A DNA stretch of 64,000 nt from an archaeon. Lineage in GTDB: Archaea > Thermoproteota > Nitrososphaeria > Nitrososphaerales > Gagatemarchaeaceae. The stretch covers positions 1-64,000 of the forward strand of contig JAKASK010000006.1 of NCBI GenBank assembly GCA_021819105.1, given 5' to 3'. The position numbers and the translations under genes were made by a program. Below are positions 1-64,000 of the stretch, one piece after another (position 1 is the first letter of the stretch; the number at the start of each line of letters is the position of its first letter). The notes below the pieces were generated by a model. That model saw nothing but the letters and a program-made list of their open reading frames with translations. It was not told the DNA's origin and searched no databases.

Positions 1-6
1 AAGAAA

Positions 7-318
7 ATGGCCCAGTTCGCCAGAATCAAACTCACGAGCACGAACCTACCTGAGCTGGAGAAGGTGGCGAACGACATCAGGGAGATAGCAGACAAGACCG
101 GCGTGAAGGTCCGGGGGCCGCAGCCGCTCCCCACGAAGAAGCTGAAGATCACAACAAGGAAGGCGCCCACCGGCGAGGGGAGCCACACGTTCGACCATTG
201 GCAGCTGAGGGTCCACAGGAGGATCCTTGACGTCCAACCGGACGACAGGACCATGAGGCAGATTACGAAGCTGAGAATCCCCGACGACGTGAAGGTAGAG
301 CTGATACTTACTTCCTAG
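7..318 (+). CDS. rpsJ: 30S ribosomal protein S10 (uS10)
   Basis: This 103-residue protein has the archaeal/eukaryotic uS10 length and sequence: an N-terminal ARIKL strand, the GPQPLPTKK loop and a C-terminal IPDDVKVEL strand. It sits in the head of the small ribosomal subunit. In archaea it usually follows the gene for elongation factor 1A, which would lie just outside the left edge. The ATG is six bases into the window, so any promoter or upstream operon gene is not visible. Its stop overlaps the stop of the convergent epimerase gene by four bases. Identification is firm. Confidence 0.97.
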   Translation: MAQFARIKLTSTNLPELEKVANDIREIADKTGVKVRGPQPLPTKKLKITTRKAPTGEGSHTFDHWQLRVHRRILDVQPDDRTMRQITKLRIPDDVKVELILTS

Positions 319-1208
319 GCCTGGGTCTTCACCCAGTCGATGGTCCGCTTCAGGCCCTGTTCCAGGGTCAGTTCCTGGTCGTACCCGAGGAGAGCCTTGA
401 TCTTCTTGGTTGACGGGTAGCTCACCTGGGGGTCCTTCTCAAGCTCGCTCCTCGGAGGAAGGAGCTTCAACTCAGACTTCGAACCGGTGACCCTCTTCAC
501 AGTCTCTGCCAGCTCCCTGATGGACACCGGGCCCTCGCCGCCGAAGTTGAACGCCTGACCCACCGCCTTCTCATTGGTAAGCATGTTGAGGGCGAGCTTC
601 GCGTAGTTCACGGCGTGTGACGGAGAAGTGGTGTCCCTTCCGCCGTTGTAGAGGGTGAGCGGCTCGTCTTTCAGGCAGGCCCGGATGAACCGGATGGTCG
701 CCCTTGTGGGCTGGTCGTACTCCCCGAATAGGAGCCAGCTCCTGGTGATGGCAACCGGGAGCCCGACCGACCTGTGGAAAGCCATGGCCATGTTTTCGCA
801 TACGACCTTCGAGTAGTCGTAGGGCACACGCGGGTCGAAGGGTGAGTCCTCAGCCACAGGGTTGGCCTTGGGAGCACCGAAGACGTTGGCGCTCGAGGCG
901 ACGATGATCCTCGACACCCCCTTCCTCTTCGCGAGCTCGAGCATGTTGAGCGTCCCAATGCAGTTCACCTCGAAGCAAAGCGCGGGGTCTTCGATGGTCT
1001 TCTTGATCTCGGTTATCGCCGCCAGGTGGATGATGGCGTCGAAGTCCTGCGAAGCCAGGTTCCTGAACACGAAGTCCTTGTCAAGGAGGTCTCCCGACGA
1101 ATCCCATCCGGAGAGGTCTGTGGGGATGGTGCCGACCCCCTTCTCGCCGAGGTAGCGGACGAGGTTGCGCCCGACCATCCCGGACGCGCCTGTGACGAGA
1201 ACCTTCAA
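315..1208 (-). CDS. NAD-dependent epimerase/dehydratase (UDP-sugar epimerase-like)
   Basis: A 297-residue extended short-chain dehydrogenase. The Rossmann motif TGASGMVG lies at residues 6-13, the catalytic Ser region SSANVFG at 105-111 and the YxxxK pair at Y130/K134. It most likely epimerises or dehydrates a nucleotide sugar for surface glycans or protein glycosylation. GalE-like is the closest description, but the substrate cannot be read from the sequence. A TATA-like element (CTTAAATAG, minus strand, about 1233-1241) lies about 28 nt upstream of the ATG, so the gene appears monocistronic and almost leaderless. It converges with rpsJ. Confidence 0.85.
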   Translation of the reverse strand: MKVLVTGASGMVGRNLVRYLGEKGVGTIPTDLSGWDSSGDLLDKDFVFRNLASQDFDAIIHLAAITEIKKTIEDPALCFEVNCIGTLNMLELAKRKGVSRIIVASSANVFGAPKANPVAEDSPFDPRVPYDYSKVVCENMAMAFHRSVGLPVAITRSWLLFGEYDQPTRATIRFIRACLKDEPLTLYNGGRDTTSPSHAVNYAKLALNMLTNEKAVGQAFNFGGEGPVSIRELAETVKRVTGSKSELKLLPPRSELEKDPQVSYPSTKKIKALLGYDQELTLEQGLKRTIDWVKTQA

Positions 1209-1236
1209 TCTGGGCCACGCCGGTGTCCGATTCTAT

Positions 1237-1629
1237 TTAAGCGGAAGAAGAAATGGCTGCCTTGGCCATCATCTCGCGGACGAGGTCGGGGTCGACCACT
1301 CCGTACCCCATGGACTCGGTGCCGTCGGCCATGGTCATCGGGAGCCTCGACACGTGGTAGGGGACCTCGAATGCTGCGGCGGTTTCCTCTTTGGCTTCGT
1401 AGGGCTTCGACCAGGATCCTCCCCTTCGCCGGAAGAACAGCGCGGCGGTGACCTTCCTCTCGCCGAAGCCACCTCCCCGCCCGCCGGCGGCGAGGGACCC
1501 CTCGCCGATCTTCAGGAGGAAGAAGCCGAGGTCGCCCCCTCCCTGGCGAAGGTCGACGTCCCCGTCAGATATGACCACGGCCCTGGAGCTGCCTGAGAGG
1601 TGCGAAATTATCTCCTCGAGCACATCCAA
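1237..1629 (-). CDS. Small protein of unknown function
   Basis: I do not recognise this 130-residue protein. Its N-terminus resembles an amphipathic helix followed by an AVVISDGDVDL strand, and a Gly-rich segment with many Arg follows (residues 38-70). Support for reality is positional: it fills the gap between the Nudix gene and the epimerase, and a TATA-like CCTTAATAC on the minus strand (about 1656-1664) lies about 30 nt upstream of the TTG at 1629. A GTG at 1623 is an alternative start. No transmembrane segment is evident. It could be a lineage-specific archaeal protein or, less likely, a spurious frame. Confidence 0.5.
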   Translation of the reverse strand: MDVLEEIISHLSGSSRAVVISDGDVDLRQGGGDLGFFLLKIGEGSLAAGGRGGGFGERKVTAALFFRRRGGSWSKPYEAKEETAAAFEVPYHVSRLPMTMADGTESMGYGVVDPDLVREMMAKAAISSSA

Positions 1630-1657
1630 GAAAAGCCCGCTCCGCCGGCTGCACGTA

Positions 1658-2185
1658 TTAAGGCTCCGGGACCTGCGCGCCAGCCCGGAGGAATTCGGTC
1701 AGGAGGAAGACCGCGTCTGGGGTGAGGCGTCCGCCGTCTAGCATCACCCTGAGCTCCTGCGGCGTGAACCCCTTCACCCCGTCCAGTTCGACGGGGTCGG
1801 CCATAGCCTCTGCGTCTGAGACGGCAGAGAACAAGGCCACCCACTCGCGCTCGGTCATGCCCTCGTCTCTGATCGGGGGCATGAGGTACTTCTTCACGGG
1901 AGAGAGGGCCGCCCTGATGCCGATCTCCTCCTCCAGTTCGCGGGAGGCCGCTTCTTCGTAGGACTCCCCCTTCCTTACATGGCCGGTGCATGAGAGGGTC
2001 CACCTGCCGGGGTGCCAGAGGTCTTTCTTGCTCCGCAGTTGCAGGAGCACCTTCCCGTCTGGCCTGGAAACCACCACGGCCACTGCGCGGTGAAGCAGCC
2101 CCCCGCTGAGGCATTCGCCCACGGTGGTGACCCCTATGACCCGGTCGCTTTCGTCGACGAGGTCGACCTTCTCTTCTCGGGCCAA
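1658..2185 (-). CDS. Nudix hydrolase of the isopentenyl-diphosphate isomerase type
   Basis: A 175-residue Nudix protein with a full box GX5EX7REX2EEXG (GHVRKGE...SRELEEEIG, about residues 67-88). It is preceded by LSCTGH, which resembles the Cys-His region of type 1 isopentenyl-diphosphate isomerase, and ends in an Arg/Glu-rich helix. Type 1 isomerases interconvert IPP and DMAPP for lipid synthesis, but related YfcD-like Nudix hydrolases share this layout, so the substrate is unsure. The TTG start follows the carB stop by six bases, placing it as the last gene of a carA-carB-Nudix operon; no metabolic link to carbamoyl phosphate is obvious. Confidence 0.75.
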   Translation of the reverse strand: MAREEKVDLVDESDRVIGVTTVGECLSGGLLHRAVAVVVSRPDGKVLLQLRSKKDLWHPGRWTLSCTGHVRKGESYEEAASRELEEEIGIRAALSPVKKYLMPPIRDEGMTEREWVALFSAVSDAEAMADPVELDGVKGFTPQELRVMLDGGRLTPDAVFLLTEFLRAGAQVPEP

Positions 2186-2191
2186 GCCAGC

Positions 2192-5100
2192 CTAGGCCCC
2201 GACGCAGAGGAGGAGGGCTTCGGCCTCCTCCTTCGTGGAGATGACCTGGACCTGGAGGTCGACTGCCTTCCGCCTGAGCCTGTGGAACTGCTCGGAGTCG
2301 ACGTTCGAGTTCGCGTTGAATGACAGCACGAAAGACACCTTCCCCCCGGCGATGAGGGACATCGCCTCCTCCCCCTTCGACCTCGTCTTCTCATCGACCT
2401 CCACGACCTCAATCCCCCTGTCCCTGAAGCCCTTCAGGAGCGGCGCGAGTCCTCCTCCGTCCTGCCAGTGCTCAAGGAGGAGGAGCCCGACGTCTCCTCT
2501 CTCCGGTATCCTGTGCCCCGTGGCCAGGAAAGCCTGGGAGAGCGCCTCCGGGAACGTGTCCCCGAAGCATGCCACCTCGCCCGTGGAGCGCATCTCGACC
2601 CCCAGCTTCGGGTCCGCCCCATCCATCTGGAGGAACGAGAACTGAGGGGCTTTCACCGCGAAGCGCTTCGGCTCTTCCACGTCCGTGACCCTCTTCAGGG
2701 CCCCGCCGTTCATCACCGGCGCCACCACGTCGATGAGGTTCACCCCCGTCGCCTTGCAGACGTATGGGAGCGACCTGGATGCCCTGAGGTTGCACTCGAT
2801 CACGTAGACCGACGCCCCGCGCACGAGGAACTGGATGTTCAGCGGCCCCTTCGCCTTCAGCTCGCGGGCGATCCCGCGCGTGTACACCCTGATCTTCTCC
2901 TTTGCCGCCCTGTTGACCGACACCGTGGGAATGGACATGATGGCGTCCCCGGAGTGCACCCCCGCGTCCTGGACGTGTTCGATTATCGCACCGATCACGG
3001 TGTTCTTGCCGTCGGAGACCGCGTCGACCTCAACCTCCCTCGCCCCTTCGATGAACTCGCTGACCACCACCGGGTACTCGGGGTTGACCATGGCCGCCCT
3101 TTCGATGAACGTCTCCAACTCAGAGGGGTCCCAGACCACCCTCATGGCCGAGCCGCTCAGCACGTGGGAAGGCCGGACGATGACTGGGTAACCCACCCTG
3201 GCGCAGAAGGTGGCTGCCTCGGCGGGGGATCGGAACGAACCCCAGGCGGGCTGAGGGATCCCGAGCCTGTCGAGCAGGGCGCTGAACTTCGTCCTGTCTT
3301 CGGCGGTCTCTATGGACTGCGACGAGGTCCCCAGGATCGTGACCCCCCTCCTTTCGAGAGCCTCGGCCACGTCGTTTGGGGTCTGGCCGCCCACGCAAAG
3401 GACCATCCCTTCGGGCTTCTCCTTGTCGTAGATCGAGAGGAGGCGCTCGACCGTGAGCTCTTCGAAGTACAGCCTGTCGCTCATGTCGAAGTCTGTGGAA
3501 ACGGTCTCTGGGTTGCAGTTGACCACGACCACCTCGTCGAACCCGTTCTGCTTGAGGGCCCAGGCCATGTTCATGGTCCCCCAGTCGAACTCCACCGAGC
3601 TCCCGATCCTGTATGGCCCCGCGCCCAGGACCATGACCTTGCGCCTCCCGGTCGGGGGGGCTTCGTCCACCGCTGCGTCGTAGGTCTGATAGAGGTAGTT
3701 GGTCTTGGAGGGCCACTCGGCGGCCAGGGTGTCGATCACCTTTGTCACGGGGGTGACCCCCAGCCTGACCCGGGCCTCCCTGACCCGGTCCTCGCCGATG
3801 CCCAGGAGCTCACCAAGCTGCCGGTCGGAGAAACCGAGCTTCTTCGCCTTCATGAGTACCTCGCGCCCCGGGATCGAGCCCGGAGCCTGGGACTCCAGCA
3901 GGCCGTGGAAGTCGACCACGTTCTTGTATTTGCTCACGAACCAGGGGTCCACCTCGCTCTTGGAGGCCACGTCCCTCTCGTCGAGGCCCGCCCTGAGCGC
4001 CTCGGCGAGGTCGAAGGCGATGGTGTCGGTGGGGCGCTCCAGCCGCTTGAGCGCGTCCTGCCTGTCCGGGGGCGCGAGCCCCCTGATCACCCCGTCGTAC
4101 TGGGGGTTGGCCATCCTGGCGGCCTTTTGGATAGCCTCCTCGAAACCTCGTCCGACCGCCATCACCTCGCCTATGGACTTCATGGAGGTGCCGATGGTCC
4201 TGACGGCGCCGTCGAACTTCACGGTGTCCCATCGGGGCATCTTGACCACCAGGTAGTCGAGGGAAGGCTCGAAGAGGGCGGTGGTGATGCCAGAGACCTT
4301 GTTCTTGAGCTCGGTCAGTCGATAGCCGAGGGCGAGCTTTGCCGCTATGTACGCCAGGGGGTACCCCGTCGCCTTGGAGGCGAGCGCGGACGACCTCGAC
4401 AGCCTGGCGTTGATCTCTATCGCGGCGTACTTTTCGGAGCCTGGGTGGAGCGCGAACTGGATGTTGCACTCGCCGACTATGCCGCAGGTCTTCGCCGCCC
4501 TCAGAGAGGCGGCCCGGAGCGTATGATATTCTGAGTTGGTCAGGGTCTGCGAAGGGGCGACCACGATGTTGTCTCCCGTATGGACCCTCATGCCGAGCAT
4601 GTTCTCCATGTTGCAGATGATGACGCTGTTGTCGGCTCCGTCGCGCATTATCTCGTACTCGATCTGCTTCCATCCTCCGAGGTACTCCTCTACCAGGATC
4701 TGGTGCGCGATGGAGCTGTTGAGCCCCCGCTCCACTATCACGGCGAGCTCTTCCAGGTTCCTCGCAACCCCGCCCCCCTTCCCCCCGAGGGTGTAGGCGA
4801 CCCTGATTATCACCGGGAAGCCGAGCCCAGCAGCCGCCTTCTTCGCCTCGTCGAAGGAGTAGACTGCGGTGCTCCTGGGCACGGGGACGCCGCAGCCGAC
4901 CATCGTCTGCTTGAAGAGGTCCCTGTCTTCCGTGAGCTGTATCCCCCGGATTGGGGTCCCCAGAACCTTCACGCCGTGCTTTTCCAGCACCCCCGACTCT
5001 GCCAGCCCGATGCCGCAGTTGAGGGCGGTCTGGCCCCCGAAGCCGAGCAGTATGCCGTCGGGCCTTTCCTCCTCTATGACCTTGGTGACCGAGGGGACGG

Positions 5101-5284
5101 AGACTGGGACGAAGTGTATGTGGTCAGAGAACTGAGAGCTGGTCTGGATGGTGGCGATGTTCGGGTTGACGAGGACGGAGTCGACGCCCTCCTCCTTGAG
5201 CGCCTTCAGGCACTGGCTGCCAGAGTAGTCGAATTCGCCCGCTTCGCCTACCTTGATGGCCCCGCTCCCGATGACCAGGACCTT
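2192..5284 (-). CDS. carB: Carbamoyl-phosphate synthase large subunit (start codon unresolved)
   Basis: This is the ammonia- and ATP-using subunit that makes carbamoyl phosphate for pyrimidines and arginine. Two ATP-grasp halves are visible, the second beginning at VLGAGPYRIGSSVEFDWG. The length, about 1030 residues, is normal. The first ATG/GTG/TTG in frame is at 4990, but conserved family sequence (KVLVIGSGAIKVGEAGEFDYSGSQ in two parts, then GFGGQTALN) continues upstream to 5284. No ATG, GTG or TTG occurs in frame before the upstream stop, so initiation must use a rare codon (for example GTA at 5290 or CTG at 5278), or a frameshift links it to carA. The carA stop overlaps this region. Confidence 0.93.
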   Translation of the reverse strand, partial: KVLVIGSGAIKVGEAGEFDYSGSQCLKALKEEGVDSVLVNPNIATIQTSSQFSDHIHFVPVSVPSVTKVIEEERPDGILLGFGGQTALNCGIGLAESGVLEKHGVKVLGTPIRGIQLTEDRDLFKQTMVGCGVPVPRSTAVYSFDEAKKAAAGLGFPVIIRVAYTLGGKGGGVARNLEELAVIVERGLNSSIAHQILVEEYLGGWKQIEYEIMRDGADNSVIICNMENMLGMRVHTGDNIVVAPSQTLTNSEYHTLRAASLRAAKTCGIVGECNIQFALHPGSEKYAAIEINARLSRSSALASKATGYPLAYIAAKLALGYRLTELKNKVSGITTALFEPSLDYLVVKMPRWDTVKFDGAVRTIGTSMKSIGEVMAVGRGFEEAIQKAARMANPQYDGVIRGLAPPDRQDALKRLERPTDTIAFDLAEALRAGLDERDVASKSEVDPWFVSKYKNVVDFHGLLESQAPGSIPGREVLMKAKKLGFSDRQLGELLGIGEDRVREARVRLGVTPVTKVIDTLAAEWPSKTNYLYQTYDAAVDEAPPTGRRKVMVLGAGPYRIGSSVEFDWGTMNMAWALKQNGFDEVVVVNCNPETVSTDFDMSDRLYFEELTVERLLSIYDKEKPEGMVLCVGGQTPNDVAEALERRGVTILGTSSQSIETAEDRTKFSALLDRLGIPQPAWGSFRSPAEAATFCARVGYPVIVRPSHVLSGSAMRVVWDPSELETFIERAAMVNPEYPVVVSEFIEGAREVEVDAVSDGKNTVIGAIIEHVQDAGVHSGDAIMSIPTVSVNRAAKEKIRVYTRGIARELKAKGPLNIQFLVRGASVYVIECNLRASRSLPYVCKATGVNLIDVVAPVMNGGALKRVTDVEEPKRFAVKAPQFSFLQMDGADPKLGVEMRSTGEVACFGDTFPEALSQAFLATGHRIPERGDVGLLLLEHWQDGGGLAPLLKGFRDRGIEVVEVDEKTRSKGEEAMSLIAGGKVSFVLSFNANSNVDSEQFHRLRRKAVDLQVQVISTKEEAEALLLCVGA

Positions 5285-5286
5285 CG

Positions 5287-6450
5287 CTACGCGCTCACGC
5301 TTCGAATCTCTGCACCTCGGATATCCTTGCCTCTCATGGCGTCGACGAACCTGTCGAAGACGAAGACCGTGTCGTAGGGGCCGGGGGTAGCCTCGGGGTG
5401 GAACTGGACCGCCATGGAGGGCTTACTGACGTGGATGACCCCTTCGACCGTCCGGTCGTCTGCGTTCATGAACCAGGGACGGAGGTTGGAGCCCTTCAGC
5501 GACCTCTCGGTCAGGGCGAAGCCGTGGTTCTGGCTGGTCACGTAGCCGCGCCCGGTGTCGAAGTCGATGCACGGCTTGTTCTGCCCGCGATGGCCGTACT
5601 TCAGCTTGAACGTCTCAGCTCCCTGCGACATGCCGAGGACCTGCTCACCGAGGCAGATCCCGAGCACCGGGACCTCGGAGTCCACCAGGGAAGCGACGCA
5701 CCTCGCGGTGTCGGAAAGGATCTGCGGGTCCCCGGGGCCGTTGGAGACGACCACCCCGGCGGGGGCGTACTTCATCACCGTCGCGTAGCTCGCGTCGTAC
5801 GGGAGGCGGACCACCTGATACCCCCTCTTCAACAGGTTCCTCACGATCCCGTACTTCGTGCCACAGTCCAGGAGGACCACCTTCTGGTCCGAGTCCCCGT
5901 GGATTACCGGCCTCACCACTGACACCCCCTTGACCAGGTTCTGCGAGGCGTAGCTCCCCGCCCTGGCCAGGAGCTCGGAGATGCCTTCCTTCTCCCGGGT
6001 ATCCCCCCCGACGGCGATGACCCCCATCATCACCCCCGACTCCCTGAGCTTTGCGACGAGGGCGCGGGTGTCGACCCCCTCGATGCCGGGGACCCCCTCT
6101 GACTCCATCCACTTCGAAAGGGTCCGCTTCGAGGCCCAGTGGCTCGGGTCACGGCAAGCCTCCTGCACCACGATCCCCTTGACCTTGATGGAGTCTGACT
6201 CGAAGAACCGGGGGAGGCCGTACTCGTCCCTGTCGCTGTAGGGGGGCACCCCGTAGTTGCCTATCAGGGGGTAGGTGAAGGCCAGTATCTGCCCCGCGTA
6301 GGATGGGTCTGTCATCGACTCGGGGTATCCGACCATCCCGGTGTTGAAGACGACCTCACCTACGGAGTCGACCTCGGAGCCGAATGCGCGGCCGTAAAAA
6401 ATCGAGCCGTCCTCTAGCAGCAGCAGCGAGCCCTTGGCAGGCTTGAACAC
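5287..6450 (-). CDS. carA: Carbamoyl-phosphate synthase small (glutaminase) subunit
   Basis: CarA hydrolyses glutamine and channels ammonia to CarB. The C-terminal class I amidotransferase domain shows the VLGICLGEQVLG nucleophile region (catalytic Cys) and the QFHPEATPGP His/Glu motif. The N-terminal small domain starts LLLLEDGSIFYG. Reading could extend to 6624, but the extra 58 residues are unlike the family. I chose the GTG at 6450 because it gives 387 residues, the normal size, and a strong TATA box (6481-6490) lies about 35 nt upstream. It is the first gene of the leftward carA-carB-Nudix operon, divergent from pyrBIC. Confidence 0.94.
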   Translation of the reverse strand: MFKPAKGSLLLLEDGSIFYGRAFGSEVDSVGEVVFNTGMVGYPESMTDPSYAGQILAFTYPLIGNYGVPPYSDRDEYGLPRFFESDSIKVKGIVVQEACRDPSHWASKRTLSKWMESEGVPGIEGVDTRALVAKLRESGVMMGVIAVGGDTREKEGISELLARAGSYASQNLVKGVSVVRPVIHGDSDQKVVLLDCGTKYGIVRNLLKRGYQVVRLPYDASYATVMKYAPAGVVVSNGPGDPQILSDTARCVASLVDSEVPVLGICLGEQVLGMSQGAETFKLKYGHRGQNKPCIDFDTGRGYVTSQNHGFALTERSLKGSNLRPWFMNADDRTVEGVIHVSKPSMAVQFHPEATPGPYDTVFVFDRFVDAMRGKDIRGAEIRSVSA

Positions 6451-6480
6451 TCTAAGAACGATTCGCTGGCCCGTTCCGCT

Positions 6481-6490
6481 TTTAAATATT
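6481..6490 (-). promoter_or_regulatory. TATA box of carA
   Basis: The run tttaaatatt, preceded by further T residues, is an archaeal TATA-box match centred about 35 nt upstream of the carA GTG at 6450. Its position rules out the longer carA reading frame as the translated form and implies a short or absent leader. Confidence 0.75.
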
Positions 6491-6651
6491 TGGAGCGCCG
6501 GCCGGCCTCTAATCAGTTTCCCGACCGGCCTCGAAGGCTTAAATCGTGTCAGAGGCTCCGCAGATAGCGGGTTCAAAATTCCGAAAGAAAGCGGCGGCCC
6601 ATCTGGGAGTCTAGGAACGGTCAATAACCTTCCGGCGCGGGGGTCTGTCAG

Positions 6652-7590
6652 ATGAGCCCGAGCGCAGACTTCCTTGGTAGAGACGTGGTGAGCGCCCGAG
6701 ACTTCAAGCGGGATCAGTTTGAGGAGATCCTCCTTGGGGTCGAAGACCTCGAGAAGAACCGCGGGAGCCTCGACGGTGCGCTCAAGGGGAAGCTCGCCGC
6801 CCTCCTCTTCTTCGAGCCGTCAACCAGGACCTACTCCAGCTTCCAGATAGCGGCCGAGAAGCTGGGGATGAGGGTCTCAGGATTCGCGGGGCCGACCGGG
6901 TCGTCGATAACCAAGGGAGAGACGCTGCATGACACCCTCAGGATGTTCGAGGGGTACGGCGCCGACGTGTTCGTGGTGAGGCACTCCAAGATGGGGGCAG
7001 CGAGGTTCGCCGCCGAGATCTCCGACACTCCGGTCATCAGCGCGGGCGACGGAAGCCGCGAGCACCCTACCCAGGCGATGGTCGACCTCTACGCGATCAG
7101 GAAGGCGTTCGGGAGGATAGACGGCCTGAAGGTGGGGATGCTGGGCGACCTCAGGTACGGCCGGACTTCGTCGTCCCTCGCCTACGCGCTCTCCAACTTC
7201 GACGTAGACATCACTTTCATCGCGCCTGAAGCGCTCCAGATGAGGCCTGAGGTGACCCAGCTGCTGAAGCAGCGGGGGGTGACCCCGAAAAAGGAGAGCG
7301 CTCTGAAGAGCGTGGCGGGGGACCTGGACGTCCTCTATGTCACCAGGATACAGAAAGAGAGGATCCCCGACCCGACGGAGTATGAAAGGGTGAAAGGGAT
7401 GTACGAAGTGAACCTCGAAGCGCTCAGGGACGCGAAGCCGTCGCTGAAGGTCCTCCACCCCCTCCCGAGGGTGGACGAGCTCTCCACCGACATCGACGAG
7501 ACGAACTACGCACAGTACTTCGTCCAAGCGGCAGGGGGGCTCCCGCTGAGGATGGTCCTTCTGAACCTGATACTCGGAGGCGCGAGGTAG
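6652..7590 (+). CDS. pyrB: Aspartate carbamoyltransferase catalytic subunit
   Basis: PyrB condenses carbamoyl phosphate with aspartate, the committed step of pyrimidine synthesis. The carbamoyl-phosphate loop FEPSTRT is at residues 54-60, the HPLPRVDE aspartate-site motif is near residue 267, and the 312-residue length is standard. The gene is followed with a stop/start overlap by pyrI, so the two form a PyrB/PyrI holoenzyme. A weak AT-rich element (gtcaataacc, 6617-6626) lies about 30 nt upstream of the ATG, and a second TATA-like cttaaat lies at about 6538-6544. Confidence 0.96.
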   Translation: MSPSADFLGRDVVSARDFKRDQFEEILLGVEDLEKNRGSLDGALKGKLAALLFFEPSTRTYSSFQIAAEKLGMRVSGFAGPTGSSITKGETLHDTLRMFEGYGADVFVVRHSKMGAARFAAEISDTPVISAGDGSREHPTQAMVDLYAIRKAFGRIDGLKVGMLGDLRYGRTSSSLAYALSNFDVDITFIAPEALQMRPEVTQLLKQRGVTPKKESALKSVAGDLDVLYVTRIQKERIPDPTEYERVKGMYEVNLEALRDAKPSLKVLHPLPRVDELSTDIDETNYAQYFVQAAGGLPLRMVLLNLILGGAR

Positions 7591-8078
7591 TGTCCGAAGG
7601 CGGATCGGAGAGGATGCTGGTCAGCAGGATCGAAGAAGGGACCGTCATCGACCACATTCCTGACTGGAAGGCCGACATCGCCTCCAGGGTGCTCAGGCTC
7701 GACAAGCTGGCGAAGATGCAGGCAGACGTGTCGGTGGTGATCCTTCAGAACGTGTCCAGCAGGCGCCTGGGGCGGAAGGACATCATCAAGATCGACAGGT
7801 GGCACGTCGACGAGAAGGACGCGGACATCCTCTCTCTGGTGTTCCCGAACATCACCGTCAACTACATCGACGAGGGGAAGGTCTCGAAGTACCAGCCCAA
7901 GGTCCCTGACAGCATAGAAGGGAGGATCAGGTGCCCCGAGCTCAACTGCATTTCCAACACCGAAAGGGAGCCGGTGATACCGAAGTTCGCCACCCTGAAG
8001 AGGGAGAGGCTCCTGCAGTGCCACTACTGTGACGCACTCCTTGCGTTCGACAGCGTCCCCGAGTACGTGAGGCCCTAG
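7590..8078 (+). CDS. pyrI: Aspartate carbamoyltransferase regulatory subunit
   Basis: A 162-residue PyrI. The N-terminal nucleotide-effector domain ends in the zinc domain with C115, C120, C144 and C147 (CX4C...CX2C), which binds zinc and contacts PyrB. The GTG start shares a base with the pyrB stop (TAGTG), a sign of translational coupling. Presence of PyrI indicates allosteric control of the pathway by nucleotides, as in other archaea and enterobacteria. Confidence 0.95.
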   Translation: MSEGGSERMLVSRIEEGTVIDHIPDWKADIASRVLRLDKLAKMQADVSVVILQNVSSRRLGRKDIIKIDRWHVDEKDADILSLVFPNITVNYIDEGKVSKYQPKVPDSIEGRIRCPELNCISNTEREPVIPKFATLKRERLLQCHYCDALLAFDSVPEYVRP

Positions 8079-8084
8079 GTCGCC

Positions 8085-9356
8085 ATGGAGCACGACCTCG
8101 TCCTCGAGGGGAGGGTCGTGACTCCCGGAGGCATCCTCGACACGGAGATAGGGGTGACCGAAGGGCTCGTGAAGGAGGTGCGGCGGGGACTCAGGGGAGC
8201 GAAGAGAATCCGGACCGAAGGGAGCCTGATCTTCCCCGGCTTCGTCGACATGCACGTCCACCTCCGTGAGCCTGGGTGGGAGAGGAAGGAGGACTTCAGG
8301 ACCGGGTCGGCGGCCGCGGTCCATGGGGGGGTCACCACGGTGGCCGACATGCCGAACAACCCGACACCCACCGACTCTCCGGAGGCGCTGGAGGCGAAGG
8401 CGCGGCTCGCGAGGAAGGCCCAGGTGGACGTGAGGTTCCACGGTGGGATCCCCAGAGAGAGGCCAGAGGCCCTCGCGAAGATCCTGCCCGGGGTGGTGGG
8501 GTACAAGCTGTACCTCTCTGAGACGACCGGGGCGGCTCGGTTCCCGGAGGGAGAGATGCCCCGGGTGTTCAGGCTCGTGGCCGACCGGGCCAAGCCCCTC
8601 AGCATCCACTGCGAGGACCAGGGGGTGATCGACCGCGCCAGGGAGAAGCTCAAGGACGACGCCCGGATGGACTCCTACGCGGACGCCAGGCCCCCCGAGG
8701 CCGAGACAAGGGCCGTGGCCGCCGTGGTCGAGTGCCTTCGCGGCGCGCCGTCGCTCAGGGCGAACGTCTGCCACGCGTCTACGGCCGGGACCCTCTCGAT
8801 GGTGAAGAATGCCGCCGCGGGCGGGCTGGCTCTGAGCTGCGAAGCGGCGCTCCATCATCTGTACTTCACCCGGCGGTCGATGCTCGAGAACAGCATGCTG
8901 AGGACCAACCCTCCCCTGAGGGGAGAGGAGGACAGGCAGGCGCTGGTCCGGGGGCTGAAGGACGGGAGCGTGTCCTTCCTAGTCACCGACCACGCCCCAC
9001 ACCTGAGGGACGAGAAGCTGAGCGAGGGGCTGGCAGGGGTCCCAGGACTGGACGACTTCGCCCATGTCGTGTCGTGGCTGATAAGGAGCCAGGGAGTCGA
9101 CCCGCTCAGGATAGCCCAAGTAGCGTCATCAAACCCGGCGGAGCACCTGGGCCTGAAGGACAGAGGAGAGATAGCCCCGGGGAGGCGAGCCGACCTCGCC
9201 GTCGTAGACCTGCGCGCCCACGAAGTGGCGAGGGGCGACGAAGTGCGCAGCAAGTGTGGGTGGTCTCCCTACGAAGGTGCAGAGTTCCCCGGGAGGGCGA
9301 GGTGGGTGCTCCGTGGGGGGGAGCTCCTGATGGACGATTTCGAGCAAATCAGCTAG
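8085..9356 (+). CDS. pyrC: Dihydroorotase
   Basis: A 423-residue amidohydrolase that cyclises carbamoyl-aspartate to dihydroorotate. The HxH metal motif is in DMHVHLREPG, the carbamylated-Lys region in GYKLYLSE, further His ligands in SIHCEDQ and NVCHAST, and the Asp in VTDHAPH. It starts seven bases after pyrI, completing the rightward pyrB-pyrI-pyrC operon. The 3' end overlaps the convergent membrane-protein gene by eight bases. Confidence 0.94.
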   Translation: MEHDLVLEGRVVTPGGILDTEIGVTEGLVKEVRRGLRGAKRIRTEGSLIFPGFVDMHVHLREPGWERKEDFRTGSAAAVHGGVTTVADMPNNPTPTDSPEALEAKARLARKAQVDVRFHGGIPRERPEALAKILPGVVGYKLYLSETTGAARFPEGEMPRVFRLVADRAKPLSIHCEDQGVIDRAREKLKDDARMDSYADARPPEAETRAVAAVVECLRGAPSLRANVCHASTAGTLSMVKNAAAGGLALSCEAALHHLYFTRRSMLENSMLRTNPPLRGEEDRQALVRGLKDGSVSFLVTDHAPHLRDEKLSEGLAGVPGLDDFAHVVSWLIRSQGVDPLRIAQVASSNPAEHLGLKDRGEIAPGRRADLAVVDLRAHEVARGDEVRSKCGWSPYEGAEFPGRARWVLRGGELLMDDFEQIS

Positions 9357-9714
9357 CGGCGACCGACGGGCTCTGGGCGGGCGCAGTCCCCCCGGCGTGG
9401 GCGCCGGCCCTTGGAGTCCTCGCCAGGTAAGCCGTCGCGACTATCAGCCCGACGATTGCGATCAGGATCAGAGCGAGGGCGTCCTGGATGGGGACGAAAT
9501 AGGAGAGCGAAAGGCCGGCGATGATGATCCCCCAGCCGGCGTAGTAGCTCCTATCTCCCTCGGCAACAAGGACGAAGGCGGCCGCGAACGTCCATGCCCC
9601 CGCGAGGAGCAGCCCCATGGAGACGGTGCCTTGTAGGCTCAGGACTCCAAGGAGGGCGACGGCCGCGGTAAGGAGGACGACGACGAGTATGCCCAGACCG
9701 TAGCTTGGCTTCAT
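9349..9714 (-). CDS. Four-helix membrane protein, unknown function
   Basis: A 121-residue protein with about four hydrophobic segments (residues 7-28, 33-52, 59-75 and 79-95) and a small Ala/Pro/Gly-rich tail that ends in SVAAS. I recognise no family and no catalytic motif. A TATA-like GTTAATAAC on the minus strand (9743-9751) lies about 33 nt upstream of the ATG, so it has its own promoter. It overlaps the 3' end of pyrC. It may be a structural or stress-related membrane protein; the function is unknown. Confidence 0.7.
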   Translation of the reverse strand: MKPSYGLGILVVVLLTAAVALLGVLSLQGTVSMGLLLAGAWTFAAAFVLVAEGDRSYYAGWGIIIAGLSLSYFVPIQDALALILIAIVGLIVATAYLARTPRAGAHAGGTAPAQSPSVAAS

Positions 9715-9747
9715 AACCAGCGGACGGAAGGACCTCCTTCCCAGTTA

Positions 9748-11172
9748 TTAACCCGTCGGGGGCGCCGCGGTGACGCCGCCGGGCGTGCCGAACAGCCCGT
9801 GCACCTCCTCATAGGCCGCTGCGAGCCGCAGAAGCGTCATCTCGTCGAAGAGCTTTCCGACGAGCTGCACCCCCACAGGGAGGCCCCCGATCAGCCCAGA
9901 CGGGACGGAGAGGACGGGGAAACCCACGTAGTTGAAGGGGAGCGTAAGGCGGCTGAGCGCCGAGTAGACCGGCTGTGACACCCCGTTGACCTTGACCTCC
10001 GACTGTCCCAGGCCTGGCGCGGGCACGGCCGTGGTCGGCAGGGCCAGCGCGTCGACCCCCGCCATGGCCGCCGAGAACCTCTCCATGTAAGACGGGCGGG
10101 CGTTGACCGCGCCGACGTAGTCCACAGCCAGGACGTCCCTCCCAAGCTCCAGCAGCGTGCGGACGTCGTCGCCGTAGAGTTCGGGAGCGCTCTTCAGCCA
10201 TTTGAGGTGGAAGGCGGTCGCCTCTGCCCTCCGGATCGGGAGCCACCTCTCGTAGACCTCCCCCAGCCCGTCCAGCTCCACCTCGACCACGGCGAACCCG
10301 ATTCCCCGGAGCCTTGCCACGAACGCCTGGAAGTCGGCCTCCACCCGCGGGTCGACGTAGTCCTGGAAGCGGTTCTTCACCACCCCGACCCTGGCCGAGC
10401 GCAGGGGAGGGGCCGCGTCGTACTCGGGGACCTCTGCCTCTACTGCGGTCATGTCCTCCTTGTCCTTGCCGGAGACTACCCTGAGCATGACGCCGACGTC
10501 CTTCGCGGACCGCGCGAGCACCCCGACCGCGTCGAGGGACGCCGAGAGAGGTATGACCCCAAGCCTGCTGACCCTTCCGTAAGTGGGTTTGAGCCCGAGG
10601 ACCCCGCAGAGCGCGGCGGGTATGCGGACAGAGCCGGCGGTGTCCGTACCAAGGGCGATGGGGACCATGCCGGAGGCGACAGCCGCTGCGGACCCGCCGC
10701 TCGACCCTCCTGCCACCTTGTTCAGGTCCCAGGGGTTCCTGACGGCGCCGTAGTGGGGGTTCACGCTCGTCGTCCCGGCAGCGAACTCGTGCAGGTTGGT
10801 CGTCCCCATCAGCACCGCCCCGGCCGACTTCAGCCTGGCCACCACCGGAGCATCGTAGGGAGCCACGTTGTCGGCGAGGATCTTCGACCCTGCCGTGCAC
10901 TTCACGCCCTGGATGTAGATCATGTCCTTGACGGCCACTGGGACCCCGTCAAGGGGACCACGGGGGTTTCCAGAACGGTACCTCCTGTCCGACTCCTCGG
11001 CAGACCTCAGGGCCGAGTCGGCGAGGACAGTGATGAAGGCGTTCAACGCCGGGTTGAGGGTGCCGATCCGCTTTAGCTGCTCGCGGACCACGGACGACGG
11101 GGTAGCCGTCCCGGCCGAGTAAGCCCTGGCCAGCCCTTCGGCGGTCCAAGGCCCGTCTCCCGACCCTGTCAT
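9748..11172 (-). CDS. Amidase-signature hydrolase (GatA-like)
   Basis: A 474-residue amidase-signature enzyme. The Ser-cisSer-Lys triad is visible: K82 in VAVKDM, the serine pair in GGSSGGS (155-161) and S181 in DTAGSVR. Such enzymes hydrolyse amide bonds; the DTAG variant and the absence of a gatB/gatC neighbour favour a free amidase over the tRNA amidotransferase subunit, although GatA cannot be excluded. It follows the hotdog thioesterase by 13 bases on the same strand, so they are likely co-transcribed. Confidence 0.85.
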   Translation of the reverse strand: MTGSGDGPWTAEGLARAYSAGTATPSSVVREQLKRIGTLNPALNAFITVLADSALRSAEESDRRYRSGNPRGPLDGVPVAVKDMIYIQGVKCTAGSKILADNVAPYDAPVVARLKSAGAVLMGTTNLHEFAAGTTSVNPHYGAVRNPWDLNKVAGGSSGGSAAAVASGMVPIALGTDTAGSVRIPAALCGVLGLKPTYGRVSRLGVIPLSASLDAVGVLARSAKDVGVMLRVVSGKDKEDMTAVEAEVPEYDAAPPLRSARVGVVKNRFQDYVDPRVEADFQAFVARLRGIGFAVVEVELDGLGEVYERWLPIRRAEATAFHLKWLKSAPELYGDDVRTLLELGRDVLAVDYVGAVNARPSYMERFSAAMAGVDALALPTTAVPAPGLGQSEVKVNGVSQPVYSALSRLTLPFNYVGFPVLSVPSGLIGGLPVGVQLVGKLFDEMTLLRLAAAYEEVHGLFGTPGGVTAAPPTG

Positions 11173-11185
11173 GGCGGCACACCTG

Positions 11186-11650
11186 TCACTCCCAGCGGTG
11201 GAAGGCAGGGTGGCTTTCCTTGACTGCCACGAAGAGGCCGCTCATCGTCGCGGTGACCGCCCCGGCGACCTTCAGCTCCCCCGAAACCCAGGCCTTGTCT
11301 CCTTCGACCTTGGTGGCCCAGGCGGTGAGCAGCCACTTCCTGTCGATGGGGGAGGGCTTCAGGAACCGCACCGTGTATTCTGCCGTGACCGTCCCAGGGG
11401 GGGACGGTAGCCCCTTCGCCTTCATGAGCGCGTAGGTGGCCGCCCAGTTGCCGTGGCAGTCCATCAGGACTGAGATTATACCCCCGCTCCCGAAGTTGGC
11501 GAAAGCGACGTGCTCCTTCCGCGGGGTCCACTCGGCCACCAGCGAATCGCCGAAGGGGACGCTCTTCAGCCGCAGGCCCGCGCTGTTCTTGGGTCCGCAC
11601 CCGAAGCAGACACTGTTGGGGGCGTATCTGTCCTGCAGGTTTTCGCTCAA
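11186..11650 (-). CDS. Hotdog-fold thioesterase (PaaI-like)
   Basis: A 154-residue protein if started at the TTG at 11650. The frame is open to 11887, but the extra residues look non-conserved and overlap the promoter and start of the divergent ATPase gene. The N-terminal NSVCFGCGPKNSAGLRLKS followed by a central GGIISVLMDCHGNW helix is the pattern of PaaI/DUF4442-type acyl-CoA thioesterases, where the helix carries the active-site Asp. The Cys-X2-Cys near the N-terminus is common in this subfamily. The substrate is unknown; it probably forms an operon with the amidase. Confidence 0.78.
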   Translation of the reverse strand: MSENLQDRYAPNSVCFGCGPKNSAGLRLKSVPFGDSLVAEWTPRKEHVAFANFGSGGIISVLMDCHGNWAATYALMKAKGLPSPPGTVTAEYTVRFLKPSPIDRKWLLTAWATKVEGDKAWVSGELKVAGAVTATMSGLFVAVKESHPAFHRWE

Positions 11651-11718
11651 GACGACGGCCTCCCCGAGCTGGGAGCCCAGGCTCCGCGAGAAGTCATGGG
11701 AGGGCGGGCTCTTTTTCC

Positions 11719-11727
11719 GATAAAAGA
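11719..11727 (+). promoter_or_regulatory. TATA box of the HerA-like ATPase gene
   Basis: The element gataaaaga lies about 36 nt upstream of the ATG at 11760. The distance supports that ATG over the upstream in-frame TTG at 11730. Confidence 0.55.
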
Positions 11728-11759
11728 GTTTGCCGCAGGCCCCCTTTCCTGAATCCACA

Positions 11760-13391
11760 ATGGATTTACCTGTCGTGCCGGAGCAGTCGGAAGGGAGCTT
11801 GTCGGAGCCAGAGTTGCAAAGGTCGGAGCTTGAGGTGGGGGCAGGCTCAGGTGGGCCGTTCACGATAGACGCCAACCTGCTGGTCACCGGGAGGACGTGC
11901 GTGCTCGGGAGCAGCGGCAGCGGGAAGAGCTACGCGGTCGGGGTCCTCTGCGAAGAGCTCTGCAGGAACGAGATCCCCTTCGCGATAGTCGACACGGAGG
12001 GAGAGCACACCGGGCTGAAGGAAAAGTTCGACGCCATCTGGGTAGGTGAAGAGCAGGGGTGCGACCTGTCATGGGGGGCCCTCGACGTCCAGGACCTCGC
12101 GAAGCAGGCGCCGGACATATCGCCCCTCATCCTTGATGTCTCGGACCTCCCGGACCCCAGGGAGAAGATAGCGCCCTTCGTGGAGGCCCTCTACAATACG
12201 CTCACGGAGAGGCGGACGCCGTACCTGCTGGTGTTAGAAGAAGCCGACAAGTTCGTCCCCCAGTACGGCCAGCGGACGCCTATCTTCGGGGAAGTGGCCC
12301 GCAGAGGGCGGAAGAGGGGGATGGGGCTCATGATCTGCTCCCAGCGGCCGTCCCTCGTCGACAAGAACGTGCTGAGCCAGTGCGGGAACCAGCTCATCGG
12401 CAAGCTGATCATCCAGAACGACCTCCAGTCGGTGTCCCAGTTCTTCCCCGGCAAGGGGCTCCCCAAGGAACTCACAACACTGAAGGCGGGACAGTTCTTC
12501 GCCATGGGGGGCCTCGCTGCTCCCCCTCTCCTCGTCACGATCAAAAAGCGGGTGACCAAGCCCGGGGGCGCCACCCCTTCCCTGGTGAAGAGGGCGGTCA
12601 GGAGATATGTGGGACCGACGGGTCAGAGGGCGGCGGAGGAGGCTGAGCAGGGGTCGGCACCCCGGACTGCGGTGGAAACGGTGGCGCTAGGCCTCCCGGC
12701 GTCGATCAAGGCGGATGACGTGCCGGTCATGGTGAGGCGGGAACGGACCTTCGGAATCTTCGGCCCGAGAGAGGCGGTGACTTCCGTGACCCCCCGCTTC
12801 AGGACCCTGATCCAGCTCGGGATCAGGCTGAGGAGGGGGCTCCTGAAGAGGAGGTTCGAGACCATGTACGTCTATCTCGACGGGGTGACGGGGAAGGAAG
12901 TGTCCATCGGCAGGGGGCTGCAGGTCTTCGAGGGGTTCAGCAAGCTCCTCGACCTGTCCACCCTCCAGGTCGAAGTGCTGAGGGAGGTCAGGGCGGAGAG
13001 CGACACCAGCGCCATCGACATAGCCAGCACCCTGGGCGAATCGAGGCCGACCGTCTCCAGGGTCCTGTCGAACCTCGACGCCAAGAGGCTGGTCAGGAGC
13101 ATCGATGTGAGGAACAGGAAGCTATACAGGAGGCTCACAGACCTCCCGGCGAAGCCGTCGGACTTCGCCCCGCTCGAACTCGCCCCGATCGAAACGGGGG
13201 GTGCAAAGATAGTCGCACCCAAAATCAAGGAGACCGACGTGAGGGACGTGGTCAAGGGGCTCTGGGAGGGAGCCGACATCGACTCCTTCGAGCCCTTCCT
13301 CTACCCGACCTTCGACGTGGAACTGGTTGTGAGGAGAAAGCACAGGAGGGTGCTTGTCGACGGCCGCAGTGGGAAGGAGCTGACCTTCTAG
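11760..13391 (+). CDS. HerA/DUF87-type ATPase with winged-helix domain
   Basis: A 543-residue FtsK/HerA-superfamily ATPase. Walker A is GSSGSGKS (50-57), Walker B LLVLEEAD (156-163), followed by an arginine-rich ARRGRKRGMGLMICSQRP sensor segment. The C-terminal half has a winged-helix-like stretch (ESRPTVSRVLSNLDAKRLV), suggesting DNA binding. HerA proteins translocate DNA with the NurA nuclease in archaeal end resection, but no nurA, mre11 or rad50 is nearby, so it may be a stand-alone DUF87 pump of unknown role. It converges with deoC, nine bases apart. Confidence 0.85.
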   Translation: MDLPVVPEQSEGSLSEPELQRSELEVGAGSGGPFTIDANLLVTGRTCVLGSSGSGKSYAVGVLCEELCRNEIPFAIVDTEGEHTGLKEKFDAIWVGEEQGCDLSWGALDVQDLAKQAPDISPLILDVSDLPDPREKIAPFVEALYNTLTERRTPYLLVLEEADKFVPQYGQRTPIFGEVARRGRKRGMGLMICSQRPSLVDKNVLSQCGNQLIGKLIIQNDLQSVSQFFPGKGLPKELTTLKAGQFFAMGGLAAPPLLVTIKKRVTKPGGATPSLVKRAVRRYVGPTGQRAAEEAEQGSAPRTAVETVALGLPASIKADDVPVMVRRERTFGIFGPREAVTSVTPRFRTLIQLGIRLRRGLLKRRFETMYVYLDGVTGKEVSIGRGLQVFEGFSKLLDLSTLQVEVLREVRAESDTSAIDIASTLGESRPTVSRVLSNLDAKRLVRSIDVRNRKLYRRLTDLPAKPSDFAPLELAPIETGGAKIVAPKIKETDVRDVVKGLWEGADIDSFEPFLYPTFDVELVVRRKHRRVLVDGRSGKELTF

Positions 13392-13399
13392 CTTCGCTG

Positions 13400-14092
13400 C
13401 TAGCGGATCTCTTCAACGATGGAGACCCCGGAGCTCGTGCCGACCCTGTCGGCGCCCGCCCTTAGCATCTCCTGGACCTTCTCGAGGTTGCCTATCCCCC
13501 CCGCCGCCTTCACCCCCACCTTGCTGGAGAGGGTCCTCCTCAGGAGAGAGACGTCCGCGGCCGTGGCTCCGCCTGTACCGAACCCAGTCGACGTCTTGAC
13601 GAAGTCAGCTCCAGCCCTCTCCGCGAGCTTGGCTCCGAGGACCTTCTCCTCGTCCGTCAGGTAGCAGCACTCGAGGATCACCTTGATGAGGGCTCCTGAG
13701 CTGTGGCAGTGCTCGGCCAGCTGCCTGACGTCTTCGAGGAAGCCCCATTCGTTCCCTGACTTCAGCGCGCCTATGTTCGATACGACGTCCAGCTCGCGGG
13801 CGCCGTGCGCAAGGGCCTCGCGCGCCTCGAAGAGCTTCACGGCCGTCGTCTCGGCCCCAAGGGGGAAGCTCACCACGGCGCACACCCTGGAGCTGCTGCC
13901 GCGGAGCCTGCCTGCGGCGCGCTCGACGTGGACGGGATTAACGCAGACGCTCCAGAAGCCGTAGCGAATCGCCTCGTCGCACAGCCGTTCGACTTCGATA
14001 GGGGTCGCCGTGGCGTTCAGGAGCGTGTGGTCTATCACGCGAGCGATCTCTGACCGCGTCATAAGCGGCGCTGGACGCTGGAGACCGGACAT
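13400..14092 (-). CDS. deoC: Deoxyribose-phosphate aldolase
   Basis: DeoC cleaves 2-deoxyribose 5-phosphate to acetaldehyde and glyceraldehyde 3-phosphate by a Schiff base. This 230-residue TIM barrel carries DHTLLN near the N-terminus, D102, the Schiff-base K166 in FVKTSTGF and a second lysine in VGVKAAGGI. A TATA-like GTTTATCTG on the minus strand (about 14121-14129) lies about 31 nt upstream of the ATG at 14092, which supports that start over the internal ATG at 14062. Confidence 0.94.
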   Translation of the reverse strand: MSGLQRPAPLMTRSEIARVIDHTLLNATATPIEVERLCDEAIRYGFWSVCVNPVHVERAAGRLRGSSSRVCAVVSFPLGAETTAVKLFEAREALAHGARELDVVSNIGALKSGNEWGFLEDVRQLAEHCHSSGALIKVILECCYLTDEEKVLGAKLAERAGADFVKTSTGFGTGGATAADVSLLRRTLSSKVGVKAAGGIGNLEKVQEMLRAGADRVGTSSGVSIVEEIR

Positions 14093-14267
14093 GCCCTTGA
14101 AGCGCCCGAGTGGAACCTCAGATAAACTGGAAGGACGATTCCCAGGCCTGAGATAGAGGTGTCGCCGCCCGTGCCCGCAGATTCGGGAACCACCCGCGGT
14201 TTCTCAAGGTTGGGAATTGTAGTCCCTGTTTATTATTCGCTCGAGGGTGTTTCGTACATCGAGAGAG

Positions 14268-15080
14268 ATGTCACTGAAGCACGCTGGTCCGCTTGTGGGG
14301 GACTTCATGGGGAAGGGCGTGGTAACCGTCTACCAAGAGTCGAACGTGTCGAAGGCGGTCCAGGCCATGGACGAGCACAACATAGGGAGCGTGGTCGTCG
14401 TGGACTCGCTGGGTCCGTGCGGAGTGTTCACCGAACGGGACCTCGTCAGCAGGGTCCTCGCCCGCGGAAAGGACCCGTCGGCGACTGTGATCTCCGAAGT
14501 CGCGTCCCCCCGTTTCCCCGCCACTAACTCGAGCCTGACACTTGAGGAAGCGGCGTCTGCTATGATCACCAAGAAGAGCAGGCTCATGGTGTTCGACGGG
14601 CCAGACCTTGTCGGGATTGTGACCCCTACGGACATCGTCAGGGCGCTGAAAGAGGTCCAGAACGATTTCTCAATCCTCAGGGTCATATCGACCCGGGTGG
14701 TGACCGCCCTCCCAGAGACCCCCGTCGACCTCGTCGTGCGGCTCATGGAGGAGAAGAAGGTCGGGAGCGTGATCATGGCGGAGGACGCAAAGTGGTTGGG
14801 GATATTCACGGAGAGGGACCTGGTCAAACGCATCCTTGCCCGGAAGAGAAGCATGCACACCCCCCTGGCGGAAGTCGCTTCGACCCCCCTGGTCACGGCA
14901 GAACCCGGCATCTTCGGCAGGGAAGCGGCCGGGATCATGTCGCTTCACGGGTTCAAGCGGCTTCCGCTGCGGGTGGGTTCCGAAGGGGTCGGGGTAGTGA
15001 CTGCCAGGGACATCGTCCAGGCCTTCGCAGAGGCAAACGCCCCCCACGCCCCGAAGGTCAACTGGGTCCAGTGGAACTAG
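14268..15080 (+). CDS. Four-CBS-domain protein
   Basis: A 270-residue protein made only of CBS motifs: two Bateman modules, with repeated GSVVVVDSLG..GVFTERDLV and GSVIMAEDAKWLGIFTERDLV units. CBS pairs bind adenosine nucleotides or SAM and act as energy sensors. With no effector domain it probably binds a partner protein, which cannot be named. The ATG at 14268 is preferred because TTTATTATTCG lies about 35 nt upstream (14229-14239). Confidence 0.88.
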   Translation: MSLKHAGPLVGDFMGKGVVTVYQESNVSKAVQAMDEHNIGSVVVVDSLGPCGVFTERDLVSRVLARGKDPSATVISEVASPRFPATNSSLTLEEAASAMITKKSRLMVFDGPDLVGIVTPTDIVRALKEVQNDFSILRVISTRVVTALPETPVDLVVRLMEEKKVGSVIMAEDAKWLGIFTERDLVKRILARKRSMHTPLAEVASTPLVTAEPGIFGREAAGIMSLHGFKRLPLRVGSEGVGVVTARDIVQAFAEANAPHAPKVNWVQWN

Positions 15081-15112
15081 GCGACGTCGGGTCCCAGCAA
15101 GACGGCAGAGCT

Positions 15113-16069
15113 TCAGAAGGTTATGGTCGTACCTGCCCTGCCTGCGAGGGCCTCTACTGCCTCCTCCAATGAAGCAATCACGACCCTTTCGCCTCCGGCC
15201 TTGAGGAAGGACACGGCGCTTTCGATCTTCGGGCCCATGCTTCCCGGAGGGAACTGGCCTTCCCTTAGGTGCCTCTCGCACGCTTCCACGTCCAGCACTT
15301 CGAGCTTCTGCCTCCGCGGTCCAGGATAGTTCAGATACACGCCATCTACGTCAGTGAGGATGAGAAGGACCTTGGTCTTCATAGTGGTTGCGAGGAGAGC
15401 CGCGGTCCTGTCCTTGTCGAGCACCGCCTCCACCCCATGAAGGCCCCCGCCTCTAGTCCTCACGACCGGTATCCCCCCGCCACCCGCGGCGATCACTATC
15501 GCACCCCCCCTGAAGAGCTTCGCTACGGTCTCGGACTCCACGATCTCCCTCGGTTGGGGCGAGGGGACCACCCTCCTGTATCCCCTGCCCGAGTCTTCCA
15601 CCATCACCCACCCCTTCTCCCTGGAGAGGCGCGACGACTCCTTCAACGAATAGAACGGCCCTACCGGCTTCGTCGGACGTCTGAATGCCGGGTCAGTACT
15701 GTCGACCAGCACCTGGGTGAGTACGGTCACCACGGGCATGGCGATGCCCTTCGCGCCGAGCTCGCCCTGAAGCGCCTGCTGGAGCATGTAGCCGATCATC
15801 CCCTGGCTTTCGGCCCCGCAGACGTCCAGGGGCATCTGGGGGACGAGATTTTTGGCCGCCTCGTTCTGGACGAGGATGTCGCCTACCTGCGGGCCGTTGC
15901 CGTGAGTGATGAGTATCCTGTCACCCTCCTCGATGAGGTGAACCAGCTCCCTCGCCGTTGCCCTCACGCGCGCGGACTGCACCGCGCTGCCGTCGGCGCC
16001 GGGGCGCACTATGGCGTTCCCCCCTAGGGCGATGGTGACTTGAAGGGGGCGGTCTATCCCGCCCTTCAT
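15113..16069 (-). CDS. arcC: Carbamate kinase
   Basis: A 318-residue amino-acid-kinase-fold protein with the carbamate-kinase signature: VTIALGGNAIV at the N-terminus, THGNGPQVGD, PLDVCGAESQGMIGYML, and the C-terminal SMGPKIESA motif. It reversibly transfers phosphate between carbamoyl phosphate and ADP, usually making ATP at the end of arginine, agmatine or purine breakdown. No ornithine carbamoyltransferase or deiminase lies in the window, so the pathway partner is open. It is convergent with the CBS gene. Confidence 0.9.
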   Translation of the reverse strand: MKGGIDRPLQVTIALGGNAIVRPGADGSAVQSARVRATARELVHLIEEGDRILITHGNGPQVGDILVQNEAAKNLVPQMPLDVCGAESQGMIGYMLQQALQGELGAKGIAMPVVTVLTQVLVDSTDPAFRRPTKPVGPFYSLKESSRLSREKGWVMVEDSGRGYRRVVPSPQPREIVESETVAKLFRGGAIVIAAGGGGIPVVRTRGGGLHGVEAVLDKDRTAALLATTMKTKVLLILTDVDGVYLNYPGPRRQKLEVLDVEACERHLREGQFPPGSMGPKIESAVSFLKAGGERVVIASLEEAVEALAGRAGTTITF

Positions 16070-16213
16070 CCCCCGTCTCCGCCTAGCGGCTGCAGCCGCC
16101 GCTCCTCTGAAGGCACCATGTCCGAACTGGGAACCCGGCAGTGCGGATTTAAGAGGGGAGCCTGATTCTCAAGGATGGCAAGCGGGCCCAGGCCGGAGCC
16201 ACACTAACAAACG

Positions 16214-16223
16214 TTAAATAAAA
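16214..16223 (+). promoter_or_regulatory. TATA box of the haem operon
   Basis: TTAAATAAAA is a strong archaeal TATA box. With the usual spacing, transcription would begin at about 16245-16249, on or next to the TTG at 16249. No other equally good TATA is seen inside the operon that follows. Confidence 0.75.
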
Positions 16224-16248
16224 ACCGCAGAAACCGCGGGCGACGCCT

Positions 16249-17535
16249 TTGGGCACAACAGGCCAGCCAAGCAGTATGCTTCCTGCGCCCATTCGCCCGG
16301 AGGACCCCAGGCCGACGCCGCAGCTCATGATGATCGGCGCATCCCACAAGTCTGCAGACATAGACTTCAGGGAGAGCCTGGCTAGGGCCGCAGGCGCGGA
16401 CCACATGCTTGACTCGCTGGCTTCGGCCAAGGAAGCGGCAGTCCTGTCCACCTGCAACAGGTTCGAAGTCTACGTCGCTTCGACCTCCCCGGACGAGACG
16501 TCGGCTTCGTTTTTCAGGTCTGTTTCGAAGGCGACCGGATTCGAGGGAGCCAAGGACGGATTCTATCAGGCCAGGGGCGCCGAGGCGGCGAGGCACCTTT
16601 TCCGAGTCGCGACGGGGCTCGAATCCGTGGTTCTCGGAGAGCCACAGATACTCTCTCAGGTCAGGGCCGCGGGGATCAGGTCGAGGAAGGACGGCACCGC
16701 TGGAGCGGTGCTCGCTCCCCTTTTCGACCGGGCCTACAGAGTAGGTACCCGCGTCAGGGCAGACCTGGGCCTGGAGGCGGAGGAAGCTTCGCTCAGCGAC
16801 CTCGCGGTCGAGGCGGTGCACAGGCTGTCGCCGGGAAGGCACCGAGTCATGCTCGTAGGGACCGGCAAGATGGTCAGGCTCGCCGCGAGGAGGCTGGACC
16901 GCCGGGCAAGCAAGATATTCGTGGTGTCGAAGAGGACGGAACCCCCGAGGGGCCTCGAAGGCGCGGTCCTGGTCCCCTACTCGATGATGAAGAAGACCGC
17001 GGCGAAGTGCGACGTCATCATCTCGGCTACATCGGCAAACCGGCCCATACTGAGCGTGAAGGACGTCAGGGGGCGAAGGCGGAGGCTGGTGGTCGACCTG
17101 GGGATGCCGAGGAACGTGTCCCCCGAGGTCAGAGGGCTCCCCAACGTCCGTCTACTGGACTTGGACGACCTGGCGAAGTTCGCACGGGTCAGGAAGACCC
17201 CGGTCGCGCTCAAGGAAGCGGAGTCGGCGACCGACAGGGAAGCGGACGGTTTCTACGATTGGCTGATCCAGACGAGGCTGTCGACGGCCTTGGCCGACCT
17301 CTACTCATGGGCGGATGCGGTCAGGGCGGAGGAATTGAGGCGCGCGCTGGGGAAGTTGAACCTCACGGACGACAGGGACCGGCGCGTGCTCGACGCCATG
17401 GGCCGGAGGATAGTGAGCAAGATCCTCGCGAGGCCCACGAAGTTCGCGAGAAGGAGGCATGGGGCCCTGGCCGAGGAGGAGAAGCTCGAACTCCTGAGGT
17501 CAGTCTTCGGGGCTGACTCTTCGGATGGCAGATAG
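16249..17535 (+). CDS. hemA: Glutamyl-tRNA reductase
   Basis: HemA reduces glutamyl-tRNA to glutamate-1-semialdehyde, the first step of C5-route haem synthesis. The catalytic Cys is C69 in STCNRFEVY (numbered from the TTG), and the NADPH-binding GTGKMVRLAARRL and ETSLKE-like LGEPQILSQV motifs follow. The TTG at 16249 fits a leaderless start after the TATA box; the ATG at 16276 is the alternative and gives a length nearer the family average. It overlaps hemC by 11 bases and opens the haem operon. Confidence 0.95.
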   Translation: MGTTGQPSSMLPAPIRPEDPRPTPQLMMIGASHKSADIDFRESLARAAGADHMLDSLASAKEAAVLSTCNRFEVYVASTSPDETSASFFRSVSKATGFEGAKDGFYQARGAEAARHLFRVATGLESVVLGEPQILSQVRAAGIRSRKDGTAGAVLAPLFDRAYRVGTRVRADLGLEAEEASLSDLAVEAVHRLSPGRHRVMLVGTGKMVRLAARRLDRRASKIFVVSKRTEPPRGLEGAVLVPYSMMKKTAAKCDVIISATSANRPILSVKDVRGRRRRLVVDLGMPRNVSPEVRGLPNVRLLDLDDLAKFARVRKTPVALKEAESATDREADGFYDWLIQTRLSTALADLYSWADAVRAEELRRALGKLNLTDDRDRRVLDAMGRRIVSKILARPTKFARRRHGALAEEEKLELLRSVFGADSSDGR

Positions 17536-18448
17536 GCTGCTGGTGGGGACAAGGGGGAGCAAGCTCGCCCTGGCGCAGACCAGGATGGTGCTGAGCATGC
17601 TCGGGGGAGCCAACACCGGCTACGGCTTCGAAGTGGTACCGATCAGGACTACGGGGGACACGCCTTCGCCAGAAGCAGGGGGCGCCGCGGAGGGGAAGGC
17701 CGCGTTCACAGGGGAGATAGAGGCGCAGCTCATCGAAGGTAAGATCGATTTCGCAGTCCACAGCATGAAGGACCTCCCTCCTTCCGCCGACGACCGGCTC
17801 GTGATAGCCGCCACCCCCCCGAGGGGTGACGCGAGAGACGCGCTGGTGACTGCGTCGGGCTCGAGGTTCGAGGGGCTGAGGAAAGGCGCGAGGGTGGGGA
17901 CGTCGAGTGCGCGGAGGAGGGCTCAAATCCTTGCCTCGAGGAAGGACATCGAGGTGGTGGAGCTGCACGGGAACGTAGAGAGCAGGCTCAGGAAGCTGGA
18001 TACAGAGAAGCTCGACGGAGTGGTGCTCGCAGCAGCGGGCCTCGACAGGCTGGGCCTGGGGTCCAGGGTGACCCAGGTGTTCGAGACCGACGAGATGATC
18101 CCCGCTCCCTGCCAGGGGATACTCGCCGTCCAGGCCAGGAGGAGAGAAGCAAAGGTGCTCGCGCTGCTGGGTAGGATAGATGACGGGCCTACGAGGGCGG
18201 CCAGCGAGTGCGAGCGTTCGTTCTCCGAGGCCCTGGGGGGAGACTGCGACGTGCCGTTGGGTGCCTTCGCCGGCGCTGGCCCGGAGGGGCTGACAGCGGT
18301 GGGGATGCTTGCAGACCCGGACGGGTCGGTCCTAGCCAGGTCCACAGCTTCAGGGAGCGTCGCAGAGGCGCGGGAGATCGGACGGGAGCTCGCCGCAAGG
18401 GTGGTGGCTTCCGGAGGAGCAGAGATACTCAGGAGGCTGGGGAAATGA
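17525..18448 (+). CDS. hemC: Porphobilinogen deaminase (hydroxymethylbilane synthase)
   Basis: HemC joins four porphobilinogens into hydroxymethylbilane. The 307-residue protein has GTRGSKLALAQT at the N-terminus, the HSMKDLP substrate loop (79-85) and C241 in GGDCDVPLGA, the attachment site of the dipyrromethane cofactor. It overlaps hemA upstream and ends in an ATGA overlap with hemD. Confidence 0.96.
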   Translation: MADRLLVGTRGSKLALAQTRMVLSMLGGANTGYGFEVVPIRTTGDTPSPEAGGAAEGKAAFTGEIEAQLIEGKIDFAVHSMKDLPPSADDRLVIAATPPRGDARDALVTASGSRFEGLRKGARVGTSSARRRAQILASRKDIEVVELHGNVESRLRKLDTEKLDGVVLAAAGLDRLGLGSRVTQVFETDEMIPAPCQGILAVQARRREAKVLALLGRIDDGPTRAASECERSFSEALGGDCDVPLGAFAGAGPEGLTAVGMLADPDGSVLARSTASGSVAEAREIGRELAARVVASGGAEILRRLGK

Positions 18449-19197
18449 AAGGAAGACGGGAAGTGGTGGTGGCGCGGACCAAGGAAGGGAACGCGGAGTT
18501 CCAGCGGATGCTCTCCAGACATGGGATCGATGCGGCCGCCGTCGAGGCGATCGAATTCCAGGACCCCGGGTCGTGGGCGGAGGTCGATTCTGCCATCGCT
18601 GGGATATCACGTTTCGACTGGGTGGCGTTCACGTCGCCGAGGGGGGTGGTGACCTTCGGGAGAAGGCTCAGGGCGCTGGGGATGGAGGCGAAGGGGCTGG
18701 GTCCGAAGTTCGCTGCGGTCGGACCGAGCACCGCCACCGCGCTCGGCGGAATAGGAATCGAAGCTGAGTATGTCCCATCGAAGTTCCAGACCTCTGCCCT
18801 CGGGGAGGGACTCCCGGGGGGGGTCGGCTCGCGGGTCCTGCTGCTTCGTGCAGACATCGGCGAAAAGAGGCTGGTCGCGACGCTGCAGGGAAGGGGGTTC
18901 CAGGTCGAAGACGTGTCCGCGTACGGCACCAGATTCGTGTCCGGCCCGGTGGAACCGGAGCTGGTGAGGGAAGCAAAGGTTGTGGCTTTCGCGAGCCCGT
19001 CTGAGGTCGAAGGGTTCAGGAGGCGGCTCGCCGGCGCAGAGTTCAGGGACCTGGCCGCCAGAGCGACCGCGGCCTGCATCGGACCGGTCACTGCGCTCGC
19101 CGCGAGGGAAGCCGGGTTCAGGTCAGTCGTGTTTCCGCAGGAGCACACGGTCGACGCGCTGGCGGAGAAGATCGGGGAGATGATGGTGAATGCTTGA
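18445..19197 (+). CDS. hemD: Uroporphyrinogen-III synthase
   Basis: A 250-residue HemD that cyclises hydroxymethylbilane with inversion of ring D. Sequence conservation in this family is low, but the two-domain pattern (FDWVAFTSPRGV near residues 52-63 and the C-terminal ACIGPVTALAAREAGF) is typical. The ATG overlaps the hemC stop (ATGA); the frame is open further upstream, but that part is antiphase to hemC and not coding. The 3' end overlaps hemB by eight bases. Confidence 0.92.
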   Translation: MKGRREVVVARTKEGNAEFQRMLSRHGIDAAAVEAIEFQDPGSWAEVDSAIAGISRFDWVAFTSPRGVVTFGRRLRALGMEAKGLGPKFAAVGPSTATALGGIGIEAEYVPSKFQTSALGEGLPGGVGSRVLLLRADIGEKRLVATLQGRGFQVEDVSAYGTRFVSGPVEPELVREAKVVAFASPSEVEGFRRRLAGAEFRDLAARATAACIGPVTALAAREAGFRSVVFPQEHTVDALAEKIGEMMVNA

Positions 19198-20185
19198 GGA
19201 ACAGCGAGCCAGGCTAGAGAAGAGGACCCGCCGGCTCAGGAGGACGGAGCCCATCCGCAGGATGCTCAGGGAGACCCGGCTGCACCCGGACATGCTGGTC
19301 GCTCCCGTGTTCGTCACGGAGGGGAGCCACAGGACCGAGGAGATAGAGGGGATGCCGGGGGCGTCGAGGTACTCCTTTGACGAGCTCCCGGTGTACCTGG
19401 AGAGGCTCGCGGGCGCCGGGATACGAGGGATCCTCCTGTTCGGGGTCCCAGACACCAAGGACGAAACGGGGACAGGAGCCTATTCCCGGGACGGCGTAGT
19501 CCCGAGGACGCTGGCTGCGATCAAGCCGAGCTTCCCGGAGCTCGTCGTGATGGCAGACGTGTGCATGTGCGAGTACACCTCCCACGGCCACTGCGGAGTC
19601 CTCAACGGGAAGGAGGTGGACAACGACAGGACGCTCCCGTTCCTCGCCAGAGCTGCGGTCGAGTACGCCAGGGCCGGGGCCGACGTGGTGGCGCCTAGTG
19701 CGATGATGGACGGGCAGGTGCGCGCGATCAGGGCGGCCCTGGAAGGCTCGGGGATGGACGACACCCTGGTGATGGGATACTCTGCGAAGCACGCGTCTGC
19801 CTTCTACAGGCCCTTCAGGAACGCTGCGGGGTCGGCCCCCGCCTTCGGAGACAGGCGGAGCTACCAGATGCAGCCTGGGAACAGGAGGGAGGCGATGGAG
19901 GAGATCCGCCAGGACATCGAGGAAGGAGCCGACATGGTCATGGTCAAGCCCGCACTGGCGTACCTCGACGTCATCTCCGAAGCAAGGAGGAGGTTCGACC
20001 TCCCCTTGGCGGCATACAACGTCAGCGGGGAGTACTCGATGCTGAAAGCGGCGTCGCTCAACGGCTGGCTGGACGAGAAGGAGGCGGTTCAGGAGGTGCT
20101 GACGGGGATCAGGCGTGCAGGGGCAGACCTGATAATAACTTACTTCGCAGAGGAGGCTGCGAGATGGATGAAGGAGGGGTGGTGA
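19190..20185 (+). CDS. hemB: Delta-aminolevulinic acid dehydratase (porphobilinogen synthase)
   Basis: HemB condenses two 5-aminolevulinates to porphobilinogen. The 331-residue enzyme carries the zinc-binding cysteines C125, C127 and C135 (CMCEYTSHGHC), so it is of the Zn-dependent type, and two active-site lysines, K200 (SAKHAS) and K253 (MVKPA). It overlaps hemD by eight bases, and its stop overlaps the next start (TGATG). Confidence 0.96.
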   Translation: MLEEQRARLEKRTRRLRRTEPIRRMLRETRLHPDMLVAPVFVTEGSHRTEEIEGMPGASRYSFDELPVYLERLAGAGIRGILLFGVPDTKDETGTGAYSRDGVVPRTLAAIKPSFPELVVMADVCMCEYTSHGHCGVLNGKEVDNDRTLPFLARAAVEYARAGADVVAPSAMMDGQVRAIRAALEGSGMDDTLVMGYSAKHASAFYRPFRNAAGSAPAFGDRRSYQMQPGNRREAMEEIRQDIEEGADMVMVKPALAYLDVISEARRRFDLPLAAYNVSGEYSMLKAASLNGWLDEKEAVQEVLTGIRRAGADLIITYFAEEAARWMKEGW

Positions 20186-20907
20186 TGGAGAATCAGGCGA
20201 GCCGCGATACCCCAGAAGAGGCGGGGAAGAGGAAATTCATGCGCTACGTCTTCTTCAAGGCAGCCAGGGAGTGGAGGTCGCTCGAGGAAGGGAAGAAGTC
20301 GCAGGGGGCGGCAGAGTTCCTCGCGGCGCTCGATAAGTACTCGCGAGCCCTCGACGTCCGCTGCTACAGCCTGGTCGGGACCAGGGGCGACGTGGACTTC
20401 ATGCTCTGGGTGGTCGCCGAGGACCTTGCGCCGGTCCAGGAGTTCGTGGCCGAGCTGCTGGCGACGGGGCTGGGAAAGCATCTGGAGGTCCCCTACTCGT
20501 TCCTGGCCATGACGAGGAGGTCGAAGTATCTCGGCTCTCACAGGCATCAAGGTCAGGAAGGAGGTGCTGAGGAAGAGTCGAGGAGGTTGACGAAGTACGC
20601 CTTCGTCTATCCACTGGTGAAGAAGAGAGAGTGGTACAAGGTCCCCTTCGCCGAACGCCAGAGGATAATGGCCGAGCACTTCAAGATCGGACACAAGTAT
20701 CCCTCCATCAAGATCAACACCGGCTACTCCTTCGGCCTCGACGACCAAGAGTTTGTCCTCGCCTTCGAAGGCGACGACCCCGCCGAGTTCCTCGAGCTGG
20801 TGGAGGAGCTGCGGTCGTCTGACGCCAGCAAGTACACCGAACGGGAGACCCCGATATTCACGTGCGCGTCGGTGGACCCGCAGACGCTGGTCAGGCTCCT
20901 GGGTTAG
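20185..20907 (+). CDS. hemQ: Coproheme decarboxylase (HemQ/ChdC, chlorite-dismutase family)
   Basis: A 240-residue protein of the chlorite-dismutase/HemQ family. In this route it decarboxylates two propionates of coproheme III with H2O2 to give haem b. Diagnostic residues are Y142 in YPLVKKREWY (the catalytic Tyr of Gram-positive HemQ), the probable proximal ligand H165 in MAEHFKIGHKY, and the GLDDQEF segment near residue 184. The distal Arg of true chlorite dismutases is not apparent. The ATG overlaps the hemB stop and is preceded by GGAGG eight bases upstream. Its place in the middle of the operon supports a haem role. Confidence 0.88.
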   Translation: MENQASRDTPEEAGKRKFMRYVFFKAAREWRSLEEGKKSQGAAEFLAALDKYSRALDVRCYSLVGTRGDVDFMLWVVAEDLAPVQEFVAELLATGLGKHLEVPYSFLAMTRRSKYLGSHRHQGQEGGAEEESRRLTKYAFVYPLVKKREWYKVPFAERQRIMAEHFKIGHKYPSIKINTGYSFGLDDQEFVLAFEGDDPAEFLELVEELRSSDASKYTERETPIFTCASVDPQTLVRLLG

Positions 20908-20916
20908 TGCAGGCCC

Positions 20917-22206
20917 TTGAAGAGCGCGAAGTCAGCCGAACTCTACGACAGGGCGTCGAAGGTGATGGTGGGCGGCGTATCGAGCCCCGTGCGGGCGTTC
21001 AAGGCTGTCGGCGGCACCCCGAGGTTCATCTCCAGGGGGAAGAAAGCGCACATCTGGGATGAGGACGGCAACAGGTACATCGACTATGTCTGCTCCTGGG
21101 GGGCGCTGATACTCGGCCATGCAGACAGGAGGGTCCTCGCTTACGTGTCTGAGAAGATGAGGAATGGGACGAGCTTCGGGGCCCCCACCAGGGAGGAGGT
21201 CCTGCTCGCCGAGAAGATCAGGGGTGCCTTCCCCTCGGTCGACAAAGTGCGTTTCGTGAACTCCGGCACCGAGGCTACCATGTCGGCGGTCAGGGCTGCG
21301 AGAGGATACGCAAGGCGCGCCAAAGTGGTGAAGTTCGAGGGATGTTATCACGGCCACGCCGACCAGTTCCTCACCAAGGCAGGTTCAGGGATGGCCACCT
21401 TCGACCTCCCCGCGTCGGCAGGGGTGACCGAGGGGTCAGTCGCGGACACGGTGACGCTGCCCTTCAACGACCTAGGGGCGGCGGAGGCGGAGTTCAGGAA
21501 GGAAGGAGACAAGATAGCTGCGGTGATCGTGGAGCCGGTGGCAGGCAACATGGGGGTCGTCCCTCCTGCGAAAGGGTTCCTGTCGTTGCTGAGGAGGGAG
21601 TGCACGAAGAGCGGGGCGGTGCTGATATTCGACGAAGTGATCACAGGGTTCAGGGTAGGCCCGGGAGGGGCCCAGAAGCTCTATGGTGTCGAACCCGACC
21701 TCACTACACTGGGCAAGATCATTGGGGGTGGCTTCCCGGTCGGAGCCTACGGAGGGAAGAGGGAGATCATGGAGATGGTCTCCCCAGAGGGGCCTGTGTA
21801 CCAGGCAGGGACCTTGTCAGGCAACCCCGTGGCCATGGCCGCCGGGCTCAAGACCCTGGAGCTTCTGACGGGGGGCAGCTACGACAGGCTCGAGCGGAGT
21901 TCGAAGACGCTTGAGGAAGGGCTCGAGTCGGGGGCGTCGAGGGCGGGGACGGACATCCACCTCAACCGGGTCGGGTCGATGATCGGACTCTTCTTCGCGA
22001 CCGAGCCGGTGAGGAATTACGCAGAGGCGAAGAAGGCGGACGCCGGGGCCTATCGCAGATTCTTCTGGTCAATGCTCGGGTCGGGGGTGTACCTCGCCCC
22101 GTCGGCCTTCGAGGCCACCTTCGTCTCCCTCGCCCACGACACCGGCGACATCGAGGCGACCGTCGAAAGCGCCGCCAGGTCGTTCAAGGAGCTGGACCGC
22201 AGCTGA
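20917..22206 (+). CDS. hemL: Glutamate-1-semialdehyde 2,1-aminomutase
   Basis: A PLP enzyme of 429 residues that converts glutamate-1-semialdehyde to 5-aminolevulinate. The N-terminal GGVSSPVRAFK, the FDEVITGFR motif and K267 in LGKIIGGGFPVGAYGG (PLP Schiff base) identify it. It starts with TTG nine bases after hemQ. Its TGA stop is overlapped by a CTG that appears to begin hemE. Confidence 0.96.
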   Translation: MKSAKSAELYDRASKVMVGGVSSPVRAFKAVGGTPRFISRGKKAHIWDEDGNRYIDYVCSWGALILGHADRRVLAYVSEKMRNGTSFGAPTREEVLLAEKIRGAFPSVDKVRFVNSGTEATMSAVRAARGYARRAKVVKFEGCYHGHADQFLTKAGSGMATFDLPASAGVTEGSVADTVTLPFNDLGAAEAEFRKEGDKIAAVIVEPVAGNMGVVPPAKGFLSLLRRECTKSGAVLIFDEVITGFRVGPGGAQKLYGVEPDLTTLGKIIGGGFPVGAYGGKREIMEMVSPEGPVYQAGTLSGNPVAMAAGLKTLELLTGGSYDRLERSSKTLEEGLESGASRAGTDIHLNRVGSMIGLFFATEPVRNYAEAKKADAGAYRRFFWSMLGSGVYLAPSAFEATFVSLAHDTGDIEATVESAARSFKELDRS

Positions 22207-23228
22207 GCGGCGCCTTCGTTGACGCCTGCCGCATGAGGCAGGTGGAGCAGACGCCGGTGTGGTTCATGCGCCAGGCAGGGAGGTATCTCCCCAGCTACAG
22301 GAAGCTGAGGTCGGTGAAAGGCATTCTCGAGATAGCGAAAGACCCGGGGCTCGCCTCGGATGTGACAGTGGACCCCGTCAGGCAGCTGGGGGTGGACGCG
22401 GCCGTCTTGTTCGCGGACATAATGCTCCCCCTCGAAGGCATCGGGGTGAAATTCAAGATCGAAGAGAACCTGGGGCCGGTGATAGAGAACCCCGTGAGGA
22501 CGAGAGAGGACGTCGAGGCCCTGGGGGAGTTCGACCCTGAACAGCACGTGGACCACGTGCTCCGCGCCATCTCACTGGCTGTGGAGAAGCTCGACGGAGT
22601 CCCGCTGGTGGGATTCTCCGGGGCACCGTTCACGCTCGCGAGCTACCTCATAGAAGGGGCCCCGAGCCGCGAACTACACCTGACGAAGAAGATGATCTAC
22701 TCCGACCCGGATACCTGGAACCTCCTGGAGTCCCGCCTGGCGAAACTCGTCGTGAAGTATCTGAGGGCGCAGATAAGGTGCGGCGTGAGCGCGGTGCAGC
22801 TCTTCGACAGCTGGGTGGGGTGCCTGTCACCCGCGGACTACTCGGCACACGTCAGGCGCCATTCGACGGAGATTTTCAGCGGAGTCGGAAGGAGGGTCCC
22901 CACGATACACTTCTGCGCAGATTCCTCGGCGCTCATCGAGGAGTTCGCCGGCACTGGGTGCGACGTGTTGAGCGTCGACTGGCGGGTCCCCATCGAAACC
23001 GTGTGGGAGCGGAGCGGCGGAGCCAAGGGGGTCCAGGGGAACCTCGACCCTGCGGCAGCGGAAGCGGGGGGAAGAGTGATGGAGAAGGGGGTGGAGGACA
23101 TCCTGCGGAGGACGTCTGGGAAGAGAGGCCATATCTTCAACCTCGGGCACGGGGTCCTCAGGGAGACGCCGCCGGAGAACCTCAAGAGGATAGTCGATAT
23201 GGTGCACAGGAGCTCGGCAAAGAGATGA
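22203..23228 (+). CDS. hemE: Uroporphyrinogen decarboxylase (probable CTG start)
   Basis: HemE decarboxylates uroporphyrinogen III to coproporphyrinogen III. Motifs are TPVWFMRQAGRYLPSYR and GFSGAPFTLASYLIEG. The first ATG is at 22233, but the ten codons before it encode SGAFVDACR, matching the helix that precedes the RQAGRY motif in the family. No ATG, GTG or TTG lies there; a CTG at 22203 overlaps the hemL stop as CTGA, in the way ATGA and TTGA overlaps occur elsewhere in this window. I therefore extend the gene to 22203 (341 residues). Confidence 0.93.
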   Translation: MSGAFVDACRMRQVEQTPVWFMRQAGRYLPSYRKLRSVKGILEIAKDPGLASDVTVDPVRQLGVDAAVLFADIMLPLEGIGVKFKIEENLGPVIENPVRTREDVEALGEFDPEQHVDHVLRAISLAVEKLDGVPLVGFSGAPFTLASYLIEGAPSRELHLTKKMIYSDPDTWNLLESRLAKLVVKYLRAQIRCGVSAVQLFDSWVGCLSPADYSAHVRRHSTEIFSGVGRRVPTIHFCADSSALIEEFAGTGCDVLSVDWRVPIETVWERSGGAKGVQGNLDPAAAEAGGRVMEKGVEDILRRTSGKRGHIFNLGHGVLRETPPENLKRIVDMVHRSSAKR

Positions 23229-24124
23229 AGGGGATATTGGTCATGGCCTACGGGGGGCCCACCTCCCTCGACCAGGTGGAGCCATACTACACGCACATCA
23301 GGGGAGGCAGGAAGCCGTCGCCGGAGCAGCTCGAGGAACTGATCTCTAGGTACAGGGCCATAGGGGGCTCGTCGCCGCTCCTCGGCATCACAGAGAGGCA
23401 GGCGGCAGGGCTGGAGAAGGCGCTCCGGAGCAGGGGCGGGGCCGTGGTGTTTGCAGGGATGAAGCACTCCCCCCCGTTCATCGGGGACGTCATGAAGGAT
23501 GCGGGCGCCAGGGGGGTGACCGAACTGCTCTGCGTCGCTCTCGCTCCTCACTACTCGAGCATCAGCATCGGCGGCTATAGGAGGGCGGTGGAAGAGGCCA
23601 ACCAGAAGCTCGACCCGCCGATGAAGGTGACCTTCGTGAAGTCGTGGCACAGCAACCCCAAGCTGATTTCGATGTGGGCCGGGAGGGTGAAGGAAGCCGG
23701 GAGGACAGCGGGCGCAGAAGCTTCTCTGGTGTTCTCCGCGCACAGCCTGCCGGAAAGGATAATCAGGGAGGGAGACCCATACAAGGACCAGCTGCTGGAG
23801 AGTTCCAGGCTCATCGCTGAGAAGGCGGGGGTGCAGGACTGGAGCTTCACGTTCCAGAGCCAGAGCAAGACCGGGGAGCCATGGCTGGGACCAGACATCC
23901 TGGACCACCTCGAGTCGCTTTACGAGAAAGGGAGGAGGAGGTTCATCTCCGCCCCCGTGGGGTTCGTCTCCGACCATCTTGAGATACTGTACGACATCGA
24001 CATCGAGGCGCAGGGATGGGCCCGCAGGCGGGGCGCCGAACTGGTCAGGTGCGAGTCCCCCAACGACACCGCGGAGATGACGTCCTGCCTCGTAGAGATA
24101 GCGGAACAGAACGGCTTCGCCTAG
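23225..24124 (+). CDS. hemH: Ferrochelatase, probably coproporphyrin-type (CpfC/HemH)
   Basis: A 299-residue ferrochelatase that inserts Fe2+ into a porphyrin. H173 in FSAHSLPERI and E253 in HLEILYDIDIE match the metal-path His and Glu of the Bacillus enzyme; the short, soluble form without a C-terminal membrane anchor also fits. Next to HemQ, coproporphyrin III is the likely substrate. The ATG overlaps the hemE stop (ATGA). It is the last gene of the haem operon; the ABC transporter begins 80 bases on after a separate TATA-like taatattt at about 24161. Confidence 0.93.
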   Translation: MKGILVMAYGGPTSLDQVEPYYTHIRGGRKPSPEQLEELISRYRAIGGSSPLLGITERQAAGLEKALRSRGGAVVFAGMKHSPPFIGDVMKDAGARGVTELLCVALAPHYSSISIGGYRRAVEEANQKLDPPMKVTFVKSWHSNPKLISMWAGRVKEAGRTAGAEASLVFSAHSLPERIIREGDPYKDQLLESSRLIAEKAGVQDWSFTFQSQSKTGEPWLGPDILDHLESLYEKGRRRFISAPVGFVSDHLEILYDIDIEAQGWARRRGAELVRCESPNDTAEMTSCLVEIAEQNGFA

Positions 24125-24204
24125 TCGGGCGCTCCTCCCTTCGCGCGCTGGGAGGAACGTAGTAATATTTCGGGTCGGGGACACCGCGCCTGGAGTCGGC
24201 AGGT

Positions 24205-25128
24205 TTGAAGGCCCTACAAGCGCACCAGCTCTCGAAGACATACAGGAAGTCGAAGCAGCCTGCTCTGGACAGCCTCGACCTGGAGATCGACGCCGGCCAG
24301 ATCTTCACCATGCTTGGGAGGAACGGGGCCGGGAAGACGACGTTCCTCAGGATTGCCAGCACCCAGCTGCTCCCAACCTCTGGAACGGTGACAGTGCTGG
24401 GCCTGGACGCCGTGAAAGACGCGAAGGAGCTCAGGGGCAGGATAGCCATGGCACCGCAGGAAGCGGAGACCATCTACCCTCTAACCCCCAGGGACCACGT
24501 CCTGCTCAGCCTCAGGATGCGGGGGATGGAGAAGGGAGAGGCCACGAAGAGGGCGCAGGAAGCCCTGGACGCCCTGGAGCTGACGGAGGTGGCAGACGTC
24601 AACTCCGACTGGCTCTCGGGAGGGCTCAAGCAGAGGGTGATCGTGGCGATGGTGATGAGGACAGACGCCGACCTGATCTTCCTCGACGAGCCGACCATCG
24701 GCCTTGACCCTGTGAACCGCCGCAGGGTGTGGGACCAGCTCACGCGGCTGAAGCAGAGCGGGAAGACCATCGTGCTCACGACCCACTACATGGACGAAGC
24801 CGAAGCGCTCTCCGACAGCCTGGTGATCATAAACAAGGGGAAGGTCATGGCCAGCGGGACGCCGCGGAGCGTGAAAGCCGCTGTGACGAGCAGGACAACC
24901 AGGGTGGACGTGTTTGACAAGTTCAACCTCAGCGAGCTGGGCGCATTCGGCCACGTCGTGACCATAGCCGGAAGGTTCAGGGTGCTCACCGACGCAGAGG
25001 CGGCGAAGAGGCTCGGGGACGAGGCGGTGGCACGGAACGCGAGCATTGCCATTAGCCCTGTGACCCTGGACGACGTCTTCGTCGACATCGTAGGAGAAGC
25101 CGAGAGGGGAGAAGAGAACGGGCGCTAG
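24205..25128 (+). CDS. ABC transporter ATP-binding protein (DrrA-like)
   Basis: A 307-residue ATPase: Walker A GRNGAGKTT near residue 40, signature LSGGLKQR, Walker B LIFLDEP and the H-loop TTHYMDEAEALSD. The C-terminal extension after about residue 225 is typical of ABC-2 exporters of the DrrA/NatA group. It begins with TTG and precedes a permease gene by 28 bases. The substrate is unknown; the position behind the haem operon might suggest export of a tetrapyrrole or haem, but that is only a guess. Confidence 0.9.
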   Translation: MKALQAHQLSKTYRKSKQPALDSLDLEIDAGQIFTMLGRNGAGKTTFLRIASTQLLPTSGTVTVLGLDAVKDAKELRGRIAMAPQEAETIYPLTPRDHVLLSLRMRGMEKGEATKRAQEALDALELTEVADVNSDWLSGGLKQRVIVAMVMRTDADLIFLDEPTIGLDPVNRRRVWDQLTRLKQSGKTIVLTTHYMDEAEALSDSLVIINKGKVMASGTPRSVKAAVTSRTTRVDVFDKFNLSELGAFGHVVTIAGRFRVLTDAEAAKRLGDEAVARNASIAISPVTLDDVFVDIVGEAERGEENGR

Positions 25129-25156
25129 GAAGACCCTCAGGTCCCTCTGGGCGATA

Positions 25157-25855
25157 ATGTACTACCTGGGGTTCACTCCGATGGTGAGAAACCCGCTGTT
25201 CATGGCGTTCGTCTTCTCGACGCCGTTCACACTCCTGTTCATCCTGTTCGTGGCAAGCAACGGGACCGCCCTCCCCTACGGGCTGGCCGGCGCACTTACC
25301 ATGATAACGACCGAGCTGGGGCTGTTCGTAGGCACGGACCTGGCAACCTACAAGCTGCAGAACAGGTTCCAGGACATGGTGGTCGCCTCGCCCGTCTCCC
25401 CCCTGATCTACATGTTCGGTGTAGCGCTCTCCGAGCTCATATTCGGCGCCCCCGCGCTGCTCATCCTCTTCGGGCTCATAGCAGGGCAGGGGGCCACCCT
25501 GGGCGCGCTCCTTTCATGCCTCGGAGTGGTCATACTCCTTTGGATCACCACCACCAGTTTGGGGTTCTTCTTCTCCGCCTATGCGCCCAACACCCAGAAC
25601 GCGTTCATAATCAACGGCTTCATCACCACCATGCTCTCGGTGCTCCCTCCGGTCTACTACTCGGTGAACGTCCTCCCGTCCTTCCTGGTGCCGCTTGCGG
25701 TTGTGATCCCTACCACCGAAGCTTCCTCTCTCTTCCAGGGGGCCATCGGCCTGGGGTACTCCATCGAGCCGACCTCTGGGTTCGCGGCGCTCCTCGCCGC
25801 GACGTTCATCATGCTCCTGCTGGTCTCGTTCCGGATGAAGTGGCGGGAGACCTGA
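25157..25855 (+). CDS. ABC-2 type permease
   Basis: A 232-residue integral membrane protein with about six hydrophobic segments and the N-terminal MVRNPLFMAF feature of ABC-2 permeases. It pairs with the preceding ATPase. The ATG at 25157 is the first usual start, but the codons just upstream (ARKTLRSLWAI) also look like a permease N-terminus, so the true start may be a rare codon. No partner permease follows, so it probably works as a homodimer. Confidence 0.85.
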   Translation: MYYLGFTPMVRNPLFMAFVFSTPFTLLFILFVASNGTALPYGLAGALTMITTELGLFVGTDLATYKLQNRFQDMVVASPVSPLIYMFGVALSELIFGAPALLILFGLIAGQGATLGALLSCLGVVILLWITTTSLGFFFSAYAPNTQNAFIINGFITTMLSVLPPVYYSVNVLPSFLVPLAVVIPTTEASSLFQGAIGLGYSIEPTSGFAALLAATFIMLLLVSFRMKWRET

Positions 25856-25979
25856 GTCTGACGCCATCCTGGTTCCTGAGGGACCAGGAGCGGACTTCGA
25901 AGGACAAATACGACCGTCGGTGATGGGAGCACCCGTCCCTGGCCTGGGGCGGCTCACCCCTACTTTCCGAAGCGGTAGG

Positions 25980-26079
25980 CGCCGGGGGTAGGATTCGAAC
26001 CCACGCGACCGTGAGGTCACGGGCTCTCAAGGCCCGCGCAATAACCACTCTGCCTTCGGGCTCGCTGTGGAACCCCGGC
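25980..26079 (-). tRNA. tRNA-Ser (anticodon UGA), probably with a short intron near position 8
   Basis: On the minus strand a type II tRNA can be folded: anticodon stem CGGGC/GCCCG with loop CTTGAGA (anticodon TGA), a long variable arm GACC-TCAC-GGTC, T arm GTGGG-TTCGAAT-CCTAC and the 3' acceptor strand CCCCGGC plus discriminator G. The D arm is GCA-GAGTGGTTAT-TGC. The 5' acceptor strand GCCGGGG is found, but 19 nt rather than 2 nt before the D stem, so about 17 nt are extra. A short archaeal intron there is the likely reason; a decayed gene is the alternative. CCA is not encoded. Confidence 0.75.
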
Positions 26080-26180
26080 AATGCCCCGGCACCACCGCAC
26101 CAGTTCTTCCACTTGATAAGGCCTAAAGGCGCGAACCCGGGCCAGTCCGCTCAGCTTAAGGGTCCAGCCTACCCCCGCCC

Positions 26181-27026
26181 ATGGCGATGGACGTCGAGGT
26201 CCGGCCGGCCCGCCGCTCCGACAGGGCCCCGCTGATGAGTTTCATCAAAGACGTCTGGGGAGGGCACGACTACATCCCCCGGGTATGGGACAGATGGATA
26301 GCGGACAAAGTGAACAGGATGTACGTCGTGGCCGCCGACGGGGTGCCCGTCGGTATGAACAGGGTCAGGTTCATGGAAGACGGCTCTGCCTGGTTCGAGG
26401 GGGCGAGAGTTCACCCGAGCTACAGGGGCCGGGGTCTCGGTTCAATGCTCGGAGCGCACTCCATGAAGGTCGCCAGGGGGCTAGGGATAGCCACCTACAG
26501 GCTGACGAGCGGCTCCCGGAACCACACGGCTCACAGACAGATCGCCAGGATGAGGTTCAAGGAGATTGCCAGGTTCAGCGTATACGACCCTCCGAAGAGG
26601 CACCGGGCGTCGGGGAGCGCCGAGAGGGTCAAGGAAGGCGCCGCCGTTGAAGCTTACAGGGGGATCAGAGGCACCAGAGAGTACCGCCTTGGCCGCGGCG
26701 TCTTCTGGCACAACTTCGGCGCTGCCGCGCTTACCCCCGACGTGGTCCGCAGGCTCGTCCGGGAGGGCGCGGTCTGGCGCACCGGAGCCGCGTTCGCAGT
26801 GGCCCGCTACGGCGGAGAGGGTGCCCTGTGGGAGCAGGTGTGCTTCATCGGCGGCCCGCCCAGCGACGCAGTTAAGCTCGCGAAGGCCATGATGGGGAGG
26901 AGAAAGGCCGCCGCACGGTGGGTCTTCGTACCCCAGGGGTCGCCCATCATCCACGCACTCAGGACGGCGAGGTTCGAACGCAGCTACTCCAACATACTCT
27001 TCGAGCGGAGAGCCGCCAAAGGTTAA
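26181..27026 (+). CDS. GNAT-family acetyltransferase (two-domain)
   Basis: A 281-residue protein whose N-terminal half is a GNAT domain, with the acetyl-CoA loop VHPSYRGRGLGSML near residues 77-90. The C-terminal half (from about 140) looks like a degenerate second GNAT-like domain. The substrate is unknown. GCTTAAGGG lies about 27 nt upstream of the ATG, consistent with a leaderless message. The gene is divergent from tRNA-Ser and followed by the 3-hydroxyacyl-CoA dehydrogenase. Confidence 0.8.
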   Translation: MAMDVEVRPARRSDRAPLMSFIKDVWGGHDYIPRVWDRWIADKVNRMYVVAADGVPVGMNRVRFMEDGSAWFEGARVHPSYRGRGLGSMLGAHSMKVARGLGIATYRLTSGSRNHTAHRQIARMRFKEIARFSVYDPPKRHRASGSAERVKEGAAVEAYRGIRGTREYRLGRGVFWHNFGAAALTPDVVRRLVREGAVWRTGAAFAVARYGGEGALWEQVCFIGGPPSDAVKLAKAMMGRRKAAARWVFVPQGSPIIHALRTARFERSYSNILFERRAAKG

Positions 27027-27052
27027 GGGAGCGCCTCCGGGACCGAGGAAAC

Positions 27053-27940
27053 ATGGTCGACAGTGGCAAGGTCGCCGTACTTGGAGCCGGCCTGATGGGC
27101 CATGGGATAGCCCAGGTCGCTTCACAGGTGGGAGGCTACGAGGTCTCTCTGCTGGACGTGGAACGGAGCTTCGTGGACCGCGGGATGAAGATGATTGAAG
27201 ACAGCATCGGCAAGTTCGTGGAGAAGGGGAAGCTGTCCAAGGAGCAGGGGGCAGAGGCGCTGAAGAGGATACACCCCACCGTGGACCTCGCCGAGGCTGT
27301 GCGCGGCAGTCACCTGGTCATCGAGGCGGCTACCGAAGACCCGAAGCTCAAGCTGGAGCTCTACAGGAAGCTGTCTGAGCTTGTGGAGGGAGAAACGGTC
27401 CTCGCGTCCAACACTTCTTCCATAAGCATCACCCTCCTTGGCTCTGCGACGAAGAGGCCGGACAACGTGTGCGGGATGCATTTCTTCAATCCCCCCCAGA
27501 TCATGCCCCTCATCGAGATAATCAGGGGAAAGAAGACTTCTGACGCGACCATCAAGAGGGTGAGCGAGACCTCGGCCAAGCTCGGAAAGGAGACGGTCCT
27601 GTGCAAGGTCGACTCCCCCGGGTTCATAGTGAACAGGATACTCGTCCCTGCGCTGAACGAAGCCATCTCCTTGGTCCAGGAGGGCGTGGCCGACCCGGAG
27701 GACATCGACAAGGCGGTCAAGCTCGGATTGAACTGGCCCATGGGCCCGCTCCAGCTCCTCGACTATGTGGGCCTGGACACGACCTTGAACATCGCAGAGG
27801 TTTTCATGAGAGAGTTCGAAGACTCGAAGTACAGGCCGAGCCCCCTCCTCAAGACGATGGTCCGGGCAGGGATGCTCGGACGGAAGACGGGCAAGGGGTT
27901 CTACGAGTGGGGCTCGCCGAGCGCGACTAAGCAGAAGTGA
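27053..27940 (+). CDS. 3-hydroxyacyl-CoA dehydrogenase (PaaH/Hbd-like)
   Basis: A 295-residue single-function dehydrogenase that oxidises (S)-3-hydroxyacyl-CoA with NAD. The Rossmann motif GAGLMGHGIAQV is at residues 9-20, the catalytic His in CGMHFFNPP and the helical C-terminal domain ends GRKTGKGFYEW. The ATG at 27053 follows GGTTAAGG by about 32 nt. It could serve beta-oxidation, phenylacetate breakdown (PaaH) or, in Nitrososphaeria, the 3-hydroxybutyryl-CoA step of carbon fixation. Neighbours favour an acyl-CoA degradation set. Confidence 0.92.
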   Translation: MVDSGKVAVLGAGLMGHGIAQVASQVGGYEVSLLDVERSFVDRGMKMIEDSIGKFVEKGKLSKEQGAEALKRIHPTVDLAEAVRGSHLVIEAATEDPKLKLELYRKLSELVEGETVLASNTSSISITLLGSATKRPDNVCGMHFFNPPQIMPLIEIIRGKKTSDATIKRVSETSAKLGKETVLCKVDSPGFIVNRILVPALNEAISLVQEGVADPEDIDKAVKLGLNWPMGPLQLLDYVGLDTTLNIAEVFMREFEDSKYRPSPLLKTMVRAGMLGRKTGKGFYEWGSPSATKQK

Positions 27941-28331
27941 GCTGTTCCTTCAACTCGGGCGGGAAGGGGACCTTCTGCCCCTTCTTGCTGGTGAGCACGT
28001 GGACCGTATGGCCCGTGGCAAGAAGTAGCATCTCTGGGATCTTGTAGATCTCGTTCTCGAAGCGGATGCTGCTCGTCCCTATGGACGCGACCCTGGTCTT
28101 CACGAGGACCTCGTCGTCGAACCTGGCAGGGGCCTTGTAATCCGCGTGTGCCTGGACCACCGGAATCTCGAAGTCGTGCCTCAGCCACTCGTTGTAGCCG
28201 AAGCCCGCCTCCCTCAGCAGGGCGACCCTGCCGACCTCCATCCAGACCAGGTACTTCGCGTAGTAGACCACCCCCATGGTGTCGGTCTCCTCGTAGCGGA
28301 CCCGCAACTTCTGTTCGTGCCAGCGGCCCAT
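27927..28331 (-). CDS. Acyl-CoA thioesterase (YbgC/FadM-like hotdog)
   Basis: A 134-residue hotdog protein of the 4-hydroxybenzoyl-CoA thioesterase type. The signature YEETDTMGVVYYAKYLVWMEVGR holds the catalytic Asp and the (Y/H)-x2-YL helix; it hydrolyses short or aromatic acyl-CoA. It overlaps the dehydrogenase gene by 14 bases tail to tail, which points to a shared metabolic setting although it is on the opposite strand. Confidence 0.87.
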   Translation of the reverse strand: MGRWHEQKLRVRYEETDTMGVVYYAKYLVWMEVGRVALLREAGFGYNEWLRHDFEIPVVQAHADYKAPARFDDEVLVKTRVASIGTSSIRFENEIYKIPEMLLLATGHTVHVLTSKKGQKVPFPPELKEQLTSA

Positions 28332-28392
28332 CTGCGAGTCGCCCAGGGTCCACCCCTTAAAACCCCTGCCGCCTTCGGAGCCTCTGGGTCAG

Positions 28393-28812
28393 ATGAAGAT
28401 GAGGCAGTTTTCGATGAAGGACTACGAGCAGGTGAGGAGAGTCTGGGAGGAGAGCGGGCTGGAGATAAGGCCTGGGGACTCGAAGGAGGACGTCAGGAGG
28501 AAGGTCGCAAGGGACGGGGGCCTGTTCCTTGTGGCAGAGGATGGCGGGTCCATCGTCGGGACCGCCATGGGCGCCTGGGACGGGAGGAGGGGGTGGATAT
28601 ATCACCTGGGGGTGCTCCCTGGGCACCAGCGCAAAGGCATCGGGAGCGAGCTCGTGAAGGAGTTCGAAAAGCGGATGATCGCGAAGCGGGTGCCGAAGGT
28701 CAACGCGAGTGTCTTTGACGACAACGTGGCCTCCCGGGCGCTCTTCGAAAAGATGGGGTTCGTACCAGACAGGAGATCCGTACTCCACGGAAAGCGGCTC
28801 GGTTCGGGCTGA
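28393..28812 (+). CDS. GNAT-family acetyltransferase (YpeA-like)
   Basis: A 139-residue GNAT enzyme. The acetyl-CoA-binding motif is YHLGVLPGHQRKGIGSEL (about residues 70-87), followed by NVASRALFEKMGF, typical of N-acetyltransferases. The substrate is unknown. It lies between the thioesterase and the crotonase genes and has no evident functional tie with them. Confidence 0.85.
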   Translation: MKMRQFSMKDYEQVRRVWEESGLEIRPGDSKEDVRRKVARDGGLFLVAEDGGSIVGTAMGAWDGRRGWIYHLGVLPGHQRKGIGSELVKEFEKRMIAKRVPKVNASVFDDNVASRALFEKMGFVPDRRSVLHGKRLGSG

Positions 28813-28859
28813 ATCGGCTTGGGGAGGGTTTTTAGCGGAACGTCCCGCCCCGCGGACCC

Positions 28860-29636
28860 ATGAACTACGAGACAGTCATCGTCTCCAAAGAGGGGATGGT
28901 GGGGGTCATCACCCTCAACAGGCCGCAGTCAAGGAACGCCCTCAGCGCGAAGATGGTGAACGAGCTCATCTCGGCCCTGGACGAGTTCGAAAAGGACGAA
29001 GGCGTAAGGTGCGTCGTTGTAGCAGGCAACGAGAGGGGCTTTTCGGCGGGAGCGGACATCAAAGAAATGGCAGACATGACAACTGTGCAGATGGTCATGG
29101 GGGAGCACTTCTTCCCGCTCTGGGACAAGGTGGGGCGCTATCCCAAGCCAACGGTGGGGGCGATCACGGGATTCGCCCTGGGCGGCGGGCTGGAGCTCGC
29201 CATGAGCCTCGACATACTGATCGCAGCGGAGTCGGCGCAGTTGGGACAGCCTGAGATTAACATCGGCGTGATTCCAGGCGGAGGGGGAACCCAGAGGCTC
29301 ACGAGGGCGGTGGGGAAGTCGAAGGCCATGGAGGTGATACTCTCCGACAGGAGAATCGGCGCCGAAGAAGCCAAGGCCCTCGGGCTGGTAAGCCGGGTGG
29401 TCCCCGACGAGGCATGCGTCGGAGAGGCGAAGAAGCTTGCCGCGGAGATAGCAGCGAAGTCTCCGGTCGCGCTGAAGCTCGCCAAGATGGCGATCAACAA
29501 GGCGTTCGAGGTAGGGCTTTCAGACGGCCTCGACTTCGAAAGGGAGCTGTTCTACATGCTGTTCGCCTCGGAGGACGCCAAGGAGGGGATGCGCGCCTTC
29601 ATTGAGAAGCGCAAGCCCGAGTTCAAGGGGAAGTAG
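28860..29636 (+). CDS. Enoyl-CoA hydratase (crotonase)
   Basis: A 258-residue crotonase that hydrates trans-2-enoyl-CoA. Both catalytic glutamates are present: E112 in GGGLELA and E132 in GQPEINIG. The oxyanion-hole segment is GFSAGADIKEM (60-70). The ATG at 28860 follows GTTTTTAGCGG by about 28 nt. It is followed with no gap by a second crotonase. Candidate roles are PaaF-type hydration or general beta-oxidation. Confidence 0.92.
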   Translation: MNYETVIVSKEGMVGVITLNRPQSRNALSAKMVNELISALDEFEKDEGVRCVVVAGNERGFSAGADIKEMADMTTVQMVMGEHFFPLWDKVGRYPKPTVGAITGFALGGGLELAMSLDILIAAESAQLGQPEINIGVIPGGGGTQRLTRAVGKSKAMEVILSDRRIGAEEAKALGLVSRVVPDEACVGEAKKLAAEIAAKSPVALKLAKMAINKAFEVGLSDGLDFERELFYMLFASEDAKEGMRAFIEKRKPEFKGK

Positions 29637-30431
29637 TTGCAGCTTGAGACGGTGAAGACAGAGGCAGCCCAGGGCGTGCTCTGGATCACCCTGAACAGGC
29701 CAGACAAGCTGAACGCGTTCAACGAGCAGATGGGGAACGACCTGACGGAGGCCCTGAAGGAGGGGGAGAGGTCGGCCGAGGTCCGTTGCATCGTGCTTAC
29801 GGGTGAGGGGAAAGCGTTCTCCGTCGGCGAGGACCTGGGGAGCAACAGGGCGGACTACGAAAGCGGGAAACCCATGCTCCTTGGAGAGGTGCTGAAGAAG
29901 AAGTACAACCCCATAGTGGGGAGGATAAGGAGGATGGACAAGCCGGTGGTCGCCGCAGTGAACGGCGTCACGGCCGGGGCAGGGCTGGGGCTGGCGCTGG
30001 CATGCGACCTCCGGGCGGCGTCGGAGAAGGCAACCTTTCTTGAAGCGTTCATCAAGGTCGGGCTCGCGCCCGACTCAGGGACGAGCTTCTGGCTGACCAG
30101 GATACTCGGCTTGGGGAAGGCGATGGAAGTTGGGCTGCTCGGGGAGCCCATCGACGCCGCCAGGGCGATGAGCCTCGGCCTGGTGAATTGGGTCTTCCCT
30201 GAGGAAGGGTTCAGGGCGAACGTCGCCAAGATAGCGGAGCGCCTCGCCAAGGGGCCCACAAGGGCGATGGGGCTGACCAAGAGGGCGCTGAACAGGGCGG
30301 TGGTGGTGGACATGGACTCGGCTTTGGAGTACGAGATGTACCTCCAGGACATCGCAGGGAGGACGCGCGACCATGTCGAAGGGGTCAGGGCATTCTTCGA
30401 CAAGCGGGACCCCAACTTCACAGGTCAATAG
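29637..30431 (+). CDS. Crotonase-family isomerase, PaaG-like
   Basis: A 264-residue crotonase that starts with TTG directly after the stop of the preceding hydratase. The two hydratase glutamates are missing (G116 and F138 at those places), while D146 lies in VGLAPDSG, matching the catalytic Asp of PaaG, the 1,2-epoxyphenylacetyl-CoA isomerase that forms oxepin-CoA, and of related delta3,delta2-enoyl-CoA isomerases. It is thus an isomerase, not a hydratase. The ring epoxidase genes paaABCE are not in the window, so phenylacetate as substrate is inferred only. Confidence 0.82.
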   Translation: MQLETVKTEAAQGVLWITLNRPDKLNAFNEQMGNDLTEALKEGERSAEVRCIVLTGEGKAFSVGEDLGSNRADYESGKPMLLGEVLKKKYNPIVGRIRRMDKPVVAAVNGVTAGAGLGLALACDLRAASEKATFLEAFIKVGLAPDSGTSFWLTRILGLGKAMEVGLLGEPIDAARAMSLGLVNWVFPEEGFRANVAKIAERLAKGPTRAMGLTKRALNRAVVVDMDSALEYEMYLQDIAGRTRDHVEGVRAFFDKRDPNFTGQ

Positions 30432-30459
30432 TCGACGCGTCTTGGGCTGCCGGGAGCAA

Positions 30460-30473
30460 GCGCCGTCCGGCGC
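30460..30473 (+). terminator. GC-rich hairpin after the crotonase pair
   Basis: GCGCC-GTCC-GGCGC is a perfect 5-bp stem with a 4-nt loop in the gap between the second crotonase and the thiolase. It has no T-run after it, so its role as a terminator is uncertain. Confidence 0.3.
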
Positions 30474-30535
30474 AGACGCCGCTGGACGTCGTTGAGCTGA
30501 CAGGCCAGCAAAGGAGATAAGCCCGTTAGGGGCCT

Positions 30536-31741
30536 GTGCGCTTCGTGAAGGACGTCGTTGTCGTCGACGCGGTCAGGACCCCCATGGGCAGATACGCCGG
30601 AATCCTGAAGTCGGTGAGGCCCGACGACCTCGGGGCCCTTGCGCTTCGCAAGGTCATAGAGCGGACTGGAGTCGACCCCGGCCTGGTGGACGACGTCTAC
30701 TTCGGATGTTCGAACCAGGCGGGCGAAGACAACAGGAACGTAGCCCGGATGGCGACCCTTCTCGCAGGATTCCCCTACTCGGTCCCGGCTGCCACCGTCA
30801 ACAGGCTGTGCGGCTCGGGGCTCGAAGCGGTCAACTCTGCCGCGCGGGCGATCGCCGCAGGCGAGGGAGACATGGTGCTGGCGGGAGGGGTGGAGAGCAT
30901 GACCCGTGCCCCCCTGGTGGCACTGAAGCCCGAAACAGGCTACCACAGAGGTGCGGTCACGATGGCGGACACCACCATCGGCTGGCGGTTCGTCAACCCT
31001 CGGTTCCCCCCGGAATACCCGCCCCTTTCGATGGGTGAGACGGCGGAGAACTTGGCAGAGAAGTACAAGATAGGGAGGGACGCCCAAGATGAGTTCGCGC
31101 TCGGCAGCCACAGGAAGGCGATCGAGGCAGCGAAGAGCGGGAAGTTCAGGTCCGAGATGGTCCCGGTCAACACACCGGAGAGACCGGAGGGAGTGGGAGA
31201 AGACGAGGGCCCAAGAGCCGATACCTCGATGGAGAAGCTTGCCAGGTTGAAGCCGGCATTCCGCAAGGAAGGCACGGTGACCGCGGGCAACTCCTCGGGG
31301 ATCAGCGATGGGGCGTCGGCACTGCTCTTGATGAGGGAAGAGAGGGCCATGGACATGGGGTTGAAACCGATCGCCAGGGTCCTGGGGTCCGCGACCGCCG
31401 GAGTCCATCCAAGCTACATGGGCATGGGACCTGTACACTCGACCCGGAAGCTCCTGTCGAGGTTGGGGATCGGCATGGGAGAGTTCGGGATCGTGGAGCT
31501 GAACGAGGCATTCGCCGCTCAGGTCCTCGCCTGCGTAGCGGAGATGCCGGAATTCGACCCAGCCAAGCTGAACCCGAACGGGGGCGCCATAGCTCTCGGC
31601 CACCCACTGGGGTGCAGCGGCGCGCGGCTGGCGACCACGCTACTGCACGAGATGAGAAGGACCGGGACCCGCTACGGGTTGGCGACGATGTGCATCGGGG
31701 TGGGCCAGGGGATCTCCACCGCGTTTGAGCTGCTGAAGTAA
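30536..31741 (+). CDS. Thiolase, 3-oxoadipyl-CoA/acetyl-CoA acyltransferase type
   Basis: A 401-residue degradative thiolase: C92 in TVNRLCGSGLEA (acyl nucleophile), the NEAFAAQ motif, the His in GHPLGCSG and the second Cys in MCIGVGQG. The segments DNRNVARMA and GGVESMTRAP are also found in PcaF/PaaJ 3-oxoadipyl-CoA thiolases, although archaeal acetoacetyl-CoA thiolases can look alike. It starts with GTG at 30536. Genes for the hydroxyacyl dehydrogenase and crotonases stand upstream on the same strand. Confidence 0.9.
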   Translation: MRFVKDVVVVDAVRTPMGRYAGILKSVRPDDLGALALRKVIERTGVDPGLVDDVYFGCSNQAGEDNRNVARMATLLAGFPYSVPAATVNRLCGSGLEAVNSAARAIAAGEGDMVLAGGVESMTRAPLVALKPETGYHRGAVTMADTTIGWRFVNPRFPPEYPPLSMGETAENLAEKYKIGRDAQDEFALGSHRKAIEAAKSGKFRSEMVPVNTPERPEGVGEDEGPRADTSMEKLARLKPAFRKEGTVTAGNSSGISDGASALLLMREERAMDMGLKPIARVLGSATAGVHPSYMGMGPVHSTRKLLSRLGIGMGEFGIVELNEAFAAQVLACVAEMPEFDPAKLNPNGGAIALGHPLGCSGARLATTLLHEMRRTGTRYGLATMCIGVGQGISTAFELLK

Positions 31742-31777
31742 CAGTTTATCACCCGGCGGGAGGTCGGCGGGGTAGTC

Positions 31778-33238
31778 ATGCAGGCGGAGGCCGTCCCCAC
31801 CTATCAGATGTTCATCGGAGGAGCCTGGGTCGCTTCGCACTCGGGGATGAACTATCCGGTGTTCAACCCGGCTACTGGGAAGGTGTTCGCCCACGTCCCG
31901 AAGGGGGATGCTGAAGACGTCAGGGCGGCCGTCGACGCGGCCCGGAAGGCGTTCGAGTCCCCGTCCTGGAGAGCCATGGACCCGAGCAAGAGAGGAAGGC
32001 TCCTCTTCAAGGTCTCCCAGTCCCTCAGGGAAAGGCTAGCGGACTTCGCCAAGCTCGAGACGCTCAACAACGGGAAGCCCCTTGGCCAGGCGAAAGGAGA
32101 CGTGGCCATGGCTGCAAGGCACTTCGAGTACTTCGCAGGGCTGGCGGACAAGATCCAGGGGAGCACCATTCCTGTCCCCGGCAACAGGCTCGACTACACC
32201 GTGAAGGAGCCGCTGGGGGTCACGGCCCACGTCGTGCCATGGAACTACCCGCTGGTCATGGCGGCGAGGAGCATGGCGCCCGCCCTCGCGGCGGGGGACA
32301 CCATTGTCGCCAAACCCGCATCGTTCACCCCGCTGACGCTGCTGAAGTTCGCGGAGCTCTGCAAGGAGGCAGGATTCCCGGACGGGACAGTGAACGTGAT
32401 CACGGGGGGAGGGGAGGAGGTGGGAGGCGAGCTTGCGAAGCATCCGGATGTCAAGCTGACAGCCCTCACAGGGTCGGTCGAGACCGGGATGAAGATAATG
32501 AGCCTCGCGTCGCACAACCTGTCGAGGGTGATCCTCGAGCTCGGAGGGAAGAACCCCCACATCGTATTCAGGGACGCGGACCTCGAGAAAGCCACCTCTG
32601 CGGTGCTGAGCGGAATATTCACCAACGCGGGGCAGATGTGCTGGGCAGGTTCGCGGCTGCTCGTCGAAGAAGAGGTGAAAGAAGCGGTGCTTCAGAGGCT
32701 GGTGGAAGGCGCGAATGCCATGAAGCTCGGAGACGGCCTCAAGCCCGACACCGCCATGGGTCCCCTGGTGGCCGAGTCGCAGCGGGAGCGGACCGCCGGA
32801 TACGTGGAGATCGGGACCGGCGAGGGGGCCACCGTCGCAGCTGGGGGCGGGGTCCCGGCTGAAGAGGAGCTGCGCACGGGGTACTTCTACAGGCCCACCA
32901 TCTTGGACGGGGTGACGCAGGACATGAGGGTGGCCAGGGAAGAGATCTTCGGCCCGGTGCTGACGGTTACCACCTTCAGAGGAGACGACGACGCGGTCGG
33001 GAAGGCCAACGACCAGGAGTACGGGCTCTGGGCCGGGATCTGGACCAGGGACCTTAGGAGGGCACACAGCGTAGCGGCCAGGCTGGAGTCAGGCATAGTG
33101 ACGGTCAACGAGGAGCCTATAACGTTCCCCCAGACCCCATTCGGCGGGTTCAAGAACAGCGGCAACTCCTCCGAGCAGGGGATGGACGCCGTCTCCGCCT
33201 ACGTCAGGACCAAGAACGTCTCGATAGACCTGAGTTAG
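31778..33238 (+). CDS. NAD(P)-dependent aldehyde dehydrogenase
   Basis: A 486-residue aldehyde dehydrogenase. The cofactor region VPWNYPLVMA, the general-base Glu in ILELGGKNP and the catalytic Cys in NAGQMCWAGSR are intact, as is the C-terminal PFGGFKNSG. It oxidises an aldehyde to the acid; betaine-aldehyde or phenylacetaldehyde dehydrogenases are similar, and substrate cannot be fixed. It follows the thiolase by 36 bases and overlaps the convergent cobalamin adenosyltransferase gene by four bases. Confidence 0.92.
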   Translation: MQAEAVPTYQMFIGGAWVASHSGMNYPVFNPATGKVFAHVPKGDAEDVRAAVDAARKAFESPSWRAMDPSKRGRLLFKVSQSLRERLADFAKLETLNNGKPLGQAKGDVAMAARHFEYFAGLADKIQGSTIPVPGNRLDYTVKEPLGVTAHVVPWNYPLVMAARSMAPALAAGDTIVAKPASFTPLTLLKFAELCKEAGFPDGTVNVITGGGEEVGGELAKHPDVKLTALTGSVETGMKIMSLASHNLSRVILELGGKNPHIVFRDADLEKATSAVLSGIFTNAGQMCWAGSRLLVEEEVKEAVLQRLVEGANAMKLGDGLKPDTAMGPLVAESQRERTAGYVEIGTGEGATVAAGGGVPAEEELRTGYFYRPTILDGVTQDMRVAREEIFGPVLTVTTFRGDDDAVGKANDQEYGLWAGIWTRDLRRAHSVAARLESGIVTVNEEPITFPQTPFGGFKNSGNSSEQGMDAVSAYVRTKNVSIDLS

Positions 33239-33768
33239 CCTTTCCAGATCTTCTCTTTCTTCCCCTCGAGCTTGTTCGCCCATCGGGAGAGGTCGAACAG
33301 GTAGGAGGACAGCCTGTTGAAGAAAGGGAGCAGCTCTGGATTGAGATTCTCGGCCTTCGAAGCAGAGACCACTCGCCTCTCTGCCCGTCTGCAGACAGAG
33401 CGGGCGAGTTGGAGCATCGCCCCCGTCTGACCCCCGCCGGGGAGGACGAAGTTGCTCAGCCTGGGGAGCTCCCCGGCCAGCTTGTCGGTCATCCTCTCGA
33501 GCAGGAGAGTGTCGGCGGAAGAAATCCTCGGGACCTTGTGAAGGCTCGAGAGCTCCGTTGCGGCGTCTCCCCCCGCTATGAAGAGTAGCTTCTGTATCTC
33601 CACCAGCTGAGCGGCCAGGCTCCGGTTCTTCGAGGCTGCGACGACCACCCCGATCACGGTGTTGAGCTCGTCGATGGTGCCATAGGCCTCCACCCGGAGG
33701 TCGTCCTTCGCGACCCGCCTGGAACCGAAGAGCGAAGTCTCCCCCTTGTCCCCCCTGCGCGTGTACAA
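33235..33768 (-). CDS. Cob(I)alamin adenosyltransferase, PduO type
   Basis: A 177-residue ATR that makes adenosylcobalamin from cobalamin and ATP. The ATP-binding N-terminus YTRRGDKGETSLF, the YGTIDELN motif and the RRAERRVV helix are typical. The frame is open to 33861, but a TATA-like GTTATTAG on the minus strand (about 33792-33799) lies about 28 nt upstream of the TTG at 33768, which also gives the usual length. The product would serve B12-dependent mutases, none of which is in the window. Confidence 0.92.
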   Translation of the reverse strand: MYTRRGDKGETSLFGSRRVAKDDLRVEAYGTIDELNTVIGVVVAASKNRSLAAQLVEIQKLLFIAGGDAATELSSLHKVPRISSADTLLLERMTDKLAGELPRLSNFVLPGGGQTGAMLQLARSVCRRAERRVVSASKAENLNPELLPFFNRLSSYLFDLSRWANKLEGKKEKIWKG

Positions 33769-33907
33769 CCTGCGTCCTCTCGGCCTCCGAACTAATAACG
33801 CTACCAGGTGGCCTTTGGGGCGGCGGCCTGGAGCGAGAGCCATGGAGATTCTTTTGGTCAACCGATTTGGTATGTTTGGTCATGGGAATTCCAGTCAGAA
33901 GTTTCTT

Positions 33908-34360
33908 ATGGCCAACGCGGACAATCGTGGGGCGAGTCAGACCACGTCGTTCGAAAACCAAGACCTCCACCTGTTCACTCCCCAGGAAGCTTCGAAGCTA
34001 CTCCCCGACATCAGGCCGAAGGTCAGGGAGCTAATCGAGCGCAAGAAAGTCGTGGCGAAGCTCCACGAAGAGATTGAGAAGTACAACCTAATTGGGTTCA
34101 GACCCGCCGAAGTGGCCGAAAAGGCGGCCCAGCTGGACGCACTCGTGGAAGAAATGACAAGGGAGATCGCCGAGCTGGAGGATCTCGGGGTCGAAGTGAA
34201 GGATCTGGACTACGGGCTCGTGGACTTCCCCGCCGAGCGGTACGGACAGAGCGTCATGCTCTGCTGGAGATACGGCGAACCCGACGTCTCTTACTGGCAC
34301 AAGCCGAGCGAAGGCTACAACGGCCGGAAGCCGCTGAAGATTCAGCTGATACAGCCCTAG
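33908..34360 (+). CDS. DUF2203 family protein
   Basis: A 150-residue protein that matches the DUF2203 pattern I know: an N-terminal LFTPQEASKLLPDIRPKV helix, a central coiled-coil-like stretch, and the C-terminal VKDLDYGLVDFPAERYGQ...CWRYGEP..YWH segment. The function of the family is unknown. The ATG at 33908 gives the family length; an upstream ATG at 33842 would add 22 residues of unusual composition. The 3' end overlaps the convergent amidohydrolase by four bases. Confidence 0.82.
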   Translation: MANADNRGASQTTSFENQDLHLFTPQEASKLLPDIRPKVRELIERKKVVAKLHEEIEKYNLIGFRPAEVAEKAAQLDALVEEMTREIAELEDLGVEVKDLDYGLVDFPAERYGQSVMLCWRYGEPDVSYWHKPSEGYNGRKPLKIQLIQP

Positions 34361-35202
34361 AGCGCCAGCATCCTCCGGGCGTTCGCCCCTAGCAGCTTCT
34401 CCGAGACCCCCGGCTTGAGCTTCGGGGCGAGATTCACCCTGAAGTCGTCCAGCCACTCTTTCTGTCGCAGCATAGGATAGTCTGTCCCGAAGAGGAACCT
34501 GTCCTGCAGGATGCCGTTGAGGTACGGCATGATGCTGGGCGGCAGGTATCTTGGTTTCCACCCGGAAACGTCGATGAAAACGTTGGGGCTCCTGAGCGCG
34601 ACTGCGACTGTCACGTCGGGCCAGGGCCACCCGAAGTGAGCCATGACGACCTTAAGGTCAGGGAAGCTCTGGCAGATTTCGTCGACCAGCTCGGGCTTGC
34701 TGTACCTTATCTCCGTGTCCCCAAGCCCGGTGGTGCCAGTGTGGACGAGGACCGGGATACCGGCGTCCTGGCAGAGCTCGTAGATGGGGTACATCAGCTT
34801 CCGGTCGTTCAGGTACACCGAGTTGGCGCTGCCGTGGACTTTGAGCCCCCTCATGCCGAGGCTCTTTATTCCCCGCTTCAGCTCCCGGAGCGCGTCCCTC
34901 CCGGCGTTGGGGTCGACCCCGGCGAAAGGGACGAGCCTGTCCCCGGACTTGGCCGCGATCCTCGCTACGTCGTCGTTCCTCAGAGTGTAGTTCTTGAAGG
35001 CTGGGTTCTTCGTCGAGCTGGTGTCCTGTCCGAGGATGACCGCCATCGCCACCCCCGCTTCATCCATCTCGTCGAGAAGCTCGTCGGTGGATGACGGGAG
35101 CTTCGAGACGTCGAGCTTGAAGAAATCGCACGCCTTCATAATGGGGCCGTTCCTCTTCATGAACGCGCGCGTCCAAGGATGGACGTGAGCGTCGATTATC
35201 AT
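34357..35202 (-). CDS. Metal-dependent amidohydrolase (COG2159 type)
   Basis: A 281-residue TIM-barrel hydrolase or decarboxylase of the amidohydrolase 2 group: HxH in DAHVHPW at the N-terminus, His in LKVHGS and VMAHFGWPW, and GTDYPML near the C-terminus holding the catalytic Asp. Members act on aromatic or aliphatic acids. The ATG at 35202 places HxH at residues 5-7; the longer frame to 35283 runs into the promoter shared with the divergent peroxiredoxin. Confidence 0.87.
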   Translation of the reverse strand: MIIDAHVHPWTRAFMKRNGPIMKACDFFKLDVSKLPSSTDELLDEMDEAGVAMAVILGQDTSSTKNPAFKNYTLRNDDVARIAAKSGDRLVPFAGVDPNAGRDALRELKRGIKSLGMRGLKVHGSANSVYLNDRKLMYPIYELCQDAGIPVLVHTGTTGLGDTEIRYSKPELVDEICQSFPDLKVVMAHFGWPWPDVTVAVALRSPNVFIDVSGWKPRYLPPSIMPYLNGILQDRFLFGTDYPMLRQKEWLDDFRVNLAPKLKPGVSEKLLGANARRMLAL

Positions 35203-35228
35203 GGGCGAAGTGGCGGGGAGGGGAGCAA

Positions 35229-35243
35229 TCATTAACTTTTTTT
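35229..35243. promoter_or_regulatory. Shared divergent promoter: amidohydrolase and peroxiredoxin
   Basis: The AT-rich block atcattaacttttttt is about 30 nt from both flanking starts (35202 leftward and 35267 rightward). It is the only AT-rich stretch in the gap, so both genes probably use overlapping promoter elements and may be regulated together. Confidence 0.5.
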
Positions 35244-35266
35244 GCACGGGGTTTGGTGACGCGCCG

Positions 35267-35743
35267 ATGGTTCCAAAGGCCAAAGAGCTCTCGGAGGGTG
35301 ACAGGGCCCCTGACTTCGAGCTCCCTTCCTCAGCCGGGGGGTCGGTGAAGCTGAGCTCCCTGAGGGGAAAGAAGGTGGTCCTGTACTTCTACCCCAAGGA
35401 CGACACCTCGGGGTGCACCGTTGAGGCATGCTCCTTCAGGGACAGCCTGCCGAAGTTCGACGGGCTGGACGCGGTGGTCCTGGGGGTGAGCAGAGACTCG
35501 CTCGAATCGCATGCCAAGTTCATCGACAAGTATTCACTCAACTTCACCCTCCTCAGCGACGAGGGCTTGAATGCCCACCGCCTCTACGGCACATGGAAGC
35601 AGAAGACCAACTACGGGAGGAAGTACATGGGGACGGAGAGGTCGACTTTCGTCATTGGGGCAGACGGAAAGATCAAGAAGATATTCAGGAAGGTTTCGCC
35701 CCAGGGACACGAGGCCCAAGTACTGGCGGCGCTGAGGTCCTAG
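35267..35743 (+). CDS. bcp: Peroxiredoxin, Bcp/PrxQ type
   Basis: A 158-residue thiol peroxidase. The peroxidatic C50 and resolving C55 stand in DTSGCTVEACSF, five residues apart, which is the alpha-type atypical 2-Cys PrxQ arrangement. It reduces H2O2 and alkyl hydroperoxides with thioredoxin. The ATG at 35267 gives the normal start MVPKAKELSEGD. The following membrane-protein gene starts ten bases after its stop. Confidence 0.94.
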   Translation: MVPKAKELSEGDRAPDFELPSSAGGSVKLSSLRGKKVVLYFYPKDDTSGCTVEACSFRDSLPKFDGLDAVVLGVSRDSLESHAKFIDKYSLNFTLLSDEGLNAHRLYGTWKQKTNYGRKYMGTERSTFVIGADGKIKKIFRKVSPQGHEAQVLAALRS

Positions 35744-35753
35744 GAACCCCGTC

Positions 35754-36485
35754 TTGGGTTCCTTTTTCGCCGGGGTGAAGGCAGGGACCCTCGGCGGGTT
35801 CCTTTACGTGGGAGGGACGGCTGTGTTCAACGTGATACTGCTCTACGCGCTCAAACCCCAGGTACTGGACTTCATCCAGCAGCAATACTCCACTCTGTGC
35901 GCCCCTGGGACATTGGCCAACGCGACCAACGGCGTCGAGGAGTGCTTCGCATCGGTGGTCGCGGTGGACGTCCCGTATATCGCGTTCGTCGCGTTCTTCG
36001 TGGTGCTGACCTATGCCGGCCTCTTCGGAATCCTCTACGACTCGGTCCCGACCAAGAACCCCACAGTCAAGGGTGAGATCTTCGCGGGGGTCGCCGGAAT
36101 CAACCTTCTCGTCTTGGGGTTCTCGGGGTTCTTTTTCGACGAACAGTCGTTCGCCGCAAGCGGGGTGTTCTTGGCCGCCTGGACGCTGCTGTTCGGATAC
36201 CTGCTCGGTAGGCTGTACAAGAGATACACGCGCCTGGTGTCGGTCGAGAGCCAGGACCCCGCCCTGCTGAAGGTCGCCGTGGACGGGAGGGACCTTACTG
36301 GCAAGACGAGGACTTTTGCGCTTACATCGAGCCACAAGCTGAGGGCAGAGCTGACCGAGGATGCATCATTCAGGGAGTGGGAGGTTACAGGAGGGGTGAC
36401 CGTGGAGGACGCGAGGTCGTTCGAGACGGTCATCGAGATAAGCGGAGAAGGGACCCTCAAGGGGATCGTCACCCGGAAATATTAG
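35754..36485 (+). CDS. Four-helix membrane protein with C-terminal beta domain, unknown
   Basis: A 243-residue protein. Four hydrophobic segments are seen (about 10-30, 70-93, 105-125 and 130-150), followed by a soluble domain with repeated beta-strand-like stretches (KVAVDGRDL, FALTSSHKLRAELTE, SFETVIEISGEGTLKG). No family is recognised. It starts with TTG ten bases after the peroxiredoxin, so it is probably co-transcribed and may act in the same oxidative or envelope stress response. Confidence 0.7.
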   Translation: MGSFFAGVKAGTLGGFLYVGGTAVFNVILLYALKPQVLDFIQQQYSTLCAPGTLANATNGVEECFASVVAVDVPYIAFVAFFVVLTYAGLFGILYDSVPTKNPTVKGEIFAGVAGINLLVLGFSGFFFDEQSFAASGVFLAAWTLLFGYLLGRLYKRYTRLVSVESQDPALLKVAVDGRDLTGKTRTFALTSSHKLRAELTEDASFREWEVTGGVTVEDARSFETVIEISGEGTLKGIVTRKY

Positions 36486-36521
36486 ACAAAAGACGAAGTT
36501 GGATATCGTTGCCGCCGAAGG

Positions 36522-36528
36522 TTATATA
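36522..36528 (+). promoter_or_regulatory. TATA box of the 50-residue zinc-ribbon gene
   Basis: TTATATA is one of the strongest TATA boxes in the window and sits about 27 nt upstream of the ATG at 36552, as expected of a leaderless message. Confidence 0.75.
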
Positions 36529-36551
36529 CCGTGAGGCTTCCCGGCCGGCAA

Positions 36552-36704
36552 ATGCTTCTGACGGCTGTGCCGGAGGAGACCTACTGTCTCAAGACCCAGG
36601 AGCACGTGCCGGCCAAGTCCGGCGAGAACATGGTATGCTATCGCTGCGGCATGTTCCTCGGGGTCTCGAGCGAGCCGAAGTTGGGGACGCTGCTGGACTA
36701 CTAG
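36552..36704 (+). CDS. 50-residue zinc-ribbon protein, unknown function
   Basis: A small gene encoding 50 residues. C12, then C29 and C32 in VCYRCGMFL, with H18 as a possible fourth ligand, suggest a single zinc-ribbon or knuckle. The strong TATA box at the leaderless distance and the compact fit between the membrane-protein gene and the convergent GNAT gene (four-base overlap) make it a real gene. Function is unknown; similar tiny zinc proteins in archaea are often transcription- or translation-associated. Confidence 0.72.
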   Translation: MLLTAVPEETYCLKTQEHVPAKSGENMVCYRCGMFLGVSSEPKLGTLLDY

Positions 36705-37162
36705 GGCGCCTTGCCGAAGACGCTGGTCAGTGCCCTGAAGCCGCGCTTGACGTAGAAGCGGTTTGCAATCTCGTTCTGAGACGGCACGTCGGCTGCGATG
36801 ATCTGCGCGCCCATCTTCTTCAGCTCGGCTGACGCCTGCTCCAGCATCTGGTTGCCCAGCGCCTTTCTCCTGTACTCCGGTAGGATGTAGAAGTCTGAGA
36901 TGAATCCCTCCACGTGCGGCTCGTAGAAAGACCTCTCGCGGATCTCGGCCCTGAGCACCCCGACCACCTTCGAGGCGTCGACCGCGACCAGCAGCAGCCT
37001 GTCGCCGGCGCCTTGGGTTGCCTGGATGTACTTCTCCGCCCTGGGCTTGGCGTCTGCGACGACCGCGAACAGAGGGTCGAACTCGTTGTTCAGCCTCTTC
37101 GTCCGTACGATGAGGTCCGCTACAGCTGTGAGCTCCTCCTTCTTCGCGCGTCTGATCTGCAC
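36701..37162 (-). CDS. GNAT-family acetyltransferase
   Basis: A 153-residue GNAT protein: FISDFYILPEYRRKALGNQML is the acetyl-CoA motif and NRFYVKRGF the C-terminal motif. The GTG at 37162 is chosen since GTAAATC on the minus strand (37194-37200) lies about 35 nt upstream and since the longer frame to 37219 adds a low-complexity basic stretch. The substrate is unknown. It converges on the zinc-ribbon gene. Confidence 0.83.
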   Translation of the reverse strand: MQIRRAKKEELTAVADLIVRTKRLNNEFDPLFAVVADAKPRAEKYIQATQGAGDRLLLVAVDASKVVGVLRAEIRERSFYEPHVEGFISDFYILPEYRRKALGNQMLEQASAELKKMGAQIIAADVPSQNEIANRFYVKRGFRALTSVFGKAP

Positions 37163-37202
37163 GGGCTCTCCCTCCGCTCCCCTACTGCCTCCCGATTTAC
37201 GC

Positions 37203-38531
37203 CTATTCAGGTGGGTCAACGATCGCTCCGCTCTTCCTCAGCGTGCTCATTACTTTCCTGGAATGTTGTATCATCTCCATGGCGGCGTGCAGGGACTCCC
37301 TGGGCGAGAGCTTTTTCCTCGCGACCCCCTCCCTTATCGCTGCCTGGCCCACCTTTGCCGCTACCCGCGGGTACATCTCCCACTGGACCATGGTCGGCAG
37401 GATGTAGCGCCTGTTGATCCCCCTCTCTCTGGCGAAGGAGGCAAGTTCCGCTGCGGCGTCAATGACCATCGAGTCGGTTATGGTCTTCGCCCTCACGTCG
37501 AGTGCCCCCCTGAATATGGCGGGGAAGAGCAGGCTGTTGTTCACCTGGTTGGGGTAGTCGGACCTCCCTGTGGCGATGATCTCGGCTCCCCCGGACCGGG
37601 CTGCGGCAGGGAGCATCTCGGGGACAGGGTTCGCGAGAAAGAATGTGATCGCCCTCCGGTTCATCACCGCTATCTCGTCGGGTTTGATCATTTCGGGCCC
37701 CTGCCCGGCTGCGGCCACCAGGGCGTCGGCTCCTCTGAGGGCATCCTTCAGTCCGCCGCTGACCCTGTCCCCGTTGGTGCGGATCGCTATCTCGTACTTC
37801 CATTTGTTCTTGAGCATGAGCTGGTCGATGTCTTCCCTCTCGGGGTGAAGTATCCCCTTCGAGTCGAGCACAATCAGGTCCTTCGGGTCCGCCCCTGCCT
37901 TCACAAGCAGCCTCTCGGCAGCCACGTTGGCGGCCCCGGCCCCGAAGAGCACGATTTTGGAGCCCCGGAGCTTCCGCCCCGTGAGCTCGAGCGCGTTATA
38001 GAGCGCGGCAAGGGTCACCCCCGCCGTCCCCTGCTGGTCGTCGTGCCAGACTGGGATGCTCATCTCAGACCTTAGACGGTCCAGGACTTCGAAGCACTTC
38101 GGGGACTCGATATCCTCGAGGTTCACCCCTCCCAGCGAGGGCTCGAGTGCTTTCACGAACGAGATGAGCGCCTCCTGGCTCGCGACCTTCACAGGCAGGG
38201 GTATAGCGTTGACCCCCCCTAGGTAGTTGTAGATCAGTGCCTTCCCTTCCATTACCGGGAGCGCCCCCTCCGGTCCAATGTCCCCCAGGCCCAGCACCCT
38301 GGTGCCGTCGGTCACCACTGCTATGGTGTTCCATCTGCCCGTGTATTCGAACGAAAGCTCCGGGTCCGCCTCTATGGCCTTTGACACAGCCGCGACCCCA
38401 GGGGTGTACCAGATGGAGAAGTCTTCGAGGGACCTCACCGGTACCTTGGGCGCCACCCCCACCTTGCCTCCGTAGAACTTCGAGTACTCGAGCGCCTTTC
38501 TGGAGGATTCCTCTTTTGGCTGCTTGGCCAA
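37203..38531 (-). CDS. Malic enzyme (malate dehydrogenase, decarboxylating)
   Basis: A 442-residue malic enzyme of the short bacterial/archaeal type: WYTPGVAAV with the catalytic Tyr, EGKALIYNYLGG with the catalytic Lys region, HDDQQGTA for metal binding and GAGAANVAAERLL for the dinucleotide. It converts malate to pyruvate plus CO2. The frame opens at 38630, but the TATA box (38554-38562) places the start at the TTG at 38531. With PPDK and POR in the same window it feeds the pyruvate/PEP node. Confidence 0.93.
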   Translation of the reverse strand: MAKQPKEESSRKALEYSKFYGGKVGVAPKVPVRSLEDFSIWYTPGVAAVSKAIEADPELSFEYTGRWNTIAVVTDGTRVLGLGDIGPEGALPVMEGKALIYNYLGGVNAIPLPVKVASQEALISFVKALEPSLGGVNLEDIESPKCFEVLDRLRSEMSIPVWHDDQQGTAGVTLAALYNALELTGRKLRGSKIVLFGAGAANVAAERLLVKAGADPKDLIVLDSKGILHPEREDIDQLMLKNKWKYEIAIRTNGDRVSGGLKDALRGADALVAAAGQGPEMIKPDEIAVMNRRAITFFLANPVPEMLPAAARSGGAEIIATGRSDYPNQVNNSLLFPAIFRGALDVRAKTITDSMVIDAAAELASFARERGINRRYILPTMVQWEMYPRVAAKVGQAAIREGVARKKLSPRESLHAAMEMIQHSRKVMSTLRKSGAIVDPPE

Positions 38532-38553
38532 GGGAGCCTGCCGCCTAATCCCC

Positions 38554-38562
38554 GATATTTTT
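38554..38562 (-). promoter_or_regulatory. TATA box of the malic enzyme gene
   Basis: AAAAATATC on the minus strand lies about 27 nt upstream of the TTG at 38531, which decides that start over the in-frame candidates up to 38630. Confidence 0.7.
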
Positions 38563-38732
38563 GCTCTTTCTGTCGCCCCACGCCGCCTTTCTGAAGGGGT
38601 CCCCACCAAGATGGTCCTGTGGCTGCGCATTGGAATTTTTCCGGGGAGAGAACGCCGCCCCTTTAAGTGGAGGGTGCCATTCTCACCTTTGGCAAGCGGT
38701 CTACCCCCGTCGCCGCCAGGTCAGGCGCTGCT

Positions 38733-38879
38733 TCACAGGGCGTACTTCTTGGGGTCGATGTCGAAGGTCCTCTTGCATCCGGGGTTGCAGAAGTAGTATG
38801 TCTTCCCCTCGTAGACGGAAGTGAACCTGGCACCCTTCTCTTCGACCTTCATCTTGCAGATTGGATCAATGGCCGTCAT
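38733..38879 (-). CDS. 48-residue YHS-domain metal-binding protein
   Basis: This small gene encodes one complete YHS/TRASH-like module: DPICKM near the N-terminus with C8, KTYYFCNPGCKRTF with C31 and C35, and a terminal DPKKYAL. The same layout forms the N-terminus of the CopA encoded upstream. It starts 11 bases after the HMA-protein stop, as the last gene of the copper operon. It probably binds Cu+ as a chaperone or buffer in the cytosol. Confidence 0.82.
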   Translation of the reverse strand: MTAIDPICKMKVEEKGARFTSVYEGKTYYFCNPGCKRTFDIDPKKYAL

Positions 38880-38889
38880 AGATTGTCTT

Positions 38890-39156
38890 TCACCTCCCAT
38901 CCCTTCCTGAGAAGATCACTTTGCCCCTGAAGCCTGCTCTGTCGGCGACCCTCGAAATCTCTGCCCTCACCTGTTCCTCGCTCGTTCTAGAAGGGTCGAA
39001 TTCGACGACCACCCTGTTCAGCATCGGGAACTCCTTGACCGAGCCGATGCCCGGGGACCTCGCCAACCCCTTCCGGAACGCGGGGGTGCAGGCGACGCAG
39101 CTCAAGCTGGAAACCGTGAAGCGCACCTCTCTGCCGCCTTTTCCTCTTTCGCTCAT
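38890..39156 (-). CDS. HMA-like copper-binding protein
   Basis: An 88-residue single HMA-type domain (ferredoxin-like fold) with C20-X2-C23 in [11 protein letters not shown] and the second-half pattern [17 protein letters not shown]. Such proteins ferry Cu+ to CopA. The usual GMTCxxC is altered to SLSCVAC, and the loop after it is unlike CopZ, so affinity may differ. Its ATG overlaps the copA stop (ATGA). Confidence 0.8.
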
Positions 39157-41243
39157 AGCTTCGGCCTGAACCTCCGCAGCGAGAGCGAATTCGTCACGAC
39201 CGTGACCGACGACATCGCCATGGCCGCCCCGGAAAGGATGGGGTTCAGAAGCACCCCGGCGAAGACATAGAGGAGCCCGGCGGCCACGGGGATCAGAGCC
39301 ACGTTGTAGGCGAATGCCCAGAACAGGTTCTGCTTGACCTTCGACATGGTCTTTCGTGAGAGCTGGATGCCCGACACCACGTCCCTCAGGTCGTCGCGCA
39401 TCAGTATCATCCCCCCTGTCTCCACGGCTATGTCTGAACCGGACCCCATGGCGATCCCCACGTCCGCTTGGGCCAGGGCGGGGGCATCGTTGATGCCGTC
39501 CCCGACCATCGCCACCCTGCGGTGCTCCTCTTCCTGGAGCTTCTTGACGATCTGTGACTTTTGGCCGGGGAGCACCTCAGCGAAGTAGCGCCCGATTCCC
39601 AGCTCCTGGGCGACGGCGGCGGTTGTACCTGCGTTGTCCCCGCTGACCAGTATGGGTTCCAGCCCCATCTTCTTGAGGCCCCGGACCGCGTCCTTGGAGG
39701 AAGGCTTGACGGCGTCCGCGACGGCGACGATTCCGGCCAGCTTCCGGTCCTGGGCAAGCAGCATGGCGGTCTTGCCCTGGCGGCGGAGAGGTTCGAGGGT
39801 CGCCTCAACGGCGTCGTCGACGGCGACCCCTTCTTGGCCTAGGAGCCGGGGGGCGCCGAACAGCAGCTCCTTCCCGCGGTAGGCGGCCTTGACCCCGAGC
39901 CCAGGGAAGTATTCGAACGTGTCGGGCTCGGGAACGGTAACCCCGGGGGACTCCTCGGCGAACCTACGGAGTATCGCCCCGGCGAGGGGGTGCCCGGAGT
40001 TCTTCTCGGCCACTGCGGCAAGGGTCAGCACGGTCGACGGGTCGGCATTCAGGCCCTGTATGTCCGTAACCGACGGTTCACCCCAGGTGACAGTCCCGGT
40101 CTTGTCCAGGACGACGGTGTCTATCTTCTGGGTCCTCTCCAAGTATTCGCCTCCCTTGATCAGGATCCCGTTCTCTGCCCCCTTGCCCGCTCCGACCGCG
40201 ATGGCCGCCGGGGTGGCAAGGCCCAGTGCGCAGGGGCAGGCTATCACCAGCACTGCTATGGCGGCGGTAAAAGCGAAGCTCACTGGCTTCCCCGCCACGA
40301 ACACCCAGAGCGCGAACGAAGATAGGGCCACCCCGATGACGATGGGGACGAAGTAGGCCGCGATGGTGTTGACCAGGCGTTCCACCGGGGCCTTGGTCGC
40401 CTGGGCGTCCTGCACTATCTGGACGATCTTCGAGAGCGTCGTGTCCGCGCCGACGTGGGTGGCCCTCACCCTCAGCGCGCCGGAGATGTTCAACGTCGCT
40501 CCGATGACTGGGCTCCCCTCTCCCTTCTCGACAGGCAGGCTCTCGCCGCTCACCATCTTTTCATCGACAGACGAGCGACCCCCCACGACCACTCCGTCCG
40601 TCGCGATTTTCTCCCCCGGCTTGACCAGGAAGACATCCCCCACCGAGACCCTCTCGATGGGAATCACCTCCTCCTGGCCGCCCGCTCTTGCCACCGTTGC
40701 AGTCCTCGGCTGAAGCTCGCTCAGCTTGCGGATGGCGTCGGTTGCCCTCGCCTTCACCGACTGTTCCAGCAGCCTCCCTATCAGTATCAGCGCTATTATC
40801 ATGGAAGAGGTGTCGAAGTACAGAGCTCCGTACGGGAACTCGCCGGGGAACAGGACGTAGGTCAGGCTGTAGAAGTAGGCGGCCGAGGTGCCGACAGCGA
40901 TCAGGAAGTCCATGTTCGAGGACTTCATCTTGATGGCGTTCCAGGCCCCCCGATAGAACCTCCAGCCCGCGACGAACTGGACTGGGGTGGCGATGGCCAG
41001 AAGCAGCACACCGAGCGGGAACGAAGCAGGGAAGAAGGGGACGTAGGACAGCACAAGAATCGGCACCCCGAGGCCGAGGCTCAGCGCTATGTTCCTCTTC
41101 AGGGCCCTGAGCTCGAGAGCCGGCGCCGTGAAGGTCCTGAGGCAAGACTCGGCGCAGAAGTAGTAGGTCCTGCCGCTGACTGTCGCCTGGAGCGCCTGGG
41201 GGGACTCTTCGACGTACATCCCACACACTGGGTCGGTGGCCAA
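39153..41243 (-). CDS. copA: Cu+-exporting P1B-type ATPase with N-terminal YHS domain
   Basis: A 696-residue P-type ATPase. Residues 1-45 form a YHS module (C7, C30, C34) in place of the usual HMA domain. Eight membrane segments follow; the [10 protein letters not shown] motif lies in the sixth, [10 protein letters not shown] carries the phosphorylated Asp, HPLAGAI is the nucleotide-site His and [10 protein letters not shown] the hinge. The final helices hold NLFWAFAYN and [15 protein letters not shown], typical of Cu+ pumps. It lies between the PadR-TRASH regulator and two small copper proteins. Confidence 0.94.
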
Positions 41244-41244
41244 G

Positions 41245-41712
41245 TCAGCCTGCCGCCCTCATTTCCGTCGCATAGGACTTGGCGCAGTACCTGCAGCAGA
41301 AGGCCAGCCTGCGGCCGTCGATCTCTTGGGTGTAAGCGTCCCTGAAGACCCTGCACCCGCAGTGGGCGCAGACCTGCAGGGTAGGCTCGATGGCGCCGGA
41401 CACCATGTTGGTGAACTGGCTGAAGAGCCGGTCGCAGAACGCCTTCCCCGACGGCGTAAGCGAGTACACCTTCCTCTGCTTGTTCCCGACGCTGCTGGAC
41501 CTGAAGGTGACGTAACCATGGCCCTGCAGCAGCTTCAGGAAAGGGTAGACGAGGCCCGGACTCGCCTTCCGGCCGAGCCTGCTTTCGATGCTGGTCATGA
41601 TCTCGTAGCCGTGCTTCCCGCCCTCGTAGAGGAGGGTGAGGATGTAGAACCGGGAGAAGTCGGTGAGGAGAGCGGGGCCCTCCAACTTCTCTGAAGGGAC
41701 GGAGTGCCGCAC
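41245..41712 (-). CDS. PadR-family regulator with C-terminal TRASH domain (copper sensor)
   Basis: A 155-residue protein. Residues 18-90 are a PadR winged helix ([31 protein letters not shown]). Residues 115-146 are a TRASH module with C115, C118, C120, C139, C140 and C143. The GTG at 41712 is chosen because GATATATC (41743-41750) sits about 34 nt upstream. It heads the copper operon and very likely senses Cu+ and controls it. In Sulfolobus the copper regulator joins TRASH to a different helix-turn-helix, so the PadR fusion is notable. Confidence 0.87.
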
Positions 41713-41742
41713 TTTGGCGCTGTTCAAGATATGTCTCCTGCT

Positions 41743-41750
41743 GATATATC
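41743..41750 (-). promoter_or_regulatory. TATA box of the copper operon
   Basis: GATATATC, itself palindromic, lies about 34 nt upstream of the regulator GTG at 41712. A repressor bound at this point would block the whole cassette. A second ATAT-rich block lies at 41757-41762. Confidence 0.65.
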
Positions 41751-41862
41751 CCCAGAATATAAGCTGAGGGGACCGTTTCCGGGCCTGGGGCTGGCTATCT
41801 GGGCCGAGGACCTCCAACGTTTATCTCCGGAACCGTGGGGGCGGAGAAGCAGGCGCAGGAGA

Positions 41863-43221
41863 TTGGTAAGCGGCAATTTCGAGAAGTACCTGACAGACAA
41901 CCTGGGCGCGTTCGCGAAGGATGTGGTCCGCCTGGCTTCGCAGCGGAGCGTCTCGGCCAGAAACGAAGGGGTTGAGGAGTGCGCGGCCCTGGTCGAGAGG
42001 ATGCTGAAGGAGACGGGGGCGACCACCAGGGTCCTGAAGCTCGACGGCGCGGCACCCCTGGTATATGGCGAGTTGAAGTCAAAGAAGGGAGGAAAGACTG
42101 TCCTATTCTACAATCACTACGACGTCCAGCCCGAGGAGCCCCTGGAGCTCTGGAAATCGCCGCCTTTCGCACCTGAGATAAGGGACGGAGCAATCTACGG
42201 GCGGGGGGTCTCGGATGACAAGGGGGAACTGGTCTCCAGGCTCAAGGTCGTGGAATCGTTCCTGAAAGCGGACGGCGACCTACCCTGCAACGTGAAGTTC
42301 TGCTTCGAGGGCGAGGAGGAGATTGGGAGCATGCACCTCGGGGACTACGTAGCCCATTACAGCGACCTGTTCAAGGCAGACGCGGTGATGTGGGAGTACG
42401 GGACCGTCGACACGAAGGGGACGCCGATGGTTACCCTTGGGGTCAAAGGCATGATCTATGTCGAATTCACAGCAAGATCCCTCTCTCAGGACGCCCACAG
42501 CAGCCTGGCGGCCGTCCTTCCGAGCGCACCCTGGAGGATGGTGAAGCTGCTCGGCGCGCTGAAAGACGAGAAGGAAAGGATACTGGTCCCAGGTTGGTAC
42601 GATGGCATAACGAGCCTGGCGGAAGACGAGCTTGCGGTCCTCGATGAGATGCCTTTCGACGGAGAGGAGTACAAGAAGTCATACGGCGCGGAAAGGTTCC
42701 TCGGCGGCATGGACGACGACTTGGCCAAGAAGGCTCTCATACAGAGGCCGACCTGCAACATCGCTGGACTGTGGGCCGGGTATACCGGGCCGGGGTCGAA
42801 GACGGTGCTCCCGAAAGAAGCACATGCCAAGATGGACTTCAGACTGGTCCCGGACCAGGACCCGGAGGACCTCTGGAAGAAGCTCAGGAAGTACCTGGAC
42901 GACAACGGGTTCGCCGACATCGAGATGAAGCTGGAGAGCATGGAGCCCGCGGCCAGGACTTCCTACAAGCACCCATTCGCACAGGCTGCGATAAAGGCGG
43001 CAGAGAAGACCTACGGCAGGAAGCCCATAGTCGAGCTGGGGTCTGCCGGGACCGGGCCCCTATACCTGTTCACCAGGAGGTACAACATGCCCTCGGTGGA
43101 CATCGGCGTCTCAGCGACTGACGGCGGGATTCATGCGCCCAACGAGAACCTCAAGCTCGAGAACCTGAGGAAGGGGATGCTCTGGATTGCTGAGACGTTG
43201 GAGATCTTCTCAGCGTCTTAG
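41863..43221 (+). CDS. M20-family peptidase (dipeptidase/ArgE-DapE group)
   Basis: A 452-residue di-zinc metallopeptidase: NHYDVQP with the first ligand, GRGVSDDKGE with the bridging Asp, EGEEEIGS with the catalytic Glu, and IHAPNENL with the last His. It fits the M20C/CNDP-like dipeptidases. The TTG at 41863 has an AGGAG four bases upstream; the open frame continues to 41704, but that region contains the promoter of the divergent copper operon. Confidence 0.9.
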   Translation: MVSGNFEKYLTDNLGAFAKDVVRLASQRSVSARNEGVEECAALVERMLKETGATTRVLKLDGAAPLVYGELKSKKGGKTVLFYNHYDVQPEEPLELWKSPPFAPEIRDGAIYGRGVSDDKGELVSRLKVVESFLKADGDLPCNVKFCFEGEEEIGSMHLGDYVAHYSDLFKADAVMWEYGTVDTKGTPMVTLGVKGMIYVEFTARSLSQDAHSSLAAVLPSAPWRMVKLLGALKDEKERILVPGWYDGITSLAEDELAVLDEMPFDGEEYKKSYGAERFLGGMDDDLAKKALIQRPTCNIAGLWAGYTGPGSKTVLPKEAHAKMDFRLVPDQDPEDLWKKLRKYLDDNGFADIEMKLESMEPAARTSYKHPFAQAAIKAAEKTYGRKPIVELGSAGTGPLYLFTRRYNMPSVDIGVSATDGGIHAPNENLKLENLRKGMLWIAETLEIFSAS

Positions 43222-43222
43222 G

Positions 43223-43768
43223 CTACCACTTGGACCTATCGCCTTCGAGGAGCCCGGGCCCGAGGTGGACCTGGTCGATGTGCTTCGAAAGCTCCTCCCT
43301 GGTCTTCATTGTGGCGTCGCAATACGGGCACGAGAAGCTCGTGGGGGACGCGAGCTCTGGGAGGACGACGTGCTCCCCGCGGGGCCCCGCCACCACCGCC
43401 TTCTGGGTAACCATCCCGACCGGCTCTCCCTTGCTAGTGACCACAAGCCTCCTGATCCCAAGCTTCGACATCTTCGCGATCGCCTCTGCTGCCTTTGCCG
43501 ACTCGTCTATGGTCTGCAAAGGAGCGCTCATGACGTCCCTTGCCTTCGCCTGCTGCGGAGAGAGCCCGGCGGCCACGACCTTGTACAGGATGTCCCGTTC
43601 AGTTATGATCCCGGCGGGGGAGCCCCCCCGCGTCACTATGGCCTCGGTGGCGCCAAGCCGAGCCATGGCCTCTGCCGCCTGAAAGATCGAGTCGTCAACG
43701 TCAACCTTCGCGAACCCCTTGGTCATGAAGCTCAAGACAGGCGCTTCCAGGGATTCCTTCACTGCCAT
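43223..43768 (-). CDS. CBS-pair protein with C-terminal C2H2 zinc finger
   Basis: A 181-residue protein: a Bateman module (two CBS motifs, AGIITERDIL and VGMVTQKAVV) in residues 10-128, followed by a C2H2-like finger C147-X2-C150-X12-H163-X4-H168. A ligand sensor joined to a nucleic-acid- or protein-binding finger is uncommon and suggests a regulator responding to adenine nucleotides. The target is unknown. It is convergent with the M20 peptidase gene, one base apart. Confidence 0.85.
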   Translation of the reverse strand: MAVKESLEAPVLSFMTKGFAKVDVDDSIFQAAEAMARLGATEAIVTRGGSPAGIITERDILYKVVAAGLSPQQAKARDVMSAPLQTIDESAKAAEAIAKMSKLGIRRLVVTSKGEPVGMVTQKAVVAGPRGEHVVLPELASPTSFSCPYCDATMKTREELSKHIDQVHLGPGLLEGDRSKW

Positions 43769-43841
43769 ATAGTGCGAGCGCGTGGCTTCTCCTACTTATG
43801 TCCTCGGTTCGTTCATTAAGCAGAAAGTGGGGCCCGACGGC

Positions 43842-44963
43842 ATGAAAGCCGCTGTTCTTGGGTCAGGGCTCATGGGGTCGGTCATCGGGTGGGACCTGGC
43901 GAAGTCAGACCGGGTGGACGAGGTGGTGGTCGCGGACATCGACGAAGAAAGACTCCGGGCCCTGAAGAAGAGGTCGCCGGGGAAGAAGCTGTCGGTGGAG
44001 AAGCTCGACATCAGGGAGAGGAAGAAGGTCGTCGCATTCCTGAGGAGGTTCGACGTCGCATCCTCTGCACTTCCCCACGGCGTGGTGCACCTTTCCGACC
44101 TTGCCGCCGTGGAGGCGGGCGCCAAGATGGTCAACATAGCGTTCGAGGACGAGCAGATGGAGCTCGACGCTGCGGCCCGGAAGTCGGGGGCGCTGATTAT
44201 CCCCGGGTGCGGGGTAGCGCCGGGGCTGGGAGGGATTCTGCTTACCCATGCGCTCGAAGAGCTCGGAGGTGGGGACGAAGGGCACATTCTGGTGGGAGGG
44301 ATACCGGAGCACCCCAGGCCCCCCTTCAACTACAAGCTTGTCTTCTCCATAGTGGGTCTCCTGAGAGAGTACACCGACGACGCTCGGGTGGTGAGGAACG
44401 GGAAGATGATCAGGGTGAGACCGTTCTCGACGGTGGAGACATACGACTTCCCGCCCCCCATCGGGCGTCTTGAGGGATTCTGTACGGATGGGCTCGCAAG
44501 CCTCGTCTATACGATGAAGGGGATGAAGACCCTGGACGAGGTGACGCTCAGGTGGCCGGGGCACGCGGAGAAGATGAACCTGTTGATGGAGTCAGGGTTC
44601 TTCTCGAAGGAGAAGGTCATGGTGGACCGGACGGAGATCGCGCCCCTGGAGATGTCATGGGCGGTCCTCGGCAGGAAGCTCACCGAAGGGGACCCCAAGG
44701 ACATAACGGTGATGAGGGTGGTAGCGAAGGGAAAGAAGGGCCATGCGGTCTACGACATGGTCGACAGGTACGACGAGCGGCAGCAGGTGACCTCGATGGG
44801 GAAGACCACTGGTTACACCGCGTCGATAGTCACTCAGATGCTGGGTGGAGGGAGAATCAAGGGCAAAGGAGTCGTCCCCCCTGAGTCGGCGGTGGTGGGG
44901 AGGTCAGTCGATGCCCTGGTCTCGGAGCTCTCCGACAGGGGCGTCAAGATAGCCAGAAGCTGA
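43842..44963 (+). CDS. Saccharopine dehydrogenase-family protein
   Basis: A 373-residue NAD(P)-dependent oxidoreductase. The Rossmann motif GSGLMGSVIGWDL is at residues 7-19, and the ALPHGVVHL and PGCGVAPGLGG segments recall lysine 6-dehydrogenase and saccharopine reductases. The substrate is unknown. The ATG at 43842 is preceded by CATTAAG at about 28 nt. It is followed by a long hairpin at the convergence with the flavin reductase gene. Confidence 0.85.
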   Translation: MKAAVLGSGLMGSVIGWDLAKSDRVDEVVVADIDEERLRALKKRSPGKKLSVEKLDIRERKKVVAFLRRFDVASSALPHGVVHLSDLAAVEAGAKMVNIAFEDEQMELDAAARKSGALIIPGCGVAPGLGGILLTHALEELGGGDEGHILVGGIPEHPRPPFNYKLVFSIVGLLREYTDDARVVRNGKMIRVRPFSTVETYDFPPPIGRLEGFCTDGLASLVYTMKGMKTLDEVTLRWPGHAEKMNLLMESGFFSKEKVMVDRTEIAPLEMSWAVLGRKLTEGDPKDITVMRVVAKGKKGHAVYDMVDRYDERQQVTSMGKTTGYTASIVTQMLGGGRIKGKGVVPPESAVVGRSVDALVSELSDRGVKIARS

Positions 44964-44964
44964 C

Positions 44965-45021
44965 GGGCCCGCTCCCGCCTTCGTCCTCGCCTCCGAAGGG
45001 GGGCACGCACGGGACGGGCCC
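44965..45021. terminator. Long hairpin between convergent genes
   Basis: GGGCCCG-C-TCCCG (44965-44977) pairs with CGGGA-CGGGCCC (45010-45021), giving 12 bp with one bulge, and inside it CCTTCG (44978-44983) pairs with CGAAGG (44994-44999). It lies directly after the saccharopine-dehydrogenase-like stop and 27 bases from the flavin reductase stop, so it may end transcription from both sides. Confidence 0.55.
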
Positions 45022-45047
45022 GAGTACCTTACATCGCCCAGGTAGGA

Positions 45048-45566
45048 CTACCAGACGATGTCCGAAGGCGGCGCAGGATACTCCACGGGCTCAGTGGTCG
45101 TGTACTGCTGCTGGAAGTAGATCAGAGGCCGCTTGGAGGTCAGGGTCTTCGCCGAGACCACCTCGCCAATCAGGATGGAATGGTCGCCCCCCTCGTACGC
45201 CCTCCACGCCCTGCACTCGAGCACGGCCCTGACCCCTGAGATCACGGGCGAGCCGGTTGCTCCCTTGGAGAAACTGACCCCCTCGAACCTGTCCTTCGCC
45301 TGGGTCCTTCCAGCGAACCTGTCCGAGAGGGACTTCTGGTCGTCCGCGAGAAAGTTGACAGCGTAGAACTTCGCATCCCTGAGCAGGTCGTGGATTGCCG
45401 ACCCCTTCGCTATTGATACCAGGACAAGTGGAGGGTCCAGGGACACGCTGGTGAAAGAACTCACGGTCAGCCCCTTCGGCCCACCGGAGTCTGTGGTGAC
45501 CACGGTGACCCCCTGAGGGAAGACCCGCATGGCCTGCTTGAGTCCGTTCTGTATCTCGTTGTCCAG
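45048..45566 (-). CDS. Flavin reductase-domain FMN protein (probable CTG start)
   Basis: A 160-172-residue flavin reductase-like protein of the two-component monooxygenase type: FPQGVTVVTT, GLTVSSFTSVSLDPPLVLVS and the C-terminal GEVVSA. It binds FMN/FAD and supplies reduced flavin. The ATG at 45530 begins inside the family helix (AMRVFPQG); the preceding codons DNEIQNGLKQ fit the family, but no ATG, GTG or TTG is available. A CTG at 45566 with GGAG ten bases upstream is my suggested start. No partner oxygenase is nearby. Confidence 0.85.
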   Translation of the reverse strand: MDNEIQNGLKQAMRVFPQGVTVVTTDSGGPKGLTVSSFTSVSLDPPLVLVSIAKGSAIHDLLRDAKFYAVNFLADDQKSLSDRFAGRTQAKDRFEGVSFSKGATGSPVISGVRAVLECRAWRAYEGGDHSILIGEVVSAKTLTSKRPLIYFQQQYTTTEPVEYPAPPSDIVW

Positions 45567-45643
45567 GGGCAGCAGCTCCTATAGTAGGGTGCGCGCCCTG
45601 AGTTGTTTAAAACGTTCCCCGGTCAAGACGAGGGAGAGGTCGC

Positions 45644-46024
45644 TTGGGCGCAGAGTCGGTGCCGAAGAGGTCCCCGGTAAGGAGGGTCACCAGGTCGTTC
45701 TGGGAGAGGGCGGTTTACTCTTTCATCCTCATCGCTGCCATAGTGAGCTTGGGTACCGTGACGATGCACGCGATTGAGGGGTGGAGCTATCTGGATTCGT
45801 TCTATTTCACCAGCTTCATAGCCACGGGCCAGGGGCCCCCGGCGAACCTCGTCGTCAACGACGCCGCGGGGAAGATTGCCGCCTCGATCCTCGCGTTCGT
45901 CTCTGTGGGGACGGTGGTGACGGCGCTGCTCTTCCTCTTCGGGCCGTTCCTCGTAAGGGTCATCAGGGTGGGAGAGGACAAGGTCGAGGAGATCGAGAGG
46001 AAGCTGGAGGAACGAGAAAAGTGA
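45644..46024 (+). CDS. Two-helix channel-like membrane protein
   Basis: A 126-residue protein with two hydrophobic helices (about 22-43 and 80-103) flanking a FYFTSFIATGQGPP loop. The layout recalls two-helix potassium channels, in which the loop holds T(V/I)GYGD, but here the filter reads TGQGPP, so selectivity is probably changed or lost. The C-terminus is a charged coiled-coil-like tail. The TTG at 45644 follows GGGAGAGG; GTTTAAAACG (45605-45614) is the likely TATA box. Function is unproven. Confidence 0.6.
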   Translation: MGAESVPKRSPVRRVTRSFWERAVYSFILIAAIVSLGTVTMHAIEGWSYLDSFYFTSFIATGQGPPANLVVNDAAGKIAASILAFVSVGTVVTALLFLFGPFLVRVIRVGEDKVEEIERKLEEREK

Positions 46025-46031
46025 GAGGGCC

Positions 46032-46478
46032 CTACCCGTTCTGACCTTCGCCTTCGTGTCCAGCTAGCTCCGAGATACGCTTCGCGAGGTCCTTGAGCGC
46101 GCCTGCCTGCGGCCCGAGCTCTCCCGGTTTTGCCCTAGCCAGGTCTTCCATGAAAGACACCATGTTCTCGATTTCCGAGACTGCATCGTCGCCGGTCCTT
46201 GGACTCCTTCTGATCGACCCGAACGACGCTTCTATCTCGGCGTTAGCCTTCGGCGTGAGCTCGTACCTTCCGTCGCCGCGCTTTCGGACCGTGCCCTCGG
46301 CCTCCATCCGCTCCAGGAGCGGGTAGACCGAGCCTGGCGAGGGTCGCCACCACCCCCGGGTGATTGCCTCGATCCCGTCCATAATCTCGGCGCCATTTTT
46401 CGGAGAAGCTGACAGGAGCGACACGACCATCATGCGAAGGCCGCGCCTGCGGTGCATCGCAAACCTGAAGGGCCACAC
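46032..46478 (-). CDS. PadR-family transcriptional regulator
   Basis: A 148-residue PadR protein: the winged helix covers about residues 15-80 (LLSASPKNGAEIMDGIE, PSPGSVYPLLERMEAEG), then a helical dimerisation tail. It is divergent from the SHOCT membrane-protein gene and probably regulates it and itself. GTAAATATCG on the minus strand (46498-46507) is a TATA box about 25 nt before the GTG at 46478; the ATG at 46457 is the alternative. Confidence 0.83.
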   Translation of the reverse strand: MWPFRFAMHRRRGLRMMVVSLLSASPKNGAEIMDGIEAITRGWWRPSPGSVYPLLERMEAEGTVRKRGDGRYELTPKANAEIEASFGSIRRSPRTGDDAVSEIENMVSFMEDLARAKPGELGPQAGALKDLAKRISELAGHEGEGQNG

Positions 46479-46595
46479 GACAGAAGACTCGGATTATCGA
46501 TATTTACGCCTGTCAGCGCTCGGAAGGGGCGTATCGCTTTTCCGATATTCTTAAATCAGCCCCGGAGGGGTCCGCAGGCAGGAGGCGAAAAACAC

Positions 46596-46973
46596 ACGCA
46601 GTCAACCTACGACGACGGCCACTCCCACGCGAGGAACTCGTTCGCCTGGGTGATCGTCGCCCTGGCGGCACTTGCGGTCATAGCGTTCGTGGCGGTCACG
46701 TTCATGCACGCCTACCCGTTCATGCCGATGGCTACCTACGGCTATCCGTTCTACGGCTGGTGGTTCTTCCCATTCGGGTTCATCTTCTTCGTATTCTTCA
46801 TCTTCTTCGTCTTCAGGCTGGCCTTCTGGGGCTGGGGGGGAGGGTGGAGACACAGATACTACTACCGCTACGGCTACGGTGACGCCAAGGAGATACTCCG
46901 CCAAAGATACGCGAGGGGAGAGATTACGAAAGACCAGTTCGATCAGATGATGAGAGACCTGGAGCAGCATTAG
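46596..46973 (+). CDS. SHOCT-domain membrane protein (start uncertain)
   Basis: A protein with two hydrophobic segments (about 18-40 and 50-78, the second rich in Phe and Trp), a basic Tyr/Arg stretch and a C-terminal SHOCT motif (EILRQRYARGEITKDQFDQMM). The frame is open back to a GTG at 46452, but the TATA box TTCTTAAATC (46548-46557) lies inside that part. No ATG/GTG/TTG follows it until the first helix. A GGAGG at 46581 stands ten bases before an ACG at 46596, used here as a provisional start; a GTG in the first helix is the alternative. Confidence 0.6.
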   Translation, partial: TQSTYDDGHSHARNSFAWVIVALAALAVIAFVAVTFMHAYPFMPMATYGYPFYGWWFFPFGFIFFVFFIFFVFRLAFWGWGGGWRHRYYYRYGYGDAKEILRQRYARGEITKDQFDQMMRDLEQH

Positions 46974-47046
46974 CTCCCGGCCTCACCCCTTTGTCCCCGC
47001 CGGCTCAACTGATTTATCGACCCCGAGGCGGACACCCCCCGCTGAG

Positions 47047-47532
47047 ATGAGAGACTTCGCCATCAGGAAGGGGAAGCCTGCGGATTCGCGCCAGTTCATC
47101 GGACTACTTCTCGCGCTCGCGAGGTTCGAGCGCCTCAAGCCTCCCTCCCTGGAAGGAAGGAAGAGAATCCTCGAAGACGTGTTCGCGAAAAAGAAAGTGA
47201 ACCTCTTCGTCGCAGAGAAGGGCGGGAAGCTGGTCGGATACGCCCTCTACTTCTATTCCTACTCCTCGTTCCTGGCCAAACCCACCCTCTACCTCGAGGA
47301 CCTCTTCGTGCTTGGAGAGCAGAGGAAAGGCGGAGTGGGCTCCGCCCTCTTCAGACGCTGCGTGGAAGAAGCAGTGAAGACCGGATGCGGCCGCATGGAG
47401 TGGTCCGTTCTCGCCTGGAACAAGAAGGCATTGGAGTTCTATGAGAAGCTGGGAGCGAGGAGACTTTCCGAATGGTACGTCTATCGCCTGGACGAGAAAG
47501 CCCTCTCCAAGGTACCGAGAGGGACTTCCTAG
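47047..47532 (+). CDS. GNAT-family acetyltransferase (diamine acetyltransferase-like)
   Basis: A 161-residue GNAT protein. The pattern YLEDLFVLGEQRKGGVGSALF followed by WSVLAWNKKALEFYEKLGA recalls spermidine/diamine N-acetyltransferases (SSAT). The substrate may be a polyamine or similar amine. GATTTATCG (47011-47019) lies about 32 nt upstream of the ATG. A hairpin with a T-run follows the gene. Confidence 0.85.
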   Translation: MRDFAIRKGKPADSRQFIGLLLALARFERLKPPSLEGRKRILEDVFAKKKVNLFVAEKGGKLVGYALYFYSYSSFLAKPTLYLEDLFVLGEQRKGGVGSALFRRCVEEAVKTGCGRMEWSVLAWNKKALEFYEKLGARRLSEWYVYRLDEKALSKVPRGTS

Positions 47533-47550
47533 AGCATCCGCCAGTCGGGG

Positions 47551-47582
47551 CTGGACAGGACCGCAGGTCCCCGTCCAGTTTT
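47551..47582 (+). terminator. Hairpin plus T-run after the GNAT gene
   Basis: CTGGAC-A-GGACC-GCA-GGTCC-CC-GTCCAG forms an 11-bp stem with one small internal loop and is followed by TTTT. This matches an intrinsic terminator 19 bases after the stop at 47532. Confidence 0.6.
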
Positions 47583-47598
47583 CACGTTAGTGTGAAAA
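47579..47598. promoter_or_regulatory. Inverted repeat upstream of ppdK
   Basis: TTTTCAC-GTTAGT-GTGAAAA is a perfect 7-bp inverted repeat ending 14 bases before the ppdK TATA box. This is a usual place for an archaeal activator or for a repressor that reaches the promoter. A related repeat precedes the por operon. Confidence 0.6.
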
Positions 47599-47612
47599 TC
47601 TGCGCTGTTCAC

Positions 47613-47620
47613 AAATATAT
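47613..47620 (+). promoter_or_regulatory. TATA box of ppdK
   Basis: AAATATAT lies about 41 nt upstream of the ATG at 47658, giving a leader of roughly 15 nt. Confidence 0.7.
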
Positions 47621-47657
47621 CCCCGCAGTTCGGGTATGACTCGGAAGTCGAAAGCCG

Positions 47658-50306
47658 ATGGAGAGCGTCATGCTGTTCAAAGAGGCCCGGGGCGCGGACA
47701 AGTTCCTACTCGGAGGGAAAGGATACGGCCTCGTCGAGATGACCTCTCTGGGGCTGCCGGTTCCCCCTGGTTTCGTGATTACGACTGAGGTCTGCAAACA
47801 GTTCTATGCTGCCGGCGGGAAGATGCCCCCTGGGCTCTTCGAACTGATCCGCGTGAAGACTGCCGAGATAGAGAGGCAGACTGGGAAGAAGTTCGGTGGA
47901 GAAGAAAAGCCTCTCCTCTTCTCCGTGAGGTCGGGCGCCCCCTTCTCGATGCCCGGGATGATGGACACCATACTTAACCTTGGCTTGAACGACAAGACGA
48001 CAGAGCGCCTCGCGTCGATCAGCCGCAACGAGAGGTTCGCCTATGATTCTTACAGGAGGCTGATCCAGATGTTCGGAAAGATCGCCATGGGGGTGGACTC
48101 CCGCGCTTTCGAGAAGGTGCTGGAGGAGCGGAGGAATGAGAGCGGCGCGAAGATGGACATCGACCTCTCCCCCGAGGCGCTCAGGGGGGTGGCAGAGGAG
48201 TTCAAACGCATCGTGAAGCGAGAGACAGGGAAGGAGTTCCCTCAGGACCCATATGTGCAGCTGGAGCTGGCCGTGGAGGCTGTGCTGAACTCCTGGAACA
48301 ACGACAGGGCCAAGGAGTACCGCAAATACTACAAGATCAGCGAGTCCCTGGGGACTGCGGTCAACATCCAGTCAATGGTCTTCGGCAACTTCGGGGAGAC
48401 CTCAGGGTCGGGGGTGGGCTTCACCAGGAACCCGTCGACCGGAGAGAACAGGCTGTTCGGGGAGTACCTCCCCAACTCGCAGGGGGAGGACGTGGTCGCC
48501 GGGGTCCGGACCCCCGTGGGCATCGAAAAGATGGAACCCCAGCTGAAGTCGCAGCTCCAGGAGGTCGCGAAGAACCTCGAGGCCCACTTCAAAGACATGC
48601 AGGACTTCGAGTTCACCGTCGAGGATGGGAAGCTGTACACCCTCCAGACGAGGAACGGCAAGAGGACGGCCCAAGCCGCCGTCAAGATTGCGGTCGACAT
48701 GGAAAGGGAGGGACTGATTTCAAAGCAGGAGTCGGTCGCCAGGGTCGAGCCCGAGGCCCTGGAGTCTCTTCTCCACAGGAGGCTTGACCCAACCGCCAAG
48801 GACAAGCCGCTCGCAAAGGGGCTGGACGCTTCGCCCGGCGCTGCGTCTGGAGAGGTGGTGTTCGACACCGACGAGGCGGCGAAGGTGGGAGCAGAGAGGA
48901 GAATCATACTGGTCAGGCCGGAGACGACGCCTGAGGACATCAAGGGCCTCATCGCCGCCCAGGGGGTCCTGACCGCGAGGGGAGGGATGACCTCCCACGC
49001 CGCCGTGGTTGCCCGGGGAATGGGGAAGCCAGCGGTGGTCGGGTGCAGCGAAATCGAGATCGACATGGGGGCGGAGTTCTTCACCACGAAGTCGGGGGAG
49101 AGGGTCGCCAAAGGCGAGGTTGTAACCATCGACGGCACCACCGGCAGGGTCTACAGAGGGGCAGTGAGGATGGTGGAGCCGGAGCCCTCCCCCGAGCTCA
49201 CTGCTCTTCTCAGGTTCGCGGATGGCATCAGGAAGCTGGGCGTCTGGGCGAACGCTGACACACCCGAGGCGGCCCTGAAGGCGAAGGAGTTCGGAGCCGG
49301 GGGGATCGGGCTCTGCAGGACAGAGAGAATGTTCAACGCGCCTAACAGGCTCCCGATTGTGAGGGATATGATAATGAGCAGGGACGCCGAGGCGAGGAAG
49401 CAGCACCTCTACCGGCTCTTCCCGTTCCAGCTCTCGGACTTCAGGGGGATTTTCGAGGCCATGGGAGGGCATCCGGTCGTGGTCAGGCTGCTGGACCTTC
49501 CGCTTCATGAGTTCCTCCCTCCGCTCGAAGACCTGATCCTTGAGGTACAGTCCCTCGAGACCAAGGGCGCCAGCCCTGAAGAGGTGCAACGGGTCGAGGG
49601 GGTGCTCGGCAGGGTGAGGCAGCTGGCGGAGCACAACCCGATGCTCGGCCATAGAGGCTGCAGGCTGGCGGTGACCTACCCGGAGATCTACGAGATGCAG
49701 GCCAGGGCCATACTCCAGGCGGCGATGGAGCTCCGGACGGAAGGGAAGGAGTGCGCGAAGGTGAAGATAATGATCCCGCTGGTCGCGCTCGCAGGCGAGT
49801 TCCGTTACCTCAGGGGAGTCGTCGACTCGGCCGCCGAGAGCCTGTTCCGCGAACGAGGGTCGCGGGTGGAATACCAGGTGGGGACCATGATAGAGACTCC
49901 CAGGGCCGCTCTCACGGCGGGGGAGATAGCGAAGGACTCGGACTTCTTCTCCTTCGGGACAAACGATCTGACCCAGACGACCTTCGGGTTCAGCCGGGAT
50001 GACGTGGAAGCCAAGTTCATCCCCAAGTACATAGAGGATGGGATTCTGCAGCAGAGCCCGTTCGACTCCATCGACGTAACGGGGGTCGGCAGGCTCGTAA
50101 GGTTGGCCGTGGGCGAGGGAAGGAAGTCAAAGGGGACCCTCGAGATCGGGATTTGCGGCGAACACGGAGGAGACCCGAAGAGCATCTCATTCTTCGCAGA
50201 GGCGGGGCTCGACTACGTTAGCTGTTCTGCGTTCAGGGTCCCCGTCGCCCGCCTGGCGGCCGCCCACGCGGCCATCTCGCAGAAGACTACCGCGGATACC
50301 GCCTGA
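47658..50306 (+). CDS. ppdK: Pyruvate, phosphate dikinase
   Basis: An 882-residue PPDK that interconverts pyruvate + ATP + Pi and PEP + AMP + PPi. Domain order: N-terminal nucleotide-binding region (GGKGYGL, SVRSGAPFSMPGMMDT), the phosphocarrier H447 in GGMTSHAAVVARG, and the C-terminal PEP/pyruvate barrel (GIGLCRTERMF, SFGTNDLTQTTFG, GICGEHGGDP). Length is normal. It supplies PEP for gluconeogenesis and stands next to the por operon, with which it may share regulation. Confidence 0.96.
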   Translation: MESVMLFKEARGADKFLLGGKGYGLVEMTSLGLPVPPGFVITTEVCKQFYAAGGKMPPGLFELIRVKTAEIERQTGKKFGGEEKPLLFSVRSGAPFSMPGMMDTILNLGLNDKTTERLASISRNERFAYDSYRRLIQMFGKIAMGVDSRAFEKVLEERRNESGAKMDIDLSPEALRGVAEEFKRIVKRETGKEFPQDPYVQLELAVEAVLNSWNNDRAKEYRKYYKISESLGTAVNIQSMVFGNFGETSGSGVGFTRNPSTGENRLFGEYLPNSQGEDVVAGVRTPVGIEKMEPQLKSQLQEVAKNLEAHFKDMQDFEFTVEDGKLYTLQTRNGKRTAQAAVKIAVDMEREGLISKQESVARVEPEALESLLHRRLDPTAKDKPLAKGLDASPGAASGEVVFDTDEAAKVGAERRIILVRPETTPEDIKGLIAAQGVLTARGGMTSHAAVVARGMGKPAVVGCSEIEIDMGAEFFTTKSGERVAKGEVVTIDGTTGRVYRGAVRMVEPEPSPELTALLRFADGIRKLGVWANADTPEAALKAKEFGAGGIGLCRTERMFNAPNRLPIVRDMIMSRDAEARKQHLYRLFPFQLSDFRGIFEAMGGHPVVVRLLDLPLHEFLPPLEDLILEVQSLETKGASPEEVQRVEGVLGRVRQLAEHNPMLGHRGCRLAVTYPEIYEMQARAILQAAMELRTEGKECAKVKIMIPLVALAGEFRYLRGVVDSAAESLFRERGSRVEYQVGTMIETPRAALTAGEIAKDSDFFSFGTNDLTQTTFGFSRDDVEAKFIPKYIEDGILQQSPFDSIDVTGVGRLVRLAVGEGRKSKGTLEIGICGEHGGDPKSISFFAEAGLDYVSCSAFRVPVARLAAAHAAISQKTTADTA

Positions 50307-50323
50307 GCTTACCCTTCCGACGA

Positions 50324-50345
50324 CGATTTTCACCTCTGAGAATCG
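50324..50345. promoter_or_regulatory. Inverted repeat upstream of the por operon
   Basis: CGATTTTCA-CCTC-TGAGAATCG is a 9-bp inverted repeat with one mismatch, ending eight bases before the TATA-like CTTTAAACT (50354-50362). Its left half contains the same TTTTCAC as the ppdK repeat. Confidence 0.5.
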
Positions 50346-50394
50346 TAGCCCACCTTTAAACTAGTGAAAGTCGGGTTCCCTAAGTCGTTAGGTT

Positions 50395-51285
50395 ATGATG
50401 CTCCGAGTGAGGTTCCATGGAAGAGGGGGTCAGGGAGCCAAGACGGCGAGCAGAATCCTGGGCGACGCGGCATTCAACGACGGCTTCAACGACCAGGACT
50501 TCCCCATCTACGGGGCCGAGAGGAGAGGCGCCCCCGTAGCCGCGTTCACGAGGTTCTCCGACGGCGACATCACCGAAAGGGGGTTCATCTTCTCGCCCGA
50601 CATCGTCGGGGTGATGGACGACTCCCTGATCGAAGATCCACTCGCTAATCCTTTCGCCGGGCTCAGGAAGGGGGGCTGTGCCGTTGTGAACACGACCAAG
50701 CCCTCGGGTACGCTGCTCCCGGACAGGAAGGACGCGAAGATAATCACAATCGATCTAACCGGGATGGCGCTGAAGATGCTCGGGAAGCCCATCCTGAGCT
50801 CCGGCATCGCAGCCGCCGTGGCGAGAGTCGCAGGCGTCAGCGAAGGCTCCTTCCTGAAGGCGGTGGCCGATGAACTCCGCGAGGTCGGGCTATCTGAGGA
50901 GATGGTGAAGAAGAACGTGGAGTTCGCCATGGCTGTGTACGGGGAGCTGGCGCCGCTCACGCTCCGCACCGAGGAGCTACCGTCGAAGCTCGAGCTGGTA
51001 CCTCTGGCGGTGGTTGTGTCCGGAGAGGGGATGGAGGACGTGACGCAGACAGGGAATTCGGCCGTGAGGCACACCGGGAACTGGAGGACCTACAGGCCGG
51101 TCATAGACTACAGAAGGTGCACCGACTGCATGATCTGCTACGCCTACTGCCCGGAGTCCGCCATGTCGGTGGGAGAGGACGGCAGGGTGCGCATAGACTA
51201 CGAGAACTGCAAGGGGTGCATGATCTGCCTGACAGAGTGCCCCCTGAAGGCAATCTCGCAGTCGGGAGAAAGGGGACTCCAATGA
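50395..51285 (+). CDS. porGD: Pyruvate:ferredoxin oxidoreductase, fused gamma-delta subunit
   Basis: A 296-residue fusion. Residues 1-190 are the gamma subunit (RFHGRGGQGAKTASRIL, the CoA-related domain); residues 235-290 are the delta ferredoxin domain with two 4Fe-4S motifs (CTDCMICYAYCP and CKGCMICLTECP). The enzyme oxidises pyruvate, or a related 2-oxoacid, to acetyl-CoA with ferredoxin as acceptor. ATGs at 50395 and 50398 are both possible. It overlaps porA as ATGA. Confidence 0.93.
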   Translation: MMLRVRFHGRGGQGAKTASRILGDAAFNDGFNDQDFPIYGAERRGAPVAAFTRFSDGDITERGFIFSPDIVGVMDDSLIEDPLANPFAGLRKGGCAVVNTTKPSGTLLPDRKDAKIITIDLTGMALKMLGKPILSSGIAAAVARVAGVSEGSFLKAVADELREVGLSEEMVKKNVEFAMAVYGELAPLTLRTEELPSKLELVPLAVVVSGEGMEDVTQTGNSAVRHTGNWRTYRPVIDYRRCTDCMICYAYCPESAMSVGEDGRVRIDYENCKGCMICLTECPLKAISQSGERGLQ

Positions 51286-52505
51286 AGGGGACCCTGCTGA
51301 CGGGCAACGCCGCAGCGGCGTCGGCCGCCAGGCTCGCCAGGGTGGACTACGTCCCAGCATATCCCATCACTCCGCAGACCGAGATAATCGAGACGATCGC
51401 AGACTGGGTCAGGGAGGGCACCATGGACGCCAAGTTTGTCCAGCTGGAGTCGGAACACTCTATGATGACGGCGGCCGGGACGGCGTCCCTCACGGGGGCG
51501 CGCGTGTTCACCGCGACCTCGAGCCAGGGGCTCCTTTATGCCATGGAGATGCTCTACAACGTCTCAGGCTGGCGGGCACCCATGGTGCTGGTCAACGTGT
51601 CCAGGGGACTTGCGGCGCCGATCGTGCTGGAGCCCGACCACAACGACGTGCTGGCGGCCAGGGACAGCGGCTTTGTGCAGCTTCACTCTGAGACCTGCCA
51701 GGAGGTCGCCGACCTGGTCCTCCTCGCGTACAGGGTGGCCGAAGACAGGAGGGTGATGCTCCCCGCGCTCGTGAATCTGGACGGGTTCTACCTGTCCTTC
51801 ACGAGGGAGAGGGTGGTCCTCCCCGAGCAGAAGGAGGTCGACAAGTTCCTGCCTGCATACGACCCGCCGCACCCGGTCAGGGCGACCAAGGCAGTAGCCA
51901 AGGGGTCGGCGGTGATGGAGGGGTTCGTCTACAGCTACTTCAGGTACAACATGCACGCAGCGGCGCTCAGGGCCAAGAAGGCCTTCAGCGAAGCGGCCCG
52001 GGACTACAGGGAACTCTTCGGGCGGGACTACGGCCCGGTCGAGGGGTACAGGCTTGACGACGCCGAGTACGTCCTAGTGATGTCCAACTCCTTCACCACC
52101 CTTGGAAGGCAGGCGGTCAACAGGATGAGGGAAAGGGGAGTCCCCGCGGGTCTGTTGAAGCTCAGGATGGTCAGGCCGTTCCCGTCAGAGGAGTTAGCGG
52201 CCCTGCTCAGGGGAAGGAAAGCCGCTGCGGTGTTCGACCAGAACCTCTCGCCTGGATCCGGCGGGATCCTCTTCCCTGAGGTAGCGGCATCGATGTATCA
52301 CGTCAAGGGGAGACCCGAGACCCTGCTGCCGGTGGTCGGCGGCCTCGGGGGAAAGCAGTTGACGTCGGATGAGATGACCTCGATCTTCGAAGAGATGATC
52401 GCCGTTCGGCGCGGAGAGAAGGCCCCTGAACCCATGTTCCTCATGAGGAGCGAGGAGCTGGCCAAGGCGAAGAAGGCCGTGGCCCTCGCGGAGGGGGAGC
52501 CCTGA
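51282..52505 (+). CDS. porA: Pyruvate:ferredoxin oxidoreductase alpha subunit
   Basis: A 407-residue alpha subunit with GNAAAASAARLARVDYVPAYPITPQTE at the N-terminus (split motif: GNAAAA, YPITPQT), which contacts TPP and pyruvate, and a C-terminal domain starting near the VLVMSNSFTT stretch. YPITPQTE is the usual pyruvate-type signature. It overlaps porGD (ATGA) and porB (TGATG), so the three subunits are translationally coupled. Confidence 0.95.
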   Translation: MKGTLLTGNAAAASAARLARVDYVPAYPITPQTEIIETIADWVREGTMDAKFVQLESEHSMMTAAGTASLTGARVFTATSSQGLLYAMEMLYNVSGWRAPMVLVNVSRGLAAPIVLEPDHNDVLAARDSGFVQLHSETCQEVADLVLLAYRVAEDRRVMLPALVNLDGFYLSFTRERVVLPEQKEVDKFLPAYDPPHPVRATKAVAKGSAVMEGFVYSYFRYNMHAAALRAKKAFSEAARDYRELFGRDYGPVEGYRLDDAEYVLVMSNSFTTLGRQAVNRMRERGVPAGLLKLRMVRPFPSEELAALLRGRKAAAVFDQNLSPGSGGILFPEVAASMYHVKGRPETLLPVVGGLGGKQLTSDEMTSIFEEMIAVRRGEKAPEPMFLMRSEELAKAKKAVALAEGEP

Positions 52506-53473
52506 TGGCGACGGCAACGAGGTTCAGGACCCTGAAAGACATGCCGAGCGATGAATATCTCACGCCGGGGAACACGATGTGCGCGGGGTGCGGCGGCATA
52601 CTTGCCGTCAGGATATTCCACAAGGTCCTCGGGCCTAATGTCACCTGGGTAAACGCGGCAGGGTGCATGACGATCGCCGTGTCCTACCCGCTGAGCCCTC
52701 TGAAGTCGAACTGGATCTACACCGCCTTCGCGTCCGCGCCTGCAGGGGCGCAGGGCGTCAGAGACGCGCTGGACGTGCTCATGGCGAAGGGGAAGCTCCC
52801 GGCGTCCGAAGACATGAAAGTGGTGGTGGTGACAGGGGACGGCGCCGCCTACGACATAGGGTTCCAGTCTGCCGCCGGGGCCATAGACAGGCGCCTCGAC
52901 TTCTACTACCTCTGTTACGACAACGAGGCATATGGGAACACCGGGTTCCAGATGTCCTCGTCCACCCCTTTCGGCTCGGCGTCGAAGACTACCCCGCCCA
53001 CCGCCGCCAACCCCATAGGCAACACCCACAGGAAGATGGACCTCTTCGAGGTCTGGAGGGCCCAGAATGCCCCCTACGTGGCCACCCTCTCCAACTCTCA
53101 CGGCGTCGACTTCCTGAAGAAGGTGGAGAAGGGAGGGACCATAAGGGGGCCCAAGATGTACATCGACTTCGCCGCATGCCCCACCGGGTGGGGGTTCGAC
53201 CCCAAGGACTCCATCGAGCTCGAGAAGCTCGCGGTGCAGACAGGCATCTGGCCGCTGAAGGAATCGGTCGACGGGGTGGTCAGGCACACTGTCGTTCCGA
53301 GGTCGCTGCTCCCTGTGAAGGAGTACCTCACGAAGCAGGAAAGGTTCGCCCACCTGTTCGAGCCGACCGAGAGGACGGAGGCCATCAGGACAATCCAGGA
53401 GTCCGTCAACTCCTACTGGGCTGTGGCGGGGGCAAAAGAGGGATTTGCGGTAAAGGCAGCCGAAGTGACCTGA
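52505..53473 (+). CDS. porB: Pyruvate:ferredoxin oxidoreductase beta subunit
   Basis: A 322-residue beta subunit with the TPP-binding signature GDGAAYDIG and the downstream NEAYGNTGFQ, plus Cys ligands of the proximal 4Fe-4S cluster in MCAGCGG and later AACPTGW-like CPTGWGF. It ends the porGD-porA-porB operon. Pyruvate is the most likely substrate; indolepyruvate or 2-oxoglutarate cannot be excluded by eye. Confidence 0.95.
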   Translation: MATATRFRTLKDMPSDEYLTPGNTMCAGCGGILAVRIFHKVLGPNVTWVNAAGCMTIAVSYPLSPLKSNWIYTAFASAPAGAQGVRDALDVLMAKGKLPASEDMKVVVVTGDGAAYDIGFQSAAGAIDRRLDFYYLCYDNEAYGNTGFQMSSSTPFGSASKTTPPTAANPIGNTHRKMDLFEVWRAQNAPYVATLSNSHGVDFLKKVEKGGTIRGPKMYIDFAACPTGWGFDPKDSIELEKLAVQTGIWPLKESVDGVVRHTVVPRSLLPVKEYLTKQERFAHLFEPTERTEAIRTIQESVNSYWAVAGAKEGFAVKAAEVT

Positions 53474-53528
53474 GCAGCCTGCAAGCGTGAGCGCTGAACT
53501 TATCCTGCCGGCAAGCCGGTGAGCTGGG

Positions 53529-54794
53529 GTGCCTACCTCGCAACACGGGGTGGAAAAGAGCAGGGGCGGCCCCCGCGGAGCGAGCGTTGGCGGGGGGGTC
53601 TGGTTCCTCGCTGTCATGTTCGTGGGATACTTCGCATTCACGGCGGACAGGACGGTTCTCTCTTCGGTACTGAAGCCGCTCTCCGCCGCCGTGGGCGCCA
53701 ACGGGTCCGGCTACTTCGGCGTCGCCGGGACTGCTTGGCTGGCCTCGGCGCAGTTCATCGGCGTACTGTGTTTCGTCCTTGCGTCTGGCTACCTTGCCGA
53801 CAGGTACGGTCACAGGAAGGTGATCTTCGCGGGGGTCGTCGTATTCACCGCTTTCACATGGCTCATCGGTTATGCGGCAGATTTTCAGGAGGCATTCGTA
53901 TTCCGGCTCGTGAGTGGATTCGGCGAGGGGCTCTTCTGGCCGGCGGCGATGTCGGCGGTGGCCAACTACTTCGGCACCAGCAAGGGGCTGACCCTGGGCA
54001 TCTTCTACGCCGGGTTCGACCTAGGAGGGGCGGCGGGGAACGCCATAGGAGCCGCGTCATACTCCCTGACCTCAGACTGGAGGGCAGCGTTCTTCGTCGC
54101 ACCCCTCGTCGGCATCCCAGTGATTGCGGGGATCGCGGGCTCGAAGAGACAGTTCGCCGAAGCCTCAACCGGGACGTGGAGCACGTCTCTCGGCGGGGGA
54201 GCCCTCTCCGTGTTGAAAGGGGAGCGCGCAGCGGCCATACTGGCCTTCGCGTTCTTTGCCACCTGGGCTTCGATCTGGCAGGTGGCCTACCTTCCATACT
54301 ACTATTCGGAGAGTCTCGGGGCCGGCGTGCCGTTGGCGGGCCTTATCGCGGCTGCCGTCCTCGCGTCTGGGCTCTTGGGGAAGGTCCTGCTGGGGAGGCT
54401 CTCGGACAGAGTGAGGAGAGACAGGCTGCTCCTGGTACTCTCGTTCGCCGTGGTGGCAGCCTACGGGGTCTTCTTCTCCACCACCGACTTCTTCCTGGGC
54501 CTGGGGTGCGCACTCATGATAGGCTTCTTCAGCTCGGCGGTCTTCCCCGTGATGCAGGCTCTGGCATCCGACTCTTCTCAGGGGAGGACGGGCATGGCCC
54601 TCGGGCTGACCACTACGTTTCAGTCTGTTGCTGCCGTCATAGGGACCCTTCTCCCAGGGTCTCTCTTCTATCTTGGAGTCGGGCGGGCGATTGCACTGGG
54701 GGCGATGATACCAGCGATCATCATGGTTCTGACGGCTTTGTTCCTGCCCGAGCCGAGGAAGACTCCCTCGGGAATCGGGACCAACGATTTATAG
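53529..54794 (+). CDS. MFS transporter
   Basis: A 421-residue permease with twelve predicted helices. The loop 2-3 motif GYLADRYGHRKV is the MFS signature, repeated in weaker form as GRLSDRVRRDR in the second half. A substrate cannot be assigned; related archaeal carriers move organic acids or sugars. The GTG at 53529 is the first start. It lies 55 bases after porB and may transport a carboxylate used by POR/PPDK, which is only an inference. Confidence 0.88.
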   Translation: MPTSQHGVEKSRGGPRGASVGGGVWFLAVMFVGYFAFTADRTVLSSVLKPLSAAVGANGSGYFGVAGTAWLASAQFIGVLCFVLASGYLADRYGHRKVIFAGVVVFTAFTWLIGYAADFQEAFVFRLVSGFGEGLFWPAAMSAVANYFGTSKGLTLGIFYAGFDLGGAAGNAIGAASYSLTSDWRAAFFVAPLVGIPVIAGIAGSKRQFAEASTGTWSTSLGGGALSVLKGERAAAILAFAFFATWASIWQVAYLPYYYSESLGAGVPLAGLIAAAVLASGLLGKVLLGRLSDRVRRDRLLLVLSFAVVAAYGVFFSTTDFFLGLGCALMIGFFSSAVFPVMQALASDSSQGRTGMALGLTTTFQSVAAVIGTLLPGSLFYLGVGRAIALGAMIPAIIMVLTALFLPEPRKTPSGIGTNDL

Positions 54795-54818
54795 CAAGTC
54801 GAGCCGCAAATAGCTTCG

Positions 54819-55070
54819 ATGTGCGTCACCAGGGTCGGCAGGGCGCTCGAGGTCTCCAGGGGCAAGGCTAGGGTAGAGTTCTTCGACGGGAGGTCCTTGG
54901 AGGAGGTGGACGTCACGATGGCTGCGGCGGCCAGGGGAGACTACGTCGAAGTGTTCGGCAACCTCGCCCTTTCGGTCCTAACGGCCTCAGAAGCGAGGGC
55001 CAGGAGGAGGGCGTGGGCCGCGGTAAGGAGAGGGGAGGAGCTGGCGAAAGCCGAGGCCCACCCACGATGA
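54819..55070 (+). CDS. HypC/HupF-like chaperone, divergent
   Basis: An 83-residue HypC-family protein. It keeps the N-terminal Met-Cys (C2), which in HypC binds the Fe(CN)2CO unit and the hydrogenase precursor, and the GDYVEV turn at residues 40-45. The conserved His that follows (VHAG in HypC) is Phe46 here. A TATA box GATTTATAG (54786-54794) sits about 28 nt upstream. The stop overlaps the next gene (ATGA). No hydrogenase or other hyp gene is in the window, so it may serve another enzyme. Confidence 0.75.
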   Translation: MCVTRVGRALEVSRGKARVEFFDGRSLEEVDVTMAAAARGDYVEVFGNLALSVLTASEARARRRAWAAVRRGEELAKAEAHPR

Positions 55071-55834
55071 AGAGGGACGGGGTCCTTTTCCACGCGAAGC
55101 ACGCCTACAGGCCGAACAGCCTGGGATTCTGCGGGCCAGACGAGAACGGCACCATACTCAGCCACCTTCAGGAAGGGAGTGGAGGAGACGCCCTGGTCAG
55201 GACCCTTCAGAACTTCGAAGCTGCCTACCCTTTCCTCAAGCTCATTGCGAGGAACAGCGCTAGAAAGGTCTTCGATTACTCTGTCCCCGAGGCGTATTGG
55301 GTCGGGAACGACCTCCTTAGTCGGGTGGACCCCGCCGACTTTCTGAAGTTCGCCCGGGAGGAGCTGAAGGGTTCAGGGATGAAGAACCTCCAGGCAAGCT
55401 TCAAGCCGCTCGAGGGGGGCGTGATCGCGCACCACAGCTTCTACGTCATGGGGACCTATGTCGGGAGCGGAGGAGACGGGCCGAACATCGTGAACGACGG
55501 TCGTCGGAAGGTCGCCAAGCTCATCGACAGCTGCCGCGTTTCTTGGGGGACGGTGCTTAGGGTGGAGGCCAGGGAACTGGCGGTGAAGTCCCGGCCCCTG
55601 CGCATAGGAGACGCAGGGCTGTCGCTCGGCGAGGCAGGGGAGAAGATGGTGAAATACGACCCGGAAGTGAGGCCCTTCGGCTCCGTCAGGGCGGGGGATG
55701 TCGTCTCGATACACTGGAACTACGCTTGCGAGGTCCTCTCGCCACGGCAGACCAGGAACATCCAGAAATACACCGCGGCAGACATGCAGACTCTAAATCG
55801 GCTCCTCTCTTCCGACGGGTCTCGAAGGAAGTAG
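55067..55834 (+). CDS. Probable DUF6390 protein, partner of the HypC-like protein
   Basis: A 255-residue soluble protein. The motifs YRPNSLGFCGPDE near the N-terminus, YWVGNDLL near residue 80 and AHHSFYVMG in the middle match what I remember of DUF6390, a family of unknown function that tends to lie beside hypC-like genes. It has a conserved Cys (GFCGP) and a His pair (HHSF) that could bind metal. It overlaps the HypC-like gene by four bases, so the two are probably made together. Confidence 0.65.
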   Translation: MKRDGVLFHAKHAYRPNSLGFCGPDENGTILSHLQEGSGGDALVRTLQNFEAAYPFLKLIARNSARKVFDYSVPEAYWVGNDLLSRVDPADFLKFAREELKGSGMKNLQASFKPLEGGVIAHHSFYVMGTYVGSGGDGPNIVNDGRRKVAKLIDSCRVSWGTVLRVEARELAVKSRPLRIGDAGLSLGEAGEKMVKYDPEVRPFGSVRAGDVVSIHWNYACEVLSPRQTRNIQKYTAADMQTLNRLLSSDGSRRK

Positions 55835-55835
55835 C

Positions 55836-56147
55836 CTAGGACAGGCCGGACAGCTTCTCGATTCTGCCTATCCTCGCCTTGTCCAGCTCTTCGACGACCC
55901 TGAGGAGCTTCGAGAGCTCCGCCTTGTTTCGTTCCGAGTCGTCGTGGAGCTGCTTGAAGGCTGCCTTCTCGGTCTGGTCGTTCGCGGCCGCCGCCATTCT
56001 CCCGTAGGTGTCAGCCAGATCGTCCTCGACGGCGCACCACTGGACCAGGTTCTCGATCGTCGTGTCGATGTAGCCTGTCTTAACGGTCTCCTCCACCTTC
56101 TTGGCGTCTTCAGTTCTTTCGAACTCGGTTAGGACCCTGTTCTTCAA
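55836..56147 (-). CDS. Small helical protein, unknown function
   Basis: A 103-residue, fully helical, charged protein with several Glu/His positions (for example CAVEDDLADTY and KQLHDDSERNK). It might form a ferritin-like or four-helix bundle, but the full metal-ligand set is not evident and I do not recognise a family. TTG start preceded by GGGAGGGG. It is convergent with the DUF6390 gene, one base apart. Confidence 0.6.
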   Translation of the reverse strand: MKNRVLTEFERTEDAKKVEETVKTGYIDTTIENLVQWCAVEDDLADTYGRMAAAANDQTEKAAFKQLHDDSERNKAELSKLLRVVEELDKARIGRIEKLSGLS

Positions 56148-56195
56148 GCCCCTCCCTCGCTTCGTCCGTTGGGCCCTTCGTAATAAGAGCAGTGC

Positions 56196-57806
56196 CTAGG
56201 GGAGTGAGAAACACCACCTGACCTCGAAGGTCGCTCCGCTCGACACGAGGGGGACGAAGGCCTTGCCCAGTCCGGAGTAGAATTTCGAGAACCACTCGTA
56301 GACGTTGAGCCGTAGGTCCTGGACGTATACGATGAACGCCTCGATGGCGATCACCGCCAAGTTTCCGGGTATGGCGAGCGCCACTCCGAAGCCGCCGAGG
56401 CTCAGCAGCCCTGCCATCAGCTCTCCGAGGACCGACCCCACCACGAGCAGTATGCCGAGCCGGATATAGCTGACGGTGTGTATCAGGAGCTCGGCGGGCC
56501 TCACGACTGCCTCGACCACCCCCTTCCACAGCGAGTCGAGGGCGGGCTTGGACCTGCGCGTTGAGTACAGTTTGTACGCCGCACGTCCAAAGACGAGCAC
56601 CAAGAGGGAAGCGGCCATCATCGGAAAGGTGATGTCTGCCACGGTGGAGGCAGGCAACCTCACCCCAAGAAGAGTGGAGAAGAACGGAGTCGGCTGGCTG
56701 CTGGAGAAGACGTTCTGAAGGTCGACACCCGCCGCGACCAGCGCGAACACGAAGGGGATCGTCGCGGCGTAGAGAACGAAGGTTGGGACATAGCCAAGGA
56801 GGGCTTCGGCGTAGTCCCCGGACAGCAGCCTGTTCGTTATCGCCAGTGCATATCCCGTCGCCAGATGGAGTGTGCCGAAGACGATGCCCACTTCAAACCA
56901 GAAGGTCGCAGTCTGCAGGCTCGGACCCTGGGAGATCAGGCTTGGAAAGGCCAGAGGGGCTGGATAGGGCAGGGTGAAACCGAAGAAGGTCCCGCGGAGT
57001 GCGCCCACCACAGCGGCGGCACAGCCGAGGACGATGAGGAGCCTCCCGAGGTACCTGTAGCTTTCTTTCTTGGCGCCGCGCAGATACAACCCCCCGAGGA
57101 GTAGGACCAGGCCACGTCCAATGTCGCTGAACATAATCCCGAAGAACAGGGGAAAGACAAAGGCGACGATCGGCGTCGGGTCCACCTCGTTGTACTTGGG
57201 GACCCCCAGCGACAGTGTGACCCCCTCGAAGATCCTCACTACCCCTGGGTTCACGACCAAGGAGGGGACGTAGGGGACGCCGGGCTGGTTTCGCGGCACC
57301 GGCTCCGCGGAAAGGAGATAGCGGCCGAGGGCTGAGGTGAACTCGGAAAGCCTGGGCGTGGGGGCGTATCCTTCCAATACGAGGTGCCTTCTCAGGCCCG
57401 GCCGGACCCTGATCCTGTTGAGGTCCCTGAAGACCGCGAGGGCCGCGTCCCTCACAGACACCAGTTCAGAGAGGACTCCGGGCGAAACGGCCCCGGGCGC
57501 CCCCTCGAGTTGCTCGGCCAGCTCGGAGGTCCTTCGTTGAAGGAGCCGCACCAGGTCGCTGATGGAGTTTGCACCGAAGGTGCGGACGGGAGCGGCTTCT
57601 GCCGCCCCCCACCTCCTGATCAGGTTGCTCGCCTCAGAATAGACCAAATGGGCCTTGGAACTCAGGATCACCAGCTGGGTGTCCTGCACCAGGCCCTGAC
57701 GGTCGGATGGATGGAACATCCCCGTCTCGCAGAGCCTTGCCAACATGACGTCCACTTCACCTCTCGAACAGATGAGGGTGACCTGGGTGAGTGGGACGAC
57801 TGCCAT
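56196..57806 (-). CDS. atpI: A/V-type ATP synthase subunit I (subunit a), short form
   Basis: A 536-residue subunit I. The membrane half contains FFGIMFSDIGRG, a helix with HTVSYIRLGILLV holding the Arg needed for ion transfer, and the terminal EAFIVYVQDLRLNVYEWFSKFY. The cytosolic N-terminal half is about 200 residues, shorter than the roughly 330 usual in the family (640-680 total). It forms the ion half-channels and stator foot. No other ATPase subunit is in the window; it follows uspA by 16 bases. Confidence 0.9.
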   Translation of the reverse strand: MAVVPLTQVTLICSRGEVDVMLARLCETGMFHPSDRQGLVQDTQLVILSSKAHLVYSEASNLIRRWGAAEAAPVRTFGANSISDLVRLLQRRTSELAEQLEGAPGAVSPGVLSELVSVRDAALAVFRDLNRIRVRPGLRRHLVLEGYAPTPRLSEFTSALGRYLLSAEPVPRNQPGVPYVPSLVVNPGVVRIFEGVTLSLGVPKYNEVDPTPIVAFVFPLFFGIMFSDIGRGLVLLLGGLYLRGAKKESYRYLGRLLIVLGCAAAVVGALRGTFFGFTLPYPAPLAFPSLISQGPSLQTATFWFEVGIVFGTLHLATGYALAITNRLLSGDYAEALLGYVPTFVLYAATIPFVFALVAAGVDLQNVFSSSQPTPFFSTLLGVRLPASTVADITFPMMAASLLVLVFGRAAYKLYSTRRSKPALDSLWKGVVEAVVRPAELLIHTVSYIRLGILLVVGSVLGELMAGLLSLGGFGVALAIPGNLAVIAIEAFIVYVQDLRLNVYEWFSKFYSGLGKAFVPLVSSGATFEVRWCFSLP

Positions 57807-57822
57807 GCCCAGGAGCTCTAGT

Positions 57823-58260
57823 TCACCTTACGACCAGAACCGGACATGTGGCTGCCTGCACCAGCCCTATGGCAACGCTCCCCACAAGGACGTGGGCGGA
57901 AGGGGTCCTGCCGCGGGTGCCTGTGACAATCAGTTCGCAGGAGATCGCGTCCGCGTATCCGACTATGGTGTCAACCACCGAAGAGGCCCCGACGATTATC
58001 TCCGTCCTTACTGCAAGGCTCCGCTTCGCTGCTTCGCTTTCGACACTTTTCATCCAACGGGCGGCCGAGGCCCGCGCCTGGTCGAAGTAGTCGGCGACTT
58101 CCCCCTGGTACTCGAAGGGCGGAGAAGGGACGACGTGGACGACGTACAGCTCAGACCCTTCTTCCTTTGCCATGCGGACGGCATGGGCCATCGCGCGCAT
58201 GGACACATCTGACCCGTCGACGGCTACGAGAATCCTCCTGAACGGAGCTCCGGCGCTCAT
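57823..58260 (-). CDS. Universal stress protein (UspA family)
   Basis: A 145-residue Usp domain: ILVAVDGSDVS at the N-terminus and the ATP-binding GTRGRTPSAHVLVGSVA near the C-terminus (pattern G2XG9XGS/T), so it is likely an ATP-binding type. The ATG at 58260 is chosen because CTTAAAT on the minus strand (58291-58298) lies about 34 nt upstream. It heads a short uspA-atpI operon next to the complex I genes. Confidence 0.9.
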   Translation of the reverse strand: MSAGAPFRRILVAVDGSDVSMRAMAHAVRMAKEEGSELYVVHVVPSPPFEYQGEVADYFDQARASAARWMKSVESEAAKRSLAVRTEIIVGASSVVDTIVGYADAISCELIVTGTRGRTPSAHVLVGSVAIGLVQAATCPVLVVR

Positions 58261-58309
58261 GGCCCTCGTCTCCTCGCGCATCCTTCTCGAATTTAAGACT
58301 GGACCCGAA

Positions 58310-59767
58310 TCAGAGCACCCACCCGAGTATGACGAAGGGCGCTATGCCGGTTACCAGGCTCAGAGCGAGCAGGGATATCGACGGCAGGAGGTCGATGCGC
58401 GGGACGGCCTCTCGGCTCCCGGACGTCTCGCCGAAGACGACGGTGTTGACCACCCTGAAGTAATAACCGGTGGACAACACTATGTTGATGACCACGGCGG
58501 CGGCGAGAAGATAGAACACCGTTCCCGCGGGCCCCGCGAACAGGAGCGCCTGGATGACGAGGATCTCGCTCCAGAACATCCCGAACGGCGGAGCCCCCAT
58601 CAACGCAAGCGACGACGACCCGAAGAGGAAGCCGAACATCCTGTCGGACCTCCCCGCCCCCTTCAGACTGTCGAGCTGCGACCCCTCGACGGTCGAACCC
58701 CTCTTGCCGATTGCCATGAAGAGGTTCGACTTCAGGAGTCCGTGGTTCCAGATTGTGAAGACGGCGGCCACCAGTCCCGGGGCGCTCATGGTGGACAGCG
58801 CGGCGAGCATGTATCCCGTTTGAGCCACGGAGCTGAAGGAGAGCATCCGCCTAACGTTCCCTTGGACCAGAGCAGACAGGTTCCCTACGGTCATCGACAG
58901 GAGGGCAAGGGCCGCCAGGATCAGCTCGATGGCACCAGTTCCCCCGACCGGCTGAAGCCCGGGGGGGAGATATCCCCCTCCTGGAACAAGAGGCTGTACC
59001 ACCTTGAGGATACCGAAGACGGCGACGCCGGTGACGGCCCCCGACACCACCGACGCCGTGGGTATCGGGGATGCAGAGTAGACGTCCGGGAGCCAGGTGT
59101 GGAGAGGGACGACCGCCGCTTCTACCCCGAGCCCCAGGAGAAGGACGGCGAACCCCAGCTGGCCGAAACTCGTGGTCAGCGATAGGCCGATGGACCCGAT
59201 GAGAATCGACCCCGTCGAGAAATACACCGCGGCGATGCCGTAGAGGACCAGCAGGCTGCCTATGCCCGCCATGAAGAAGTACTTGATTCCAGCCTCCATG
59301 GACAGTTGGCCCCTCCCGAAGGTTACCAGCCCGTAGGCCGAGACGGTCATACCCTCCCAGAAGAGGAAGAGGGTCAGGAGGTCTCCGGCCGACACGACGC
59401 CCACCAAGGTGCACATCATGATTGAAAGGAGGGCGTAGAAGGGCCCCCGCCTGCCGGATTCGAAGTAAAGCGTCGAATACGCGACCACGGCGAAGCCGAC
59501 GACCAGGGCGGTGAAGGCCGTGAAGGTCGTGTACCTGTCCACGACGTAGACGCTTGCGAACGGCTCCTTGACTGGCTGGAGCTGAACAATCCCCCCGAGG
59601 ACCGAAGGCCAGTCGGAAAGGAGCACGGCGATGGAAAGAGCGAGCGCCGCGGCCACCACCAGTCCCGCCGCGTATCTCTTCAGGAAGGCTGATGGGCCAG
59701 CCAAATCCGCCGCCAGGGACAGGAAGCCACCTGCGAAGAGTATCTCCATGACCGTTGTCGGCCACAC
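58310..59767 (-). CDS. nuoN: NADH/F420H2-type complex I subunit N
   Basis: A 485-residue antiporter-like subunit with fourteen or so membrane helices. The Glu in FLFWEGMTVSAYGL (helix 5) and the lysines in helices 7 and 8 regions (EAAVVPLHTWLPDVY, then SVAQTGYML) are the ion-pathway signatures. Distances and the LHTWLPDVY variant fit NuoN rather than NuoM. A GTG at 59767 starts three bases after the nuoL stop; the ATG at 59749 is the alternative. It is the last gene of the nuo operon. Confidence 0.9.
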   Translation of the reverse strand: MWPTTVMEILFAGGFLSLAADLAGPSAFLKRYAAGLVVAAALALSIAVLLSDWPSVLGGIVQLQPVKEPFASVYVVDRYTTFTAFTALVVGFAVVAYSTLYFESGRRGPFYALLSIMMCTLVGVVSAGDLLTLFLFWEGMTVSAYGLVTFGRGQLSMEAGIKYFFMAGIGSLLVLYGIAAVYFSTGSILIGSIGLSLTTSFGQLGFAVLLLGLGVEAAVVPLHTWLPDVYSASPIPTASVVSGAVTGVAVFGILKVVQPLVPGGGYLPPGLQPVGGTGAIELILAALALLSMTVGNLSALVQGNVRRMLSFSSVAQTGYMLAALSTMSAPGLVAAVFTIWNHGLLKSNLFMAIGKRGSTVEGSQLDSLKGAGRSDRMFGFLFGSSSLALMGAPPFGMFWSEILVIQALLFAGPAGTVFYLLAAAVVINIVLSTGYYFRVVNTVVFGETSGSREAVPRIDLLPSISLLALSLVTGIAPFVILGWVL

Positions 59768-59770
59768 CGG

Positions 59771-61519
59771 TCAGAGCACCCCCACTGCGAAGAGGACGAA
59801 GAGGACGCCGACGGCCAGGAGCAGGAGCGCCGTGTTCGCTTCTACCAGGCCCGTCTGCAGGCGCGAAACCGCGGATGCCAGGGGGCCCAGGGCACCATCG
59901 TAGGCCTTGCCGTAGACCTTGTCGAACCCGAAGCCGTCATGGAAGAGGTCGCGGAGGCTCGTGAGGCCCCTGCTGGACCTGATCAGGGCGGCAGACCTCT
60001 GGTAGCCTGAAAGGTAGACGAAGTAGGCAACCGCGAGGCTGGCGCCGATGACTGAAAGCGACGAAGCCAGCGCGTAGGGACCGGGGAGCCAGGACTCGGA
60101 CGAAAGGAGGGGCTGGGCCTGTATGAGATACCAGGCTACCAGGATGGACACCGAAAGTGCTCCAATGGGGACCAGCATGGACAGGGGGGGTTCGGAAGGC
60201 GACTTCACCGCTTCGCCGGGATGGCCGTGGAACACCCGGAAGAGGAGCCGGAAGCCATAGAGAGATGTGAGCGCGAACGCGGCCAGGAGGACGAGAGTCG
60301 GGAAGAGCCCCGCGGATATTGCCGAAGAGAGGATGGCGTCCTTGCTCCAGAACCCCACCAGAGGCGGCAGCCCAGCCATGGCAAGGATGGAGACCGTGAA
60401 TCCTGCGTAGGTGAACTTCAGGAGCTTCGCGATTCCCCCCATTTTGTCGATCTCCCTCGTCCCCAGGGCCGTAATCACCGAACCTGCTGCGAGGAACGCG
60501 AGGGCCTTGAAGAGTCCCTGGCTGACCATCTGGTAGGCTGCGGCGGTCAGGTTCCCCAGGCCAATGGCGGCGAACATCAGTCCGAGCTGGCTGATGGTCG
60601 AGTATGCGAGGACCCTCTTTATGTCGTCGGCAGCCAGTGCGCAGGCTCCCCCCACCAGCGCGCTCAGCGCACCGACGGCAAGGATGACGTCGGCAAGGGA
60701 ACCCGAAAGCTGTGGGAGCGCGATCATGGGGTACATCCTGAGCATGAGGAAGACCCCCGCGTTCACCATTGTCGCGGCGTGGATGAGGGCAGAAACCGTC
60801 GTCGGGCCCTCCATGGCGTCGGGGAGCCAGACGTGGAGGGGGACCTGGGCAGACTTCCCCATGGAACCGATGAACATCAGAAGGCCGAGGACGAAGATAG
60901 TCCCGGTCCCCAGCGATGCAATGCCTCCAGGGCCAAGGATGGTGGAGAAGCTGGTCGTCCCAAAGGTGACGGCGACGAACACGACGGCTACTAGCAGGGA
61001 GGAGTCCCCAAGGCGCGTCACAACGAAGGCCTTCAGCCCGGCTCTCCTTGCCGCCGGCCGGTCGCTCCAGAAGGCGATGAGAAGGGCCGAGCAGACCCCC
61101 ATCACTTCCCAGAAGAAGTAGAACTGGATGAGGTTCCCGGACATCACCAGCCCCATCATCGACCCGACGAACAGCATGACCAGGGCATAGTATCTTGCCT
61201 GCCCGGGCTCGTCTTTCAGGTAGCCCAGCGAGTAGACGACCACCAGCAGAGACACGAAGGAGACGAAGGCGCCCACCAGCACCGACAGCTGGTCGACCTC
61301 TACCTGCAGGGTCACGCTGAGCGGCGGGAACCAAAGGGTGTACCCCTCGGTGGTGGACGCGCCCAAGGTGAGGGCTGCGTAGAATGCCGCTGCGACGCTT
61401 CCGCCAGACAGAGCCACAGCGAGCCAACCTCCTAGCCTCCCGCTGTGCCGAGCGGCGAGGACGACGAGTGGGACCCCGAGCAGTGGCAGGAGCCACGACA
61501 GCCAGGCCGCGATGATCAA
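59771..61519 (-). CDS. nuoL: Complex I subunit L
   Basis: A 582-residue subunit with VEVDQLSVLVG, the FYFFWEVMGVCSALLIAFW helix 5 Glu, KSAQVPLHVWLPDAMEGPTTVSALIHAATMVNAG (split motif, helix 7-8 with conserved Lys and His) and a C-terminal amphipathic region (DLFHDGFGFDKVYG) that marks NuoL. It pumps protons. The TTG start overlaps the nuoK stop (TTGA). The gene that usually stands beside it, nuoM, is absent. Confidence 0.93.
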   Translation of the reverse strand: MIIAAWLSWLLPLLGVPLVVLAARHSGRLGGWLAVALSGGSVAAAFYAALTLGASTTEGYTLWFPPLSVTLQVEVDQLSVLVGAFVSFVSLLVVVYSLGYLKDEPGQARYYALVMLFVGSMMGLVMSGNLIQFYFFWEVMGVCSALLIAFWSDRPAARRAGLKAFVVTRLGDSSLLVAVVFVAVTFGTTSFSTILGPGGIASLGTGTIFVLGLLMFIGSMGKSAQVPLHVWLPDAMEGPTTVSALIHAATMVNAGVFLMLRMYPMIALPQLSGSLADVILAVGALSALVGGACALAADDIKRVLAYSTISQLGLMFAAIGLGNLTAAAYQMVSQGLFKALAFLAAGSVITALGTREIDKMGGIAKLLKFTYAGFTVSILAMAGLPPLVGFWSKDAILSSAISAGLFPTLVLLAAFALTSLYGFRLLFRVFHGHPGEAVKSPSEPPLSMLVPIGALSVSILVAWYLIQAQPLLSSESWLPGPYALASSLSVIGASLAVAYFVYLSGYQRSAALIRSSRGLTSLRDLFHDGFGFDKVYGKAYDGALGPLASAVSRLQTGLVEANTALLLLAVGVLFVLFAVGVL

Positions 61520-61824
61520 CCCCTGAGCCTCCTTATCTCGTCTGGGTTGAGAGTGTGATACTTCCTGTACACCACGACGACGATCGCAAGTCCCACCGAT
61601 TCCACGGAGGCGCCGACGAGGACCGAGAGGGCCACGAACGTGTCGGAGACGAGCCTTGAACCGAACCCGAGTCCGGAAGCGAACAAGGCGAGGTTGGCAC
61701 CGAAGACCGCCACCTGAAAGGACATGATGCTCTTCATCAGGTTCTTGGAGACGCCGATAGAGGCGACCCCGATGAACAGGAGTGCGGTCCCGGTCACAAG
61801 CAGGATAGCCTGATCAGACGCCAA
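61516..61824 (-). CDS. nuoK: Complex I subunit K
   Basis: A 102-residue subunit with three membrane helices. It includes GVSKNLMKSIMSFQVAVFGANL, in which one of the usual K-subunit glutamates of helix 2 is Gln, and SVLVGASVESVGLAIVVVVY with the helix 3 Glu in VESV. The TTG at 61824 is two bases after the nuoJ stop; a CTG at 61830 that overlaps that stop is a second option. It takes part in the quinone-coupled proton route. Confidence 0.88.
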   Translation of the reverse strand: MASDQAILLVTGTALLFIGVASIGVSKNLMKSIMSFQVAVFGANLALFASGLGFGSRLVSDTFVALSVLVGASVESVGLAIVVVVYRKYHTLNPDEIRRLRG

Positions 61825-61826
61825 GG

Positions 61827-62303
61827 TCAGTCCTCTCCTCCGAGCAGGGTGATGATCGACAACATCGCCGCCCCGAACACGGTCACCAGGATCAGAAGGT
61901 CCCATGGCCTCGAGGACCAGAGAAACGTGAGGACCGCGAGCGACAAGTCGGGGGTCCCCTGACCCCCTCCCTGGCCTGAAAAGACGATGGCTGCGGCCAG
62001 CCCGACGGTCAGTGCGACCAGCGGCACCGCCGCGACCGCAAGCTTTCGGGCGCCGAGGTCGAGCTTGGACTCGCCTGTGATGAGCACCACGCTGAGAAGG
62101 AGGACAGAGATTGCGCCAGCGAAGGTAATCATCGTGAGCAGGCCCAGGACGGCGTCCCCGTAGACCGTGAAAGTGACGCCCAGAACCATGGAGGTATAGA
62201 ACAGAGCTATGAGGGAGTTGGAGACTTTGGTCGAAGCCAGGGCTGCCCCGACGGTAGCGAAGAGCGCCCCTGAAAGCAGCAGGGGGACTAGCTCACTTGT
62301 CAA
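61827..62303 (-). CDS. nuoJ: Complex I subunit J
   Basis: A 158-residue subunit with five membrane helices. The third helix GLLTMITFAGAISVLLLSVVL is the conserved NuoJ element with the pi-bulge. It starts with TTG and overlaps nuoI by 11 bases. Confidence 0.88.
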   Translation of the reverse strand: MTSELVPLLLSGALFATVGAALASTKVSNSLIALFYTSMVLGVTFTVYGDAVLGLLTMITFAGAISVLLLSVVLITGESKLDLGARKLAVAAVPLVALTVGLAAAIVFSGQGGGQGTPDLSLAVLTFLWSSRPWDLLILVTVFGAAMLSIITLLGGED

Positions 62304-62691
62304 CTACCAGGGCCTTCTTCATCACCAGCGATTCCTTGTGGAAGACTGCCAGTTCGAAGTCGTGGGTAAGCGTGAGGGCGCCGAACCTGCAGTCGTCCAC
62401 GCACTGGCCGCAGGATATGCATGTGTACAGTTCGAAGGACGGCCTCTTCACTTCCACCTGGCGGCTCCCTATGGTCTTCATCCCCACAGGGACCATGGTG
62501 ATCACCCCTGCTGGGCAGACGATCTCGCAGATGCTGCACCCGGTGCACTTCACCGGGTCGATGTCCAGCCTCCCCCTGAACCTCTCCGCGACCACCTTCC
62601 TGCCGAAGGGATAGCTCTCCGTGACGGGACGCTGCATCGCAGTCTTGAACATCTCCCCGAGGGCGCCGCCTAGCTTCTTCCTGGCCACCAT
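62293..62691 (-). CDS. nuoI: Complex I subunit I (8Fe ferredoxin-type)
   Basis: A 132-residue subunit with two 4Fe-4S motifs (CTGCSICEIVCP and CISCGQCVDDC), which pass electrons from the input module to the N2 cluster. A short N-terminal amphipathic part ties it to the membrane arm. Spacing to nuoH is one base. Confidence 0.94.
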   Translation of the reverse strand: MVARKKLGGALGEMFKTAMQRPVTESYPFGRKVVAERFRGRLDIDPVKCTGCSICEIVCPAGVITMVPVGMKTIGSRQVEVKRPSFELYTCISCGQCVDDCRFGALTLTHDFELAVFHKESLVMKKALVVDK

Positions 62692-62692
62692 C

Positions 62693-63661
62693 TCACCTCA
62701 GCAGGATCGCCACCGCAAGTTGCGCGAGGCTCAGTGGAGTGATGATGGTCCAGAAGACCTTGGCGGCCTGGTCGATGCGGATCCTCGCCAGCCCTGTCTT
62801 TATGGCGAAAATGAGGAACCCTACAGCGAAGAGCTTCACCAAGAAGTAGCAGGTGAAGGCAAACGCCTGTAGGACCTGGTTCGTTGACAGCACGGGCCCG
62901 CCCGCCCCGCCCAGGAAAAGGGTGACCGCGAGGGCGGACAGGAAGACGTAGCTCAGGTTCTTGGTGAGCTTCACGTAGGCCAGTGCGTTCCCCGAGAACT
63001 CCGTCATCCAACCTCCCACAATCTCGGTCGAAGCGCTGGGGATGTCGAACGGAGGCTTCTCGAGCTCTGCGAGCGAAGAGAGGATGAAGACCGCGAACGC
63101 TACAGGAGCGAGGAAGACGTACCAGACGGGTCCCTGGGCCTCGGCGACTCCCTGAAGCGAGAGGCTCCCGGCCAGGACTGCCGGGGTCACGATAGAAATG
63201 AGGAGCGGGACCCCGTAGCTGGTGTACTGGACCACCAGCCTCCCCATCGCGATCGTCGCGTACCGTCCTGCAGATGCGTAGCCCAGGAGGCTGGCCATGA
63301 GGGTGGAGAAGGCGAGGACGAAGAGCATGAAGAGGAGGTCCAGCGGGTGGTAGATGACCGACTGGTACCCGATCACAGGGATGAACGCGATCCCCATGGC
63401 AGGGGCAGCGAAGTAGAGTGCGGGGCCCCACCTCAGGACGAAGGGGTCAGATTCAGAAGGGACGATCTCCTCCTTTGAGGCCAGCTTGAAGAAGTCGGCC
63501 ACGGGCTGGAGGATCCCGAAGGGCCCGGTGACCACAGGACCGAGCCTCCCCTGCATTCTGGCGGCTGTCTTCCTTTCGAGCCACTCGAAGAGGAATGCCA
63601 AGCAGACGAAAAACGTCAGGCCAGGGAAAAGCAGAAGCTCGGCGACCTGGACGGGGGTCAA
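62693..63661 (-). CDS. nuoH: Complex I subunit H
   Basis: A 322-residue subunit with eight or nine helices: LFEWLERKTAARMQGRLGP (split motif ERKTAARMQGR), GILQPVADFFKL, and the quinone-chamber segment ELEKPPFDIPSASTEIVGG. The TTG at 63661 overlaps the nuoD stop as TTGA; the longer frame is not conserved. It forms the quinone-binding site with NuoB and NuoD. Confidence 0.94.
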   Translation of the reverse strand: MTPVQVAELLLFPGLTFFVCLAFLFEWLERKTAARMQGRLGPVVTGPFGILQPVADFFKLASKEEIVPSESDPFVLRWGPALYFAAPAMGIAFIPVIGYQSVIYHPLDLLFMLFVLAFSTLMASLLGYASAGRYATIAMGRLVVQYTSYGVPLLISIVTPAVLAGSLSLQGVAEAQGPVWYVFLAPVAFAVFILSSLAELEKPPFDIPSASTEIVGGWMTEFSGNALAYVKLTKNLSYVFLSALAVTLFLGGAGGPVLSTNQVLQAFAFTCYFLVKLFAVGFLIFAIKTGLARIRIDQAAKVFWTIITPLSLAQLAVAILLR

Positions 63662-64000
63662 CCGCGCTTCCTCCTGTAGTACTCGATGCCGTACTCGCGC
63701 AGTTCCTCGCCGCTGACCGACCATCCCTTGGACTTCGCCACGTCGAAGACAGAGACCCTGTCCATGCAGCCGAAGCAGGGGTCCATCCCCGTGAGTACCA
63801 CCGGGACGTCTGCCAGGGTCTGCCCCTTGAGCATCTCCGTGGCAGTGAGGAGGTTGGCCATGGTCGGGGTCCGTATCTTCACCCTTTCCGGCACGCTCCC
63901 CCCTGCCGACTTCACGAAGTAGAACAGCTCCCCCCTAGGCGCCTCCACATGGAACGACGACTCGCCCTCGTGGACCGTTCTGGGGAACGCTGCCTTGACC
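63658..64000 (-). CDS. nuoD: Complex I subunit D, C-terminal part (cut by window end)
   Basis: The last 113 or so residues of NuoD are visible: EAPRGELFYFVKSAGG, VKIRTPTMANL, EMLKGQTLADVPVVL and DPCFGCMDRV. The gene continues beyond the right edge. The retained Cys-X2-Cys in the last motif, a relic of the NiFe-hydrogenase ligand set, is also kept in archaeal FpoD-like proteins but lost in many bacterial NuoD. It stands first of the visible nuoD-H-I-J-K-L-N genes. Confidence 0.94.
   Translation of the reverse strand, partial: VKAAFPRTVHEGESSFHVEAPRGELFYFVKSAGGSVPERVKIRTPTMANLLTATEMLKGQTLADVPVVLTGMDPCFGCMDRVSVFDVAKSKGWSVSGEELREYGIEYYRRKRG

Follow-up and report, generated by a model that had tools for sequence, protein, structure and literature searches.

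DUF6390 as a Probable Partner of HypC-Type Proteins in the Maturation of [NiFe] Hydrogenases in Genomes Lacking HypD and HypE

Genes at the Locus

The window analysed here is a stretch of 64,000 nucleotides from an archaeon of the family Gagatemarchaeaceae (assembly GCA_021819105.1, positions 1 to 64,000 of contig JAKASK010000006.1). It carries a pair of overlapping genes preceded by a transporter gene on the same strand:

53529 to 54794, + strand: MFS transporter (PF07690), separated from the pair by a gap of 24 bp
54819 to 55070, + strand: HypC-like protein of 83 amino acids (PF01455, E=3.3e-6)
55067 to 55834, + strand: DUF6390 protein of 255 amino acids (PF19927, E=2.3e-51)

The HypC-like ORF matches the PF01455 (HupF_HypC) profile over its full length with 27.6 bits, just below the Pfam cut-off of 28.5, and TIGR00074 with 26.9 bits, below the cut-off of 48. 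Its N-terminus, MCVTR, has the Met-Cys start of the HypC family, and in the alignment (VEVFGNLAL versus VLVHVGFA) Phe occupies the column of the HypC His. An ATGA at 55067–55070 is common to both ORFs, which thus overlap by 4 bp. The DUF6390 ORF is a full-length member of its family (175 bits against a cut-off of 25, profile positions 3–242 of 244) and contains GFCGP, YWVGN and a His pair. The Met-Cys start, the Phe in place of His, the overlap and the motifs of the partner had been described in an initial annotation made from the sequence, and they are confirmed here, as is the coupling of the two genes, which is above chance, the pair being found in six further genomes of the family. The MFS transporter (ORF cluster 27) recurs in five of the six fetched loci of relatives, and its gene and the pair probably form one transcription unit.

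The complementary strand carries an operon whose 3' end lies 1 bp past the DUF6390 stop codon and which fills the rest of the window (55836–64000, - strand). Listed from its 3' end, it comprises the following genes:

55836 to 56147, - strand: small conserved protein with no function assigned and no accepted Pfam family, with homologues in relatives (cluster 30)
56196 to 57806, - strand: V-ATPase subunit-I-like protein (PF01496, E=1.8e-18)
57823 to 58281, - strand: universal stress protein (PF00582)
58310 to 59767, - strand: antiporter-like subunit of the NuoM/N type (PF00361)
59771 to 61519, - strand: antiporter-like subunit of the NuoL type (PF00361, PF00662)
61516 to 61905, - strand: NuoK-like subunit (PF00420)
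61827 to 62303, - strand: NuoJ-like membrane subunit, assigned from the ORF and its position, with no Pfam match
62293 to 62694, - strand: NuoI-like protein with two CxxCxxC...C ferredoxin motifs, assigned from the reading frame
62693 to 63724, - strand: NuoH-like membrane subunit (PF00146, E=1e-78)
63658 to 64000, - strand: C-terminal part of a [NiFe]-hydrogenase-type large subunit with DPCFGC; the gene continues to position 64893 of the contig

On the part of the contig past the window edge are found the remainder of the large subunit, ORFs resembling NuoB and NuoA, a protease of the HycI type (PF01750, above the cut-off) and HypA (G000:C6:66629-66976, E=1.7e-18); the large-subunit remainder, the protease and HypA all lie within 3 kb of the edge. 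The remainder includes an RICGIC motif, which together with DPCFGC provides the four Ni-ligating cysteines. DPCFGCMDR is followed by a tail of 32 residues that, to judge from the sequence, could be removed by a protease. The nearest solved relatives of the large subunit are HycE of formate hydrogenlyase (2e-78) and the Mbh large subunit, and every complex I entry ranks behind them; the enzyme is therefore group-4 [NiFe]-hydrogenase-like. The initial annotation had stated that the window contains no hydrogenase or other hyp gene, which is wrong, since most of a group-4 operon, DPCFGC included, is located in it.

A 2-oxoacid:ferredoxin oxidoreductase operon is present shortly upstream of the pair (50395–53473, + strand) and might supply the group-4 complex with reduced ferredoxin.

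Occurrence in Related Archaea

The family set comprised 37 genomes, including that of the window (65% complete) and genomes G001, G002, G003 and G017 (90–97% complete). The HypC-like protein, DUF6390 and HypA (above the cut-off) were found in an identical subset of seven of the 37 genomes; by chance, one such coincidence has a probability of about 1e-7 if relatedness is ignored. Five of the seven also encode a group-4 large subunit with all four cysteines (79–100% identical). No other member of the family had a large-subunit match above 36% identity, the ordinary complex I homologue being far weaker. In G015 the pair is present and the contig stops before the site of the hydrogenase, and in G036 a group-1-type enzyme is encoded on the same contig by genes for a large subunit (CGVC ... 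CLAC) and a small subunit, along with HypA and a maturation protease.

HypD was absent from all 37 genomes of the family, and so was full-length HypF, for which only matches to acylphosphatase and Sua5/YrdC-type domains were obtained, none above the cut-off. HypF was searched for in the family of the window, and HypE in the named DUF6390 genomes discussed below. The initial annotation had named, as evidence that would speak against its reading, a hydrogenase accompanied by a full hyp set with this gene as the only hypC; the hydrogenase does exist, while HypD and HypF are absent across the family.

Two genomes of the same order, G048 and G056, encode large subunits 46–47% identical to that of the window together with canonical HypC, HypD and HypF, and DUF6390 is absent from both. 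Judged by gene content, the difference between these genomes and the family of the window is a natural swap of maturation sets. DUF6390 is rare in the phylum, with one confident match, that of the window's own genome, in 300, which suggests a lateral gain.

Two further observations concern G036. The V-ATPase subunit-I-like and universal stress proteins found at 56196–58281 (- strand) of the window also occur at its group-1-type hydrogenase (L028:735-2840, - strand). In addition, a probable B12-binding radical SAM protein, recognised by eye, is encoded between the small subunit and the HypC-like gene (L028:6685-8601, - strand), and is thus a candidate enzyme for the chemistry of ligands or cofactors there.

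Structure of DUF6390 and Its Relation to HypC

An alignment of 71 sequences and an AlphaFold2 model (pLDDT 87, pTM 0.88) divide the DUF6390 protein into two domains:

55067 to 55531, + strand: all-helical N-terminal domain with invariant Cys22 and His123
55532 to 55813, + strand: C-terminal HypC-like beta-barrel plus helix with invariant Cys156 and His216

The best match of the model among PDB folds is HypC (2z1c, TM 0.69 on HypC); a second HypC appears at rank 14, and most of the other matches are generic OB folds. A sequence search of the PDB also placed HypC first, with a weak match (E=1) in the same C-terminal region. Profile comparison, likewise weak (hhalign E=7e-4), aligned Cys156 and His216 with, respectively, Cys2 and the His column of HypC, and several DUF6390 proteins were matched by the HypC profile with E values of 6e-3 to 3e-4. 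For the N-terminal domain, no solved relative was evident among the PDB matches listed. The only invariant possible metal ligands in the 71 sequences, which come from many phyla, are Cys22, His123, Cys156 and His216, so that the HypC-type Cys and His of the C-terminal domain are conserved in 71 of 71. DUF6390 thus consists, as the model predicts, of a helical domain joined to a HypC-like one. We also considered DUF6390 as a divergent HypD, and rejected this possibility because no HypD appeared among the sequence or fold matches listed.

Of the 59 HypC-like proteins encoded near DUF6390 genes, all 59 keep the Cys and 38 lack the His. The missing His, which the initial annotation had noted in the window protein, is therefore common among its counterparts.

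Distribution of DUF6390 and Its Linkage to Hydrogenases

A genome scan detected at least 588 DUF6390 loci, of which the best 80, belonging to Chloroflexota, Actinomycetota, Patescibacteria, Dormibacterota and Bacillota, were fetched. A [NiFe] large-subunit gene is located within 10 kb of DUF6390 in 53 of these 80 loci, and a HypC-like gene adjoins it in 27; HypD, HypE and HypF were found in only one. At the level of whole genomes, 44 of the 49 named DUF6390 genomes lack HypD, the other five holding both, and these 44 likewise have no HypE above the cut-off. At 31 HypD-less loci, a large subunit with both motifs and all four cysteines is encoded within 10 kb of DUF6390. The HypD-less genomes with DUF6390 include nine from cultured Arthrobacter and Pseudarthrobacter, genera in which intact group-1h hydrogenases are encoded.

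The enzymes encoded near DUF6390 include HofG-like group 1h hydrogenases, distant HofG-like ones and other group 1 enzymes, with a sulfhydrogenase-like enzyme at the patescibacterial loci and a group 4 enzyme in the window. This variety argues for a general role of DUF6390 in maturation. Of 400 Chloroflexota genomes, sampled evenly across the phylum, 36 have DUF6390, 161 have HypD and none has both, against an expectation of 14.5 (Fisher p=3e-9, shared ancestry ignored). The two are not strictly exclusive elsewhere, since DUF6390 is found inside complete hyp clusters of Sulfobacillus acidophilus and of a Mycobacterium intracellulare plasmid. DUF6390 could thus be an auxiliary factor, and in some lineages it may act alongside HypD.

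ORF clustering at 86 loci revealed no universal further partner, the recurring neighbours being the large subunit, the protease, HypB, NifU and assorted transporters. A search of viral contigs with DUF6390 gave no match.

DUF6390 very frequently has a transporter gene as its neighbour, although the family varies. The transporters encoded within 2 kb of DUF6390 (loci L092-L171) include EamA proteins at 21 loci, solute-binding proteins of ABC family 5 at 10, FecCD-type ABC transporters at eight and iron-type ABC permeases at five, with MFS transporters at the archaeal loci; they could import nickel or a cofactor precursor. Loci of Patescibacteria (L116, L121, L131 and L141 among others) encode a conserved protein, some 129 residues long (cluster 14, 10 loci), which adjoins DUF6390 or the sulfhydrogenase-like large subunit and is possibly the maturation protease of this group.

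Apparent Replacement of HypD, HypE and HypF in a Conserved Operon

In Pseudarthrobacter oxydans CC185 the gene order is hypA-hypB-small-large-NifU-DUF5947-DUF6084-unknown-protease-hypC, with DUF6390 beside hypC. No homologue of HypD, HypE or HypF was found in the 36 kb of the locus, and HypD and HypE were not found in the whole genome. Plasmid pHG1 of Cupriavidus has the same operon, followed by hypF-hypC-SIS-hypD-hypE-hypA-hypB, and no match to DUF6390 was obtained on it. The CC185 large subunit is 76% identical to Cupriavidus HofG (5aa5), the alignment extending from end to end. In Kitasatospora NBC_00039 (79% identical), hypA-B-F-C-D-E is present as well. On the evidence of gene content, the comparison of CC185 with pHG1 is the clearest swap of HypD, HypE and HypF for DUF6390. 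Because the CC185 enzyme is so close to Cupriavidus HofG, the same cofactor is expected in it, which would imply a so far undescribed source of the ligands.

The gene that immediately precedes the group-1h large-subunit gene bears the annotation 'hydrogenase expression protein HypE' at two loci (L177:18920-19975 and L178:13899-14960), although by its position it looks like the small subunit. Such a mislabel could mask the absence of a true HypE in annotation-based surveys.

A Proposed Maturation Route without HypD

According to current work, every [NiFe] hydrogenase receives its NiFe(CN)2CO cofactor from a set of six Hyp proteins, HypC and HypD forming the scaffold for Fe(CN)2CO and cyanide being provided via HypE and HypF (PMC12130793). 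Since HypA and the protease are retained at the loci described here, nickel insertion and processing look ordinary, and the iron-ligand branch is the missing part. We consider it likely that HypC and DUF6390 constitute a maturation system for [NiFe] hydrogenases without the HypD/HypE branch and, in the family of the window, without HypF. The initial annotation had raised the prospect of an undescribed maturation system, and it is to this that the evidence points. Our literature search found no paper that names DUF6390 and none that reports [NiFe] maturation lacking HypD; hydrogenases are not mentioned in the genome paper on Gagatemarchaeaceae.

In the proposed mechanism, nickel would be inserted by HypA, together with HypB where it is present, and the large subunit would be finished by a HycI/HyaD-type protease. 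The iron moiety would be assembled or handed over by the HypC-type protein and DUF6390 as an alternative scaffold, with DUF6390 taking the place of HypD as partner of HypC. Cys156 and His216 would act as their counterparts do in HypC, and the helical domain with Cys22 and His123 would assume the role of HypD. From the linkage, the co-occurrence, the genome-level absence of HypD and HypE and the HypC-like fold, all evident at the level of sequence, we infer that the two proteins may form a complex and bind iron, and that DUF6390 may functionally replace HypD. On balance, the data also favour the broader proposition that a second route to the iron site of [NiFe] enzymes operates in several bacterial phyla and some archaea, the iron moiety being built or delivered by HypC and DUF6390 without HypD, HypE and HypF, with cyanide and CO either coming from elsewhere or not being used.

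Other readings of the data were weighed. DUF6390 and HypC could be an accessory factor for delivery, proofreading or oxygen protection, HypD, HypE and HypF being absent for a separate reason, such as an analogue that escaped recognition. The Sulfobacillus and M. intracellulare clusters, where DUF6390 has hypD or hypE as a neighbour, and the five of 49 genomes holding both, fit this reading, but it does not account for the full mutual exclusion in the 400 Chloroflexota genomes or for the two operon-level exchanges between HypD/E/F and DUF6390 for related enzymes, and we regard it as unlikely. It is quite unlikely, too, that the enzymes have a simplified Ni-Fe site without cyanide, to which DUF6390 and HypC deliver iron carrying CO or no ligand. 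Such a site would agree with the joint lack of HypD and HypE in 44 of the 49 genomes, with the lack of HypF in the window's family and with the failure of any gene family to be universally linked with DUF6390; however, the 76% identity of the Pseudarthrobacter large subunit to HofG of an organism with a full hyp set makes the same cofactor likelier.

One could also suppose that HypD, HypE and HypF are missing merely through incomplete assembly or binning, and that the pair is an ordinary hypC with a hydrogenase-linked protein. Although the window's own genome is 65% complete and most of the others are MAGs, HypD is absent from all seven pair-bearing genomes, four of them 90–97% complete, and from the nine cultured strains, the loss of HypE falls on the same 44 genomes as that of HypD, and the overlap in Chloroflexota is zero; we rejected this supposition as very improbable. 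Least probable of all, and likewise rejected, is the suggestion of the initial annotation that iron or another cofactor of some non-hydrogenase enzyme is handled by the pair: 27 of the best 80 loci have no large-subunit gene in the fetched stretch, but several of these are short contigs, and the pair lies tail to tail with a hydrogenase operon, co-occurs exactly with HypA and has its relatives near a large subunit at 53 of 80 loci.

Whatever the details of the chemistry, many genomes, including those of cultured soil Arthrobacter and Pseudarthrobacter, encode near-canonical hydrogenases and contain DUF6390 instead of HypD and HypE. If maturation by HypC and DUF6390 is correct, there would be a second way to make, or to do without, a most unusual cofactor, and a large protein family of unknown function would be explained; relatives of atmospheric-H2 oxidisers are among the groups concerned. 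Moreover, the heterologous production of oxygen-tolerant hydrogenases could be simplified, and predicting hydrogenase function from the hyp gene set would be unsafe.

Comparison with Known Hydrogenase Maturation Systems

The proposed DUF6390 system shares HypA, a HypC-type protein and a HycI/HyaD-type protease with the canonical HypA–F machinery, and differs from it in the lack of HypD, HypE and, in the window's family, HypF. As in the canonical HypC-HypD couple, a larger protein accompanies the HypC-type one beside large subunits with intact Cys motifs; however, DUF6390 gave no HypD among the matches listed and itself holds a HypC-like domain. In this domain the fold and the Cys and His are those of HypC, but the Cys is internal and is preceded by a helical domain of 155 residues. 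The HypC-like protein of the window resembles HypC, HybG and HupF (PF01455, TIGR00074) in its Met-Cys start, size and fold class, but has lost the His and misses both curated cut-offs.

With regard to the enzymes, the HofG operon on pHG1 of Cupriavidus necator has the same gene order as that of Pseudarthrobacter, but is accompanied by hypF-C-D-E-A-B and no DUF6390. The hydrogenase of the window has CxxC and DPCxxC motifs and Nuo-like membrane subunits in common with the group-4 enzymes HycE (FHL) and Mbh, but, as its gene complement indicates, is probably matured without HypD and HypF. PF19927, listed as a family of unknown function, is placed here among the probable hydrogenase maturation factors.
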